From Desulfuromonadales bacterium (GTDB lineage: Bacteria; Desulfobacterota; Desulfuromonadia; Desulfuromonadales; BM103): a stretch of 38,370 nt of DNA. The DNA is taken from contig JAMONP010000041.1 of the NCBI GenBank assembly GCA_027065695.1, forward strand, positions 1 through 38,370, read 5' to 3'. Of the stretch, positions 1 to 38,370 are shown one piece after another. How positions within the stretch are numbered: the stretch's first letter is position 1; the number at the start of each line of letters is the position of its first letter. The notes under the pieces were generated by a model. That model saw nothing but the letters and a program-made list of their open reading frames with translations. It had not been told where the DNA came from and searched no databases. Position numbers and translations under genes: made by a program.

Positions 1-344
1 AACCTGCTACAGGGAGTACCTACCTGAAGTTCGGCTTGCGAAAATCAGGCGCTCTGGCAGTGGTCGGTGTGGCGGTAGCGGTCACGGTAGAAGAGGGTGT
101 TCTGGTTGATGCTCGTATTGTCATGGGAGCGGTTGCACCTATCCCCTTGCGGGCAAAAAAAGCTGAAGAGCTCCTCAGGGGCCAGACAATTACCGATGAT
201 CTGTTGGAAGAGGCGGCAAATATGGCTTGCTCCGAATGTACCCCGATAACGGATATCAGAGGTTCGGCGGAATATCGTCGCGACCTGGTCAGGGTGCTGA
301 CGAGACGCGCTCTTCGTAAAGCTATCGATGAAGGTCATGTATAA
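1..344 (+). CDS. Xanthine dehydrogenase-family FAD-binding subunit, C-terminal part (5' truncated by window)
   Basis: The reading frame is open from base 3, so the gene starts outside the window; the in-frame TTG at 36 is not a real start. About 113 residues are visible. They match the C-terminal FAD-subunit domain of molybdenum hydroxylases (CO dehydrogenase flavoprotein C-terminal fold), with a core 'GALAVVGVAVAVTV' followed by 'ARIVMGAVAPIPLRAKKAEE', where the family usually has a similar 'A.G.VAP.P.R...AE' stretch. In this family the FAD subunit passes electrons from the [2Fe-2S] clusters to the acceptor. The stop codon is 12 bases before the [2Fe-2S] subunit, whose ribosome binding site (AAGGGAG) lies in the gap, so the two are co-transcribed. 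The substrate cannot be read from this fragment. Confidence 0.9.
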   Translation, partial: PATGSTYLKFGLRKSGALAVVGVAVAVTVEEGVLVDARIVMGAVAPIPLRAKKAEELLRGQTITDDLLEEAANMACSECTPITDIRGSAEYRRDLVRVLTRRALRKAIDEGHV

Positions 345-356
345 AGGGAGAATGAC

Positions 357-905
357 ATGCTTAATCAGACTATTACTGATAATGAAGGGGTGAAACGCTA
401 CCTGATCACCCTCAATGTAAATGGCGATACTCACACCGTGCTGGTGAAGGGCAATGCAATTCTGGCCAATGTCCTGCGTGACGAACTTAATCTCACCGGC
501 ACCAAAAAGGGCTGTGAGCTTGGTGACTGCGGCTCTTGCACCGTACTCCTGGAAGGCAAACCGGTGGACTCCTGCATGGTGCTCGCCATGGAAGCAGACG
601 GTCGCGAGATCACCACGATAGAGGGTGTGGCGGTCAACAGTAAACTCGACGCAGTCCAGGAAGCAATGCTCAACTACACGGCGGTACAGTGTGGCTACTG
701 CACCCCCGGTATGGTGCTCTCTGCCAAGGCCCTTCTGACCCGCAATCCACATCCAACCGAGCCAGAAGTCCGGGAAGCGATTTCCGGTAATCTCTGTCGC
801 TGTACTGGGTATGTCCATATCGTCGAAGCAGTTATGGCTGCTTCCGAGGGACGTCTGGTTCCAGAAGACTACAAAAGCAGTAAGGCAGAAGGAGAATCCG
901 CATGA
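357..905 (+). CDS. Xanthine dehydrogenase-family [2Fe-2S] subunit
   Basis: This 182-residue protein is the small electron-transfer subunit of a molybdenum hydroxylase. Two [2Fe-2S] sites are visible. The plant-ferredoxin-like N-terminal domain has Cys53, Cys58, Cys61 and Cys73 ('CELGDCGSC' plus a later Cys). The C-terminal four-helix domain has Cys112, Cys115, Cys147 and Cys149 ('CGYC' and 'CRC'). All eight ligands are present, so the chain from the Mo site to FAD looks intact. Length is near the family norm of about 160 residues, with some 15 extra at the N-terminus and a tail at the C-terminus. The start is ATG with AAGGGAG upstream. The stop overlaps the start of the Mo subunit by ATGA, consistent with translational coupling. 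Confidence 0.95.
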   Translation: MLNQTITDNEGVKRYLITLNVNGDTHTVLVKGNAILANVLRDELNLTGTKKGCELGDCGSCTVLLEGKPVDSCMVLAMEADGREITTIEGVAVNSKLDAVQEAMLNYTAVQCGYCTPGMVLSAKALLTRNPHPTEPEVREAISGNLCRCTGYVHIVEAVMAASEGRLVPEDYKSSKAEGESA

Positions 906-3229
906 GCAGCGAACGTAAAGACGAATATAAAGTCATAGGCCACAGTGTCCCCCGCATCGACGGCCCGGAAAAAGTCACCGGAGCGGCCAAGTACACCCTC
1001 GACCTGAAATTTCCCAACATGCTTTACGGTAAAATCCTGACCAGCCCCCACGCTCATGCGCGGATCATTTCCATTGATACTTCCGAGGCCGAGGCGCTAC
1101 CGGGAGTCAAGGCGGTCATCACCCACGAGCATGTGCCGACCTTGAAGTACGGTCTCAGCCCGGCCCGCTGGGACGAGAATATCTTCTGCAGCGACAAGGT
1201 CCGCTTCGTTGGCGATAAGGTCGCTGCGGTGGCCTGCCTCGATGAAAGCACCTGTTACAAGGCCCTGAAACTTATCAAAGTGGAATACGAAGTCCTGCCA
1301 GCCGTACTCGACTTCACCACCGCCATGGATGAGGGACAACCCTTGGTACACGAAGAATATGAACGTAATATCAACACCGAGATCCATCAGGAGTTCGGCG
1401 ACGTCGACAAGGCTTTTGCCGAAGCATACCACGTGCGCACCGACACCTTTATCGGCCAGCGGACCTACCAGTGTCCAATCGAACCGCATACTGCCATTTC
1501 CATGTGGGATAATAACAAACTCACCGTCTACTCCAGCACCCAGTCACCGCACTATTTCCAGTATTACATTGCCCGTGAGTTCGGCCTGGACATGGGTGAT
1601 GTCCGCATCATCAAGCCCTTTGTGGGTGGCGGTTTCGGTGGCAAACTTGAACCGACCGGACTGGAGTTTGCCGGTGCCGTACTCGCTAAACGCACCAGTC
1701 GACCGGTGAGAATGTTCTACGACCGAGCCGAGATGTTTGCCCATAATCGCGGCCGGCACGCACAACAGATGGAGATCACCTCCGGTGTCGACAAAAACGG
1801 TAAGATCCTGGTTATTCATGCCAATTTCAAGATGGATGGTGGCGCCTATACCAGCCTGGGGATTGCCAGTGCCTACTACGCAGGCGCGCTGCTGCCGATG
1901 ACCTACGAGTTCGACAACTACAAATTCGACATGTATCGGGCTTACACCAACCTACCGGCCTGCGGTGCCCAGCGTGGCCACGGTGCCCCCCAGCCCAAAT
2001 ACGCCTTTGAGAGCCACCTTGACAATGTTGCCAAGGACCTGGGAATTGATCCCATGGATATCCGGATTCTTAACGCTCGACGAGAGAACACCGAGACTCC
2101 CAATAATTTCAAGGTCAATTCCTGCCATATGCGTGAGTGTCTGGAAAAGGTCCGGGAAATGTCGGACTGGGACGAGAAGAAGAAACATAAGATTCCAGGC
2201 CGTGGCGTCGGGGTTTCAACCGGGAGCTTTGTAACCGGTGCCGGTTATCCAATCTATCGTACCGATCTGCCCCATTCGTCGGCCTTCATCAGAATTAACG
2301 AGGATGGTACGGCGGCGACCCTTTATACCGGAGCGGTTGAAATCGGCCAGGGTTCAGATACTGTCCTCTGCCAGATGGCCGCCGAGGCCATGGGTTACCG
2401 CTATGAGCATATGAAGATCATCGCAGCGGACACCGAAATCACCCCCATGGACTTAGGAGCTTATGCCAGTCGCCAGACCTATATGTCTGGAACCGCTGTC
2501 AAAATGGCTGGTGAAGAAATCAAAAAACAGATCATCGAGATGGCATCAGCCATGCTCTCCCTGCCGGTGAGCGACCTTGACTGTGACGACGGCATTGTTT
2601 TCTCGTTGTCCCGCGAGGGCAAAGCCCTCACCTTCGAGGAAGTAGCACGCAAGCACTTCGTTCTTAAGGGGCCTCTGCTCGGCAAAGGTGTCTACACCCC
2701 ACCCAAGCTGGGTGGTACCTTCAAAGGAGCTCCGGTCGGAACGTCTCCAGCCTACAGCTTTGGCGCTCAGGTCGGTGAGGTGCAGATCGACGAGGAAACT
2801 GGACAAATTGATGTCTTAGGTATCTGGGACGCGCATGACTGTGGTAAAGTGATCAACCCACGTCTTCTGCATGGCCAGGTGCATGGCGCACTGTTCATGG
2901 GCATGGGAGAATCATGTTGGGAAGAGGTTCGCTATGACGACAAGGGCAAAATCATAAACCCTGAACTGGCCAACTACCTGTTTCTGACTGCGATGGACAT
3001 GCCGCCGATTGAATCCGAGGTGCTCGACACCTACGAGCCAACCGGGCCATGGGGAGCAAAAGAAGTCGGCGAAGGAGCCACCAATCCGACCCTGGGGATG
3101 TTTTCCAACGCTATATTCGACGCCATGGGGGTGCGGGTCAACAGCCTGCCACTTACCTACGAGAAAGTGTGGCGAGCCCTCAAAGAGAAGCGCGAGCTCG
3201 AAGAGGCAGAAAAAAACAAAAAGAGTTGA
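902..3229 (+). CDS. Xanthine dehydrogenase-family molybdenum-binding (catalytic) subunit
   Basis: This 775-residue subunit carries the molybdopterin active site of a hydroxylase of the xanthine dehydrogenase/4-hydroxybenzoyl-CoA reductase/nicotinate dehydrogenase group. The aldehyde-oxidase 'hammerhead' domain is N-terminal (from about residue 19, 'IDGPEKVTGAAKYTLD'). Cofactor-binding loops include 'GGGFGGK' near residue 242 and 'EIGQGSDTV' in the middle. The C-terminal 'AKEVGEGATNP' holds Glu724, at the position of the catalytic base in the family. Which ring or aldehyde it hydroxylates is not clear. The adjacent YqeB/YqeC genes suggest a selenium-dependent enzyme, as in some purine, xanthine and nicotinate hydroxylases. 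The start overlaps the upstream stop by four bases. Confidence 0.95.
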   Translation: MSSERKDEYKVIGHSVPRIDGPEKVTGAAKYTLDLKFPNMLYGKILTSPHAHARIISIDTSEAEALPGVKAVITHEHVPTLKYGLSPARWDENIFCSDKVRFVGDKVAAVACLDESTCYKALKLIKVEYEVLPAVLDFTTAMDEGQPLVHEEYERNINTEIHQEFGDVDKAFAEAYHVRTDTFIGQRTYQCPIEPHTAISMWDNNKLTVYSSTQSPHYFQYYIAREFGLDMGDVRIIKPFVGGGFGGKLEPTGLEFAGAVLAKRTSRPVRMFYDRAEMFAHNRGRHAQQMEITSGVDKNGKILVIHANFKMDGGAYTSLGIASAYYAGALLPMTYEFDNYKFDMYRAYTNLPACGAQRGHGAPQPKYAFESHLDNVAKDLGIDPMDIRILNARRENTETPNNFKVNSCHMRECLEKVREMSDWDEKKKHKIPGRGVGVSTGSFVTGAGYPIYRTDLPHSSAFIRINEDGTAATLYTGAVEIGQGSDTVLCQMAAEAMGYRYEHMKIIAADTEITPMDLGAYASRQTYMSGTAVKMAGEEIKKQIIEMASAMLSLPVSDLDCDDGIVFSLSREGKALTFEEVARKHFVLKGPLLGKGVYTPPKLGGTFKGAPVGTSPAYSFGAQVGEVQIDEETGQIDVLGIWDAHDCGKVINPRLLHGQVHGALFMGMGESCWEEVRYDDKGKIINPELANYLFLTAMDMPPIESEVLDTYEPTGPWGAKEVGEGATNPTLGMFSNAIFDAMGVRVNSLPLTYEKVWRALKEKRELEEAEKNKKS

Positions 3230-3253
3230 TTGAAGCGGAGAGGATTAAGCACC

Positions 3254-4015
3254 ATGTGGGACTGGATCAGTAAACTTGATGAATTACGCCGCCGCGACCA
3301 ATTAGCTGTTCTGGTAACGGTCACAAAAAGCAGCGGCTCGACCCCGCGCAAGCAGGGAGCCAAAATGATCGTTCTTCCTGATGGGACATTTCATGGAACG
3401 ATCGGCGGGGGAACGGTAGAGCACCATATCCTTGAGGATGCCCGAACCTGCCTTGCCGAGATGCACTCCAGTTCCGCAGAGATTCCCTTGAAACAAAAAG
3501 GAGAATTCCCCGCCTGCGGAGGGACCATGGAGATGTATATGGAAGTCATCAACCACAACCCTGCCCTCTACCTGTTCGGCGCAGGTCATATCGGCCAGGC
3601 TCTCTGCCAGATTCTCGAAGGGACGCCTTTCCGTATCCATTTGGTCGATGAACGTGATGAATGGATCAATGCACCCGGAATCCCCGACAGCACTATCCGT
3701 CATCAATGTCACTATAGCGATTTCATCGAAACCGCCAACTGGTCTGAAAAACGTTCTTTTGTTACTATCCTCACCTTCAGTGGCACTGTCGATCAACAGA
3801 TCCTCGAGGAAGTCATGCCTCATCCGACTCGTTACGTCGGTATGATCGGCAGTAAAAATAAATGGGATCGTGTGCGGAAAAACCTGCAAGAGAAAGGCTT
3901 AGACCTTTCGCAGGTCATCTGCCCCATCGGTCACGATAACGGTGGCGGTTCTCCGCAGGAAATCGCCATAAGTATAGCCAGCCAACTCCTTGCCACCTAT
4001 TATGGCCGCGAATGA
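3254..4015 (+). CDS. XdhC/CoxI-family molybdenum hydroxylase maturation protein
   Basis: This 253-residue protein belongs to the XdhC/CoxI family, which binds molybdenum cofactor and aids its sulfuration and insertion into the apoenzyme. The N-terminal XdhC_CoxI domain shows 'SSGSTPRKQGAKM' and 'GTIGGGTVEH'. The middle has 'FPACGGTMEMYME' with the family's conserved Cys. The C-terminal Rossmann domain opens with 'LYLFGAGHIGQAL' and contains 'YVGMIGSKNKW'. I start it at ATG 3254 because GGAG lies about 13 bases upstream; an in-frame TTG at 3230 would add eight residues. It immediately follows the Mo subunit. In selenium-dependent hydroxylases this family is suspected of helping load the selenido ligand, but that is family knowledge. 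Confidence 0.92.
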   Translation: MWDWISKLDELRRRDQLAVLVTVTKSSGSTPRKQGAKMIVLPDGTFHGTIGGGTVEHHILEDARTCLAEMHSSSAEIPLKQKGEFPACGGTMEMYMEVINHNPALYLFGAGHIGQALCQILEGTPFRIHLVDERDEWINAPGIPDSTIRHQCHYSDFIETANWSEKRSFVTILTFSGTVDQQILEEVMPHPTRYVGMIGSKNKWDRVRKNLQEKGLDLSQVICPIGHDNGGGSPQEIAISIASQLLATYYGRE

Positions 4016-4829
4016 AATGACAACTCCCCTGCTCAAGGATCGCACTATTATTATCAAGGGGGCAGGTGAACTGGCGACGGGGGTCGCCTGCCGGTTGTAT
4101 CGCGCCAACTTCAGGCGCATTCTCATGCTTGAGATTACTGCTCCTCTGGCGGTCAGAAGACGGGTCTCGTTCTGCGAAACTATCCATGATAAAAACATGA
4201 TGGTTGAGGGGATTGAAGCTGTCAGGGTTAACAAGGACTCCGAACTGCTAGAGGCCTGGAAGAACGGTAAGATCGCTGTCCGTGTGGATCCAAAGGCTGA
4301 GAGCCTCCACCACGACAAGCCAGCGGTTTTTATTGATGCAACCCTGGCAAAGCGAAACCTCGGCACCTGCATAAGTGATGCGCCTCTGGTCATTGCCCTT
4401 GGGCCAGGTTTTGTTGCCGGCAAGGATGCTGACGTGGTTGTCGAGACCAACCGCGGCCACGATCTCGGTCGTTTGATTCTCGCTGGAGCAGCCGAAGCAA
4501 ACACCGGAGATCCCGGCAATATCGGTGGCTACACCAAGGAACGGATTATTCGTTCTCCGGCCAATGGCATTTTTATCGCCGAAAAACAGATCGGTGATGC
4601 AGTCACCAAGGGCGACCTGATCGGCCGGGTCGGCAGAACCGCAGTGATCGCCCCCCTCGACGGCATGCTCCGTGGCCTCATCAGGCCTGAAATCTCTGTT
4701 ACCACCGGGCTGAAAATCGGCGACGTTGATCCGAGGAACGAGGTGAGTTATTGCGACACTATCTCCGAAAAGGCCAGAGCCTTGGGCGGAGCGGTTCTCG
4801 AAGCGATTCTAGCTCGTTACAACCTCTGA
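4002..4829 (+). CDS. yqeB: YqeB-family selenium-dependent molybdenum hydroxylase system protein
   Basis: This protein of about 275 residues resembles the EF2563/YqeB family, which co-occurs with orphan SelD and selenium-dependent molybdenum hydroxylases. Visible hallmarks are the N-terminal nucleotide-binding-like 'IIIKGAGELATGVACRL', 'RRRVSFCETIHDKNMMVEG', 'VFIDATLAKRN', 'ALGPGFVAGKDADVVVET' and 'RGHDLGRLI'. Its biochemical role is not established; it is thought to act in making or inserting the labile selenium ligand. ATG 4002 overlaps the XdhC-like gene by 14 bases; ATG 4017, just after the upstream stop, is an equally possible start, and neither has a clear Shine-Dalgarno, so translational coupling is likely. 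I recognise no enzymatic motif beyond the Gly-rich loop. Confidence 0.9.
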   Translation: MAANEMTTPLLKDRTIIIKGAGELATGVACRLYRANFRRILMLEITAPLAVRRRVSFCETIHDKNMMVEGIEAVRVNKDSELLEAWKNGKIAVRVDPKAESLHHDKPAVFIDATLAKRNLGTCISDAPLVIALGPGFVAGKDADVVVETNRGHDLGRLILAGAAEANTGDPGNIGGYTKERIIRSPANGIFIAEKQIGDAVTKGDLIGRVGRTAVIAPLDGMLRGLIRPEISVTTGLKIGDVDPRNEVSYCDTISEKARALGGAVLEAILARYNL

Positions 4830-4837
4830 GAGGCACC

Positions 4838-5647
4838 ATGAAGCCGATCGAAACGACCCTTCTTCGCGAACCGCGGGGAGTTCTCAGCCTCACTGGCGGA
4901 GGTGGCAAAACCAGCCTGATGTTTTACCTGGCTCAGCAACTTTCTCGTGTCGGCAAGAGGGTACTGACAACCACTACGACCAAGATCTTCTATCCGACTG
5001 CAGAACAGAGTGAAAAAGTTCTGGTCGACAGCGACCCAGAAAGCATCCTGCAACAAGTTACATCCCAACATCATTGCAACCACATCACTGCCGCGTCAGA
5101 ACTTCTGGCCAATGATTCCAAGCGCCTTCAAGCCAATGGCTCCAAACTCAAAGGATTTTCCTCCGCAGCCATCGACCTTTTTGCAAAGTCGGGGCATTTC
5201 GACTGGATCATCGTAGAAGCCGATGGCTCGGCCCGACGCCCTCTCAAAGCACCTGCGGAGCACGAACCGGTCATTCCGGCTAATACTACAGTTCTGGTCG
5301 CAGTGGCAGGTTTAGAGGTGCTCGGTTGCCCCTTGTCCGAAGATATCGTTTTTCGCTCCGAGCTTGCTGGGGCCTTGATGGGAATCTCTACTGGTGAAAC
5401 CATCACCGAATCCGCGCTGGTCAACCTCTTCAACCACCCCCTCGGTGCCTTCAAAGACGCACCTGGTCAGGCACATCGCTTCATTTTTCTCAACAAGGCC
5501 GACGACTTAAAACGGCGCGATGCTGCAGCCAGGATCGCTGCGCTGCTTTGTCATAATCCTCAGACTGTTGCCGAATCATTGCTCGTTGGTCAAGCATTGA
5601 ATGGAATCGATATTCACGCTGAATATCCTTTGACGCACACGCCATGA
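4838..5647 (+). CDS. yqeC: YqeC-family putative selenium-dependent hydroxylase accessory protein
   Basis: This 269-residue protein matches the YqeC family of selenium-dependent molybdenum hydroxylase clusters. The N-terminal P-loop is 'LTGGGGKTSLMFYLA' (Walker A type GxxxxGKT), followed by 'GKRVLTTTTTKIFYP'. Further on are 'DWIIVEADGSARRPLKAPA' and 'FIFLNKADD', which resemble the D-x-x-G and N-K-x-D elements of G3E-type GTPases. An NTP-driven maturation or insertion step is therefore likely, though the true reaction is unknown. ATG 4838 is chosen because GAGAGG lies 4 bases upstream; an in-frame start at 4751 would overlap the yqeB-like gene widely. Its stop overlaps the MocA-like start (ATGA). 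Confidence 0.9.
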   Translation: MKPIETTLLREPRGVLSLTGGGGKTSLMFYLAQQLSRVGKRVLTTTTTKIFYPTAEQSEKVLVDSDPESILQQVTSQHHCNHITAASELLANDSKRLQANGSKLKGFSSAAIDLFAKSGHFDWIIVEADGSARRPLKAPAEHEPVIPANTTVLVAVAGLEVLGCPLSEDIVFRSELAGALMGISTGETITESALVNLFNHPLGAFKDAPGQAHRFIFLNKADDLKRRDAAARIAALLCHNPQTVAESLLVGQALNGIDIHAEYPLTHTP

Positions 5648-6249
5648 AACCCTCTTCAAAAGTCACCGGGATCATCCTGGCAGCAGGAGCAAGTTCCCGC
5701 ATGAACAGGACCAAACAACTGCTCCCTTTTCGCGGACAGACTATGCTGGAATGTGTGGTCGATAGCGCTCTGGCCTCTTCCCTGCACCGGATTGTCGTCG
5801 TCCTTGGTCACGAGTCTGAATTACTTGTACCACTGCTGGTGAACAGAGACGTCACCGTCAGCCATAACCGCCACTACGACAAGGGACAGAGTTCCTCGAT
5901 CAAGACCGGCCTGCACTCGCTTACAGAGGAGGCTGACGCCGCCCTTTTTCTTCTCGGCGACCAACCGCTCGTCACCCCGGAGATTATCAACCTGATTCTC
6001 GCTGCCTGCGAAGCATCTCCCAGCCCCATTGTTCTGCCTGTTTTCAATGAGAAACGCGGTAACCCAGCCCTTTTCAGCCGAGAGACCTTTCCTCGCCTCG
6101 CGACCCTCAAAGAGGACTACGGTGCCCGCCCCCTCTTTGAAGAGTATGCTAATCGCATTCTCAAGGTTCCCGTATCCGACCCCGCTATCCACTTTGATGT
6201 CGATACGGAAGAGGATTACCGCAAGCTCCTGCTTTTGGAACATCAGTAG
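5644..6249 (+). CDS. mocA: MocA-like molybdenum cofactor cytidylyltransferase (NTP transferase family)
   Basis: This 201-residue nucleotidyltransferase belongs to the MobA/MocA group. MocA enzymes transfer CMP from CTP to molybdopterin to form MCD, the cofactor form used by many xanthine dehydrogenase-family enzymes. The N-terminal signature is 'GIILAAGASSRMNRTKQLL' (the usual glycine after RM is Asn here). 'LFLLGDQPLVTP' carries the metal-binding Asp, and 'NEKRGNPALF' and 'FDVDTEEDYRKL' are also typical. It is the last gene of the operon, overlapping yqeC by four bases. Placement next to a Mo hydroxylase favours MocA over the GMP-transferring MobA, but substrate specificity cannot be proved from sequence alone. 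Confidence 0.88.
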   Translation: MKPSSKVTGIILAAGASSRMNRTKQLLPFRGQTMLECVVDSALASSLHRIVVVLGHESELLVPLLVNRDVTVSHNRHYDKGQSSSIKTGLHSLTEEADAALFLLGDQPLVTPEIINLILAACEASPSPIVLPVFNEKRGNPALFSRETFPRLATLKEDYGARPLFEEYANRILKVPVSDPAIHFDVDTEEDYRKLLLLEHQ

Positions 6250-6281
6250 TTCAAATCCTCTTCAAAAACCCCATATTGCAC

Positions 6282-6309
6282 TTGACGCAGTCGACCTCAC
6301 AGGTTATCT
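6282..6309 (+). promoter_or_regulatory. Candidate sigma-70 promoter ahead of the AOR gene
   Basis: TTGACG at 6282-6287 and TTATCT at 6304-6309 are separated by 16 bases. It sits in the 237-base gap between the MocA-like gene and the aldehyde:ferredoxin oxidoreductase gene and would give a leader of about 170 bases. The -10 match is only moderate. No intrinsic terminator is evident between the two genes, so read-through from the hydroxylase operon is also possible. Confidence 0.35.
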
Positions 6310-6486
6310 TGCATACAAGACGATTTTGCTACAGCCATACTATATATCTATATACAAACAGTAGCTCAGTAAAGATTAAACAACTACAGCACAAGGCCTT
6401 ACAGGAAAACTCCTACGTGACCCCCACAAATAGACCACTGGCACATATGTCTTGCATACGACCTATCTGACGGAGCAATTTTGAAG

Positions 6487-8817
6487 ATGAGCATGGATAT
6501 TCAGACAAAGGTTAAACAACTTGCGGCACGAATGTACGAACACCCCCAGTACCCGACTCAAGGGGCAGTGATTTTCGTTGACCTCGCGAAACAAGAGTAC
6601 TTTTCCAGGTACTTGCCCGTTGAGGTCGTCCACAATTTTCTCACCAATCGTGGCGGGAACATGTTTTTACTCTACAATCTCCTCCTAGATGGCAAAAAGC
6701 CTCTCGACCCACAGGTCCCCATGATTTTCGGTAGCGGTGCTCTTACGGGACGTGTTCCCACGGCTACCCGCGGCAACGTCAGCGGTATCTCTCCTGAAAG
6801 TGATGCCATCCTTGACAGCAGCTGTGGAGATGCTTTTCCTACTTTCCTCAAATTTCACGGTTATGATCACCTGGTCCTCTACGGTCAGGCCACGGCATGG
6901 ACTCTCCTGCAAATTTCAGCAGACAGGATCAGCTTTCACGATGCCACCAGTTACCGGGGGATGGACAACACAGATTTTACCCAAGCGATAGAGAATGATT
7001 ATTCCTGCACCGAACGCAAGGATATGGCCATGGCCAGAATCACCAGTGCCGGGGAAAACCTGGTCCTCTGTTCGGGTATTATGGGGGGAGCCAAAGCCAT
7101 CTATGCCCGTGGAGGAGCTGGCGCCAAAATGGGTTCGCTCAAACTCAAAGCCGTTATGACTCTGGGTCGCTACGCTTCCCCATCGCTCTCTACAACCTTC
7201 AAGCAAAACAACAAGGAGATCGCAAAAAAAATCCTTGAGGCCAGTGCCATCAAGAATGCTCTTAAGACTGTCGGAACACCCTTCCTCTACAAACCGAGCC
7301 GTATCCTCCATGCCATGGGAACCAAAAATAACCAGGAAACCAGCTGGCACGATTCACTCGATGCCGACAACTTTGATGTCTACCGTACCGGGATGGACGG
7401 TTGCTTCAAATGCCCGGTTCATTGCCGCCCTCTCAATGATATGACTCCTGAAGGTAAAGGCGGATGGGGCACCAATGCTCTCAAAGGGCTAACTGGCAAC
7501 GCCAGTTACGATCAGAAACAGGCCGAAAGCGTACATCGGAAGGAGAAGTCTTATAAGGGGGTCAACGACGATGGCAAATATGATCGTTTCGACAAAGGTG
7601 ACGGTCCGGAGTATGTCACCTTGCAGAAAATGGGTCCTATGATCGGCATCAAAGAACCGGAACAGGTCCTACGTCTGAACAACATCCTCAATGAACTCGG
7701 CCTTGATTCTTCCAGTACAGGAAGCGCCATTTCATGGGCTATGGAACTCTATCAGCGCGGTATTATCACCACCAGGGACACCGGCGGACTCGATCTGAAC
7801 TGGGGAGATTACGAAGTCATCGAAAAGCTTCTCTTCATGACTGCCCGACGGCAAGGCTTCGGCGATGTTATCGCCGACTCCAGCCGTGCTGTGGAAAAGG
7901 GGAAATACCCACAGGAGGCACTCAAATACCGGATGGCTGTTAAGGGACTATTCCAGAGCGACCCCCATGATGCGCGCATCCTCAAAGGCTTCGCTCTTGG
8001 CCTGGCCGTCGCAACCCGCGGAATGGACCATCTGCGGAATCGTCCCACCCTCGAAATCAATGCAAAGATCAACGACAACTGCGAAGCCAAAACCGCCCTA
8101 TACGGCGGCTATGTCGCACCGGATCCAACCAGCTACGAAGGGAAGGAATATGCCGTCAGCCGATGTGAAAGCACTTACGCTGTCGGTGATGCCGTCGGCA
8201 TGTGCCGCTTCGCGACCAAGCTCTTCAACTCCCCATCAACCGCTGGCTACGAGGATTTTGCCACCCAACTGCAGGAATTGACTGGTGAAGAATTCACTGC
8301 TGAACAACTCAACAAGGTCGGGCGTAATATCACCGGGGTGGAACGACTCATCAATGCGCGCCTTGGTCTGACCGAAAAAGACGACACCCTCCCCGAACGC
8401 TGGTTTGATGATGAGATCAAGACCGGCCCATTCGCTGGCGAGAGAATCGACCGGACCCAGTTCGAGGAACTCAAATCATGCTACTATGACATCACCGGCC
8501 TGAATTCTGCCGGCCTCCCGGCGCTTGCATGGCACCGGGATCTCGCCGAAACCCTTACCGGCTTCGCCGTCCAGGTCAGCCTGCCAGCCAACACCCCTGG
8601 GGCTCCGGAAGATGCTGTCATCATTGACCAGCCGGTCGCCAACGTTACCGAACTCAGAGCTGCACTGAACAAGCGGCTTCCTGATGCAGTCAACCAATTA
8701 GAAGACTGTAGTCTGGTTATTCTTGTTAATGACAAAATTGTCCTATCCGGCGAGAAAACCTTTCCCATCCAAAACGGAGACGAGGTCACACTTCTGGCAA
8801 TGCTTTCCGGGGGGTAA
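6487..8817 (+). CDS. Aldehyde:ferredoxin oxidoreductase with fused C-terminal MoaD-like domain
   Basis: This 776-residue tungsten (or molybdenum) pterin enzyme oxidises aldehydes, or reduces acids, using ferredoxin. The AOR N-terminal domain includes 'GALTGRVPTATRGNVSG' and 'ARGGAGAKMGSLKLKAV'. The [4Fe-4S] site is Cys306, Cys309, Cys313 ('CFKCPVHC') plus Cys573 in 'DAVGMCRFA'. The AOR fold ends near residue 690 ('YYDITGLNSAGLPALAWHR'). The last ~80 residues are different: 'VTELRAALNKRLPD', 'VILVNDKIVLSGEK', 'NGDEVTLLAMLSGG', a MoaD/ThiS beta-grasp domain ending in the diagnostic Gly-Gly. Start is uncertain: ATG 6487 with GGAG 11 bases upstream, or TTG 6481 with GGAG 5 bases upstream. The ferredoxin encoded at 15704-15874 is a plausible redox partner. 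Confidence 0.93.
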   Translation: MSMDIQTKVKQLAARMYEHPQYPTQGAVIFVDLAKQEYFSRYLPVEVVHNFLTNRGGNMFLLYNLLLDGKKPLDPQVPMIFGSGALTGRVPTATRGNVSGISPESDAILDSSCGDAFPTFLKFHGYDHLVLYGQATAWTLLQISADRISFHDATSYRGMDNTDFTQAIENDYSCTERKDMAMARITSAGENLVLCSGIMGGAKAIYARGGAGAKMGSLKLKAVMTLGRYASPSLSTTFKQNNKEIAKKILEASAIKNALKTVGTPFLYKPSRILHAMGTKNNQETSWHDSLDADNFDVYRTGMDGCFKCPVHCRPLNDMTPEGKGGWGTNALKGLTGNASYDQKQAESVHRKEKSYKGVNDDGKYDRFDKGDGPEYVTLQKMGPMIGIKEPEQVLRLNNILNELGLDSSSTGSAISWAMELYQRGIITTRDTGGLDLNWGDYEVIEKLLFMTARRQGFGDVIADSSRAVEKGKYPQEALKYRMAVKGLFQSDPHDARILKGFALGLAVATRGMDHLRNRPTLEINAKINDNCEAKTALYGGYVAPDPTSYEGKEYAVSRCESTYAVGDAVGMCRFATKLFNSPSTAGYEDFATQLQELTGEEFTAEQLNKVGRNITGVERLINARLGLTEKDDTLPERWFDDEIKTGPFAGERIDRTQFEELKSCYYDITGLNSAGLPALAWHRDLAETLTGFAVQVSLPANTPGAPEDAVIIDQPVANVTELRAALNKRLPDAVNQLEDCSLVILVNDKIVLSGEKTFPIQNGDEVTLLAMLSGG

Positions 8818-8857
8818 TGAATGAACTGAATGGGACAACTTATTTGTAGGCTATCAA

Positions 8858-8887
8858 TAAAAAAGGCCAGCCGCAAAACGGCTAACC
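8858..8887 (-). terminator. Intrinsic terminator of tRNA-Arg
   Basis: On the minus strand, a 9 bp stem (GGTTAGCCG pairing with CGGCTGGCC, two G-T wobbles, TTTTG loop) is followed by six T's. It begins about 10 bases past the tRNA 3' end. It also lies 40 bases beyond the AOR stop codon on the other strand, where it lacks a T-tract. Confidence 0.75.
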
Positions 8888-8897
8888 TATTGATTAA

Positions 8898-8974
<77 letters not shown>

Positions 8975-8986
8975 ACAAGAAGGGTT

Positions 8987-9014
8987 TTATAACCCAATTC
9001 ATAGACTTTTGCAA
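8987..9014 (-). promoter_or_regulatory. Promoter of tRNA-Arg
   Basis: Read on the minus strand, TTGCAA (9014-9009) and TTATAA (8992-8987) are separated by 16 bases, placing transcription start around 8980, about six bases before the tRNA 5' end at 8974. The spacing to the mature tRNA is what a short-leader tRNA gene would show. Confidence 0.6.
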
Positions 9015-9067
9015 CTGCAATCAAAGTCTATCAAGACGGTTGCCGCGTCGGTCAACTCCCTGCTATC

Positions 9068-10006
9068 ATGTCACTTATGTGGCGCACTCTTCTCATCATT
9101 CTAATCGCAACATGCGGTTTAACAACTGCTGCCTTCTCGGCTGAACCACCCAAGGCCGCCGAACCTCCCAAGGATGAACAGTCTATCGTACCTGCGGTTG
9201 CCGTGGTCTCCGTGCAAGAGAGTTTCCTGATTGAGCCTCTGGCACCCGGGGTGTTTGCCGCGATTGCCAAAACGGGCAGCAAGGCAACCACCAATGCACT
9301 TTTTGTCATCGGCAGAGATTATGTTGTCGCTGCGGGAGCACATATGGGCAAACAGGTTATCAACGATCTGTATAAGGCCATCGCCGCACGCACAAGCAAA
9401 CCGGTGCGGTATTTCGTGCTGGCTCATCATCACACTGGCTATACCTACATCGACTTCGACTTCCCGCCTGGCCAGGATATTATAATGAGCTGGCAGACCT
9501 GGAAAAATATTGATGCTGAGGTCCGAAAGCCAGCATACTCATCGCTCTTTTTCAATGAAGGCCTGACCTTGAAGCCTGGTGGAGTCTCAGTCGTTTTGAC
9601 CAATATTGGTAAGGGGCATACCGATGGCGATGTCGTGGTTTTTATCCCGGAAGCCGGTGTGGTCTTCGCCAGCGACCTGTTGTATATCAACAGTGTCGGC
9701 TATATGGGCAGCGGCTACATGACTGACTGGCTTCTGGCCCTGGATTTTCTCGAACAGATGGGTGCCGAGCACATCATCCCCGGCTATGGTCCGGTCAGCG
9801 GCCCACAAGAGGTTTACGAGTTCAGTCAGTTCTTCCGCGATTTTTTAACCGCGGTTCTGCAACACATTGAACACGGCGACACCCTAGAACAAACCCTGAG
9901 CCACTTTGACCTACCCGAATACCATGACATGGACGGTTACGACCAGCTGATCGAACTGAACATCAAGCGAGCCTACAACGATCTAAAAAACAATTTTTCG
10001 CCATGA
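9068..10006 (+). CDS. Exported metallo-beta-lactamase-fold protein with degenerate metal site
   Basis: This 312-residue protein has a signal peptide (hydrophobic 'TLLIILIATCGL', likely cleavage after 'AAFSA'), so it is periplasmic. The body follows the MBL fold: 'LAPGVFAAIAKTGS', 'NALFVIGRDYVVAAGA', 'VRYFVLAHHHTGYTY', 'GKGHTDGDVVVFIPEAGVVFASDLL', 'HIIPGYGPVSGP'. Compared with the family HxHxDH...H...D...H set, residues 120-125 read HHHTGY with no Asp, His184 and Asp203 are kept, and the last ligand (usually His in 'PGHGP') is Tyr240. Hydrolase activity is therefore doubtful; a one-metal site or a binding role is possible. The start lacks a clear Shine-Dalgarno, and ATG 9077 is an alternative. 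It is convergent with the cytochrome operon, 18 bases away. Confidence 0.8.
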   Translation: MSLMWRTLLIILIATCGLTTAAFSAEPPKAAEPPKDEQSIVPAVAVVSVQESFLIEPLAPGVFAAIAKTGSKATTNALFVIGRDYVVAAGAHMGKQVINDLYKAIAARTSKPVRYFVLAHHHTGYTYIDFDFPPGQDIIMSWQTWKNIDAEVRKPAYSSLFFNEGLTLKPGGVSVVLTNIGKGHTDGDVVVFIPEAGVVFASDLLYINSVGYMGSGYMTDWLLALDFLEQMGAEHIIPGYGPVSGPQEVYEFSQFFRDFLTAVLQHIEHGDTLEQTLSHFDLPEYHDMDGYDQLIELNIKRAYNDLKNNFSP

Positions 10007-10024
10007 CCTGGGAAATCATAATGA

Positions 10025-10831
10025 TCAGCCCTTCTCTTCTTCCTCGTAAGTTTTTCTAACCAACAGAAAGATCACACCAACCAAAACAAAAAGACCGATA
10101 ACGACACTTCCCCAGAGCTTACGCTGCTCAAGGGTTGAATCAATCGCAGCAACCTCATTGCTGATTTCACCTAACTTACTCTGCACACCAGACGTTTCCT
10201 GACGAACGCGCTCCACATCGACACCGTGAAAAATCCGGTGAAAGCTATTGCGTTGGTTGAATAAGCGCCCCTGCATATCTTCTACATTAAGACCGAGACG
10301 ATATAAACGATCAAGGTCATGTTCGACTTTTGTGGCCAGCGTGTCTGTTTCAACCAGCGACGACCTGATCAGGGCTGCACGCTCATAAGAATGACACTGT
10401 GAGCAATTCTCTTCGTTAATCAGGTCGAGACTGGCCTTCTGAATCGCATGATTGCCATGGCAGACAACACACTGAGCACCACCTTCCTCAATTGCCTCAC
10501 CATGCGCACCCGCTTGATAAGCGTCAGCAACACCAACATGACAGCGACCACAGAAAGCGGGGACATCGGCATAGTCTGGAGCTCCAAGAAAACCACTCTC
10601 AGGCGCCATTGCCATGCCAAAATCGGTGGGATCACCACCATGACAATCATTGCAGGAGATGCCGTTTTCTGCATGAACGCTGGTGCGCCAATCTGCAACG
10701 GGCGCGGCAAGGGCACCAGCTTGGCCGCTATGACATTGGATACAGACTGAATCAGCGGCCAGCAGCTGAGCAGGCATAGACCAACAGGCAACCATCACCA
10801 CAACAAAAAGATAGCAGAGTGAGCGACTCAT
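10025..10831 (-). CDS. Membrane-anchored pentahaem c-type cytochrome of the bc operon
   Basis: This 268-residue protein has five CXXCH haem sites: CIQCH (30-34), CNDCH (60-64), CGRCH (94-98), CVVCH (121-125) and CSQCH (143-147). An N-terminal signal peptide ends near 'QLLAA'. After the haem domain comes a helical stretch without haem sites (about 150-230). A C-terminal transmembrane segment ('VVIGLFVLVGVIFLLV') then leads to a short charged cytoplasmic tail, so the haem domain should face the periplasm. The start overlaps the cytochrome b stop (ATGA), so it is the third gene of the Rieske/cytochrome b operon and probably replaces cytochrome c1 as electron exit from the complex. The exact partner downstream is unknown. 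Confidence 0.93.
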   Translation of the reverse strand: MSRSLCYLFVVVMVACWSMPAQLLAADSVCIQCHSGQAGALAAPVADWRTSVHAENGISCNDCHGGDPTDFGMAMAPESGFLGAPDYADVPAFCGRCHVGVADAYQAGAHGEAIEEGGAQCVVCHGNHAIQKASLDLINEENCSQCHSYERAALIRSSLVETDTLATKVEHDLDRLYRLGLNVEDMQGRLFNQRNSFHRIFHGVDVERVRQETSGVQSKLGEISNEVAAIDSTLEQRKLWGSVVIGLFVLVGVIFLLVRKTYEEEEKG

Positions 10832-11928
10832 GAGTAATGCCCCCAGACGGAAATAGCTACAAAAGCAAGAATGATAAGCACGTAACAAGTCATAAACAAA
10901 GGCCTTTTGGATGGTCGCCGCTCAGGTCCTCGATCAATAAATGGCAACAAAGCCAAAAAGGTCATGAATGCCGCCTGCACTCCCAGACCAACAATCTCGC
11001 TGGGGAATATCTTCAGCGTCTGGTAAGCCCAGAGGAAATACCATTCCGGTTTGATATGTGGCGGGGTTAAAAATGGGTCCGCCGGTTGAAAAGCCGACTC
11101 GGGGAAAAACATGCCCGGGGCATAGAAGATAATAGCGAGTAAAAACGCCATAAAAAAACAAATAATCGCAGCATCTTTAACGAAATAGTTGGGAAAGAAC
11201 GGGATGCCACCAGCATGCTTTTCATGCTCGAAGAACGGTAGCTCATCAGTGGTACGATAATCAGGCCCGAAAGGTGGCGGTGAAATGCCACGGCGCTTCA
11301 CACAGAACAGATGCGCACCGATCAGACCGATCAGGATCAGTGGCATACCGACAACATGCAGAGCGAAGAAACGACCGAGTGTCTGGTTGCCGACAGTTGG
11401 GCCACCGCGCAGAAACTCAACCAGGTAATCACCAATGACCGGAATCGCACCAGCAGCATCGGTAGCAACTGTAGTTGCCCAGAAAGAGAGCTGACTCCAT
11501 GGCAGCAGGTAACCTGTCAGACAGAGTCCCATAGTCAAATTAAGGATGATAAAACCTGACAGCCAGGTAAACTCCCGTCGCCCCTTGTAGCTGCCCATAA
11601 AAAGTACTGAGAGCATATGCAGCAACAGAGCAATCATAATAACATTGGCACCGATGGCATGAAGCATACGGAACAGCCAGCCGAAAGGGACCTCGTTTAC
11701 TATGTACTGCACACTGGCAAATGCTTTTTCGGAATCTGGCACATAATACATGAGCAGAAATATGCCAGTAACAATCTGCAGAGAGAAAAGCGATAAGACA
11801 ACGGCACCGAGGGTGTACCAGACGTTAACATTGCGCGGCAGTAGATAGCCTTTTAATTCTCGGTCGTAAAGATCTCTCACACCCAAGCGAACATCGAAAA
11901 AATCAACCAGCATCTTTATCGGTTGCAT
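10828..11928 (-). CDS. qcrB: Cytochrome b of a bc-type quinol oxidoreductase
   Basis: This 366-residue membrane protein is a full-length cytochrome b, with the b6-like N-terminal half and the subunit IV-like C-terminal half in one chain. Two His pairs for the b haems lie in 'MLHAIGANVIMIALLLHML' and 'ALHVVGMPLILIGLIGAHLF'. The quinol-oxidation (Qo) site motif is visible as 'KPEWYFLW'. The C-terminus adds helices around 'IICFFMAFLLAIIF' and 'FMTCYVLIILAFVAI'. It takes electrons from the menaquinol pool and hands them to the Rieske protein while moving protons. GGAG seven bases upstream supports the start; the Rieske stop is 9 bases before it. Confidence 0.95.
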   Translation of the reverse strand: MQPIKMLVDFFDVRLGVRDLYDRELKGYLLPRNVNVWYTLGAVVLSLFSLQIVTGIFLLMYYVPDSEKAFASVQYIVNEVPFGWLFRMLHAIGANVIMIALLLHMLSVLFMGSYKGRREFTWLSGFIILNLTMGLCLTGYLLPWSQLSFWATTVATDAAGAIPVIGDYLVEFLRGGPTVGNQTLGRFFALHVVGMPLILIGLIGAHLFCVKRRGISPPPFGPDYRTTDELPFFEHEKHAGGIPFFPNYFVKDAAIICFFMAFLLAIIFYAPGMFFPESAFQPADPFLTPPHIKPEWYFLWAYQTLKIFPSEIVGLGVQAAFMTFLALLPFIDRGPERRPSKRPLFMTCYVLIILAFVAISVWGHYS

Positions 11929-11937
11929 ATAAAACTC

Positions 11938-12369
11938 CTATCCGATTTTGAGCTGGTCGCCATCAAGCTCAACGACAAAAGACTCAAGAGGTTTGGGTGG
12001 CGGGCCGCCAAGAACCAACCCTTGTGCGGAGAAACGACCACCATGGCAAGGACAGAGGAACTCCCCAGCCTGCTCCTGCCAGGCAACCACACACCCCAGG
12101 TGAGTACAAACAGCCGACAGAGCAATAAAATCACCAGGTGAAGGTTGTAAAATAACCGCTGGTTTGCTCCTGAACTGGAAGAAATGTGCTTTCCCCACAG
12201 CCACATCAGCACGCGGCACAGAAACCTGGTCGCTACCTCCACCAGTATCACTGGGTGCAAGAAAACGGAAAACCGGCCAGGCAGACGCGGCACCGATCAA
12301 GGCACCAAGTCCACCAAGCATGGTGAAGAGAAATTTACGCCGCTGTGGCGGGGTTACATGAGCAGTCAT
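11938..12369 (-). CDS. qcrA: Rieske [2Fe-2S] protein of the bc complex
   Basis: This 143-residue protein has both Rieske cluster motifs. 'CTHLGC' gives Cys88 and His90 as ligands, and 'CPCHGG' gives Cys106 and His109. Cys93 and Cys108 are positioned for the stabilising disulfide. The N-terminus has a twin-arginine-like 'QRRKFLFTMLGG' and one membrane anchor, so the cluster domain is probably moved to the periplasm folded by the Tat route. It is the first gene of the operon. AAGGAG seven bases before ATG supports the start, and a strong promoter lies 50-80 bases upstream. Confidence 0.95.
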   Translation of the reverse strand: MTAHVTPPQRRKFLFTMLGGLGALIGAASAWPVFRFLAPSDTGGGSDQVSVPRADVAVGKAHFFQFRSKPAVILQPSPGDFIALSAVCTHLGCVVAWQEQAGEFLCPCHGGRFSAQGLVLGGPPPKPLESFVVELDGDQLKIG

Positions 12370-12421
12370 GCAAACTCCTTAGGGTTAAATGTCAAAGGGA
12401 GATCAGTCAAAAAGAAGTTTA

Positions 12422-12449
12422 ATTATAGAACACCATGACGTTATTTCAA
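12422..12449 (-). promoter_or_regulatory. Promoter of the Rieske/cytochrome b/pentahaem operon
   Basis: On the minus strand, TTGAAA (12449-12444) and a perfect TATAAT (12427-12422) are separated by 16 bases, 53 bases upstream of the Rieske start codon. It also lies downstream of the DUF1573 gene on the same strand, so the operon can be expressed independently of that gene. Confidence 0.75.
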
Positions 12450-12538
12450 GTATGGGTGGAGAGAATAACAGTTGTGCATTACCAGTAACCCTGTTTATTA
12501 TAAACCTGCAATGTTTATTCGAGACCACTAATCACCGA

Positions 12539-13228
12539 TTAGCGGCTAATCGTTGCATAAACAGGTATGCGCAACTCATTTTTCGGCACACCTTCAATCG
12601 GCACTAATACATAACCACTGAAACGAGCATGCCCTGGTTTGGGGGTTAACTGTAATTCCAGAGTCACTTCATCACCATCAGCAAAAGACGATGCCGCTGT
12701 CATCTTGACGGTCAATTCAGCGGCAGTAGAGCTAGGTTCACCTAGAGTCAATGTTTTACCACCTTGATTGCGCAATGTGATCGTTGCAGTAACAACCTGG
12801 CTTGCAGCCACATTGCCAAAATTAATCTGGCTCGGCTCAGCCGCAACCGTCTCAAGGACGGTACCTTTAATAATGAGCTGTGCAACTGAGTTTATAGGAT
12901 CATTACTATAGATATAGATGGTTTTAGACACGGCACCACGGAAGCGGGTGCTGTCAAAAGTGGCCTCGACTTCACCCTTTCCTCCAGGGAGAAGACTTTT
13001 CTCAGACACCAGAACAGCAGTACAACCACAAGAGCTACGAACACGATTAATCGATAAGGTTTCATCGCCTGCATTTGTAAATTCAAAAACATGACTCACC
13101 TTACTACCTTGAAAAACTTCGCCAAAATCGTACGTCCGACTATCGACCTGCAATTTTGGAGCAGCAAAGGCTATGGAACCAGACAAAAACACCAGAAGAA
13201 TTGTAACCATACAGGAAGTAAAGCGCAT
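12539..13228 (-). CDS. Exported DUF1573 (ASH-like) protein
   Basis: This 229-residue protein has a signal peptide ('VTILLVFLSGSIAFA') followed by two immunoglobulin-like DUF1573 units. The first contains the family signature 'RVRSSCGCTAVLV' after 'YDFGEVFQGSKVSHVFEFTN'; the second starts at 'QINFGNVAASQVVTATITLRN'. These domains are thought to bind proteins at the cell surface or periplasm, but no specific role is known here. ATG 13228 is chosen because AGGAGAGG lies just upstream (a TTGATG start region); longer in-frame starts to 13327 lack support and would run toward hpt. The qcr operon follows on the same strand after its own promoter, so a link with that complex is possible but unproven. 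Confidence 0.85.
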   Translation of the reverse strand: MRFTSCMVTILLVFLSGSIAFAAPKLQVDSRTYDFGEVFQGSKVSHVFEFTNAGDETLSINRVRSSCGCTAVLVSEKSLLPGGKGEVEATFDSTRFRGAVSKTIYIYSNDPINSVAQLIIKGTVLETVAAEPSQINFGNVAASQVVTATITLRNQGGKTLTLGEPSSTAAELTVKMTAASSFADGDEVTLELQLTPKPGHARFSGYVLVPIEGVPKNELRIPVYATISR

Positions 13229-13339
13229 CAAGCCTCTCCTTACAAAAAATGAAATTAACCCAAAAGCAATTGAAACCTGGTACTGATTATAGCACAGGAT
13301 TTCCCTGCGCCTGCCAAGGAACTTCATCCCGTGAAAAAA

Positions 13340-13368
13340 TTGACATCAATCAGTCGCTTTGCTATAGA
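13340..13368 (+). promoter_or_regulatory. Promoter of hpt, placed almost at the start codon
   Basis: Consensus TTGACA (13340-13345) and TATAGA (13363-13368) are separated by 17 bases. The expected start of transcription is about 13375, only about four bases before the ATG at 13379, so the mRNA would have nearly no leader. Confidence 0.8.
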
Positions 13369-13378
13369 ATAGCGCACC

Positions 13379-13927
13379 ATGTCTACTACAAACGCCTCCA
13401 ACATAAAGCTATCCCAAACGCCTCTTTTCTCTGCGGAGGAGATTGCTGCGAGAGTCAACGAACTCGCCGCACAGATAGACAAGGATTATCGTGGACGAGA
13501 AATATTCATGATTGCCGTCCTCAAAGGGTCTTTCCTCTTCATTGCCGACCTGATCCGGGCGGTTAATACTCCGACAGTCGTTGATTTTGTGCGTCTTGCC
13601 AGTTATGGATCGGCAACCCAGTCTTCCGGGATTATAGAGGTCCGTAAGGACCTGGAGATGTCGATAAAGGATCGGGATGTTCTGGTTGTTGAAGATATTG
13701 TTGACAGTGGCCTGACTCTGAAATCACTCCGCAGCATGCTGCTGAACCGTCAGCCTGCCAGCTTGCGCATATGCACCCTGATCGACAAGCAGGCTCAACG
13801 GGTCACTAATGTACCGGTCGACTACATAGGTTTCTCCATAGACGATGGCTTTATCGTTGGCTATGGACTGGACCTTGATGAGAGATATCGCGACTTGCCC
13901 GATATCCGTATTATTGAGAACGTCTGA
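13379..13927 (+). CDS. hpt: Hypoxanthine phosphoribosyltransferase
   Basis: This 182-residue type I phosphoribosyltransferase salvages hypoxanthine and guanine to IMP and GMP in the cytoplasm. The PRPP-binding loop is 'VLVVEDIVDSGLTL' with the acidic pair Glu-Asp. The flexible-loop region 'VRLASYGSATQSSG' and the C-terminal purine-specific 'VGYGLDLDERYRDLP' fit the Hpt family well. No Shine-Dalgarno is visible before ATG, in line with the near-leaderless promoter described separately. No downstream in-frame start keeps the conserved N-terminal part. It may also supply guanine nucleotides, but nothing here ties it to the neighbouring genes. Confidence 0.95.
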   Translation: MSTTNASNIKLSQTPLFSAEEIAARVNELAAQIDKDYRGREIFMIAVLKGSFLFIADLIRAVNTPTVVDFVRLASYGSATQSSGIIEVRKDLEMSIKDRDVLVVEDIVDSGLTLKSLRSMLLNRQPASLRICTLIDKQAQRVTNVPVDYIGFSIDDGFIVGYGLDLDERYRDLPDIRIIENV

Positions 13928-13993
13928 GTTGTTGAGAACAGTTAAAAAGTGCGTTTCCTGGAGAAAAAGAACTAATAGCGAGGGAGAAACTGA

Positions 13994-15601
13994 ATGATCG
14001 TTCAGTGTGAAGCATGTCAAACCCGTTTTCGTTTAGCCGATGACAAGGTTAAGCCTGGCGGGATCAAAGTCCGCTGCTCCAAGTGCAAAGAAGTCTTTAC
14101 TGTGACCCTTCCAGAACCGGAGCCTGTTGAAGAATCTATCGATTTTGGCTCTTTCAATATGGAGAAGGTCACCGAAGAGGCTCACGACGAGGCAACGCCA
14201 GCTCCTGAAAGCTCCCATGCTGACACTTCTGAGCCCGAAGCACAATCGGAACCTGACAGTGCGCCTGAATCATCTAAACCGCAAAAAAGCAGTGAGCTTG
14301 ATTTCAGCGCCCTCGAAACAGAAATGGGAGCTGGTGGCGGATTAGGGGATGAACTTGCTGATGATTTTTCTTTCGCTGACGCCAGCAAGCCAGCGGTAGA
14401 TGAATATAAAGACGAGCAAGCCGTTGAGGAACCAGCTGATTTCGGGTCTGTTTTTGGAAAAACAGGGGAACCTGACGGGCCAGTAGAATTTGATTTTAAT
14501 GAGGAGACGGGACCAGGTCTTGAACTTGCTGATAGCACTGAAACTGGTTTTACTGCTGAAGAGCCAACAGACCCATCTGAGGTTTCCTTCAGTGACGATG
14601 AAGACGATAGTGCTTTCAGCTTTGACGAAACCGAAAAAGAGACTCCATCGACCTCAAGTGAAGCTGACAATAAACCTGGAGAGTTCTCTTTTGATGACGA
14701 AACCCCGTTTGGTGAAGAGTCAGCTTCTGAGTGGGAGGACGATTCCTCTAACGGCGACACCTCTTTCGACTTTGAAGAGCCCAAGTTTGATGATGACTCA
14801 CCGGCAGAAAGTCCCGCTTCCGGTCCGGAAGAGAATGGCCTGCAGTTTGGAGAAATCGACTTTTCCAGTAGTGACGATGGCGATGAGAGTGAAATCCCTG
14901 GTTTTCAGACCAATGATGATTTTTCTCAGGCGACTATGGAGTTAAAAGAAGAACCGGAACAGTTCAGCCCCAGCCAGCCGAGCCATCCCTCTCCATCACA
15001 AAACTATGATGACGAAGAGCCGCTCCCGGCACCACCACCTCCAAAGAAAAGTTCTCTGTCACGGATCCTGTTACTGCTTGTGTTATTACTGGCCATCCTG
15101 GGTGGAGCCGCTTTCTACCTTTTTATGCAGGAAGGGACTCTCAACCTGAATATCGTTGTCAAGTATCTGCCATTCCTGCAGGATTATATCGGTGAAGTTC
15201 AGCCCGATGCACCTGGTGACCGTATCGGCATCAATGTCGCCGGGAGTTCTTACGTAACAGGCAAGGCCGGGCAGATGCTGATTATTCAGGGCACAGCCGT
15301 CAATAATCACAAAGCAACCCGTTCGGCAATCACGGTAAAGGGTGTTTTGCTTGATGCTAAAGGGAAAGCTCTTCTGCAGCAAACCGTCTTTTGCGGTAAT
15401 CAACTTGATGAAACAGCATTACAGAGCATGCCATTTGCAGCCATTGAAGAGGCCATGAACAACCAATTTGGCGATAGCCTCTCAAATATGAATATCGCAG
15501 CGGGAGCATCCATTCCCTTCACCATCGTCTTCCGTAACCTGCCAGATGGGATTGCCAATATTAATGTCGAGGTTGTCGACTCGAAACCTGGTGCAGGGTA
15601 A
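13994..15601 (+). CDS. Zinc-ribbon protein with acidic linker, one TM helix and DUF3426 domain
   Basis: This 535-residue protein begins with an MJ0042-type zinc ribbon (Cys5, Cys8, and the later 'CSKC'). The ribbon is followed by roughly 300 acidic, Ser/Pro/Glu-rich residues without predicted fold, a single transmembrane helix ('ILLLLVLLLAILGGAAFYLFM', near 357-377) and a C-terminal extracytoplasmic DUF3426 domain ('GQMLIIQGTAVNNHKATRSAITVKG...'). The ribbon would be cytoplasmic and the DUF3426 part outside. Proteins of this layout are common in delta-proteobacteria but have no assigned function. GAGGGAG eight bases before ATG fixes the start. hpt is 66 bases upstream on the same strand, so they may be co-transcribed; a strong bidirectional terminator follows. 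Confidence 0.85.
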   Translation: MIVQCEACQTRFRLADDKVKPGGIKVRCSKCKEVFTVTLPEPEPVEESIDFGSFNMEKVTEEAHDEATPAPESSHADTSEPEAQSEPDSAPESSKPQKSSELDFSALETEMGAGGGLGDELADDFSFADASKPAVDEYKDEQAVEEPADFGSVFGKTGEPDGPVEFDFNEETGPGLELADSTETGFTAEEPTDPSEVSFSDDEDDSAFSFDETEKETPSTSSEADNKPGEFSFDDETPFGEESASEWEDDSSNGDTSFDFEEPKFDDDSPAESPASGPEENGLQFGEIDFSSSDDGDESEIPGFQTNDDFSQATMELKEEPEQFSPSQPSHPSPSQNYDDEEPLPAPPPPKKSSLSRILLLLVLLLAILGGAAFYLFMQEGTLNLNIVVKYLPFLQDYIGEVQPDAPGDRIGINVAGSSYVTGKAGQMLIIQGTAVNNHKATRSAITVKGVLLDAKGKALLQQTVFCGNQLDETALQSMPFAAIEEAMNNQFGDSLSNMNIAAGASIPFTIVFRNLPDGIANINVEVVDSKPGAG

Positions 15602-15620
15602 CTTATGTGAATCAACATTT

Positions 15621-15662
15621 AGAAAAAAAAGGCCGCACCTGATTCAGGTGCGGCCTTTTTTA
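15621..15662. terminator. Bidirectional intrinsic terminator between DUF3426 gene and ferredoxin gene
   Basis: An 11 bp GC-rich perfect stem (GGCCGCACCTG ... CAGGTGCGGCC, 15631-15655) has an A-tract on its left and a T-tract on its right, so it can stop transcripts from both convergent genes. Confidence 0.9.
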
Positions 15663-15703
15663 TATACTTTTTACCTAGGAGACTGTCGGACTAGACAAGC
15701 TCC

Positions 15704-15874
15704 TTAGGGGGCTTCAATTGCGTCAACAGGACAAGTGTCAACACATGCAGCACAGTCCGTGCAAGTTGCAGCATCGATCACGTGCTTTTCACCCTGCTCG
15801 CTAATAGCGTCAACCGGACAAGAATCTACGCACGCGGCGCAGTTGATGCATTCGTCAGTAATTGTGTAAGCCAT
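15704..15874 (-). CDS. 2[4Fe-4S] bacterial ferredoxin
   Basis: This 56-residue protein has two clostridial-type cluster motifs. The first is 'CINCAACVDSCP' (Cys9, Cys12, Cys15, Cys19) and the second 'CTDCAACVDTCP' (Cys38, Cys41, Cys44, Cys48). The two halves are near copies, each ending 'PVDAI', as in classical 8Fe-8S ferredoxins. The start has an excellent Shine-Dalgarno (GGAGGTAGTCCC then ATG). It is monocistronic, convergent with the zinc-ribbon gene and divergent from ackA. It could serve the aldehyde oxidoreductase encoded at 6487-8817 or general ferredoxin-dependent metabolism; sequence alone does not tell which. Confidence 0.97.
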   Translation of the reverse strand: MAYTITDECINCAACVDSCPVDAISEQGEKHVIDAATCTDCAACVDTCPVDAIEAP

Positions 15875-16163
15875 GGGACTACCTCCTCGTTAGATTTGTT
15901 GGGTTTCACGAAAGCTTTTTCGGGGGGAGTTTATCGCAACAAATAACTTCTGTCCAGAGCAAACATTTGCAGGTTTTCCCTGAAAAAACTTGCAATTCAA
16001 CATCCCTTACCTTACCCTTCCACAATATGTTTTATACATCTAACCTACCATAAAATATGATTTAATAAAACTTTAAGCGCGGCTAAAAAATCCAATTCAA
16101 AACAGCATTTCGCTTTTTTCTTGAAAAACAATTTAAAAAAATCCATCCCAGGAGGAAGAACTT
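15875..16163. other. AT-rich intergenic region between ferredoxin and ackA genes
   Basis: This 289-base divergent region should contain the promoters of both flanking genes. It is AT-rich toward ackA and ends with the strong ribosome binding site CAGGAGGAAGAA. I see no convincing promoter pair, no RNA fold and no coding frame that looks real. Confidence 0.5.
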
Positions 16164-17429
16164 ATGGATATTCTGGCACTCAACTGCGGCAGTTCATCGG
16201 TTAAATACCAGCTTTACGACTGGCAGAAAAAAGAAGTCATCGCCAAGGGCATGGTCGAACGCGTCACCATTGGCGACTCTTTTATCATCCACGAAGTCCC
16301 CGGCCGCGACACCTACAGGGAAGAGTATGAATGTCCTGACCACAAGGTTGCCATTCACCTGATTATCAAAATCCTGACCGACAAGGAATACGGTGTCGTC
16401 AGCGAAATAACCCAAATCTCGGCTGTCGGTCATCGTGTCGTTCATGGCGGAGAAAAGTTCATCTGCTCAGTAACGATTGATGATGCAGTCCTGAATGTCA
16501 TCAAGGACGTTCAACATCTGGCCCCGTTGCACAACCCACCCAACATTTCAGGCATAGAAGCGGCCCAGTTGGTTCTTCCTGATGTGCCACATATTGCAAT
16601 TTTCGACACAGCTTTCCACCAGACCATGCCGGAGCATGCGTATACTTATCCCTTGCCCCAAGAGTGGTACAAAAAGTACGGTGTGCGCCGCTACGGCTTT
16701 CACGGCACCAGCCATCTCTATGTATCCAAACGCGCAGCAGTCATGCTCGGCAAGGATCCCAAGGATTGCAACATCATCACCATGCACATAGGCAATGGCG
16801 TCTCGCACACGGCCATCAGAAATGGCATCTCAGTGGACACATCTATGGGGCTGACACCTCTAGAAGGTGCTGTCATGGGCACCCGTTGCGGCGACATCGA
16901 CCCCGCCATCCCAGCTTTCATTATGGGACAGGAAGGTCTCTCGCCGCAAGAGATCGACAATGTGTTAAACAAAAAATCTGGTATCCTTGGCATTACCGGA
17001 CAATATACCGACCGCCGTGATGTCATTGAGGGTGCCGAAGAAGGCGACCAACTCTGCCAGCTGGCACTTGATATCGAAGCTTATCGGCTGAAGAAATATA
17101 TTGGTTCTTACGCCGCCGCCACTGGTGGTATTGACGCCGTTGTTTTCACCGCCGGCGTCGGCGAGATGGGTTGGCTGATTCGCGAGAAAGCTTTAGAAGG
17201 TCTGGAGTTTATGGGCATTCTCCTCGACAAGGAAAAGAACCGCAACACCATGACCCGTAAAACAGAGACGGTAATCGCCACCCCTGACTCTCCGGTCAAG
17301 GTTTTCGTCATCCCAACCGACGAGGAACTCGTCTTCACTGAGGATGTTGTAGCAATTCTGGAGGGGACTTACACTGACCACATGAACTTCAAGTACAGCT
17401 TTGCTTCAGAGGAGTTTCAGCGAAAATAA
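16164..17429 (+). CDS. ackA: Acetate kinase
   Basis: This 421-residue cytoplasmic enzyme interconverts acetate + ATP and acetyl phosphate + ADP. Family signatures are visible: 'ILALNCGSSSVKYQLYDW' (N-terminal phosphate-binding), 'GHRVVHGGEKF', 'FDTAFHQTMPEHAYTYPLP' (with the catalytic Asp), 'YGFHGTSHLYV', 'HIGNGVS' and 'DTSMGLTPLEGAVMGTR'. The length is slightly above the ~400 norm, with a short C-terminal tail. AGGAGGAAG before ATG fixes the start. Together with Pta (19866-20867) it links acetyl-CoA and acetate. Unusually, the two are not in one operon: a coiled-coil gene on the other strand lies between them. Confidence 0.97.
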   Translation: MDILALNCGSSSVKYQLYDWQKKEVIAKGMVERVTIGDSFIIHEVPGRDTYREEYECPDHKVAIHLIIKILTDKEYGVVSEITQISAVGHRVVHGGEKFICSVTIDDAVLNVIKDVQHLAPLHNPPNISGIEAAQLVLPDVPHIAIFDTAFHQTMPEHAYTYPLPQEWYKKYGVRRYGFHGTSHLYVSKRAAVMLGKDPKDCNIITMHIGNGVSHTAIRNGISVDTSMGLTPLEGAVMGTRCGDIDPAIPAFIMGQEGLSPQEIDNVLNKKSGILGITGQYTDRRDVIEGAEEGDQLCQLALDIEAYRLKKYIGSYAAATGGIDAVVFTAGVGEMGWLIREKALEGLEFMGILLDKEKNRNTMTRKTETVIATPDSPVKVFVIPTDEELVFTEDVVAILEGTYTDHMNFKYSFASEEFQRK

Positions 17430-17516
17430 GTTTACTTCTATCTAAAAACTCAAGGCCCGGCGGGATAAAATCTGCCTAGCATGATTATCTTACCAAAAGT
17501 TTTCAATAGGAAGACC

Positions 17517-19748
17517 TCACTCTCCCTGAAAATAACCACCCAAAGTACTATCGATATTTTCAACCGCCATCTCTTCCATCTTAAAACCACTCATCCGTAG
17601 ATAATTCAAGCCCTCTTTGATGGCCTTTTTCAAAGAAGCCTCATCTTTGAGTATTTTAGCAGGCACGCAGACAAGCGTATGTTTGTCTTGCTTAAGACGA
17701 TAGAGCATATAAAGCTTCTTCTGCTTCCTCAGCCGCAACACAACCATAAAAGCCATGCAGTATTGCGATGAATAGCCCTCCAAAGAAATCTGTACATTGA
17801 AGACAGTCTCCCACGCCTTAAAAACCTGCTCAGAGTTTTGACATGGCAGCCCATCCAAATCCCAATCAGGATGGAAGAAGGCTCCCTTCTTGGGCGCAGT
17901 CCGCAATTCATGTGGCAAAGGTTTTGAAGATTTTACTCGTTTCTTTATCATAGGCTCTTCATCGACTGAAGCTTCCAGGAGCTTCCTTTCTTTGCGCTCT
18001 ACCTGCGTCTGCGCCAAATTCTTTTCCTGCTCAACAAGATTCTTTTCAGCAACGGTGACAGTTTTGACAAGTTTCTTGTGCTCAACGCGTTCGTGTTTAA
18101 GTTGGTTCTCAGCAAAGTTAAGCTTCTCCATGAGTTCCTGCATTTTTCGGCTTTCACTCACTGCCGAGTTCTCAGAAGAGGGTTTTTCCGCAGGAACCTG
18201 TTCAGTTTCCCTGATCATCTTTTCCAAAGAATCTATCAGCTTGTGTGTTTCATGAAGTTCCGTCTCTAACTCTTCTCGCGACTGTTGTTCTGCCTTGATT
18301 TGTTGCTCCTGTGCCTGCAGTTCAACCTTAAGAGATGAGACCTCCAGAGCGGCCTTCTTACTGACTTTATCTGCTCCTCGCCCTACATTTGTTAATGCTG
18401 AGGCCTGCTTAATCAACCCGGCAATAGTGTCTTCAAGTGCCTGGATACGCTTGTCGTCTTTAGCAGCATCCTTTTCCAGGCGTTTGCGAAGACTGCGCTC
18501 CTTTTTATATTCATCACTGAGATCTTTGAGCTCCCGGGTAAGTTGTTCCTTATTCTCTGTCAGAGTAACTATCTTCTGCTTTTTATTCCTTGCCTTGTCA
18601 CGCCAGGCTTTTTCGGCTTCTTTCAGAGCTTGCTGCGCCTCTGCAAGTTGAGTTTGAACATCCTCAGAGCTCTTTACAACTTCATCACACAGGTTCGCTT
18701 TATTTTCAGAGTCTTCCAGGTCTTTGCTGAGGGCTTTGATACGTAGTTCAGCTACCCGGAAACACTCATCAAGACGGGCCTTTTCAGCCTGTTCTTCCTC
18801 ACAGCTAGCCTGGCTGTTTTCAAGAAACCTCTGAGCCTCTGCCAGATCATTTTCCAGAAGGAAGATCCGCTCATGAGCAACCCTTGCATCTGCAATAAAT
18901 TGTTCCTGCTTCTCATGCTCCTTTTCCGCATCGATTTCGGCTAATTCCATCTCTGCGCCAAGCTCTTTAATACGCTTCCGGAGCTGAACCGCTTTTCGCT
19001 TCTGCTTTAAAGCCTCCGCTGATTTTGTTTCGACATCGACCAGGATTTCTTCGAGCTCCTGGATGCGTTTCTCGGCAGCAAAGGTAATTGATTCACTCAT
19101 TTCCCTTTGGCGGCGTTCAGCTTCGATACGGGCCTCGGCAGCATCAAGTCTTGCAGTCAGACTTTCTACCTGGTCAGCAAACACTTCCAAGTCGGCACGG
19201 CTAGATTCCTCCTGAGAGAACAACAATTCGAGGAGCAGACGCAGTTCTTCAGAACGATCATTCAGGAGTTTCACGGCGCTCAGTTTGAGTGCTGCCCTTC
19301 GCCCCTGAGCACTCTCAGGAGCCTTATCGAAAGCATTTTGAAGTTCAGTAAGAAGACGTTCTTTTTCTGTACGTTGTTTACGAGCTTCGGCAGGAGAGAG
19401 AACACCAGGGACGTCACGCAAAACAACTTCTTGCATGGCCGGACTGAGTTTCAGGTTGATATCTTCAAGTTGAAAACCGAGCCGGGCGAGGAGTTCCTGA
19501 CCATGTTGCCATGAAGATTGTTTCTCAGTGCCTTTGACGGCAAAGAGCAAAGAGCGCTTCAGAGTTTTGACATAAAAAGCAGCATGACAACGTGACTCAG
19601 AGCTGTCCAGATAATCGCAAAGAGCGACATGAACTTCGTATGCTTCGTCACCGGTATCACCAAAAGGGACAGCAGCAGTCGAGCGACAGAGCTGTTTTAT
19701 CTCTTCCGGTTCAACTTCGAGAAAACCATCGGCTTCATAAATAAGCAT
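17517..19748 (-). CDS. Large coiled-coil protein of unknown function
   Basis: This protein of about 743 residues has three parts. Roughly the first 110 residues form a small folded domain ('CRSTAAVPFGDTG', 'CHAAFYVKTLKRSLLFAVKG'). A highly charged coiled coil of about 500 residues follows, rich in Glu, Lys, Arg, Gln and Leu and without Pro. The C-terminal domain is about 115 residues ('AFFHPDWDLDGLPCQNSEQVF', 'YCMAFMVVLRLRKQKKLYMLY'). No membrane segment or enzyme motif is visible. ATG 19748 is chosen for its GGGGGA; an in-frame start at 19787 lacks one. It is downstream of pta on the same strand but separated by a strong hairpin, and convergent with ackA. Function is unknown; a structural or scaffolding role is only a guess from shape. 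Confidence 0.8.
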   Translation of the reverse strand: MLIYEADGFLEVEPEEIKQLCRSTAAVPFGDTGDEAYEVHVALCDYLDSSESRCHAAFYVKTLKRSLLFAVKGTEKQSSWQHGQELLARLGFQLEDINLKLSPAMQEVVLRDVPGVLSPAEARKQRTEKERLLTELQNAFDKAPESAQGRRAALKLSAVKLLNDRSEELRLLLELLFSQEESSRADLEVFADQVESLTARLDAAEARIEAERRQREMSESITFAAEKRIQELEEILVDVETKSAEALKQKRKAVQLRKRIKELGAEMELAEIDAEKEHEKQEQFIADARVAHERIFLLENDLAEAQRFLENSQASCEEEQAEKARLDECFRVAELRIKALSKDLEDSENKANLCDEVVKSSEDVQTQLAEAQQALKEAEKAWRDKARNKKQKIVTLTENKEQLTRELKDLSDEYKKERSLRKRLEKDAAKDDKRIQALEDTIAGLIKQASALTNVGRGADKVSKKAALEVSSLKVELQAQEQQIKAEQQSREELETELHETHKLIDSLEKMIRETEQVPAEKPSSENSAVSESRKMQELMEKLNFAENQLKHERVEHKKLVKTVTVAEKNLVEQEKNLAQTQVERKERKLLEASVDEEPMIKKRVKSSKPLPHELRTAPKKGAFFHPDWDLDGLPCQNSEQVFKAWETVFNVQISLEGYSSQYCMAFMVVLRLRKQKKLYMLYRLKQDKHTLVCVPAKILKDEASLKKAIKEGLNYLRMSGFKMEEMAVENIDSTLGGYFQGE

Positions 19749-19789
19749 TCGTTCCCCCAGTAAACACCCCTCTGGATAAAATGGCACAA

Positions 19790-19823
19790 ATTAAGGCTTG
19801 ATGGCAAGCCATCAAGCCTTAAT
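19790..19823 (-). terminator. Strong hairpin after pta
   Basis: A perfect 15 bp stem with a CAAG loop lies 43 bases past the pta stop and 42 bases before the coiled-coil start. On the minus strand it is followed by a weak T-rich stretch (TTAATTTGTG), so termination is likely but may be partial. Confidence 0.65.
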
Positions 19824-19865
19824 AACACATAAAGAAACAATCAAACGACAGTAATCGGGGTAAAA

Positions 19866-20867
19866 TTATCCCTGCGCCTGCACCGCTGTAATGGCCGAAA
19901 CCGCAACGATGTCATCAACAGAGCAACCACGCGACAGATCATTCACTGGCTTGGCAAGACCCTGGATGATCGGACCAACCGCCTCGGCTCCAGCGACACG
20001 CTCAACTAGTTTATAACCGATATTGCCAGCATCAAGGTCAGGGAAAATCAGAGTATTAGCCTTGCCAGCGACCGCAGAACCTGGAGCTTTTTTGTCACCT
20101 ACCTTTGACAACAATGCCGCATCGAGTTGCAGTTCGCCGTCAATTTGCAGCTCTGGGTCAAGTTCTTTAGCGATCTGAAGAGCCTCTAACACCTTATTAC
20201 AATCCTGATGTTTGGCACTCCCTTTGGTTGAGAAAGAGAGCATGGCCACACGGGCATCAACACCCAGGAATCTCTTGCAGCTACTGGCGGTTGACACCGC
20301 AATTTCGGCCAGAGCCTGAGCATTCGGATTAGGATTTACAGCACAATCGGCGAAGCAGATTACTCCATTTTCACCAAAATCAGGATTTTTGGTGACCATC
20401 AGGAACACCGACGAAACGGTGTTCATTCCCGGTGCAGTTCCGACCACCTGGAAGGCCGCACGCAACACACCCCCGGTGGTATTGAAGGCTCCAGCGACCA
20501 TCCCCCCGGCATCACCCTTACGCACCATCATGGCAGCGAAGAAGAGATTATCATCAGCCGTCAGAGTCTCGCGGGCCTGTTCGGCTGTCAGCCCCTTCTT
20601 TTCACGGAGTTTAACCAGCTCGGCGATATAAGTATCAAGTTGCGCCGCGCTTTTAGGATCAACAAGTTCCACGCCAGCCAAAGAGACACCCAATACGCCA
20701 GCCTTGGCTTCAAGGGTCGTCGCCTCCCCCAGCAGGACAACTTTAGCCAGACCATCCTTGGTGATCTGCTCTGCAGCCTGGATCATGCGGTCATCGTAAC
20801 TCTCAGGGAGCACCACAGTCTGAGTGCTGCTGCGTGCTTTAGACTTAATCTGGTCAACGAGATGCAT
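19866..20867 (-). CDS. pta: Phosphate acetyltransferase
   Basis: This 333-residue cytoplasmic enzyme of the short Pta class interconverts acetyl-CoA + phosphate and acetyl phosphate + CoA. Recognisable stretches are 'VVLPESYDDRMIQAAEQI', 'DNLFFAAMMVRKGDAGGMV', 'GVICFADCAVNPNPNAQ', 'ARVAMLSFSTKGSAKH' and the C-terminal 'FPDLDAGNIGYKLVERVAGAEAVGPI'. It lacks the N-terminal P-loop-like DRTGG extension of E. coli Pta. AGAGGAGTTACA before ATG gives an acceptable ribosome binding site. It works with AckA, encoded 2.4 kb away in the opposite direction, in acetate activation or acetate production. Confidence 0.97.
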   Translation of the reverse strand: MHLVDQIKSKARSSTQTVVLPESYDDRMIQAAEQITKDGLAKVVLLGEATTLEAKAGVLGVSLAGVELVDPKSAAQLDTYIAELVKLREKKGLTAEQARETLTADDNLFFAAMMVRKGDAGGMVAGAFNTTGGVLRAAFQVVGTAPGMNTVSSVFLMVTKNPDFGENGVICFADCAVNPNPNAQALAEIAVSTASSCKRFLGVDARVAMLSFSTKGSAKHQDCNKVLEALQIAKELDPELQIDGELQLDAALLSKVGDKKAPGSAVAGKANTLIFPDLDAGNIGYKLVERVAGAEAVGPIIQGLAKPVNDLSRGCSVDDIVAVSAITAVQAQG

Positions 20868-20949
20868 TGTAACTCCTCTTGCAATAGAGGCTTAATTATG
20901 GAGAAAATATATATCGGATGGACCTGGATCCGTCAACATATTTCCCTGG

Positions 20950-21105
20950 GAATCTGTCCGGCAATAAGGGTCGAAGCGAAAACCCAGAAGTTTGAGAACA
21001 AATTTTGACTAGTTTGAGAGTAATAGCTATTGGTCAAAAATGAGCTGAAATATGGGCCAAATAGCTGGGTTTGCAGCCGATCATGGATTATCATGCAGGC
21101 TCCTT
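20950..21105. repeat. Dispersed intergenic repeat, copy A (diverged)
   Basis: This stretch aligns over its length with 29244-29407. Shared blocks include 'GAAGCGAAAAC', 'GTTTGAGA', 'ATTTTG', 'GAGCTGA', 'ATATGGGCCAAA' and 'TTTGCAGCC', in the same order and with similar spacing. The ends of copy A are poor inverted repeats (CTGTCC against GCAGGC). It fills the gap between pta and the TonB-like gene; no coding frame is credible inside. Confidence 0.7.
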
Positions 21106-21196
21106 GTTACATAATCAAGAGAAAATCAGTTTATTCCATACTAGCAGTGGAGATGCAATTTGTAATATAATTAAATGTTTTGAGAAATGAGCATAT

Positions 21197-22111
21197 ATGA
21201 CTGCTGAACAACGCCAAAACCGCATAATAACAGGCTTCATCCTGCTTTCGCTGCTGCTGCACCTGTTGCTGCTATTGTTGCCCAAGCATAAGCTGTTTCC
21301 GGACACGGATATTCCGGAACCGGTTTATGTGGAAGTACGCCCAATGCAACCACGCGAACTCGACCTGCCAATACGTAAGGAACTGGAGAAACCGCGTAAG
21401 AAACCAGCCAAACGACTGGCAGAGAGAGACCAGGTTGTTGAAAAAGAAATGGCGCCTGCAGGAAAAGACACTCAAGACAAACAAAAGGTGGTGCGCGCTC
21501 CCAAACCGGTTCCCAAAACCCCACCGCAGACAAAGCCTCAGCCAGAGCCCCGCGCGAAAACTGCACCGCAGGAAACCGAACCAACCAAGGATATACGGGA
21601 GACTCTGGAAGGATGGAAGCTCAAACCAGAAAAGAAGCCGTCACCCAAGACGCCTGACTTACAGACCCTTACCCAGATTTCACCTCGCACGCTGGAAAAG
21701 ATTGAAAGTGACTGGCGACAAAAATATCGTGCAGACGTCGCCAGGGGCGACACGGTCTGGATGGACGCCCAACAAGACCTGTTGATCTCCTTCATGCGTC
21801 GGTTCCGCGACAAGATTTATAATGTCTGGAACTATCCGATTGCAGCAAGGCGACAAGGACAGCAGGGGACCTTACTGGTACGGATTACAATTGATCGTAA
21901 GGGCAATATTGCCGATATCGAAATTCTGGAAAGTTCCGGCCACCGATCTCTTGATGATGAAGTGATACGAGCCGTTCGCAAAGGAGCCACCTACGGATCG
22001 CTGCCGCGGGCCTATCCCAATAAAGAGTTGAAGATCATGGCCTTCTTCCAGTATCAACTGGGAAGCAGTAACACGTGGTCGTACCGTCGACGTCCCGGAG
22101 CAATTTACTAA
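21197..22111 (+). CDS. TonB-family protein
   Basis: This 304-residue protein has the layout of an energy-transducing TonB protein. It has a short cytoplasmic N-terminus, one membrane helix ('ITGFILLSLLLHLLLLLLP'), a long Pro/Lys/Glu-rich periplasmic linker (about 50-165) and a C-terminal TonB domain ('TLLVRITIDRKGNIADIEI', 'SSGHRSLDDEVIRAVRKGA', 'ELKIMAFFQYQL'). It would pass proton-motive force to outer-membrane receptors or act in a TolA-like way. No exbB, exbD or receptor gene is adjacent, so its partners lie elsewhere. No strong Shine-Dalgarno precedes the ATG. It ends at a bidirectional terminator facing gcvPB. Confidence 0.85.
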   Translation: MTAEQRQNRIITGFILLSLLLHLLLLLLPKHKLFPDTDIPEPVYVEVRPMQPRELDLPIRKELEKPRKKPAKRLAERDQVVEKEMAPAGKDTQDKQKVVRAPKPVPKTPPQTKPQPEPRAKTAPQETEPTKDIRETLEGWKLKPEKKPSPKTPDLQTLTQISPRTLEKIESDWRQKYRADVARGDTVWMDAQQDLLISFMRRFRDKIYNVWNYPIAARRQGQQGTLLVRITIDRKGNIADIEILESSGHRSLDDEVIRAVRKGATYGSLPRAYPNKELKIMAFFQYQLGSSNTWSYRRRPGAIY

Positions 22112-22160
22112 AAAGCGGGGACGATCTACCAAAGATCGTCCCCGCTGTCTGTTTTTTTTA
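22111..22160. terminator. Bidirectional terminator between TonB-like gene and gcvPB
   Basis: A 13 bp stem (GCGGGGACGATCT pairing with AGATCGTCCCCGC, loop ACCAA) is flanked by AAAA on the left and by a T-tract at 22152-22159 on the right, so both convergent genes can end here. Confidence 0.88.
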
Positions 22161-22187
22161 CGCTTCGCGGCCTTTACTCGTTACACG

Positions 22188-23669
22188 CTACCCACCTTCC
22201 TCCCACCTAAGTTTGGGCTTGCGTGCCGCAGTGGTCTCATCAAGCCTTCTGACTTTGGAACGAATCGGAGCCTGATGCAGCAGATCAGGGTTGTCGCGGG
22301 CCTCACCGGCGATGGAGATCATAGCATCACAGAATTCATCTAGGATTTCCCTACTCTCGGTCTCGGTCGGTTCAATCATGATCGCCCCTTTGACCACCAG
22401 AGGGAAATAGATGGTCGGCGGGTGGTAACCATAATCGATCAGACGCTTGGCCACATCCAGGGTATGACAGCTACCTTCCAGGTCCTTATCGGAAAAGATG
22501 ACTTCATGCAGTGAGCGGCTCTTGTACGGTAGATCATAGACACCTTCCAGCCTTGCCCGCACATAGTTGGCGTTAAGCACAGCCATCTCGCTGGCATACT
22601 TCAAGCCTTCAGGACCCATGCTGCGGATATAAGCATAGGCGCGCACCATGATACCGACATTGCCATGGAAAGCCATCATGCGACCGATTGAATCTGCATT
22701 GGCTGATTCAAGGCGATAACTCTCTTTATCACAATCTACACCGAGGCCATCACACTCTACACCCGGGCCAGGCAGATAGGGGATCAACTCTTCGGTGACA
22801 CCCACCGGCCCGGACCCCGGGCCGCCGCCACCATGCGGCGTGGAGAAGGTCTTGTGCAGATTGAAGTGCATCACGTCGATACCCATGTCTCCGGGACGGG
22901 CAATTCCCATCAAAGCATTGAGATTGGCACCATCGCAATAGACCATGCCGCCACGTTCGTGAACCAGCTTACAGATTGCTTCGATGTTAGACTCGAACAG
23001 ACCGAGGGTATTCGGATTAGTCACCATCAGCGCGGCCACATCATCATTCATGTGTGCCTCAACCTCTTCCAGGGTCAGAATCCCTTCGGAAGCGATCGGC
23101 ATCACATCGTAACCGGTCAAGGACGCTGTCGCCGGATTAGTGCCATGCGCCGTATCAGGAATCAATACCTTGGTGCGCTTGCTACCGCGAGCTTCGTGCC
23201 AGGCACGAATCACCAGCATACCCGCCAATTCACCCTGGGCTCCGGCGGCCGGTTGCAAAGTCACTCTGGCAAATCCGGAGATTTCTGCCAGTGCACTCTG
23301 CAATCGGTACATCAGCTCAAGGATGCCTTGAGACAGATGCGACGGCGTCGCCGGATGAATACCGGCCAGGCCCGGAATACGAGCGGCCGCCTCATTCACT
23401 TTGGGGTTGTACTTCATGGTACAGCTGCCCAGGGGATAAAAACCGGAATCAACCCCGTAGTTCCAGGTCGACAGCCGGGTAAAATGACGCACGACATCGA
23501 CTTCGGAGAGTTCAGGGAAACCATTGATTTCTTGCCGGCAGAGTTCAGCTGGAAGTTCTGCCGATGGCACATCAAGTTTTGGCAGGCTGTAGCCTTTGCG
23601 CCCCGGATCGGAATGTTCAAAGAGCAGTTTTTCGTTGAGGACAAGTCCGCTGGTACCAACGATCGTCAT
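22188..23669 (-). CDS. gcvPB: Glycine dehydrogenase (decarboxylating), subunit 2
   Basis: This 493-residue subunit is the catalytic half of the two-subunit P-protein. It decarboxylates glycine (or works in reverse) and transfers the aminomethyl group to the lipoyl arm of GcvH. The PLP lysine is Lys273 in 'FNLHKTFSTPHGGGGPG', and other active-site stretches are 'LIPDTAHGTNPATASLTGY', 'GGMVYCDGANLNALMG' and 'PLGSCTMKYNPK'. The start overlaps the gcvPA stop (ATGA). It is the last gene of the gcvT-gcvH-gcvPA-gcvPB row. Confidence 0.97.
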   Translation of the reverse strand: MTIVGTSGLVLNEKLLFEHSDPGRKGYSLPKLDVPSAELPAELCRQEINGFPELSEVDVVRHFTRLSTWNYGVDSGFYPLGSCTMKYNPKVNEAAARIPGLAGIHPATPSHLSQGILELMYRLQSALAEISGFARVTLQPAAGAQGELAGMLVIRAWHEARGSKRTKVLIPDTAHGTNPATASLTGYDVMPIASEGILTLEEVEAHMNDDVAALMVTNPNTLGLFESNIEAICKLVHERGGMVYCDGANLNALMGIARPGDMGIDVMHFNLHKTFSTPHGGGGPGSGPVGVTEELIPYLPGPGVECDGLGVDCDKESYRLESANADSIGRMMAFHGNVGIMVRAYAYIRSMGPEGLKYASEMAVLNANYVRARLEGVYDLPYKSRSLHEVIFSDKDLEGSCHTLDVAKRLIDYGYHPPTIYFPLVVKGAIMIEPTETESREILDEFCDAMISIAGEARDNPDLLHQAPIRSKVRRLDETTAARKPKLRWEEGG

Positions 23670-25015
23670 GCCGCACCTCCCTGCAGTGCTGCAACCAACG
23701 CGTCAATTTCTTCGCGCTGGTTCTGCTCTGTCACGCAAACCAGGAAACAATCTTTCAACTCCGGGTAATCTTCGCCAAGAGGAATTCCGGCCAGAATACC
23801 AACCTTTTCGAGGCTGGTGAGGACTTCTGCGACTGGCGCTTCGGAACGCACGACAAACTCGTTGAAGGCAGGTCCGTTGAACACCAGGCTGAAACCCTTG
23901 ACAGCAGACAGCTGCTGGCGGGCATAAGCAGCCTTGGCAAGGTTCTGTTCGGCCATTTCGCGCAAACCCTGTTTGCCAAGGAGACTCATGAAGATAGTCG
24001 CCATCAAGGCACACAGACCCTGATTGGAGCAGATATTCGAAGTCGCTTTTTCTCGTCGGATATGCTGCTCACGCGTCGCCAGGGTCAAGACAAAGCCACG
24101 CTGACCTTCCAGATCAGTGGTTTCACCAACCAGACGCCCCGGCATACCGCGCACATCTTTCTGTCTCACGGCAAAAAACCCAACATAGGGGCCACCAAAA
24201 GCAAGCGGCAGGCCGAAACTCTGGGCATCACCGACAACGATATCAGCACCGAGTTCACCTGGCGATTTGAGCAGCCCGAGAGCGACCGGTTCGGCAACCG
24301 CAGTAACAAGTCGGGCTCCAGCCCCATGCACCTGCTCAGCCAAAGCAGCAACATCCTCGATGACACCAAAATAATTCGGGTAACCGGCCACTACTGCAGC
24401 AGTGGAATCATCCAGCTTGGCCTTCAAGTCGTCAAGATCGGTGCGGCCATCATCAGCGACAGCAACGTCGACCAATTCCAGATTGAGATAACGGCAGTAG
24501 GTTGCCACGACTGCCCGATAGCGCGGGTTGATGGCACGCGACAACAGCACCCGCTTACGGCGAGTCAGACGCATAGCCATCAGCACCGCTTCAGCACAGG
24601 CCGAAGCACCATCGTACATAGATGCATTGGCTGCAGCCATGCCGGTCAACTGACAGATCAACGATTGAAATTCAAAGACCGCCTGTAAAGTCCCCTGGCT
24701 GATTTCCGGCTGGTAAGGCGTGTAGGCCGTATAGAATTCACTGCGCGAGATCAGCTGATCGATCACCGTAGGAATAAAGTGGTGATAAGCCCCGCCACCG
24801 AGGAAACTTTTGTGGGTTTCCGGGGTCGCATTCTTTGCAGCAAGAGCCTTGAATTCTCGAAGCAGTTCGGTCTCGCTGGCCAACTCCTGCAGATCAAGAG
24901 GACGTTTGAGTCTTACAGATTCCGGCACCTCGACAAAGAGGTCCTTCAGAGTTGCAACCCCAACCCGTTCCAGCATCTGGGTCACGTCCCCGGCAGTATG
25001 CGGGATATAACGCAT
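23666..25015 (-). CDS. gcvPA: Glycine dehydrogenase (decarboxylating), subunit 1
   Basis: This 449-residue protein is the non-PLP-lysine half of the two-subunit glycine decarboxylase found in many anaerobes and Gram-positives. Family stretches include the N-terminal 'MRYIPHTAGDVTQMLE', 'LGGGAYHHFIPTVIDQL', 'YTAYTPYQPEISQGTLQ', 'ASMYDGASACAEAVLMA' and 'VGDAQSFGLPLAFGGPYVGF'. It starts four bases after the gcvH stop, with GAGGAGAGC just upstream inside gcvH, so translation is coupled. Confidence 0.97.
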   Translation of the reverse strand: MRYIPHTAGDVTQMLERVGVATLKDLFVEVPESVRLKRPLDLQELASETELLREFKALAAKNATPETHKSFLGGGAYHHFIPTVIDQLISRSEFYTAYTPYQPEISQGTLQAVFEFQSLICQLTGMAAANASMYDGASACAEAVLMAMRLTRRKRVLLSRAINPRYRAVVATYCRYLNLELVDVAVADDGRTDLDDLKAKLDDSTAAVVAGYPNYFGVIEDVAALAEQVHGAGARLVTAVAEPVALGLLKSPGELGADIVVGDAQSFGLPLAFGGPYVGFFAVRQKDVRGMPGRLVGETTDLEGQRGFVLTLATREQHIRREKATSNICSNQGLCALMATIFMSLLGKQGLREMAEQNLAKAAYARQQLSAVKGFSLVFNGPAFNEFVVRSEAPVAEVLTSLEKVGILAGIPLGEDYPELKDCFLVCVTEQNQREEIDALVAALQGGAA

Positions 25016-25019
25016 TTTC

Positions 25020-25406
25020 TCAGCTCTCCTCTGCGATCAGGGCCTGGTATGCTTCAGCATCCATCAAATTATCAGCAGCACTGGCATCAATCATGCGGAT
25101 TTTAATCATCCAGCCATCTTCATAAGGAGAGGTGTTGATAATCTCGGGGGCATCAACAAGTTCATCATTAATTTCTTCGACCGTGCCGGCGATCGGTGCA
25201 TAGATATCGGAGACAGCTTTCACCGACTCCACCACACCAAAAGCCTTGCCAGCTTCCAGAACCACGCCGACTTCGGGAAGTTCGACGAAGACCACATCAC
25301 CCAATGCATCCTGAGCAAAATCGCTGATACCAATTACGGCCAGACCTTCTTCAACCATGACCCATTCATGATCCTCTGTGTACTTGAATTCTTCTGGAAA
25401 TTCCAT
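25020..25406 (-). CDS. gcvH: Glycine cleavage system H protein
   Basis: This 128-residue carrier bears the lipoyl arm that moves the aminomethyl intermediate between GcvP and GcvT. The lipoylated lysine is Lys63 in 'GVVESVKAVSDIYAP', and the N-terminal 'YTEDHEWV' is typical. ATG 25406 is chosen because GGAGGT lies four bases upstream; a longer in-frame start at 25445 would add 13 residues with no homology. A 139-base gap separates it from gcvT, unlike the tight spacing of the other gcv genes, and holds a hairpin (CCCCGA pairing with TCGGGG near 25446-25467) whose role is unclear. Confidence 0.96.
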   Translation of the reverse strand: MEFPEEFKYTEDHEWVMVEEGLAVIGISDFAQDALGDVVFVELPEVGVVLEAGKAFGVVESVKAVSDIYAPIAGTVEEINDELVDAPEIINTSPYEDGWMIKIRMIDASAADNLMDAEAYQALIAEES

Positions 25407-25545
25407 GCTGACCTCCATCTGGATGTTGGTAAAAAAGTATGTCATCCCCGAATGATTTTATCGGGGGCCCACAGTATTAAAGTCTGGATTACCGATTACA
25501 CTTTGGGAAATGGCTACCTATATTAAACTACTGAATAGCTTATAT

Positions 25546-26634
25546 TTATTTCACAAAAGGCGGACGCGCCACCTTAACTTGCATGCGACGGTTGCGAATG
25601 GCAACCTCCAGCTCGGTATCGGCTTTAGCCACATCAGGGTCCACTAACGCCAGGGCAATGCCGATCTTGAGGGTGGGCGACATGGTGCCGCTGGTCACAA
25701 CGCCGACTTCACGGTCGCCGACATAAACCGAATATTCCTCCCTTGGAATTCCTCGCTCCTGCATGATGAGACCAACCCGCCGACGCGGTACGCCCTCAGC
25801 TTTTTGTGCCACCAGGGCAGTTTTGCCGACAAAATCATCCTTGTCAAGCTTGGTAATCCAGGCCAACCCGGCCTCCAGCGGCGATATCTGCCGGGACAAC
25901 TCGTGGCCATACAGAGCGTAGCCTTTTTCAAGGCGCAGAGTATCGCGCGCGCCCAGACCGATTGGCAGCAGACCATGTGGGCCTCCGATCGTCATCAGTT
26001 GCTGCCAGACTTCAACCGCTGATGAGGACGGCAGGTAGAGTTCAAAACCATCTTCACCTGTGTAACCGGTGCGCGAAATAATCATCTTCACACCGGCAAC
26101 CTCACCTTCGCAGAAATGATAGTAAACGAGATCCGCCAGAGGGATAGCCGTAAGGGCAGAAAGGATCTCCTCCGCTTTCGGCCCCTGCAGAGCAATCTGA
26201 GCGAATTCCTCGCTGCGGTTATTCAGGGTGACATCTGCCAGCGCCGATTCGGCCAGAACCTGCTGCATCCAGACAAAATCCTTGTCTGTGTTAGACGCGT
26301 TGACACAGAAGAGGAAATGCGACTCGTTAAACCGGTACAAGGTCACATCATCAACTATACCACCCTCCGGGTAGCACATGGCCGAGTACTGGACCTGGCC
26401 GTCAACCAGTGTGGAAGCATCGTTGATGGTCAGTTGCTGGATGAATGCCAGGGCATTCGGGCCTGTCACTTCGACTTCACCCATATGAGAGACATCGAAG
26501 AGACCTGCCGCCTGTCGCACAGCCAGGTGTTCGTCAATAACACCGGAGTACTGAACCGGCATATCCCAGCCGCCGAAATCAACCATCCGCGCGCCGAGCT
26601 CGCGGTGGACCTGGTTCAAAGGGGTTGTTTTCAC
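25546..26634 (-). CDS. gcvT: Aminomethyltransferase (glycine cleavage T protein)
   Basis: This 362-residue protein moves the one-carbon unit from the lipoyl arm of GcvH to tetrahydrofolate, giving methylene-THF and ammonia, or the reverse. Visible family stretches are 'MVDFGGWDMPVQYSGVIDEH', 'AGLFDVSHMGEVEVTGP', 'ISRTGYTGEDGFELYLP', 'GARDTLRLEKGYALYGHE' and the C-terminal 'GTMSPTLKIGIALALV'. GTG 26634 is preferred because AGGAGGT lies four bases upstream; the frame extends eight codons further to an ATG that has no such site. The metF stop is 24 bases before this start, so the two are co-transcribed. Confidence 0.96.
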   Translation of the reverse strand: MKTTPLNQVHRELGARMVDFGGWDMPVQYSGVIDEHLAVRQAAGLFDVSHMGEVEVTGPNALAFIQQLTINDASTLVDGQVQYSAMCYPEGGIVDDVTLYRFNESHFLFCVNASNTDKDFVWMQQVLAESALADVTLNNRSEEFAQIALQGPKAEEILSALTAIPLADLVYYHFCEGEVAGVKMIISRTGYTGEDGFELYLPSSSAVEVWQQLMTIGGPHGLLPIGLGARDTLRLEKGYALYGHELSRQISPLEAGLAWITKLDKDDFVGKTALVAQKAEGVPRRRVGLIMQERGIPREEYSVYVGDREVGVVTSGTMSPTLKIGIALALVDPDVAKADTELEVAIRNRRMQVKVARPPFVK

Positions 26635-26658
26635 AAGGACCTCCTGTTTGCAAAGCAA

Positions 26659-27513
26659 TTATTCGAGAATCGCAGGGATCTTATCCTCGTGTCCGAGCGT
26701 CATCAAATGCACACCCTGGCAAAGGTCCCTCGCCCAACTGACTGTTTCACGAGCGATTGCAATGCCCGCAGCCATAGGATCTCTGGCACGATCAAACCGC
26801 TCAAGCAAAGATTCCGGAACCTGCACACCAGGAATATTATCATTGAGGAACCGGGCCATTTTGCCACTGCGAATCAACAACACGCCAGCGATAACCGGCA
26901 CATTTAAAGGTGCCATAGCCGCCATGAAACGCTCTAGCGAGTCACGTTCAAAGATCGACTGAGTCTGAAAAAAACGTGCACCGCTATCGACTTTCTTCGC
27001 CACTTTCTGAAATATCAGTTCAAAAGGCTCAGCCGCCGGGTTGACCGCTGCACCGGGGAAAAAGCTCGGCACACCATTGAGAGGTTTACCCACCATATCA
27101 AACCCCGCCATCAAACCAGCCGTCATATCAAGCAACTGCACCGAATCAAGATCAAAGACCGGCCGGGCATCAGGATGATCACCAAATTTACTGTGATCAC
27201 CAGAGAGCAGCAGCAGGTTCTCAATACCAAAGGCAGCTGCACCGAGCAAATCAGACTGCAAAGCCATGCGATTACGATCGCGACAGGTCAGTTGCAGAAT
27301 TGTTTCCGTGCCTGCCTGCTGCAACTGTGCCGCTAAAGCCAACGGCGACAAGCGCATGTTGGCACCCTGATTATCAGTGACATTAACGGCAGTGATGCCC
27401 GCAAACTTTTTGACATCGGCCAATGCCGGAGCCAGATTGGTTCCTTTGGGCGGCGCGATTTCAGCCGTCACTACGAACTGGCCGGCAGCCAACTGATCAG
27501 ACAAGTAAGACAT
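26659..27513 (-). CDS. metF: Methylenetetrahydrofolate reductase
   Basis: This protein of about 284 residues is a TIM-barrel flavoenzyme that interconverts 5,10-methylene-THF and 5-methyl-THF. Family stretches are 'FVVTAEIAPPKGTNL', 'AVNVTDNQGANMRLSP', 'TILQLTCRDRNRMALQSDL', 'LLLLSGDHSKFGDHP' and 'ARFFQTQSIFERDSLERF'. ATG 27513 is four bases after the metV stop; GTG 27528, with AAGGAA upstream, would add five residues and overlap metV. The adjacent MetV-like gene suggests the MetF-MetV complex known from acetogens, in which MetF uses an iron-sulfur partner in place of, or in addition to, direct NAD(P)H reduction. Confidence 0.94.
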   Translation of the reverse strand: MSYLSDQLAAGQFVVTAEIAPPKGTNLAPALADVKKFAGITAVNVTDNQGANMRLSPLALAAQLQQAGTETILQLTCRDRNRMALQSDLLGAAAFGIENLLLLSGDHSKFGDHPDARPVFDLDSVQLLDMTAGLMAGFDMVGKPLNGVPSFFPGAAVNPAAEPFELIFQKVAKKVDSGARFFQTQSIFERDSLERFMAAMAPLNVPVIAGVLLIRSGKMARFLNDNIPGVQVPESLLERFDRARDPMAAGIAIARETVSWARDLCQGVHLMTLGHEDKIPAILE

Positions 27514-27517
27514 AAAC

Positions 27518-28174
27518 TCAGCGCCCACCGTTCCTTAAGCTATGGCGACCGGGTTTACGACGACGGCTCCAGTTTTTCGGTGGCACACGACGCGCGAAAA
27601 CACCCGGACGGTTCTGATTCTGCAAGCGCTCATAGATCAGGCACCAGGCACATTCGATTTCCGCATCGATTTCGCAGTGACCATCCTCCATGCCCCCACA
27701 AGGTCCATTGAGCAAACCTTTGGCACAGGTGGTCACTGGACAGATCCCGGCTGTTTCGTTGAGGATACAGTCACCACAGAGTGAGCACATCTCTTCATAT
27801 TGCCCGAAGCGACGCACATTGCCGAGAAACGTGGAGTTCAAGCCGCCAACGACACGTTTTTCAATATTGGTAGAAATCGACTGAATTCCAGAACCGCAGG
27901 CAAGCACCACGACTGCATCGGCCTCCGCCACCGCATTCTTGTGATGGCGCAGATCACGGGCCGCTCGCATGATATGGCAGGCTTCGTCAATCACCGCGCT
28001 ACCGGTGACATCCTTATCCTGTTCCACCAACCATTCCTGAAATTTAAAAATCTCCTCCTCACCACCGGACTTGCAGACCGTGGCGCAGGCCGCACAGCCA
28101 ACCAGGAAAAGCTTGTCGAATTCAGACAAGGCCTGTTGGAGTTCTTCGAGAGGTTTCAGTTCGCTGATAATCAT
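27518..28174 (-). CDS. metV: MetV-like methylenetetrahydrofolate reductase C-terminal/zinc-binding protein
   Basis: This 218-residue protein has the MTHFR_C (MetV) layout. An N-terminal flavodoxin-like part has 'LFLVGCAACATVCKSGGE' and 'AVVVLACGSGIQ'. A Cys-rich C-terminal half carries 'CSLCGDCILNETAGICPVTT', 'CAKGLLNGPCGGMEDGHCEI' and 'IECAWCLIYERL'. MetV binds MetF in acetogens and is needed for its activity. The C-terminal ~25 residues are basic ('PPKNWSRRRKPGRHSL') and look like an unusual tail. The start ATG has no recognisable Shine-Dalgarno. It begins downstream of a REP-like element and the folD terminator, so it probably opens its own transcript (metV-metF-gcvT). Confidence 0.9.
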   Translation of the reverse strand: MIISELKPLEELQQALSEFDKLFLVGCAACATVCKSGGEEEIFKFQEWLVEQDKDVTGSAVIDEACHIMRAARDLRHHKNAVAEADAVVVLACGSGIQSISTNIEKRVVGGLNSTFLGNVRRFGQYEEMCSLCGDCILNETAGICPVTTCAKGLLNGPCGGMEDGHCEIDAEIECAWCLIYERLQNQNRPGVFARRVPPKNWSRRRKPGRHSLRNGGR

Positions 28175-28220
28175 GAAAACCAGGTTCTAGGTTCTTGCAA
28201 AACTTCGTAAAGTCCAATTA

Positions 28221-28302
28221 TCGTCATTCCCGCGAAGGCGGGAATCCAGGGGGTTGCTGGGGTTGTCAAAAATATGGCTCCCCGCATTCGCGAGGATGAC
28301 GA
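28221..28302. repeat. REP/MITE-like palindromic element
   Basis: This 82 bp element has imperfect terminal inverted repeats (TCGTCATTCCCGCG at the left against TCGTCATCCTCGCG read inward from the right). An internal hairpin (TTCCCGCGAAGGCGGGAA) lies next to the left end. The sequence CGTCATTCCCGCGAA is familiar as a dispersed intergenic repeat in many proteobacteria. It lies between folD and metV, downstream of the folD terminator. Confidence 0.8.
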
Positions 28303-28325
28303 CTTCTGTAAGAGGCTCAGTTTAT

Positions 28326-28365
28326 AAAAGCAAAACGGCCCGGAGTGATTACACACCTCGGGCCG
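28326..28365 (-). terminator. Intrinsic terminator of folD
   Basis: On the minus strand, CGGCCCG ... CGGGCCG (7 bp GC-rich stem, 28336-28365) is followed by TTTTGCTTTT. It is 11 bases past the folD stop and separates folD from the metV-metF-gcv transcript. Confidence 0.75.
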
Positions 28366-28376
28366 ATTGATATCCG

Positions 28377-29228
28377 TTACTGTCCAGCGCGGCGCTTGGC
28401 ACCTTCTACGGTATTGTAAAGCAGCATGGTGATGGTCATGGGGCCAACGCCGCCGGGGACCGGGGTGATAGCACTGGCGCGAGCTTTGGCTGCTTCGAAT
28501 TCGACATCACCGACCAGCTTCTTTTCACCAACGCGGTTGACACCGACATCAATGACAACAGCACCTTCCTTGATCCACGCCCCCTTGATCATCTCGGGGC
28601 GACCGACTGCGGCAATAACCACGTCAGCCTGGGCAACTTTACCGGGGAGATCGCGGGTGCGGGAGTGACAGAGTGTCACCGTAGCGTGTTGGGCAAGACA
28701 CATCAGCGCCACAGGCTTGCCGACAATATTGGAGCGCCCGACCACGACGACTTCTTTACCCTTGAGGTCAACACCGGTATATTCCAGCATCTTCATGATA
28801 CCGTAAGGTGTACATGGCTGGTAAAGCGGGTTGCCAGTCATCAAGCGACCTACGTTATAAGGATGGAAACCATCGGCATCCTTGGTCGGAGCAATGGCTT
28901 CCAGAATCTTGCTCTCATCAATATGGTCGGGCAACGGCAACTGCACCAGGATACCGTCGATACGCTGATCATTGTTCAGCTCTTCTATCAAAGCAAGCAG
29001 TTGTGCCTCAGTCGTATCAGTAGAGAGTTTGTGCTCATCTGAAAAGATCCCGGCTTTCTCGCAAGCCTTCTCTTTCATCGTCACATAAACCCGACTGGCC
29101 GGATCATCACCCACCAGCACCACTGCTAAACCAGGGGTAACCCCCTGCTCTTCCAGCGCCACCACATCAGCAGCAATCTTTTCACGAATATCTGCGGCAA
29201 TCGCCTTGCCATCAATGATCTTATCCAC
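28377..29228 (-). CDS. folD: Bifunctional methylenetetrahydrofolate dehydrogenase/methenyltetrahydrofolate cyclohydrolase
   Basis: This 283-residue protein interconverts 10-formyl-, methenyl- and methylene-THF. Signatures visible are '[20 protein letters not shown]' with the active-site Lys of '[10 protein letters not shown]', '[13 protein letters not shown]', '[13 protein letters not shown]', '[16 protein letters not shown]' and '[15 protein letters not shown]'. GTG 29228 is chosen because GGGAGGT lies 7 bases upstream and FolD homologues start near 'KIIDGKAIA'; the in-frame extension to 29309 runs into the dispersed repeat and is not coding. It supplies methylene-THF for metF and the glycine cleavage system next door. 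Confidence 0.96.
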
Positions 29229-29243
29229 GTAGTAAACCTCCCT

Positions 29244-29407
29244 AGCAGCCTGTCGGACCATCAGGGCTGAAGCGAAAACTTGAATGTTTGAGACCAGATT
29301 TTGGCTCATCCAAGAGCAATAGCCGTAGCTACTAGTCGATAAGGAGCTGAGATATGGGCCAAACAGGCGAATTTGCAGCCAGCTAACTGATTGTTCGACA
29401 GGCTGCC
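29244..29407. repeat. Dispersed intergenic repeat, copy B (with intact inverted ends)
   Basis: This copy has a clear terminal inverted repeat: AGCAGCCTGTCGGAC at the left and, read inward from the right, GGCAGCCTGTCGAAC. Its interior aligns with 20950-21105. It abuts the folD start region. There is no transposase frame inside, so it resembles a non-autonomous MITE or a structured intergenic element. Confidence 0.75.
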
Positions 29408-29482
29408 AGAATGAAGTATGACTATACGCAACGAGGGAGGGATTGTAAAGATGTGAGGAGGGATAAAAATGAGCTTACAACC

Positions 29483-30211
29483 TTAATTATTCAAAAACCG
29501 CTTTCTCAAATAAACAACAATTTGATTAACCGCCTCATCCGTAGAAATATCATCCACAGCGATGATAATCTCCGGGTTCTCCGGAACATCATAAGCCACA
29601 TCCACCCCGGGGAAATTCTGATACTCGCCGCTATGAGCCTTGGCATAGTGGCCCTTTTCGTCTCGTTTCTCACAAGCATCAACAGTGGTCTTCATGTAGA
29701 TCTCAACGAAGTTGTTCGCGACGCCACGGACAAAATAGCGGCTCTTTGCGTATGGAGAGACAAACGAAGCCACAACGATCACACCATTCTTTTCCAGCAT
29801 GGCACAGAGGTGCCCGGCACGCTTAACATGGCGATTAACCTCTTCCGGGGAAAAACCCGTCTCAGGAAAGAGCGGGCGGACATCAAGGCTATCGAGACGT
29901 TCCACTTTTAGCTTGTCATCTTTCAGTTGTTGGTGGACACGGTTTGCCAGCTCTTTCTTGCCCGATGCCGGCAGCCCCGTGAACCAGACCACAAACGCAG
30001 GTATCTCCTTCTTGCCGTAACTGATCCGCTGCCAGAGACGCTCATGAAAGAAGTAGAGCGCCATTTTGGCGAAAACTTCCAGAAGTCCGATCGTGACCGC
30101 CAGAGCAAACTGGCCGGTAAAAATAAAGACCAGCGCCGCCGTCGTCATTGTAGCCCATGTGCGCCAAGAGATAGCTTTTAGAATGGAACGTTTTTTGGTT
30201 TCGTATTGCAT
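29483..30211 (-). CDS. DUF2061 membrane domain fused to an adenylylsulfate-kinase-like domain
   Basis: This 242-residue protein joins a DUF2061 domain (residues 1-65, two membrane-associating helices around 'TWATMTTAALVFIFTGQFAL' and 'VFAKMALYFFHERLW') to a CysC-like kinase domain (73-242). The kinase domain keeps 'WFTGLPASGK', 'VASFVSPYAKSR', 'CEKRDEKGHYAKAHSGE' and 'YDVPENPEI'. APS kinases phosphorylate adenylylsulfate to PAPS. Two departures stand out: after Walker A lysine (Lys85) there is Lys86 instead of Ser/Thr, and the usual 'DGDNVR' reads 'DSLDVR'. Activity on APS is therefore uncertain; another substrate or loss of activity is possible. The start lies about 31 bases downstream of the 3' end of a group II intron. 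Confidence 0.85.
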   Translation of the reverse strand: MQYETKKRSILKAISWRTWATMTTAALVFIFTGQFALAVTIGLLEVFAKMALYFFHERLWQRISYGKKEIPAFVVWFTGLPASGKKELANRVHQQLKDDKLKVERLDSLDVRPLFPETGFSPEEVNRHVKRAGHLCAMLEKNGVIVVASFVSPYAKSRYFVRGVANNFVEIYMKTTVDACEKRDEKGHYAKAHSGEYQNFPGVDVAYDVPENPEIIIAVDDISTDEAVNQIVVYLRKRFLNN

Positions 30212-30358
30212 GAGAACCTAAGGAGACGGGGTCAGAGACGGGTAGAGTAGAGAGCAGGTCTCGGCAGTTTTAGGTTTGGCTTGTCTGTTTCCGTCACTTT
30301 CGTTTGACGGTGCCTAAATAGCCTTACCATGACTTCTTTGACCAGCCCTCCCTCATCA

Positions 30359-30389
30359 AACCGTGCGTGCGGTTTTCCCGCACACGGCT
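30359..30389 (-). ncRNA. Group II intron domain V
   Basis: On the minus strand this 31-nt hairpin starts AGCCGTGTGCGG and ends CCGCACGCACGGTT, with an A-rich terminal loop. AGC at the base matches the catalytic triad position of domain V. It is about 13 bases beyond the reverse transcriptase stop codon and about 115 bases before the proposed intron 3' end, leaving room for an enlarged domain VI. Confidence 0.85.
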
Positions 30390-30401
30390 TTCCGATGTCC
30401 T

Positions 30402-31739
30402 TCATCGCAAGGCATGCGCCTTCGTCCAGACTGCTGTTGTCGGCACTTTGTACAGACCATACTTTTCGTACAAAGTTCTACTGCTAAACCGGGCGTATCC
30501 AACCCCACGATTTCTGACCTTATGGCGTTTTCGCAGATGCGTTTGCAGTCGTGCTTCGACATGACCCCGTACTTTTGCCATTGTCTTGCTGCAATTGCCA
30601 TAGTGAAAGTAGTTAACCCAACCTCTTACGGTGGCGTTGACTTCCCACACTATCCCTTCAAGCGGTTTCACCGTTGTAACTCTTCTCGTGAGTTGAGTCA
30701 CGCGATCTTTGATCGTTTGCAGGGCTTTCTTCGAGGGCTGAACGTGGGGATAATATTTCCCAGTTCTTCTGCTGGTCTCCATCCAGATGCTAAAACCGAG
30801 AAAATCAAACTTTCCTTGATAGGCATTAACGGTCTTCGTCTTTGTCTCATTCAAGTTCAGTTCTAATCGCTCCAGAATCTGCCGTAACACCATCAAGACC
30901 CGACCGGATTGACCTCTCCGACACAGGATGACAATATCGTCTGCGTATCTGACGATGCGGGCTCCCAGTTTCTGCTGCAGGTTGTTCAGCTCCCATATCC
31001 TGTCCAGTATGTGCAGGTAGAGATTGGCCAGCAGCGGTGAGATAACCCCGCCTTGCGGTGTGCCTTTGCGATTGCCCTTGCCGCCGCCGATGTTCCGTTT
31101 CGTTCCATCCTTATCCATTTCCATGACTGGGGCTTTGAGCCACATCTGGAGCAGGTGTAGCATCGCTCCGTCACAGATGCGTTCGGCCACCGTTGCCATG
31201 AGCTTGGCATGCGGGATAGTGTCGAAATATTTGGACAAATCGGCATCGATGACTTCAGCGTGCCCTGTATTCAGGGCATAAGCTACCTCATCAACAGCAT
31301 CGTGAGCCGACTTCTTCGGTCTGAATCCATAGGAGGTTTCACAAAAGTCCGCCTCAAAGATCGGTTCAATGACCAGCTTCGTGGCCATCTGTGCCACCCT
31401 GTCCCGAATGGTCGGGATACCCAGGGGACGCTGACTGCCGTCCGACTTTGGTATCATGACCCGTTTAACGGGATCTGGCTTATACGTCCTGTTTCTCAGT
31501 GCCTCTTCCAGCTCTGCAATAAATGCAGCGACCCCTTCCCGTTCCTCGATGGTCGCAAAGGTTACACCATCAATCCCGGCACTCCCTTTGTTGGCACGGA
31601 CAAGGGCATAGGCATGACTGAGGATGTCAGCCCGATAGACCTTGTCATATAAGGCGTGGAAGCGGCAGGCCGGTTCCTGCTTGGCCTTACGATAGAGCTT
31701 CCTCTGTAGTGTCCTGATCTTTTCTGGGGTTTTTAGCAT
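30402..31739 (-). CDS. ltrA: Group II intron reverse transcriptase/maturase
   Basis: This 445-residue protein has a complete reverse transcriptase. Family blocks include 'GSAGIDGVT', 'KSDGSQRPLGIPTIRDRV', 'TSYGFRPKKSAHDAV', 'DADLSKYFDTIPH', 'GTPQGGVISPLLANLYLH' and the catalytic 'RYADD' (Tyr265 to Asp268). A maturase/thumb X domain follows ('GIVWEVNATVRGWVNYFHYG'). There is no HNH endonuclease domain at the C-terminus. It splices and helps mobilise its own intron. No stop or frameshift interrupts it, so it could be active. Confidence 0.95.
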   Translation of the reverse strand: MLKTPEKIRTLQRKLYRKAKQEPACRFHALYDKVYRADILSHAYALVRANKGSAGIDGVTFATIEEREGVAAFIAELEEALRNRTYKPDPVKRVMIPKSDGSQRPLGIPTIRDRVAQMATKLVIEPIFEADFCETSYGFRPKKSAHDAVDEVAYALNTGHAEVIDADLSKYFDTIPHAKLMATVAERICDGAMLHLLQMWLKAPVMEMDKDGTKRNIGGGKGNRKGTPQGGVISPLLANLYLHILDRIWELNNLQQKLGARIVRYADDIVILCRRGQSGRVLMVLRQILERLELNLNETKTKTVNAYQGKFDFLGFSIWMETSRRTGKYYPHVQPSKKALQTIKDRVTQLTRRVTTVKPLEGIVWEVNATVRGWVNYFHYGNCSKTMAKVRGHVEARLQTHLRKRHKVRNRGVGYARFSSRTLYEKYGLYKVPTTAVWTKAHALR

Positions 31740-32233
31740 ATCTGCAATCCCCTAACCTTCCACTCTTCAGTTGCATGAACAAAGTAGGGTTCCTTCCCTC
31801 GGGCAGGGTTATGTTGTCCCATGCCCTCAAGCGGTACTATGAACCCCTCCGACTCCCGATACGGCCCTTGGTGATTTCGGTCTCCCTTATACACCTTGGT
31901 TAGCACTCCTCACGAGCCGCCGCATCGGGTCTCCAGCACTGGGTTGAATATCTTCCACAACATGCCATCCCTGCTACCCCGGAAGATTGCAGGGCCGTTT
32001 CCGTTATCAGAACCCATGCACAACGACCTTCCCCATATGACCATAGGGTCGGCATCTTCAATCAAATTTACGAGGCTACATACGGGTTCACTTTCGTTAC
32101 GGCCTGCTGCTTTGCCAATTGGGAACTCACGACCCTTGATTGCTCAAACGCCGCTCCCTTGAACTACCGGGACGAACGGATAATTCCCCGGACGGGACTT
32201 CAACCCGCTAGATATTCAACTGTTACTGCGAAC

Positions 32234-32256
32234 GGTCAAATCTTTACTGTTGACAA
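32234..32256. repeat. Left 23 bp inverted repeat of the RAYT element
   Basis: The plus strand here reads GGTCAAATCTTTACTG and continues TTGACAA. It is the reverse complement of 33254-33276 with one mismatch. It contains the stop codon of the transposase gene and touches the 5' end of the group II intron. Confidence 0.85.
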
Positions 32257-33225
32257 GTTACGTTCCAACCTCTGCATCAACTCATCAAGCCCGTCGTTTC
32301 TAGCAAGCCGTTCGCGCAACCTCTTCCGCTCCTGGCTCACAGTACTATAATCGACACCAAACAGGGCACCGATAGTGGGCCCTTTGAGTCCACCAAGACG
32401 GTACAGCAAATCCATAGCAAGCCTGCGCAGGTCACCCTTGTCTTGCCGAAGAACGGCAAGATCTTTGCCAGTCTCTTTCTCTATGGCGGCAAGAATTACT
32501 TCTTGTTGATGATATTGTTTCAAGGAGCGTGCAGAGGGTTGCTCTCGCTCCTGGCAAGATTCAAGAAATTCATTTTTTATTCGCTCAATGAAATCTTCGC
32601 CACCAAGAATACTCTGACCAACAACCTCATCATTAACATCAAGATCTTCCTCAATATCGACTATGATTTGCTTTCGGTACCTATCTGATCCCCCGGAATT
32701 ATTGCCACCAAAATCAGCCAGCACCAAAGAATAATCCACCATCGCCTGCTGTTTGGCTTTGTCAAAATACCCAGGAAGGCTACTCCAGGTATGTTGGTAA
32801 AGTCTTTGAAATTTTTCTCTTACGGAAGATTGTTCCATCGATTTAAGTCTGATCGGATTTAAATGAATGTAACGGGAAAGTATCGTTAGGTAGGCATCCT
32901 TTTCCACAAGAATACTCTTGTACCGTCCCTGGTAAAGATGACCTACGCGCTTGTGTTGTCGATTAAAAAAACCGGTGTAGGTAATATTGAAGTGACGCAT
33001 AAAATCAGCAAGGTTACCAAGTGGAGTTTCCACCAAAATGTGAAAATGGTCCGTCATGAGGACGTAGGCATGAAGTTTAACCGAGTAGATGTTTAGTGAC
33101 AGAGAAAGAAGATGCAAAAATGCAGTACGGTCATCATCACTACAGAAAACATCTCTGTAATCATTCCCCCGGCACATCACGTGATAAACGGCACCTGGAT
33201 ATTGAATTCGTAACGCTCTAGCCAT
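32236..33225 (-). CDS. REP-associated tyrosine transposase (RAYT/Y1 family) with C-terminal helix-turn-helix extension
   Basis: This 329-residue protein has a Y1 (TnpA_REP/IS200-like) HUH nuclease domain. It opens with 'YPGAVYHVMCRGN', the metal-binding pair is His60 and His62 ('DHFHIL'), and 'GRYKSILVE' and 'YIHLNP' carry the nucleophile candidate Tyr119. The C-terminal half is an extension ending in 'GPTIGALFGVDYSTVSQERK', which looks like a DnaA-C-type or other DNA-binding helix-turn-helix. RAYTs are usually single genomic copies that process REP palindromes. Here the gene lies between 23 bp inverted repeats, and its stop codon falls within one of them. The frame is intact. There is no clear Shine-Dalgarno. 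Confidence 0.9.
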   Translation of the reverse strand: MARALRIQYPGAVYHVMCRGNDYRDVFCSDDDRTAFLHLLSLSLNIYSVKLHAYVLMTDHFHILVETPLGNLADFMRHFNITYTGFFNRQHKRVGHLYQGRYKSILVEKDAYLTILSRYIHLNPIRLKSMEQSSVREKFQRLYQHTWSSLPGYFDKAKQQAMVDYSLVLADFGGNNSGGSDRYRKQIIVDIEEDLDVNDEVVGQSILGGEDFIERIKNEFLESCQEREQPSARSLKQYHQQEVILAAIEKETGKDLAVLRQDKGDLRRLAMDLLYRLGGLKGPTIGALFGVDYSTVSQERKRLRERLARNDGLDELMQRLERNLSTVKI

Positions 33226-33253
33226 GCTTCTTTTTACGTTGTCGATTGGTGTT

Positions 33254-33276
33254 TGTCAACAATAAAGATTTGACCC
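33254..33276. repeat. Right 23 bp inverted repeat of the RAYT element
   Basis: It reads TTGTCAACAATAAAGA and continues TTTGACC, and matches the reverse complement of 32234-32256 at 22 of 23 bases. It is followed by CC, giving TTTGACCCC, the junction expected at the other end before the intron inserted. Confidence 0.85.
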
Positions 33277-33371
33277 CTAACGCTCAGATACGCACACCTT
33301 TCTCCAAGTCACAAAGCTAAGGCGGTTGACATCTTGGCTGTGGCAATGAAGAATACAACAGCCATGTAAGT

Positions 33372-33400
33372 GAAGCCCGGACTTGACCGGGCTTCTTTTT
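33372..33400 (+). terminator. Intrinsic terminator without an evident gene
   Basis: A 9 bp perfect stem (GAAGCCCGG ... CCGGGCTTC, loop ACTTGA) is followed by TTTTT. A TTGACA lies 40 bases before it and a second hairpin (TGGCTGT ... ACAGCCA) overlaps the gap. No reading frame ends here, so the transcript it stops is unknown; a small RNA or a remnant of a lost gene are both possible. Confidence 0.7.
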
Positions 33401-33725
33401 ACTTGCAGGAATAATAGCGGCAGCTTAAGTTATCATGGCATAAGAGTACGCAATTCTTACATTTCAGGGTTTCTAGGAATTGACCACATAAGGTGATTTT
33501 GGCCCTGCAAAAGTTGCTGGCACAACTTGTAGGACAGTCCAGTTTTTGACCTTTGTTGATAACAGGCGTATCTTGACTACTGTTTCAGTTGCTTGGTGAA
33601 TGAGAATCTAGAGGGAATATCTAACGATGACTACAAGCCATCTGCATTACTGCTGCGGGTGTTTTTTTTGTTTGTCATAGGTACCTACAAAACTAGCGGC
33701 TATTTACGTTTCGGGGGATGAGGAT

Positions 33726-34388
33726 ATGGCTGACTTGGTTCGAGAACAAATTGAGTTGATCACCGACAACAAAATTCTTGAGGCAAAATTGTCAGTTGTC
33801 GAAAAACGGGTCAATTTTCTATTGGCTATAGGGGCGTTTTTTTTGACCGTTTTTGGTATCGCTTTACCTCTATATCAAACAAACCAGGCAAAGAAAGAGG
33901 TGCAAGTTGCCATCAACAAAATGGAAGAGCGATTTGACAAGCTAGCTGGAAAAGAATTTAGTAAGCCTGAAATTGAATGTTATTATGAAGGGCAACCTCT
34001 CGAATACTCTTCACTTGTTATTTCACCAACAAATAATAGTGGATACATATTATTTAAAAACATTGGTAACGGTCCATCAGATGATTTAAAAGGATATTTA
34101 TATATCAACAATACAGAAAGCTTAAATTTTAGAAAACTCCTTGGCGGTAAAGTAGGTCCAGAAGTAGCAGTTGATAGGCCGGGATTCGATTCCGTATTTC
34201 GTTTTCTCGTAGGTGGTGGTCTTTCACCAGAAGAAACATTTAAATTAGATTATAATTTTAACTACAACAGTAAAGAGAACGTAATCAACGAGGACAAGGA
34301 AATACCAGCTCTATTCGTCATTTATTATGGGGATCATGAACCAATTGAGATCCCATTAACAATTGTGATAAAAAAAGAGAAGTCATAA
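33726..34388 (+). CDS. Hypothetical single-pass membrane protein
   Basis: I do not recognise this 220-residue protein. Residues 1-30 are helical and charged; residues about 31-50 form one membrane helix ('LLAIGAFFLTVFGIALPLY'). A short coiled-coil stretch follows ('AKKEVQVAINKMEERFDKL'). The rest, about 80-220, is a beta-rich, Asn/Tyr/Gly-containing domain ('YILFKNIGNGPSDDLKGYLY', 'IPLTIVIKKEKS') that may resemble an immunoglobulin-like fold. The gene is AT-rich compared with the core metabolic genes, and it sits between a transposase element and a tRNA integration scar, so it may be acquired DNA. CGGGGGA seven bases before ATG supports the start. Confidence 0.7.
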   Translation: MADLVREQIELITDNKILEAKLSVVEKRVNFLLAIGAFFLTVFGIALPLYQTNQAKKEVQVAINKMEERFDKLAGKEFSKPEIECYYEGQPLEYSSLVISPTNNSGYILFKNIGNGPSDDLKGYLYINNTESLNFRKLLGGKVGPEVAVDRPGFDSVFRFLVGGGLSPEETFKLDYNFNYNSKENVINEDKEIPALFVIYYGDHEPIEIPLTIVIKKEKS

Positions 34389-34744
34389 CCATTTCCCGTT
34401 GTAAAATTTCCTGCTATTTGGGGCAGTTGATCACAACTCACGAACAACGTGTCTCAACACCACGCTCCTGATACATCATAAATCACTGATCTACAATTCC
34501 ATCACCTACTTCTGAGAATGTCCTATTCACCTTGGTGCTTAGGACATTTTACGTCAATTGTCTCGCAAATTGTTCCAGCAGCACTTCTCAAATTATCTTA
34601 GGTTTTTTGGGACATCCTTTGTTAAATTAAATTTGGCTTACTACATTTCAGACAATATAGTCACAGCGACTCTCCCGTTCACAAGTGGGAAACACCAAAC
34701 AAGCCTTCGTCCAAATTCACGTTTACTTCACGTTTCACGACATA
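34389..34744. other. Non-coding stretch downstream of the 220-residue membrane protein gene
   Basis: It has one symmetric hairpin at 34517-34550 (AATGTCCTA pairing with TAGGACATT, inner stem CACC/GGTG, ending in TTTT) that may be a terminator. I see no gene in the remaining bases. Confidence 0.5.
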
Positions 34745-34745
34745 A

Positions 34746-34790
34746 AGAAAAAACAAGAGGTCAGCCATAATCGGCCAACCCCTTGTTTTC
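34746..34790 (-). terminator. Terminator of the original chromosomal tRNA-Leu gene
   Basis: On the minus strand, a 15 bp stem (AACAAGGGGTTGGCC with AACAAGAGGTCAGCC read from the other side, three G-T wobbles) is followed by TTTTTT. It lies directly after the CCA of the tRNA-Leu fragment. It marks the left side as the host chromosome. Confidence 0.8.
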
Positions 34791-34794
34791 GCGA

Positions 34795-34853
34795 TGGTAC
34801 CCGGGACGAGAATCGAACTCGTACAGACTTACGTCCGAGGGATTTTAAGTCCC
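34795..34853 (-). pseudogene. 3' fragment of tRNA-Leu(UAA): attachment-site scar
   Basis: Read on the minus strand this begins GGGACTTAAAATCCC (anticodon arm with TAA). It continues through a long variable arm (CGGACGTAAGTCTG) and a T-arm (ACGAG-TTCGATT-CTCGT), and ends CCCGGGTACCA. The acceptor 5' strand, D-arm and first base of the anticodon stem are absent: beyond 34853 the sequence is unrelated. This is what remains when an element integrates inside a tRNA gene and carries its own copy of the 3' end; the intact tRNA should lie at the far end of the element, to the right of the window. Confidence 0.88.
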
Positions 34854-35010
34854 ATTATTTGACCTCCCCATACTTTCCCAATTCAACATATTTGTATTGT
34901 ATATTTATATACTTACGATTATACTCCCTCCTAAAGTATCCCATACATACGGACAGTTTCCCGTAAAATAAGGACACCCAAAAGGACACCTATGCCAAGG
35001 AGGAGACATA

Positions 35011-36261
35011 ATGCCAATCAATGCAGACCTTGAACGTACTATTGTGAAGTGTGTCCATACTCACCAACATCCATCCCGTAAGTATGGCGTCAAATTTGAC
35101 CAACAGTTTATTCTTGATTATCGCTTAGATGGCAAAAGGTATCGGTCAACCCTGGGCTGGGAAAGCGAAGCAATTGATCCAAACATACCTAATGTTAAAT
35201 GGACACTTGCAGCAGCAGAGCAACGCCTTAAGGAATACAAGCAAAACCACCGATGGAACAAGGCAAACCCTGCCCTTCCAGCACGGCCCGTTTGCATGAA
35301 AGATGAACTCCGCAATGAAAAAGTTGAAGCACTAGAGAAACAACAACAGTTAGCACTGGACAAACAACGCAACATCGCTTTCGGTGACTACTTCAAAAAT
35401 ACATATGTCCCCCACCAAGAGAGCAAAGGTAAAAGCTCACTGCCCCGCGAACTGAGCCTGTTCAAAAACCACCTTAAACCAGTTATCGGCAATTATCAGT
35501 TCGACGAGATCAGGCCACTGCACCTCGAGAAGATTAAGAAAAACATGAAGAGTGCAGAACAAAGCCCGGCAAGTATCAAATATGCCCTTGCCCTATTCCG
35601 CCAGATCTGGAATCAGGCCCTCATTGATGACGTTACAACTCTTGCGAATCCGTCCACCAAAGTTAAACCTCCAAAGATAAACAATGCACGAGAACGTTTC
35701 CTGACGCTAGAAGAAGAGAAACTACTCCTCGCAGACCTAGCATTGCGAAGCCCCATAACTCACGATATGGCCGTCATGAGTCTGGACACTGGCGCGCGAT
35801 GGGGAGAACTTGCCGCCCTCACTTGGCAGAATTTAGACCTTGATGCTGGAACAGTTCGTTTTATGGATACCAAGGCTGGAGACAACCGGACGGGTTACTT
35901 AACCAGTAGGGTAAAAGCACTACTAGAAGCTCGACACACAGCAACAGATTCATCTCTCGTATTCGCTGGCGTCAAGAGTGGAAAGATACAGACCGAGATC
36001 AGCAAGGACTTTGGAAAAGCCGTAAAAAAACAAGGCCTGAATAATGGGATAGTTGATAGAAGACAAAAGATCACCTTCCACAGCTTACGACATACATGTG
36101 CTAGTCGATTAGTTGAGAATGGGATTGACTTATACACCGTGGGCAAAGTGCTTGGACACCGCACACCGGGCATGACTGCAAGGTATGCCCATCTTGGACC
36201 AAATGCAGTCAGGGATGCAGTTCAAACACTGGAGAATAACCCAAGAAATATTGCAAAATGA
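35011..36261 (+). CDS. int: Tyrosine recombinase (integrase)
   Basis: This 416-residue phage-type integrase has an N-terminal arm-binding part ('QFILDYRLDGKRYRSTLGW'), a core-binding SAM-like domain ('FGDYFKNTYVPHQESKG') and a catalytic domain. The catalytic residues are Arg263 ('TGARWGELAAL'), His357 and Arg360 ('HSLRHTCA'), His383 ('LGHRTPGMT') and the nucleophile Tyr392 ('ARYAH'). All are present, so it looks active. The start ATG has AAGGAGGAGAC before it. It lies about 160 bases inside the tRNA-Leu scar, the usual place for the integrase of an element that uses a tRNA 3' end as its attachment site. Confidence 0.95.
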   Translation: MPINADLERTIVKCVHTHQHPSRKYGVKFDQQFILDYRLDGKRYRSTLGWESEAIDPNIPNVKWTLAAAEQRLKEYKQNHRWNKANPALPARPVCMKDELRNEKVEALEKQQQLALDKQRNIAFGDYFKNTYVPHQESKGKSSLPRELSLFKNHLKPVIGNYQFDEIRPLHLEKIKKNMKSAEQSPASIKYALALFRQIWNQALIDDVTTLANPSTKVKPPKINNARERFLTLEEEKLLLADLALRSPITHDMAVMSLDTGARWGELAALTWQNLDLDAGTVRFMDTKAGDNRTGYLTSRVKALLEARHTATDSSLVFAGVKSGKIQTEISKDFGKAVKKQGLNNGIVDRRQKITFHSLRHTCASRLVENGIDLYTVGKVLGHRTPGMTARYAHLGPNAVRDAVQTLENNPRNIAK

Positions 36262-36309
36262 ATCTGGAGGAGTCTGCATCTTCAACAAATGAATGATAAT
36301 CAGATTGAC

Positions 36310-36337
36310 GCTGGTTCGAACCCAGCAAATGGAGCCA
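36310..36337 (+). pseudogene. Second tRNA-like 3' end (T-arm, acceptor strand and CCA)
   Basis: GCTGG-TTCGAAC-CCAGC is a perfect T-arm, followed by a seven-base acceptor strand (AAATGGA), a discriminator G and CCA. No matching 5' half (TCCATTT) is seen upstream. It is on the opposite strand from the tRNA-Leu scar and is a different tRNA or tmRNA-like end. A terminator follows at once, as for a real RNA gene. Confidence 0.65.
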
Positions 36338-36346
36338 CACAAATCA

Positions 36347-36380
36347 GGGACTTTCAGCATTAAGCTGTGAGTCCCTTTTT
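36347..36380 (+). terminator. Intrinsic terminator after the tRNA-like 3' end
   Basis: A 12 bp stem with one mismatch (GGGACTTTCAGC with GCTGTGAGTCCC, loop ATTAA) is followed by TTTTT. It could serve either the tRNA-like RNA or the integrase gene 85 bases upstream. Confidence 0.75.
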
Positions 36381-36639
36381 AGTTTTTGTGGTTTATCTAC
36401 ACTTTGCAGCTGCACACAATAACTCCACCGCTAGCTAATCATTTTTACACAAATACACAACAACTCGCACTATCCCTACCCCTAGCAAAACATCGCGTTA
36501 AACCAGCAATTACATAGCCTCCTGCGGACTTCTACATCAAGCCAAAATCCTTCTCGTATATGTGGGTAATTAAGCCCATATGATCGCAACTCATAGGTCA
36601 CGACTGATTTCTGATTGGGTTGTCGAAGGAGGTTTAGCT

Positions 36640-37494
36640 ATGAACGTGTATGAACAAGTCACAACTAGAATTATGGAGATACTAGAGACTGGAACCGTTC
36701 CCTGGAAGAAACCTTGGACATCAAGTGAGGGACCAAGGAACCTCATCAGCAAGAAGTCTTACCGAGGTATCAATCAGTTCCTACTGAACTGTTCACCATA
36801 TGCCAGTCCTTACTGGTTGACCTTTAATCAAGCACGACAGAAAGGCGGCTCAGTCAATAAAGGTGAGAAGTCGACAGCAGTTGTATTCTGGAAGTGGATC
36901 AACACTGTCAGGGAAGATGATGAGTCAGGTAACGAAAGCGCAATAATTAAGAAACCATTGTTACGCTACTACAACGTATTCAATCTGGGTCAGATTGACG
37001 GAATTAAAGCCCCTGTAGAGGAACAGCCCGTCAATCCCTTCTCTCCCATCGAGCAGGCCGAGCAGGTTATCAGTAACATGCCGCACAGGCCTCGCATCCA
37101 GTACGGGGGTGATCGTGCCTGCTACAGTCCCACATTCGACCACATCAAGCTTCCAAACCAAGAAGCGTTCAAGTCACCGGAAGAGTTCTATTCAACTGCA
37201 TTCCATGAGTTAGCTCATTCCTCTGGCCATGCATCACGATTGAGCCGTAAAGGCATCCTTGAGCCCAGCTACTTCGGTAGCCACGACTACAGCCAAGAGG
37301 AACTTGTAGCTGAATTTGGATCATCCATGCTATGCGGCTTTGCCGGTATCGAGCAGCAGACACTTGAGAACAGCGCATCATACATTCAGGGTTGGCTGAA
37401 AGTGCTGAAGGGCGACAAGAAACTTGCCATCATCGCTGCAGGACAAGCTCAGCGTGCTGCTGACTACATCTTGAGAAGAGAACCAACCGACTAG
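36640..37494 (+). CDS. ArdC-like antirestriction protein with zincin metallopeptidase motif
   Basis: This 284-residue protein has an N-terminal ArdC ssDNA-binding domain ('VYEQVTTRIMEILETGTVPW', 'NLISKKSYRGINQFLL', 'GEKSTAVVFWKW') and a C-terminal zincin-like domain with 'HELAH' (His189, Glu190, His193) and 'YSQEELVAEFGSSMLCG' as the likely third-ligand helix. Proteins of this type protect incoming plasmid or ICE DNA from host restriction and may bind its single-stranded form during transfer. ATG 36640 is chosen because GGAGGTTTAGCT stands before it; an in-frame start at 36580 lacks support. It is typical cargo of integrative or conjugative elements. Confidence 0.9.
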   Translation: MNVYEQVTTRIMEILETGTVPWKKPWTSSEGPRNLISKKSYRGINQFLLNCSPYASPYWLTFNQARQKGGSVNKGEKSTAVVFWKWINTVREDDESGNESAIIKKPLLRYYNVFNLGQIDGIKAPVEEQPVNPFSPIEQAEQVISNMPHRPRIQYGGDRACYSPTFDHIKLPNQEAFKSPEEFYSTAFHELAHSSGHASRLSRKGILEPSYFGSHDYSQEELVAEFGSSMLCGFAGIEQQTLENSASYIQGWLKVLKGDKKLAIIAAGQAQRAADYILRREPTD

Positions 37495-37522
37495 TAACCC
37501 TATCAATAACATAACCAGAGCG

Positions 37523-37560
37523 AAAGAGGAGCCAACGGTAGTAATGCCCAGGCTCCTTTT
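37523..37560 (+). terminator. Terminator-like hairpin just before the RBS of the 115-residue gene
   Basis: AGGAGCC (37527-37533) pairs with GGCTCCT (37551-37557), with a 17-base loop and a short T-run. It is about 30 bases after the ArdC-like stop and about 20 bases before the next ATG, leaving no room for a promoter in between. Confidence 0.6.
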
Positions 37561-37580
37561 CGCATTTAAAGGAGGTCACC

Positions 37581-37928
37581 ATGACACCGATCTATCCAAC
37601 TATCAGAACCATGACATTCGATGAGGATCGTGAGTTTGGCTACTTTCACCAAGGATTAATGCTTGAACACAACAGCGTGAGTTACAGGCTTACTGCTGGA
37701 ACTAAAGACAACCTTCATGTCTTGGAATCAGGGCCAGAGCTATACGTGTTTATCCAGAATACAAGTCTCGACTATCTCGGTCTCGACATCTATATGCCCG
37801 AAGAAGAAGACCCGATAGACAGTATCTTTCTTCAGGGTGACTACGCCATTAGTGACTGTATCGGTCACGACTGGCGGTCACTGTCAATTAACCAACTTGT
37901 ATCATGCCTGGTTCAACTCTTCGCATAG
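37581..37928 (+). CDS. Hypothetical small protein of the integrated element
   Basis: I do not recognise this 115-residue acidic protein. It has no signal peptide, membrane helix or known motif; secondary structure looks mixed ('MTFDEDREFGYFHQGLMLEH', 'IQNTSLDYLGLDIYMPEEED', 'SINQLVSCLVQLFA'). The start is well supported by AAAGGAGGTCACC before ATG. Its place between an antirestriction gene and a RadC-like gene, and the recurring hairpin/RBS arrangement, suggest a mobile-element accessory gene of the kind often found in plasmid and ICE gene arrays. Confidence 0.75.
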   Translation: MTPIYPTIRTMTFDEDREFGYFHQGLMLEHNSVSYRLTAGTKDNLHVLESGPELYVFIQNTSLDYLGLDIYMPEEEDPIDSIFLQGDYAISDCIGHDWRSLSINQLVSCLVQLFA

Positions 37929-37956
37929 CCAAAACCATACAGCAGCTTCAATAACT

Positions 37957-38001
37957 AAGGCGGTTCAGCACACCCAACAAGGGGTTTGTAGAGCCGCTTT
38001 T
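37957..38001 (+). terminator. Terminator-like hairpin just before the RBS of the RadC-like gene
   Basis: AAGGCGGTTC pairs with GAGCCGCTTT (10 bp with two G-T wobbles), enclosing an inner stem (ACCC/GGGGT), followed by TTTT. It starts about 28 bases after the previous stop and ends 23 bases before the next ATG, mirroring the hairpin at 37523-37560. Confidence 0.65.
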
Positions 38002-38024
38002 CCTATTTCTAAAGGAGACCAACC

Positions 38025-38370
38025 ATGACGATACAAACATTATTCGCAGACGGCGAAGGCAATCAGAAGCGCAGCATTCAGATGAAGGTGATACGGCCAA
38101 TATGGGAGACTCTGACGATCAACGAAGTTGCTTCAGACTATATCGGTGCAAGCAAACGATTTACTTCATCCAGAGAAGTGTACGTGCTTTTCAACTTTCT
38201 GAAGTACGAGACCAAGGAGCATTTTCTTGCTCTGCATCTCGACAGCAAGAACCGGATTCTCTGCCTGGACAAGGTATCTTCAGGTTCTCTGAATGCGTCG
38301 ATTGTCCATCCCCGTGAGGTCTTCAAAACGGCTCTTCTCAGCAGTGCTGCTGCGATTTTATTTGTGCATA
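38025..38370 (+). CDS. RadC-like protein (JAB/MPN domain), 3' truncated by window
   Basis: The open frame starts at ATG 38025 with AAAGGAGACC before it and runs off the window after 115 codons. Visible stretches are 'SSREVYVLFNFLKYETKEHF', 'ALHLDSKNRILC', 'VSSGSLNASIVHPREVFK' and 'SSAAAILFVH'. They match the mobile-element RadC family, in which 'HPREVFK.AL...A....HNHPSG' leads into the JAB metal-binding motif; the His-Asn-His-Pro part would come just past the end. Such RadC/YeeS-type proteins are frequent on genomic islands and prophages; their biochemical role is unsettled. Confidence 0.9.
   Translation, partial: MTIQTLFADGEGNQKRSIQMKVIRPIWETLTINEVASDYIGASKRFTSSREVYVLFNFLKYETKEHFLALHLDSKNRILCLDKVSSGSLNASIVHPREVFKTALLSSAAAILFVH

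What the first reader, a model, noticed from the sequence alone, without database searches (positions are those of the whole stretch)
6487..8817. Aldehyde:ferredoxin oxidoreductase carrying its own MoaD-like sulfur carrier
The AOR fold is complete by about residue 690, with all four cluster cysteines. The next 80 residues form a MoaD/ThiS-like beta-grasp domain ending in Gly-Gly at the natural C-terminus. MoaD normally donates sulfur to make molybdopterin as a separate, thiocarboxylated protein. In Aromatoleum a MoaD-like gene (aorD) sits beside AOR as a separate gene. Here it is one chain, so the enzyme may deliver, receive or sense the dithiolene sulfur in cis, or the tail may be cleaved off. 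I cannot say how widespread the fusion is.
Basis: partly seen in the sequence, partly recalled or inferred. Interest (0 to 1): 0.72.

Follow-up and report, generated by a model that had tools for sequence, protein, structure and literature searches.

The report
Tungsten enzyme with built-in sulfur carrier
One gene joins a tungsten-type aldehyde-oxidising enzyme to the small sulfur-carrier protein that is normally made separately to build its cofactor; the join is real and conserved in many bacteria, and it offers a way to test how such carriers are matched to their enzymes.

Summary
Window 6487-8817 is one 776-residue frame: an AOR/WOR-family enzyme with four cluster cysteines, then a MoaD/ThiS-type beta-grasp domain ending in Gly-Gly-stop. 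It is no frameshift: 78 named loci, mostly delta- and betaproteobacterial, carry it, and 77 of 78 end in Gly-Gly-stop; the other runs off its contig. Both glycines are invariant in 77 of 77 aligned proteins while all four Gly codons are used. The twelve members put in a tree form one clade (100/100). The architecture was noted for Azoarcus in 2006 (PMC1779556); my searches found no study of it.

Added here: its breadth; a nearly fixed junction length; an extra stretch of about 45 residues between cluster motif and active site, absent from 20 unfused AORs; and replaced catalytic-shell residues Glu313 and Tyr427. Best reading: the tail is an E1-activated sulfur carrier coupled to maturation of its own enzyme's cofactor. 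Activation, sulfur transfer and cis delivery are inferred, not shown. The host has no detectable MoaE, but 28 of 36 other carriers tested have one.

The parts
6487..8817 (+). AOR-MoaD fusion gene, 776 codons plus stop
   Evidence: 78 named loci carry a homologue
6565..7161 (+). AFOR_N domain, residues 27-225
   Evidence: Pfam 137 bits, cut-off 29.8
7210..8541 (+). AFOR_C domain, residues 242-685
   Evidence: Pfam 303.6 bits, cut-off 27
7402..7425 (+). CxxCxxxC cluster motif, Cys306, Cys309, Cys313
   Evidence: present in 77 of 77
7426..7608 (+). stretch 314-374, about 45 residues longer than in unfused AORs
   Evidence: Cys313 to Glu375 is 62 residues in 76 of 77 fused proteins, 12-21 in 20 of 20 unfused AORs aligned
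7603..7617 (+). active-site motif GPEYV 373-377; position of PfAOR Glu313 is Val377
   Evidence: V 62, I 12, T 2, S 1 of 77
7966..7968 (+). His494 at the position of PfAOR Tyr427
   Evidence: His in 77 of 77
8029..8043 (+). His515 (PfAOR His448, kept) to Arg519 (PfAOR Tyr452 position)
   Evidence: both invariant in 77 of 77
8203..8205 (+). Cys573, fourth cluster cysteine
   Evidence: 77 of 77
8524..8568 (+). junction: helix 680-690 and short connection to the first strand
   Evidence: model; Trp682 to C-terminus 95 residues in 75 of 77
8569..8814 (+). MoaD-type beta-grasp domain, residues 695-776
   Evidence: Pfam ThiS 709-776; fold matches
8809..8814 (+). terminal Gly775-Gly776
   Evidence: 77 of 77, all four Gly codons used at both

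Best explanation
The gene makes a pyranopterin (by family, probably tungsten) oxidoreductase that carries its own MoaD-type sulfur carrier at its C-terminus. A MoeB/ThiF-type E1 encoded elsewhere in the genome adenylates the terminal glycine, and a sulfur donor turns it into a thiocarboxylate. The tethered carrier then gives its sulfur to the dithiolene of the pyranopterin destined for this enzyme, inside the same chain or dimer or through a cofactor-building partner bound to it. Shown: fusion, predicted fold, invariant Gly-Gly end, one clade in the sample, E1-type genes in the host. Inferred: activation, sulfur transfer, and service to the enzyme's own cofactor. The substrate is probably an aldehyde or related intermediate of aromatic or 2-oxo-acid catabolism (from neighbouring genes), but the changed catalytic shell leaves the reaction open.
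For: ThiS family over cut-off and MoaD/SAMP1 fold. Gly-Gly-stop in 77 of 78 named loci, the other cut by its contig; both Gly invariant in 77 of 77 with all four codons used. Purifying selection on the tail: pooled pN/pS 0.37 over 34 pairs. Near-constant junction length. Five ThiF-type E1 places over the cut-off in the host, one with a stop in the match and one apparently thiamine-linked. Four other AORs of the host have a separate MoaD-like neighbour, and such neighbours are known elsewhere (PMC1779556; WorX in PMC13328260). In T. kodakarensis one carrier, UblB, is needed for one tungsten enzyme, GOR, and the authors suggest that sulfur might be added after the apo-cofactor has bound its enzyme (PMC11323500, passages).
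Against: No activation, thiocarboxylate or transfer was observed; these tools cannot. The tail is less conserved than the AOR part (pN/pS 0.37 against 0.22) and scores far below the NCBIfam moaD cut-off (19.6 of 66.15 bits). No E1-type gene was found in the flanks with a profile made from host E1s. In T. kodakarensis all three carriers can serve AOR and FOR, so carriers need not be dedicated. The model is unsure (pLDDT under 50) at residues 310-351, 487-496 and 506-528, that is at the insert and round the active site, so docking of the tail there is untested.
Confidence: 0.55

Rival explanations
1. The tethered domain works as an ordinary MoaD in trans: it partners MoaE and supplies molybdopterin for the whole cell, and the fusion only fixes dosage and timing.
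For: MoaE is present in 28 of 36 named carriers tested; closest solved structures to the tail alone are MoaD of molybdopterin synthase.
Against: No MoaE was found in the host or in any of the 22 fusion-bearing genomes of its order, although the same model rings in 39 of the 136. The host also has separate MoaD-like genes.
Confidence: 0.2
2. The tail is a structural or regulatory module: the beta-grasp packs on the AOR core, and the Gly-Gly end gates or senses the cofactor site without carrying sulfur.
For: Near-constant junction length and confident helix-to-strand junction; the extra stretch near the active site is present in the fused proteins and absent from the unfused ones aligned.
Against: A purely structural role does not require exactly two terminal glycines followed by the stop in 77 of 78 loci.
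Confidence: 0.12
3. The tail is cut off after translation and acts as a free MoaD.
For: It would reconcile the fusion with free MoaD elsewhere; no direct evidence.
Against: Hardly any linker in the model, near-constant spacing, and conserved residues across the junction such as Trp682, His683 and Thr691.
Confidence: 0.07
4. The tail is a ubiquitin-like tag that joins to lysines, as SAMPs do.
For: By Z-score the closest structure to the tail in the full-length model is SAMP1 (tied with several others); the T. kodakarensis carriers both move sulfur and conjugate (PMC11323500, passages).
Against: No conjugation or deconjugation family appeared among the 20 neighbour clusters that I annotated; JAB peptidases were not searched for in the genome.
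Confidence: 0.05

Closest known systems
AOR-MoaD fusion of Azoarcus noted by Iyer, Burroughs and Aravind 2006 (PMC1779556; passages)
   Same: MoaD fused to the carboxyl end of an aldehyde ferredoxin oxidoreductase; Azoarcus and Aromatoleum loci in my set carry it.
   Different: Mentioned in one sentence ('might be fused') and one table comment for one organism; I did not see their sequence, so identity with this clade is likely but not checked. Extent, invariance, extra stretch and changed shell are not in the passages seen.
Class I WOR with a separate ThiS-like WorX gene (PMC13328260; passages); aorD/aorE of Aromatoleum (PMC6365974; passages)
   Same: AOR/WOR large subunit coupled genetically to a ThiS/MoaD-like protein.
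   Different: There the carrier is a separate gene, here the same chain. AorD and AorE were not in the purified A. aromaticum enzyme.
MoaD, small subunit of molybdopterin synthase (for example 1fm0_D)
   Same: Predicted beta-grasp fold and Gly-Gly end.
   Different: MoaD is free or, in some organisms, fused to MoaE; here it is attached to an enzyme that uses the cofactor. Sequence similarity is weak.
AOR sensu stricto of Pyrococcus furiosus (1aor)
   Same: Two AOR domains, cluster cysteines, Thr243 and His448.
   Different: Glu313, Tyr427 and Tyr452 replaced, about 45 extra residues before the active-site motif, MoaD tail.
ThiS fused to sulfite reductase in some actinobacteria (PMC1779556; passage)
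   Same: A sulfur carrier at the C-terminus of a redox enzyme.
   Different: Different enzyme family; not compared here.

Membership tests
AOR/WOR family (large subunit) | AFOR_N and AFOR_C domains | tested here: met
   both over cut-off; 1aor_A Z 37.6
AOR/WOR family (large subunit) | four cysteines of the 4Fe-4S cluster | tested here: met
   77 of 77
AOR/WOR family (large subunit) | tungsten or molybdenum bis-pterin cofactor | not testable with these tools
   needs purified enzyme
AOR sensu stricto (aldehyde oxidising) | second-shell set Thr243, Glu313, Tyr427, His448 (PMC12096430, passages) | tested here: not met
   Thr and His kept in 77 of 77; Glu313 replaced in 77 of 77; Tyr427 is His in 77 of 77. 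The review says single substitutions such as Tyr to His occur in known enzymes
ThiS/MoaD sulfur-carrier superfamily | family profile over its curated cut-off | tested here: met
   PF02597 28.6 bits, cut-off 22.5
ThiS/MoaD sulfur-carrier superfamily | beta-grasp fold | tested here: met
   predicted models and matches
ThiS/MoaD sulfur-carrier superfamily | C-terminal Gly-Gly | tested here: met
   77 of 78 loci, one cut by its contig
ThiS/MoaD sulfur-carrier superfamily | adenylation and thiocarboxylate at the terminal Gly | not testable with these tools
   needs E1 assay and mass spectrometry
MoaD of molybdopterin synthase (NCBIfam moaD equivalog) | TIGR01682 cut-off 66.15 bits | tested here: not met
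   window tail 19.6 bits
MoaD of molybdopterin synthase (NCBIfam moaD equivalog) | MoaE partner in the same genome | tested here: not met
   none in the host (model rings in 11 of 14 control genomes); present in 28 of 36 named carriers
WorX-type carrier beside a Class I WOR | separate neighbouring ThiS-like gene | tested here: not met
   the carrier is in the same chain

The most novel reading that the evidence does not exclude
The fused protein sulfurates its own pyranopterin in cis: the precursor is held in the AOR pocket, the extra stretch beside the active site takes the docking role that MoaE plays for MoaD, and the tethered, E1-charged Gly-Gly end delivers the dithiolene sulfur on site. 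In hosts without detectable MoaE, such as this one, the enzyme would need no classical molybdopterin synthase for its own cofactor.
Probability: 0.15. Interest if true: 0.88.

Novelty: new variant of a known kind. Interest (0 to 1): 0.6.

Why it matters
How a sulfur carrier is matched to one tungsten enzyme is an open question: the 2024 T. kodakarensis study calls the linking mechanism unknown (PMC11323500), and the 2026 WOR classification gives WorX no known exact function (PMC13328260). Here the two are tied together in one chain, so the link can be tested by removing two residues. The host also shares the puzzle reported for Geobacter metallireducens (PMC2700814): pterin enzymes but no MoaE. 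If the carrier works in cis, that would be a new way of finishing the cofactor on its enzyme. If not, the clade still marks an AOR subfamily with a changed catalytic shell and, to my knowledge, no characterised member.

Tried and rejected
Frameshift or artefact: rejected by full-length homologues. Mo/W riboswitch: none over the gathering score in the window. Viral relatives: none in viral contigs with the patterns used. Plasmids: 83 records, all under 60% identity; the 15 rows I saw have 25.7-28.5% identity and end by query residue 723, so none of those shows the whole tail; 68 were not listed.

Fusion as a general replacement for MoaE: rejected, since 28 of 36 carriers have MoaE; the genomes of the other 42 of the 78 loci were not put to that search. 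One conserved operon: rejected, neighbours vary; KorA+KorB+ferredoxin in 26 of 78 neighbourhoods, a KOR or IOR pair in 37 of 78 (window counted, L104 dropped; many flanks are cut by contig ends and gene calling was my own script). The first neighbourhood clustering, by longest frames, was spoilt by antisense frames and replaced. Fusion from a still-visible neighbour gene: in the short flanks I held (at most about 1.5 kb a side) the five nearest unfused AORs show no short frame ending in Gly-Gly and no hit to the fused-tail profile, but that profile gives the host's own free MoaDs only 9 bits or nothing, so its silence there and in the flanks of the fusion is weak evidence.

MoaE by a lineage-specific profile in the host: no match even at E 10, but the tool warns that this empty answer has no positive control; I rest, whose model rings in 11 of 14 control genomes and 39 of 136 of the order.

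Dropped rows: A2 leaves out L104 and L129 of the 78 loci; A3 uses 53 of the 78 plus the window; the tree uses 12 fused rows and 20 unfused ones chosen by me, several with long branches. The 78 loci come from 76 assemblies (L096/L122 and L099/L136 share one each) and overlap the unnamed G genomes. One search kept the best 80 of 147 relatives; its two peptide patterns favour the fused clade, so it cannot show how often AORs are unfused.

Full report
CHECK OF THE OBSERVATION. The frame 6487-8817 codes for 776 residues without interruption. Pfam finds AFOR_N (27-225), AFOR_C (242-685) and ThiS (709-776), all over their curated cut-offs. AlphaFold2 on 77 aligned members gave mean pLDDT 79.5 and pTM 0.86; blocks 681-770 score 89-96 and the last six residues 60. 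After the AOR part come helix 680-690, strands 695-698 and 710-713, helices 720-730 and 732-738, and strands 743-747, 750-752 and 766-771. Against me: residues 310-351, 487-496 and 506-528 lie under pLDDT 50, so the region round the active site is poorly modelled. Structure comparison aligns the body with 1aor_A (Z 37.6) and the tail with SAMP1 (Z 10.1), MoaD 1fm0_D (Z 9.6) and other carriers. The tail folded alone is a poorer model (pLDDT 72.1), yet its best Foldseek matches are MoaD 1nvi_D and 1fm0_D (E 3.5e-4 and 7.6e-4). By sequence the tail profile finds only weak MoaD-type matches in the PDB, best E 0.0099.

A WIDESPREAD FAMILY. In the host's order 22 of 136 genomes hold it, host included: 18 in full length, three cut by contig ends, and G001 split between two frames; a 97-residue piece in G070 is not counted. 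All 20 loci of that search whose frame reaches the C-terminus end in Gly-Gly, window included. In the phylum sample 5 of 395 genomes have it, four of them from the same order, and 4 of 399 in the order of the Aromatoleum genome G530, itself counted. The named-genome scan returned 78 loci, from records titled Geobacteraceae or Desulfuromonadales, Rhodocyclales and Burkholderiales (Aromatoleum, Azoarcus, Sulfuritalea, Polaromonas and others), Motiliproteus, Amphritea and one Rhodospirillales MAG; the 76 aligned are 62-79% identical to the window protein. Of the 78, 77 end in Gly-Gly-stop and one is cut by its contig. Eight loci hold a second fused copy close by. Twelve members that I chose form one clade (100/100, branch 1.06) among 32 AORs; the nearest unfused row is L055, whose gene is cut at its start but ends without the tail.

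THE TAIL IS UNDER SELECTION. Gly775 and Gly776 are invariant in 77 of 77 while each is written with all four glycine codons. Pooled pN/pS over 34 disjoint pairs is 0.37 for residues 709-776 and 0.22 for the AOR part: constrained, but looser. From Trp682 to the end there are 95 residues in 75 of 77.

WHAT ELSE SETS THE FUSED CLADE APART. From Cys313, last of the CxxCxxxC motif, to Glu375 (PfAOR Glu311) there are 62 residues in 76 of 77 fused proteins but 12-21 in all 20 unfused AORs aligned, the five nearest included. So tail and extra stretch appear on the same branch of this sample; that they touch is inference. Of the four second-shell residues shared by most aldehyde-oxidising AORs (Thr243, Glu313, Tyr427, His448; PMC12096430, passages), Thr and His are kept, Glu313 is V 62, I 12, T 2, S 1, and Tyr427 is His in 77 of 77; PfAOR Tyr452 is Arg519 in 77 of 77. 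The five nearest unfused AORs also lack Glu313 (S, G, T, T, A) and Tyr427 (H, V, V, V, T) and have Arg at 519, so this change seems older than the fusion. The review gives Glu313 a proton-accepting role and notes Tyr to His in one AOR and in a sulfonate-oxidising WOR. The reaction is therefore open.

SURROUNDINGS. Upstream in the window lies a 4-hydroxybenzoyl-CoA reductase-type enzyme (alpha subunit 1200.7 bits, cut-off 994.55) with XdhC-like, YqeB, YqeC and MocA-type maturation genes. The full set recurs beside the fusion only in L062 among 77 named loci. Commoner neighbours are AMP-ligase (PaaK-like), MarR, 2-oxo-acid:ferredoxin oxidoreductase and ferredoxin genes, TRAP transporters and ketopantoate-reductase-like genes. 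They point, as inference, to ferredoxin-linked catabolism of aromatic or 2-oxo acids. No ThiF-type gene was found in the flanks with a profile from five host sequences, so an E1 would have to act from elsewhere; the host has five places over the cut-off, one with a stop inside the match.

COFACTOR GENES OF THE HOST. The host has eight AORs, four with a separate MoaD-like neighbour. MoaE was not found, whereas the same model rings in 39 of 136 genomes of the order. None of the 22 fusion-bearing genomes of that order has it, against 39 of 114 others (Fisher p 0.0005); lineages are not independent, so I do not rest on that value. Among 36 named carriers 28 do have MoaE. The G. metallireducens genome paper reports the same lack and calls it unexplained (PMC2700814, passages).

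HOW IT PROBABLY WORKS. Carriers of this fold are adenylated by an E1 and loaded with sulfur at the terminal glycine (established; also PMC1779556). A carrier tethered to an enzyme that needs such sulfur, with its end strictly kept, is best read as a donor for that enzyme's cofactor. T. kodakarensis gives partial precedent: UblB alone can activate GOR, though all three carriers can serve AOR and FOR, and the authors suggest that sulfur might be added after the apo-cofactor has bound (PMC11323500, passages). Whether transfer is in cis, within a dimer or through MoaE is not decided by anything I could run.

PRIOR ART. Iyer et al. 2006 state that in Azoarcus MoaD is fused carboxyl-terminally to AOR. 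I searched papers and opened nine by passages; apart from Iyer et al. the passages I saw do not describe the fusion. Whole texts, supplements and most subscription papers were not read. The architecture is thus not new to print; extent, shared features and testability are what this report adds.

Noticed in passing
host genome G000: No MoaE (PF02391) match in a 99.95% complete genome with eight AORs and a molybdenum hydroxylase; 39 of 136 genomes of the order do have one.
   Followed up: partly
window 3-6249: 4-hydroxybenzoyl-CoA reductase-type genes (beta cut by the contig start, gamma 357-905, alpha 902-3229) with XdhC-like, YqeB, YqeC and MocA-type maturation genes, the YqeB/YqeC models being selenium-dependent.
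   Followed up: partly
L083, L088, L093, L094, L095, L102, L103, L104: A second fused AOR-MoaD reading frame near the first; each matches the fused-tail profile.
   Followed up: no
L035 (G001 C8): The copy nearest to the window within the order (77-79% identity) is split between two frames: decay or assembly error.
   Followed up: no
L057 2427-3413, L058 2430-3419: A ketopantoate-reductase-like gene (my reading) directly follows these unfused relatives; ApbA-family genes also lie near the fusion in 13 of 78 neighbourhoods.
   Followed up: no
window 30242-30392 and 31967-32201, minus strand: Two group II intron matches.
   Followed up: no
window 8901-8974, minus strand: A tRNA gene just downstream of the fusion gene, on the other strand.
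   Followed up: no
G000 contig C44, L046: Two AORs with a MoaD-like gene and a ThiF-type gene between them; the ThiF match carries one in-frame TAA.
   Followed up: no
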